Positions 1-6,092 of a stretch of DNA of 6,092 nt are shown here, piece by piece. The notes beneath the pieces are model-generated. The model saw only the letters and a program-made list of their open reading frames with translations, was not told where the DNA came from and ran no database searches. The position numbers and the translations under genes are program-made. Location: positions 1 through 6,092 of the forward strand of contig JADFNR010000159.1 in assembly GCA_022563275.1 (NCBI GenBank). The letters run 5' to 3'. Position 1 is the first letter of the stretch; each line of letters starts with the position of its first letter. Source of the DNA: Chloroflexota bacterium. Lineage in GTDB: Bacteria; Chloroflexota; Dehalococcoidia; UBA3495.

Positions 1-112
1 CCCAAATCTCATCTTCTTTGTTGAGTTGTTCTGAAAGAAGAGGAAGATATTCTTCATCATACAGAACACCTTCAACATCAAAAATTATTAGCAATTGATT
101 TCTAATTTTCAA
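1..112 (-). CDS. HAD-family phosphatase, phosphoserine phosphatase (SerB)-like, N-terminal fragment
   Basis: The minus strand reads from a TTG at 112-110 and runs off the left edge after 37 codons. It begins MKIRNQLLIIFDVEGVLYDE and ends with LNKEDEIW. The hydrophobic strand followed by DVEGVLYD matches HAD motif I (DxDGT-like), whose first aspartate is the phosphorylated nucleophile. The spacing and the EYLPLLSEQLNKEDEIW continuation resemble thaumarchaeal SerB-like HAD hydrolases, which dephosphorylate phosphoserine in serine synthesis. An in-frame TAA lies just upstream, so TTG at 112 is the first usable start; no ATG or GTG is available and no Shine-Dalgarno is seen. Motifs II-IV lie outside the window, so substrate specificity cannot be judged. 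The gene is divergent from the small protein gene at 226. The HAD call is fairly sure; SerB is a guess from family resemblance. Confidence 0.6.
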   Translation of the reverse strand, partial: MKIRNQLLIIFDVEGVLYDEEYLPLLSEQLNKEDEIW

Positions 113-225
113 AAAAATTGCTAATTATATTAAAGTTTAAACCCTTTTTCGGTTACTTTAATTAAAGTTTAAACTTTTCTTAAAATCTAAAAAACGTTAG
201 TAATAAATCACCGAATATTACTCTA
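113..225. promoter_or_regulatory. Divergent archaeal promoter region with a 14-bp direct repeat
   Basis: This AT-rich spacer separates two divergent archaeal genes. ATTAAAGTTTAAAC occurs at 129-142 and again at 161-174, starts 32 bp apart (about three helical turns). The second copy sits in a perfect 14-bp palindrome, AAAGTTTAAACTTT, at 164-177. TATA-like stretches are TAATAAAT at 201-208, about 22 bases before the ATG at 226, and, on the minus strand, TTTAATATAAT around 124-134 near the TTG start. No Shine-Dalgarno is seen for either gene, consistent with leaderless archaeal transcripts. Promoter and operator roles are inferred from position and symmetry. Confidence 0.4.
129..174. repeat. 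Two direct copies of ATTAAAGTTTAAAC
   Basis: Copies lie at 129-142 and 161-174 and match exactly over 14 bases. Each contains GTTTAAAC, an 8-bp palindrome, and the right copy extends symmetrically to 164-177. In AT-rich DNA some repetition is expected by chance, but the length, intergenic position and helical phasing make a protein-binding pair possible. Confidence 0.6.
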
Positions 226-516
226 ATGGATATGGGAGAATTAGAACACAAGTACGAAGTTGAGATTAAGACTACAGAAAAAAAACAAAAACTTCCAGAT
301 AAAGTGAAAGACGAGTTAAAAGCATCAGGAATGATGGATGAGAAAGGAAAATTAAAGTTAAAAGGAGTTAGTCCCAAAATGCTCAAAAGAATGAAACTAG
401 AATATGTGGAATGCCCAGTTTTTAAAGAAGACATTCAATTTGTCCAATGTTTTGTATGTCCAAATTTCCAAAGCAGAGTGATGGGTAAAGTACTTTGCAA
501 AGGCGACCCGCTATAA
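226..516 (+). CDS. Small four-cysteine protein, probable metal-binding, archaeal hypothetical
   Basis: This encodes 96 residues from ATG 226 to a TAA at 514-516; a second in-frame ATG at 232 is an alternative start. The first ~60 residues are lysine- and glutamate-rich and have no membrane segment or signal peptide, so the protein is probably cytosolic. The C-terminal third has a compact cysteine pattern: C63-P, then C75-x2-C78-P-N-F, then C91-K-G. This C-x11-C-x2-C-x12-C arrangement would suit a zinc or iron-sulphur site. Similar short proteins with a CPVF...CxxCPNFxSRxxGxVxCKG tail are, as I recall, common in ammonia-oxidising archaea and have no assigned function. AT-rich codon use matches the proS fragment downstream. 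I do not recognise a named family, so metal binding is inferred from cysteine spacing only. Confidence 0.8.
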   Translation: MDMGELEHKYEVEIKTTEKKQKLPDKVKDELKASGMMDEKGKLKLKGVSPKMLKRMKLEYVECPVFKEDIQFVQCFVCPNFQSRVMGKVLCKGDPL

Positions 517-560
517 TACAAACAAATCTAAAACATCAAAATTCTCACGAAAGGCTCATT

Positions 561-570
561 AGTTAAATTA
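561..570 (+). promoter_or_regulatory. TATA-like element before proS
   Basis: AGTTAAATTA is centred about 22 bases before the TTG at 588. This is close to the usual archaeal TATA-to-start distance for leaderless transcripts. It is much too close to the alternative TTG at 576, so it favours the 588 start. AT-rich surroundings make the match weak by itself. Confidence 0.35.
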
Positions 571-587
571 ATTCTTTGAATTCTAGT

Positions 588-787
588 TTGAGTAAAGAGG
601 ATATTGGAATTACAGTTTCAAAAAAAGAAAATTTTAGTGAATGGTATACGCAAATAGTTCTTAAAGCCAAACTTGCCGATTATGCCCCAGTTAAGGGACT
701 TATTGTTCTCAGACCAGATGGATATTCCATTTGGGAATCATTAAGAAACACATTTGATAAAAAATTTGCAAATAATGGAATTAGAAC
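588..787 (+). pseudogene. proS: Prolyl-tRNA synthetase, N-terminal fragment truncated at a sequence junction
   Basis: The fragment begins LSKEDIGITVSKKENFSEWY (TTG start read as Met) and continues through LADYAPVKGLIVLRPDGYSI into a DKKFANNGIR segment. This is the start of the archaeal/eukaryotic-type class II ProRS, which charges tRNA-Pro with proline in the cytosol. A full enzyme is roughly 470-500 residues; only about 66 are present. Homologues continue GIR-NGFLPVLIP, which forms motif 1, but here GIR is followed by TMA and a stop at 795-797. The match therefore ends at about 787. I chose TTG 588 over the in-frame TTG 576 because homologues start MSKE and a TATA-like element is well placed for 588. 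Loss of nearly all of an essential enzyme at the point where DNA composition changes points to a chimeric join, not to a natural pseudogene. Confidence 0.85.
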
Positions 788-800
788 TATGGCGTAATCA
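783..800. other. Probable chimeric junction between archaeal and bacterial DNA
   Basis: To the left, plus-strand codons match archaeal ProRS up to GIR (ending about 786). To the right, minus-strand codons read as a bacterial nuclease-like protein up to about ...FFEKFLQNDYA. Base composition, codon use and start-site style (leaderless versus Shine-Dalgarno) all change here, and both genes are broken. No repeat, integrase or attachment-site-like sequence accompanies the break. Confidence 0.8.
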
Positions 801-1456
801 TTTTGCAAAAATTTCTCAAAGAATGGCAGTGTGCGCCCGAGGGCATCGAATTCGGCACGAATCGGAAGATCTATGTTGAAATCTAGAGAAAAGCGATCCT
901 TGGCGTTGTCTATTGCCTCGTCGATTCGATTACGAAACCATTCGTTGCTGAATCGCTCCTCGTTGAACCAGAACCAGTGTCGGCCACGATTTTGCTCAGA
1001 GGCCAGTCGGTTACCGATTTGGCTTTCACCCCAATATTCAAATTCGACTGCCATTTTTCTATCTTTAGCAAGAACCTCCCATTTCGCTACGTTCTCATCC
1101 CACCTGTCCTGGAAACTCTTCTGGTTCCCAATCCGGGCGTCCGATCGGTTAATCGGAAGACAGACGAGATATTTGGTAAGCCTTGGATGGGTTTCCAGAG
1201 CTTTCTTGACCGAATTATCTATTTGCGTCCATTGGCTACTGTTTGGTGTCACCAAGAAGAACTTCGCTTGCATCCCCCATTCATCGCCGTTGGGGAGACG
1301 CCAATAGCATTCTAGGCCAGCATCGGGCCGACCCTTGCGAAAAAAGCGTGACTCGCCTGGAACAGGCTCTTGCGCAACCAATTGACAACACAACTCTTCA
1401 AAACTGTTCCTTTGGTCTCCATTCCAATGTCGCAGATAATTCCAGTTGACTGACAT
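788..1456 (-). CDS. PD-(D/E)XK nuclease-like N-terminal domain of a probable large defence protein, truncated
   Basis: The gene starts at ATG 1456, with AGGA (1467-1464) seven bases upstream, and about 223 codons survive. The open frame runs on to 680, but those ~35 residues are antisense to proS and not native. A helix with FEELCCQLV (residues 19-27) precedes GRPDAGLEC (42-50) and GMQAKFF (61-67). E20/E21, D45 and Q63-x-K65 fit a restriction-endonuclease fold with Gln in place of the second acidic residue, as in Mrr/Cap4-type nucleases. Later motifs are YLVCLPINRSDAR (96-108), YWGESQI (141-147), GRHWFWFN (158-165) and DLPIRAEFDALGR (196-208). From memory this arrangement heads very long NTPases related to STAND/Avs anti-phage proteins; the NTPase part is absent. 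GC is lower than in asd and dapB (42%, 48%, 42% and 60% in four sampled lines). The nuclease fold is likely; the defence role is inferred. Confidence 0.7.
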
Positions 1457-1463
1457 TAGATCG

Positions 1464-1467
1464 TCCT
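1464..1467 (-). promoter_or_regulatory. Shine-Dalgarno AGGA of the nuclease-like gene
   Basis: AGGA lies seven bases before ATG 1456 on the minus strand. It supports this start and shows bacterial-style initiation, in contrast to the archaeal genes at the left. Confidence 0.6.
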
Positions 1468-1584
1468 ACCCGGCGAATTCAGCAGTTCCATCGAGCTACC
1501 TAGAGCACTAAAATCATGACGTTGTGGAAACGGTAAAGAAACCAACTCCCCTTCCATGAAACTCAATTGGTTAGGGATTAGGTG

Positions 1585-1613
1585 ATTATAATCTCTTCCT
1601 CGGTTGCAGCCTA
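1585..1613 (-). promoter_or_regulatory. Possible promoter for the nuclease-like gene
   Basis: The palindrome GATTATAATC (1584-1593) gives a perfect TATAAT -10 on the minus strand at 1590-1585. At a 17-base spacing the -35 would fall at 1613-1608, where TAGGCT is a poor match. It lies between the asd terminator and the nuclease start and would leave a leader of about 120 bases. The same palindrome also offers TATAAT on the plus strand, so orientation is unproven. Confidence 0.3.
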
Positions 1614-1638
1614 TCGGCCTCAGCAGAACCTGACGTGG

Positions 1639-1666
1639 AAAAGAAAAACGGCCAGAATTGGCCGTT
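1639..1666 (-). terminator. Rho-independent terminator after asd
   Basis: On the minus strand AACGGCCA, loop ATTC, TGGCCGTT form a perfect 8-bp stem (1666-1659 with 1654-1647), followed by a TTTTTCTTTT-type tract down to about 1639. It starts about 34 bases past the asd stop at 1700. It should end the dapB-asd transcript and separate it from the nuclease-like gene. Confidence 0.92.
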
Positions 1667-1699
1667 CTCCGGAGTACCCCGACCTGCCGCGGCTACGGC

Positions 1700-2743
1700 C
1701 TAGCCGGTCACTCCACTGGTGTGCTTGGGCTTCAACCGGCCCCGGGAGACCAGTTCCTCGGCGATCTGGAGCGAGTTGAGGGCCGCGCCTTTACGCAGGT
1801 TGTCGGAAACGATCCACAACACCAGGCCATTGGGATGGGACAGGTCCTGCCGGATGCGCCCCACGAACACGTCGTCCTCGCCGGCCACGTCCCAGGGCAT
1901 GGGGTATTCGCCCGCCTCGGGGTTGTCCAGCACGGTCACGCCGGGCATGGCCGTCAAAAGTTCTCTAGCTTCATCCACGGGCATCGGCCGGGTGAACTCG
2001 ATGTGCACTGAGGCGGAATGGGAGATGTAAACCGGCACCCGCACGCAGGTGGCGGATATCTGTATCTCCGGGGCGTGCAGGATCTTCTGAGACTCCTGCC
2101 GCATCTTCTGCTCTTCAAAGGTGTAGCCCGTGTCCAGGAAACGGTCGATCTGGGGTATGACGTTGTAGGCGATCTGGCCCTCGCCGGACTTGCTGGTGTT
2201 GGAGTCGGCGTCAAGCAGCCGCTCCGATTGTTCCCGCAGGTCAGCCATGGCCCCGCCGCCCGCGCCGGAGACGGACTGGTAGGTGTCGGCGATTATCCGC
2301 TTGATGGGGTTCGCCCGGTGCAGCGGGTGGGCGGCCATCACCAAGGGAGTGGTGGAGCAGTTGGGGATGGAGATGATTCCTTGGTGCCATTCGACGTCGG
2401 CCCCATTTACCTCGGGCACCACCAGGGGCACCGTGTCTTCCATGCGGAATGCGGAACCGTCGTCGATCACCACCGCGCCGGCGGCCACCGCCGCCGGGCC
2501 GAGCCTCCGGCTGACCTCTGCGCTGGCCGATATGAAAGCCACATCCACGCCGTCGAAGGACTTTTCCGTCGCTTCCTCCACGATCAGGTCTTTCCCGCCC
2601 ACGCTGATGCGCTTGCCGGCCGAGCGGCTGGACGCCAGCAACTTCAGCTTGGGCATGCTGGAATAGCGGGTCTCAACGATGCGGAGAAATTCGGCGCCCA
2701 CCGCCCCGGTGGCGCCTACTACGGCGATGGTTAGGTCCTGCAC
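1700..2743 (-). CDS. asd: Aspartate-semialdehyde dehydrogenase
   Basis: This 347-residue enzyme reduces L-aspartyl-4-phosphate to aspartate semialdehyde with NADPH, the branch point to lysine/diaminopimelate, threonine and methionine. The Rossmann loop GATGAVG is at residues 10-16 and the phosphate-contacting SSRSAGK at 38-44. The catalytic cysteine is C129 in PNCSTT, Q156 lies in TYQSVSGAG, R235 is in CVRVPV and the general base is H242 in SHSAS. The C-terminal VGRIRQD (294-300) and SDNLRKGAALN (313-323) are standard. Length is normal and no key residue is missing. The start is a GTG: an in-frame TAG lies a few codons upstream and no ATG is available before the Rossmann strand. The Shine-Dalgarno is weak (AGAGA-like). 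It follows dapB by 63 bases and is closed by a strong terminator, so dapA is not directly downstream. Confidence 0.97.
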   Translation of the reverse strand: MQDLTIAVVGATGAVGAEFLRIVETRYSSMPKLKLLASSRSAGKRISVGGKDLIVEEATEKSFDGVDVAFISASAEVSRRLGPAAVAAGAVVIDDGSAFRMEDTVPLVVPEVNGADVEWHQGIISIPNCSTTPLVMAAHPLHRANPIKRIIADTYQSVSGAGGGAMADLREQSERLLDADSNTSKSGEGQIAYNVIPQIDRFLDTGYTFEEQKMRQESQKILHAPEIQISATCVRVPVYISHSASVHIEFTRPMPVDEARELLTAMPGVTVLDNPEAGEYPMPWDVAGEDDVFVGRIRQDLSHPNGLVLWIVSDNLRKGAALNSLQIAEELVSRGRLKPKHTSGVTG

Positions 2744-2806
2744 TGGCGGTCTCTGTTTATTCTAAGATTCGTGCCTGATATCAGCCTGGATTCAACCTAA
2801 AACGAC

Positions 2807-3595
2807 CTAGAGGCCCAGCACGTTCTCCAAGCCTATCACAAGGCCCGGATGGCTAACAACGTCGCGGATGCAACGCACCACGCCGGGCATGTAGCAGTCG
2901 CGGCCCAGGGTGTCGTGGCGCAGGGACAGGGTCTGCCCCGCCGCGCCGAAGATCACCTCATGGTGGGCGCTCTTGCCGGGCATGCGGATGCTGTGGACCG
3001 AGATCCCGTTGTGCTCCCCGCCCCGGGTGTTGGCCAGGTTCTCTTTCTCCGGCTGGTTGCGGGTGAACTGCTTGATATCACCCAAGCTGCGCATCAGGGC
3101 CAGCGCGAACCCGGAGGGCGAATCTATCTTGGCTTCGTGGTGGGACTCGATGATGTCCACGTAATCGAAATAGGGCGCCGCCTGTTCGGCCAGCTTCTTG
3201 AGCACGATGGCGCCCAGGGCGAAATTGGGCGCGACGATGATGCCGACCCCATTGTCGTTGGCCATGGCGTCAAGCTGCTTCAGTTGGTCTTCGGAGAACC
3301 CGCTGGCGCCCATGACGATGTTTATCTTCCGGGCGGCGGCTTTGGCGGCGGCCTCCATGGCCACGGCGGCGTTGGTGAAGTCCACCAACACGTCGGGGTG
3401 CGTCTGTTCCAGCAGAGAATCCAGGTCGGTGGAAAGGGGGATCACCGTACTGAACGGGGTGCCCAGTGTGGGGCCCCTATCTCGTCTGCAGGCGCCGCCC
3501 ACCAATTCCAGATCGCTCTCCACTGAGACGGCGGCCAAGGTTTCGGCGCCCATCTTGCCCGTCACGCCGTTGATCACTACTTTTATCGATGCCAT
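2807..3595 (-). CDS. dapB: 4-hydroxy-tetrahydrodipicolinate reductase
   Basis: This 262-residue enzyme reduces 4-hydroxy-tetrahydrodipicolinate with NAD(P)H to tetrahydrodipicolinate for diaminopimelate and lysine. Visible are the nucleotide-binding GVTGKMG (residues 10-16), VDFTNAAVA (71-79), GASGF (96-100, where many homologues have GTTG), APNFALG (122-128), and the catalytic segment SHHEAKIDSPSGFA (151-164) with H152, H153 and K156. Most family members have SGTA where this protein has SGFA, so the usual threonine that contacts substrate is phenylalanine. The C-terminal HHEVIFGAAGQ and LRHD motifs are normal. ATG 3595 was chosen because AGGAG (3605-3601) lies five bases upstream and the family begins just before the first beta strand; an in-frame ATG at 3658 would add 21 unconserved residues. 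It is probably cotranscribed with asd. Confidence 0.96.
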   Translation of the reverse strand: MASIKVVINGVTGKMGAETLAAVSVESDLELVGGACRRDRGPTLGTPFSTVIPLSTDLDSLLEQTHPDVLVDFTNAAVAMEAAAKAAARKINIVMGASGFSEDQLKQLDAMANDNGVGIIVAPNFALGAIVLKKLAEQAAPYFDYVDIIESHHEAKIDSPSGFALALMRSLGDIKQFTRNQPEKENLANTRGGEHNGISVHSIRMPGKSAHHEVIFGAAGQTLSLRHDTLGRDCYMPGVVRCIRDVVSHPGLVIGLENVLGL

Positions 3596-3600
3596 GGCGG

Positions 3601-3605
3601 CTCCT
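3601..3605 (-). promoter_or_regulatory. dapB: Shine-Dalgarno AGGAG that fixes the dapB start
   Basis: AGGAG on the minus strand is separated from ATG 3595 by five bases (CCGCC). It decides against the longer open frame that begins at 3658. Confidence 0.8.
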
Positions 3606-3657
3606 AAGGGGGACTTTGCTGAGTGAGCCAAGGAACTGTCAACATGACCGATGCGCA

Positions 3658-3723
3658 CCCTTCGACGGGCTCAGGGCGAACGGAAACTGGTCTCCCCCGT
3701 TCGTGGTGAGCTTGTCGAACCAC
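3658..3723. repeat. REP-like imperfect palindrome in the dapB leader
   Basis: Two arms of 23 bases (3661-3683 and 3697-3719) are inverted copies with 18 of 23 positions matching, around a 13-base spacer. The left arm reads TTCGAC..GCTCA...CGAACGG, and the right arm reads the same backbone on the other strand. Each arm also has its own small pairings, for example GTTCG/CGAAC and GTGGT/ACCAC in the right arm. The TTCGACAAGCTCA / CGAACGG core is a dispersed intergenic repeat motif I recall from many GC-rich bacteria. It is likely a non-autonomous REP/MITE-type element; no transposase is nearby. Confidence 0.8.
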
Positions 3724-3843
3724 TGCTGCGCTTTAACCATGTTCCCTTAATAATAACCCTGGTTTACGCACCAGAACTGGAGGGTTTGCTCCCAAACCAC
3801 CGAGCCAATCCTCTTCAAATAATAGCATGCAGCCTGAATCTAG

Positions 3844-3894
3844 GAGAAATAAATCAGCCCCGATGATCCATGGAACCATGGAAAATCGGGGCTG
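3844..3894 (-). terminator. Intrinsic terminator of pnp
   Basis: On the minus strand CAGCCCCGAT (3894-3885) pairs perfectly with ATCGGGGCTG (3864-3855), followed by ATTTATTTCT. The 20-base loop contains CCATG/CATGG, which can form an inner 5-bp stem. It starts 27 bases after the pnp stop. The T-tract is interrupted, so it is weaker-looking than the asd terminator. Confidence 0.8.
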
Positions 3895-3921
3895 TTGGTT
3901 GGCTGATTTAACGGCGCCCGG

Positions 3922-6092
3922 CTAGCGGTTTCCGCCTTGGAAGCGTCCGCCGCCTGAGCCTCCGGAACTGCGGGGAGGTCCGCTAGGTCCACGGCCGCCG
4001 CCACCAGAACCACCGCGTCCACCGCCGAACCCACCACGTCCACCCCGGTCGCCGCCCCGGTCACCGCCCCGGTCACGATTGAACCCACCGCTGGGCTCAG
4101 GCCGTGGGGCCGGGGGACTATCGTCGCCAAACAGGGCCTTGCGGGAAAGGTTGACCCGTCCTTGAGAGTCGATCTCGCGAATCATGACCGTGAGTTCCTG
4201 ACCCTCGAACAGTTCCTCTTCCATGTCGCCCAGGTCGCCGTTGCGGATCAGGCCGTCCTTTCCGGGGACCAATTCGACGAAGGCGCCGAAGTTGGTGATG
4301 CGCACCACCTTGCCGGTGAATATGTCGCCGATCTGCAACTCGCGGGTGAGGGCGTCCACCTTGGATTGGGCCAGTTCCAGCATGACGGGATCCACGCCGC
4401 CGATGGTCACTGACCCGTCGTCTTCAACGTTGATGGTGGTGCCGGTCTCCTCGATGATGGCCCGGATCACGCGGCCGCCAGGACCGATGAGCGCACCGAT
4501 CTTCTCGACTTTGATCTTCAGACGGACCATCTTGGGCGCGTGCTCGCTCATCTGAGGACGGGTCTCGGAGATCGCCTCGTTCATCTTGTCCATGATGTGC
4601 ATGCGGCCCTGGCGCGCTTGTTCCAAGGCTTCTTTCAGGATGTCATAGGTCAGATGCGTCGTCTTTACGTCCATCTGCAGGGCGTTCACGCCGGCGGCGG
4701 TGCCCGCCACTTTAAAGTCCATGTCACCCAGGAAATCTTCCAGGCCTTGGATGTCGCTGAGGATGGCGTACTCGCCGTCATCGCCGGTGATCAGGCCCAT
4801 GGCGATTCCGGCCACCGCGGCTTTGATCGGGATGCCGGCGTCCATCAGACTCAAAGAGCTGCCACAGACGCTGCCCATGGACGTGCTGCCGTTGGAACTA
4901 AGGCACTCGGAAACGATGCGGATGGCGTAGGGGAAATCGTCTTCCGATGGCAGGACGGGAAGGATGGCCCGTTCGGCCAAGGCCCCGTGTCCAATCTCAC
5001 GGCGTCCGGGGGACATGGCCCGCCGGGCTTCGCCGGTGGAATACGACGGGAAGTTGTAATGGTGCATGAACCGTTTGGTGTTGTCCGGGCCCACGGAATC
5101 CAGTGTTTGCTTCAAACTCAGGGAGGCCACCGTCACGATGGACAGGACCTGGGTCTCGCCCCTGGTGAATAGTCCCGTGCCGTGGGTGCGGGGCAGGATG
5201 CCGGTGTCGCAGGTGATGGGGCGGACCTGGTCCAACGCCCGACCGTCGGAACGCACGTGCTGTTGCAGGATGCGGCCTCGAACGGCCTCCCGGAACACGG
5301 CTTTGAAACCGTCGCCGATGGCGTTCTTGGAGTAATCGTCTTTCAGTTGTTCGGTAACCAGCGCGGAGATCTCTCGTTCGCCGTCGTCCATCTCGTACAT
5401 GCCGGGGTTGCGGCTGAGGAGGTCTTCCCAACGGGAGCCGACGATCTCTTTGATCTTGGCGATGATGGCGTCGGCGGCGGCCTGGTCGTATTCCACTTCG
5501 CCCTTGGGCTTACCTACCTGGCGGGTCAGGTCTTCAATCATATCGATGGTGGCGGTATTGGCGTCTTGGGCCTTGCCGATAGCTTCCAGAATCACTTCTT
5601 CGGAAACCTCGTTGGCGCCCGCCTCGACCATCAAGATCGCGTCGCGGGAGCTGCTGACCACCATGCTCAACGTGCTCTCTTTGCTCTGATCGTAGGTAGG
5701 GTGGAGGATATATTCACCCTCCAGATAGGCGATGCGGCAGGAGGCGATGGGACCGTTGAAGGGAATCTGGGATATGGAAAGGGCGGCTGAAGCGCCGATC
5801 ATGCCCAGAATCTCGGGAGGATTTTCCAGGTCGGACGAGAGTATGGTAATTGTGATCTGAATGTCGTTGTGCAGACCCTTGGGGAACAGGGGCCGGATGG
5901 AACGGTCGGTGAGCCTGGATGCCAGGGTGCCGTCCTGTCCGGGGCGGCCTTCCCGGCGGAAGAAGCTCCCCGGGATCTTTCCGACAGAATAAAGACGCTC
6001 TTCGTAGTCAACGGTCAGGGGCAGGAAGTCTATGTCCTCCGCCCGGGGCTTGCTGGACATAACTGCCGTCACGAGCACGATGGTCTCGCCGA
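3922..6092 (-). CDS. pnp: Polynucleotide phosphorylase, 5' end cut by window edge
   Basis: This enzyme degrades RNA 3' to 5' by phosphorolysis, releasing nucleoside diphosphates, and can also add tails; it works as a cytosolic trimer, often in the degradosome. The frame runs off the right edge with GETI before the GTG at 6078, so that GTG is not a true start; about 34 residues are missing by comparison with E. coli numbering. Counting from codon 6078: FFRR (39-42) is the RNA-binding loop of the first RNase PH domain, RSDGR (276-280) opens the second, NGSTSM (396-401) contacts phosphate, and D448, D454 and K456 in EDFLGDMDFK are the catalytic residues. A KH domain with IGPGGRVIR (531-539) and an S1 domain (about 583-648) follow. 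The S1 loop GLIRNGDLGD is unusual and about five residues short. The protein ends in a Gly/Arg-rich tail (about 663-718). Confidence 0.97.
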   Translation of the reverse strand, partial: GETIVLVTAVMSSKPRAEDIDFLPLTVDYEERLYSVGKIPGSFFRREGRPGQDGTLASRLTDRSIRPLFPKGLHNDIQITITILSSDLENPPEILGMIGASAALSISQIPFNGPIASCRIAYLEGEYILHPTYDQSKESTLSMVVSSSRDAILMVEAGANEVSEEVILEAIGKAQDANTATIDMIEDLTRQVGKPKGEVEYDQAAADAIIAKIKEIVGSRWEDLLSRNPGMYEMDDGEREISALVTEQLKDDYSKNAIGDGFKAVFREAVRGRILQQHVRSDGRALDQVRPITCDTGILPRTHGTGLFTRGETQVLSIVTVASLSLKQTLDSVGPDNTKRFMHHYNFPSYSTGEARRAMSPGRREIGHGALAERAILPVLPSEDDFPYAIRIVSECLSSNGSTSMGSVCGSSLSLMDAGIPIKAAVAGIAMGLITGDDGEYAILSDIQGLEDFLGDMDFKVAGTAAGVNALQMDVKTTHLTYDILKEALEQARQGRMHIMDKMNEAISETRPQMSEHAPKMVRLKIKVEKIGALIGPGGRVIRAIIEETGTTINVEDDGSVTIGGVDPVMLELAQSKVDALTRELQIGDIFTGKVVRITNFGAFVELVPGKDGLIRNGDLGDMEEELFEGQELTVMIREIDSQGRVNLSRKALFGDDSPPAPRPEPSGGFNRDRGGDRGGDRGGRGGFGGGRGGSGGGGRGPSGPPRSSGGSGGGRFQGGNR
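4043..4077. repeat. 12-bp tandem repeat within pnp encoding Asp-Arg-Gly-Gly units
   Basis: CCCCGGTCRCCG occurs nearly three times in tandem (4043-4054, 4055-4066, 4067-4077, the last one base short). On the minus strand it encodes the repeated DRGG units at residues 669-680 of the PNPase tail. In-frame 12-bp units suggest the tail can grow or shrink by slippage without a frameshift. Confidence 0.75.

Follow-up and report, generated by a model that had tools for sequence, protein, structure and literature searches.

Interspecies chimeric contigs and clones, known from metagenome and single-cell work, are marked by a sudden change of lineage and of composition within genes, at a place where mobile-element genes are not seen. 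The stretch of DNA analysed here (6,092 nucleotides, referred to as the window) resembles them in these respects. It differs from them in that a 22-base filler, and not an overlap, stands at the join. Whole-genome amplification by MDA is also known to produce chimeras. In the account of MDA chimeras by Lasken and Stockwell (2007; PMC1855051), DNA pieces are likewise joined in pairs. As given in the passages of that paper on chimeras, 406 of 475 were inversions inside a single genome, and 76.8% of the joins overall had complementary bases. The rarer joins between sites more than 10 kb apart mostly lacked such bases: 34.8% of the inverted and 27.6% of the direct ones had them. That material came from a single Escherichia coli cell and consisted mostly of within-genome inversions, whereas the window combines two organisms and a filler.

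We found that the flanks of the join in the window belong to two domains of life and that a gene is truncated on each side of it. The discontinuity is real. As detailed below, the window is almost certainly an artefactual chimera of one kind or another (ligation, cloning, whole-genome amplification or misassembly).

An archaeal segment that ends inside proS

Positions 1 to 786 are DNA of an ammonia-oxidising marine archaeon, a Nitrosopumilus-type thaumarchaeon. A scan of species genomes identified contig JADFLN010000020.1 of Thaumarchaeota archaeon isolate B52T3L11 (L021), in which positions 3665 to 4450 match this segment with 98.47% identity over 786 positions, free of gaps. The segment contains a 96-amino-acid gene on the plus strand (226 to 516), which precedes proS and, at a threshold of 0.01, matched nothing in Pfam or NCBIfam; an open reading frame (ORF) of 96 amino acids lies at the same offset in L021 (3890 to 4180). 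In two other Nitrosopumilus-type loci, the spacer upstream of this gene (window 137 to 165) holds about 1.6 to 1.7 kb of extra DNA (L023, 3982 to 5602; L026, 3840 to 5590).

The plus-strand ORF at 576 to 797 contains the N terminus of an archaeal-type proline--tRNA ligase (TIGR00408, proS_fam_I; E value, 1.3e-15). The proS portion itself spans 576 to 786, about 70 of 484 codons, and is cut at the join. Residues 14 to 68 of the fragment account for the similarity, and the score of 57.3 bits compares with a cut-off of 437 bits for the whole protein. As judged from its sequence, the proS of the window is a fragment and would not be a working gene. In L021 the gene is intact (484 amino acids, 4240 to 5694) and, as in the window, starts with TTG.

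The sequence-only reading of this stretch had placed the end of the ProRS match at about 786, and the DNA comparison bears this out, as the matches to L021 through L027 end at 784 to 786. Among these, the main aligned piece of L022 to L026 has an identity of 82.7 to 87.5% and stops at 784 to 786, and the match to L027 stops at 786. More distant loci end elsewhere, at 793 in L028 (74% identity) and at 742 in L029 (68%). In the five loci that we compared directly with the window (L021 and L023 to L026), the sequence continues past the join as AGAAATGG, unlike the window, which reads AGAACTATGGCGTAATC. The reading of the window at the join is AGAACTATGGCG, with an in-frame stop three codons past the last matching arginine codon. 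At the protein level, the usual continuation, of the NGFLP type, is reached by 32 of the 111 ProRS-like proteins retrieved, and none of the 111 holds RTMA, as the window does. One of them, P0103, was considered as an instance of the join, as it ends in TMA, and was rejected, as this ending follows some 30 further ordinary ProRS residues. When window positions 600 to 1000 were compared with 151 Nitrosopumilaceae genomes, 124 matched, and among the matches listed none extended past query position 194, which is window position 793; the 27 genomes with no match are uninformative on the join.

The filler and the truncated avs2 gene

The 22 bases at 787 to 808 fit neither flank. Within them, TGGCGTAATCAT (790 to 801) equals a 12-mer at the start of lacZ-alpha in pUC-type vectors, and the match stops there; this 12-mer is all that resembles vector sequence at the join. 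A 63-base part of the vector stretch used for this comparison was present at 100% identity in two plasmid records (in one of them in two pieces). The number of such matches expected by chance is about 0.0003 per 22 bases and about 0.14 per whole window, for a test chosen post hoc and with no correction for other technical sequences. This rate was taken from 88 loci, which gave 18 matches in 757,354 positions. Shuffling the filler itself produced a lacZ-alpha 12-mer match in 47 of 200,000 shuffles. Since the test was post hoc and the match does not continue, the 12-mer, though suggestive, points only weakly to a cloning artefact and does not prove one.

Searches for the join region gave no second instance. 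The pattern 787 to 809, with up to three mismatches, had no match in 13 genomes (six of SAR202, four of archaea and three that contain Avs2), nor did the backward control. An exact 23-mer over 784 to 806 was absent from viral contigs, and an exact 20-mer was absent from 75 loci. An 8-base palindrome, TTTGCAAA, occurs at 765 to 772 and again at 802 to 809, on either side of the point where the archaeal segment ends. L021 carries TTTGCAAG at the first of these sites.

To the right of the filler lies the 5' part of a gene for Avs2 (AVAST type 2), an anti-phage protein in which the N-terminal part is followed by a STAND ATPase and a C-terminal sensor. The fragment occupies 809 to 1456 on the minus strand (216 codons), within an ORF that spans 680 to 1456. 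This ORF had no Pfam match, and the NCBIfam Avs2 model matched it weakly (16.3 bits). Six PADLOC Avs2 models matched it, and in four of these the match begins within the first five profile positions and covers about 205 to 225 residues; in the best of the six, PDLC02164 (E value, 5.4e-78), the 216 residues correspond to positions 2 to 220 of 1,504. Similarity was thus found for the N-terminal part of Avs2 and not for the remainder of the protein, and the ORF departs from the family at residue 209 to 225 of about 1,500 profile positions. The STAND ATPase and sensor parts are missing from the window because the join cuts the gene.

The position of the cut was given by the relatives. The two closest of 17 Avs2-like proteins, P0001 and P0002 (84% and 75% identity), align with residues 1 to 216 only, that is, to window position 809. 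Four relatives from the class or family, with frames of 1,555, 1,544, 1,564 and 1,022 amino acids, align with window residues up to 209. The alignments of these relatives therefore place the cut in avs2 at 809. Five of the 17 BLASTP alignments extend beyond residue 216, to 219 to 252, and the 42-residue tail that follows the join shares 5-residue words with none of the 17 proteins. For two of the long-frame relatives, a match to almost the entire profile confirmed that they are Avs2. With about 1,550 codons in the relatives, compared to 216 here, the avs2 of the window is a fragment of a gene cut at 809.

These results modify the view that two genes are broken at one point. Both genes are broken; however, their matches end 22 bases apart, at 786 and 809. 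The minus-strand match had been said to disappear within the same 15 or so bases (783 to 800) as the ProRS match. It is indeed lost close by, but its end at 809 falls just outside that interval, and the minus-strand protein, previously described as a nuclease, is more precisely the N terminus of Avs2, as the PADLOC match indicates.

We also considered GAATTCGGCACGA at 848 to 860, which resembles the beginning of an EcoRI adapter widely used for cDNA libraries. It spans four whole codons (R, A, E and F) in frame within Avs2, and the R and F recur in P0001 to P0005 and P0007. For these reasons, the adapter likeness was treated as a coincidence.

Avs2 had no match in viral contigs. In plasmids, 53 records matched, all at less than 60% identity, and were of no help for the junction. 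None of the 151 Nitrosopumilaceae genomes contained a match, in a search with no positive control in that group, which is a weak hint that the avs2 piece did not come from the archaeon. On the bacterial side, Avs2 matches were found in 7 of 393 genomes in the class to which the genome of L001, the SAR202 locus compared below, belongs, and in 6 of 50 genomes in the SAR202 family. In one SAR202-family genome (G560:C33; L081 and L082), the match is in two pieces, one of which has an internal stop codon. None of the genes asd, dapB, dapA and purA was present in nine Avs2 loci (L063 to L067 and L085 to L088), which represent eight places, as L064 lies within L085; five of the nine loci hold only about 3.6 kb.

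The SAR202 backbone and a possible second boundary

From 1636 to the end of the window (6092), the DNA is of a SAR202-type Dehalococcoidia. It matches L001 with 87.6% identity over 1636 to 3789 and 86.3% over 3800 to 6092. Three minus-strand genes were identified in it: asd, coding for aspartate-semialdehyde dehydrogenase (1700 to 2743; NF011456, 1.2e-130, and TIGR01296); dapB, coding for 4-hydroxy-tetrahydrodipicolinate reductase (2807 to 3658; TIGR00036, 2.6e-61); and pnp, coding for polyribonucleotide nucleotidyltransferase (3922 to 6090; NF008805, 1.9e-258), whose 5' end lies outside the window. Asd and DapB are 94% and 93% identical, respectively, to the proteins of L001.

The change in GC content at the join, from 30.2% (1 to 786) to 48.5% (809 to 1456), agrees with the sequence-only reading, which had not separated out a second step near 1636. 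There, GC passes from about 61% (1636 to 1699) to 47.5% in the spacer (1457 to 1635), and asd has 64.5%. The similarity to SAR202 ends at 1635/1636, just past a hairpin and T-run behind asd. When window positions 1300 to 1800 were compared with 250 SAR202-order genomes, 44 matched, all solely from 1636 rightwards, and the spacer had no match in any of the 250. The piece at 809 to 1635 may thus be foreign to the SAR202 backbone, with a possible second boundary at 1635/1636.

One explanation is a chimera of three parts, in which an avs2 fragment from a third organism stands between the archaeal segment and the SAR202 backbone, with a further join near 1636. Besides the one-sided matches of the 44 genomes, gene order and composition speak for it. 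In all 11 of the closest SAR202 loci (L001 to L011), dapA follows asd within 142 to 332 bases, where the window has avs2 (dapA and purA were identified in L001). GC at the third codon position is 51.9% in the avs2 piece and 84.8% in asd, a difference that parallels that in overall GC. Moreover, the class and family gave 14 avs2 loci, and the GC content of avs2 in the window is below that of the ten of them that were measured (55 to 63%). On the other hand, 4 (L013, L014, L015 and L019) of the 17 loci among L001 to L020 that show both genes have 1.6 to 3.1 kb between asd and dapA, so that this site can hold extra DNA. Avs2 also occurs within the SAR202 family and the class, in the genomes counted above, and defence genes are frequently acquired horizontally and differ in composition from their surroundings. 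We regard a third organism as a source that is less likely than not and that would be compatible with our preferred reading; the position of avs2 beside asd could reflect either a natural defence island or a second join to a third foreign piece. Whichever holds at 1636, the verdict on 786/809 is unchanged.

Origin of the join

According to our preferred reading, Nitrosopumilus-type archaeal DNA (1 to 786) would have been fused, inside proS and inside avs2, to bacterial DNA (809 onward), with the 22 bases that match neither flank at the fusion point. The suggestion that an artefact is the simplest explanation is upheld by the assignment of the two sides to different domains and lineages, by the two truncated genes, by the intact counterparts elsewhere, including the proS of a 98.5% identical relative, and by a join that had no second instance in the sets searched. 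An occurrence of the same join in another assembly had been named as evidence against an artefact; we sought one and found no sequence that crosses it among the 124 matching Nitrosopumilaceae genomes, the 17 Avs2-like proteins and the 111 ProRS-like proteins. Consistent with the earlier remark that no mobile-element boundary is visible, none of six ORF products scanned from the window resembled a transposase or integrase. Scans of the window for tRNA, tmRNA and Rfam families were negative.

We infer that the join arose outside the cell, either during laboratory handling of the DNA or during assembly, and the routes differ in how well they account for the filler. A pure misjoin, in which the assembler linked two contigs and no chimeric molecule existed in the tube, is a sub-case that we hold tentatively as possible. 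Chimeric contigs are a recognised error of metagenome assembly, and the isolate labels of L021 and L001 are of one style (B52T3L11 and B71T1B5), so that the two lineages may share habitats. However, an overlap should leave sequence common to both flanks, and none is seen at the join; the 22 bases that match neither flank thus count against a simple overlap misassembly. Joining of molecules from the two organisms during MDA is a further sub-case, and a slightly less likely one. The palindrome on either side of the archaeal end point would suit it, though L021 has a different sequence at the first site. The join is neither an inversion within one genome nor accompanied by complementary bases, both of which are usual in the chimeras of PMC1855051, and the passages on chimeras in that paper do not mention an unmatched filler. 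Complementary bases are a usual and not an obligatory trait, and the missing overlap is no strong objection to MDA because the distant joins described there mostly lack them. Because these bases are native to neither flank, we slightly favour a physical chimera, produced by ligation, cloning or whole-genome amplification, over misassembly through overlap alone.

A recent natural insertion of bacterial DNA into the archaeal proS is highly improbable. Bacterial genes are known to be acquired by marine thaumarchaeota; beyond this, nothing but the sequence itself speaks for such an event. It would have broken a gene that is normally essential and would have carried bacterial core genes with no transposase or integrase among the six ORF products. 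Furthermore, the left side is nearly identical to the DNA of an archaeon whose proS is intact, and the insertion is absent from the 124 matching relatives among the 151. The same join was found in no independent genome of the searched sets, which may lack the record of the window and assemblies from the same sample. In a variant of this explanation, a SAR202 segment with a truncated avs2 was recently captured into the proS of a Nitrosopumilus-type cell, which survived by means of a second intact copy of proS; we consider this scarcely credible. A natural event is less probable than a laboratory or assembly artefact, which is the most likely origin of the archaeal/bacterial join, and a biological explanation is not required.

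The finding is mainly a quality warning about the sequence record. Read literally, the record would place bacterial lysine-pathway and anti-phage genes in an ammonia-oxidising archaeon, or a fragment of an archaeal tRNA ligase gene in SAR202. If the join were a real event, a gene that is normally essential would have received a striking insertion from another domain of life.
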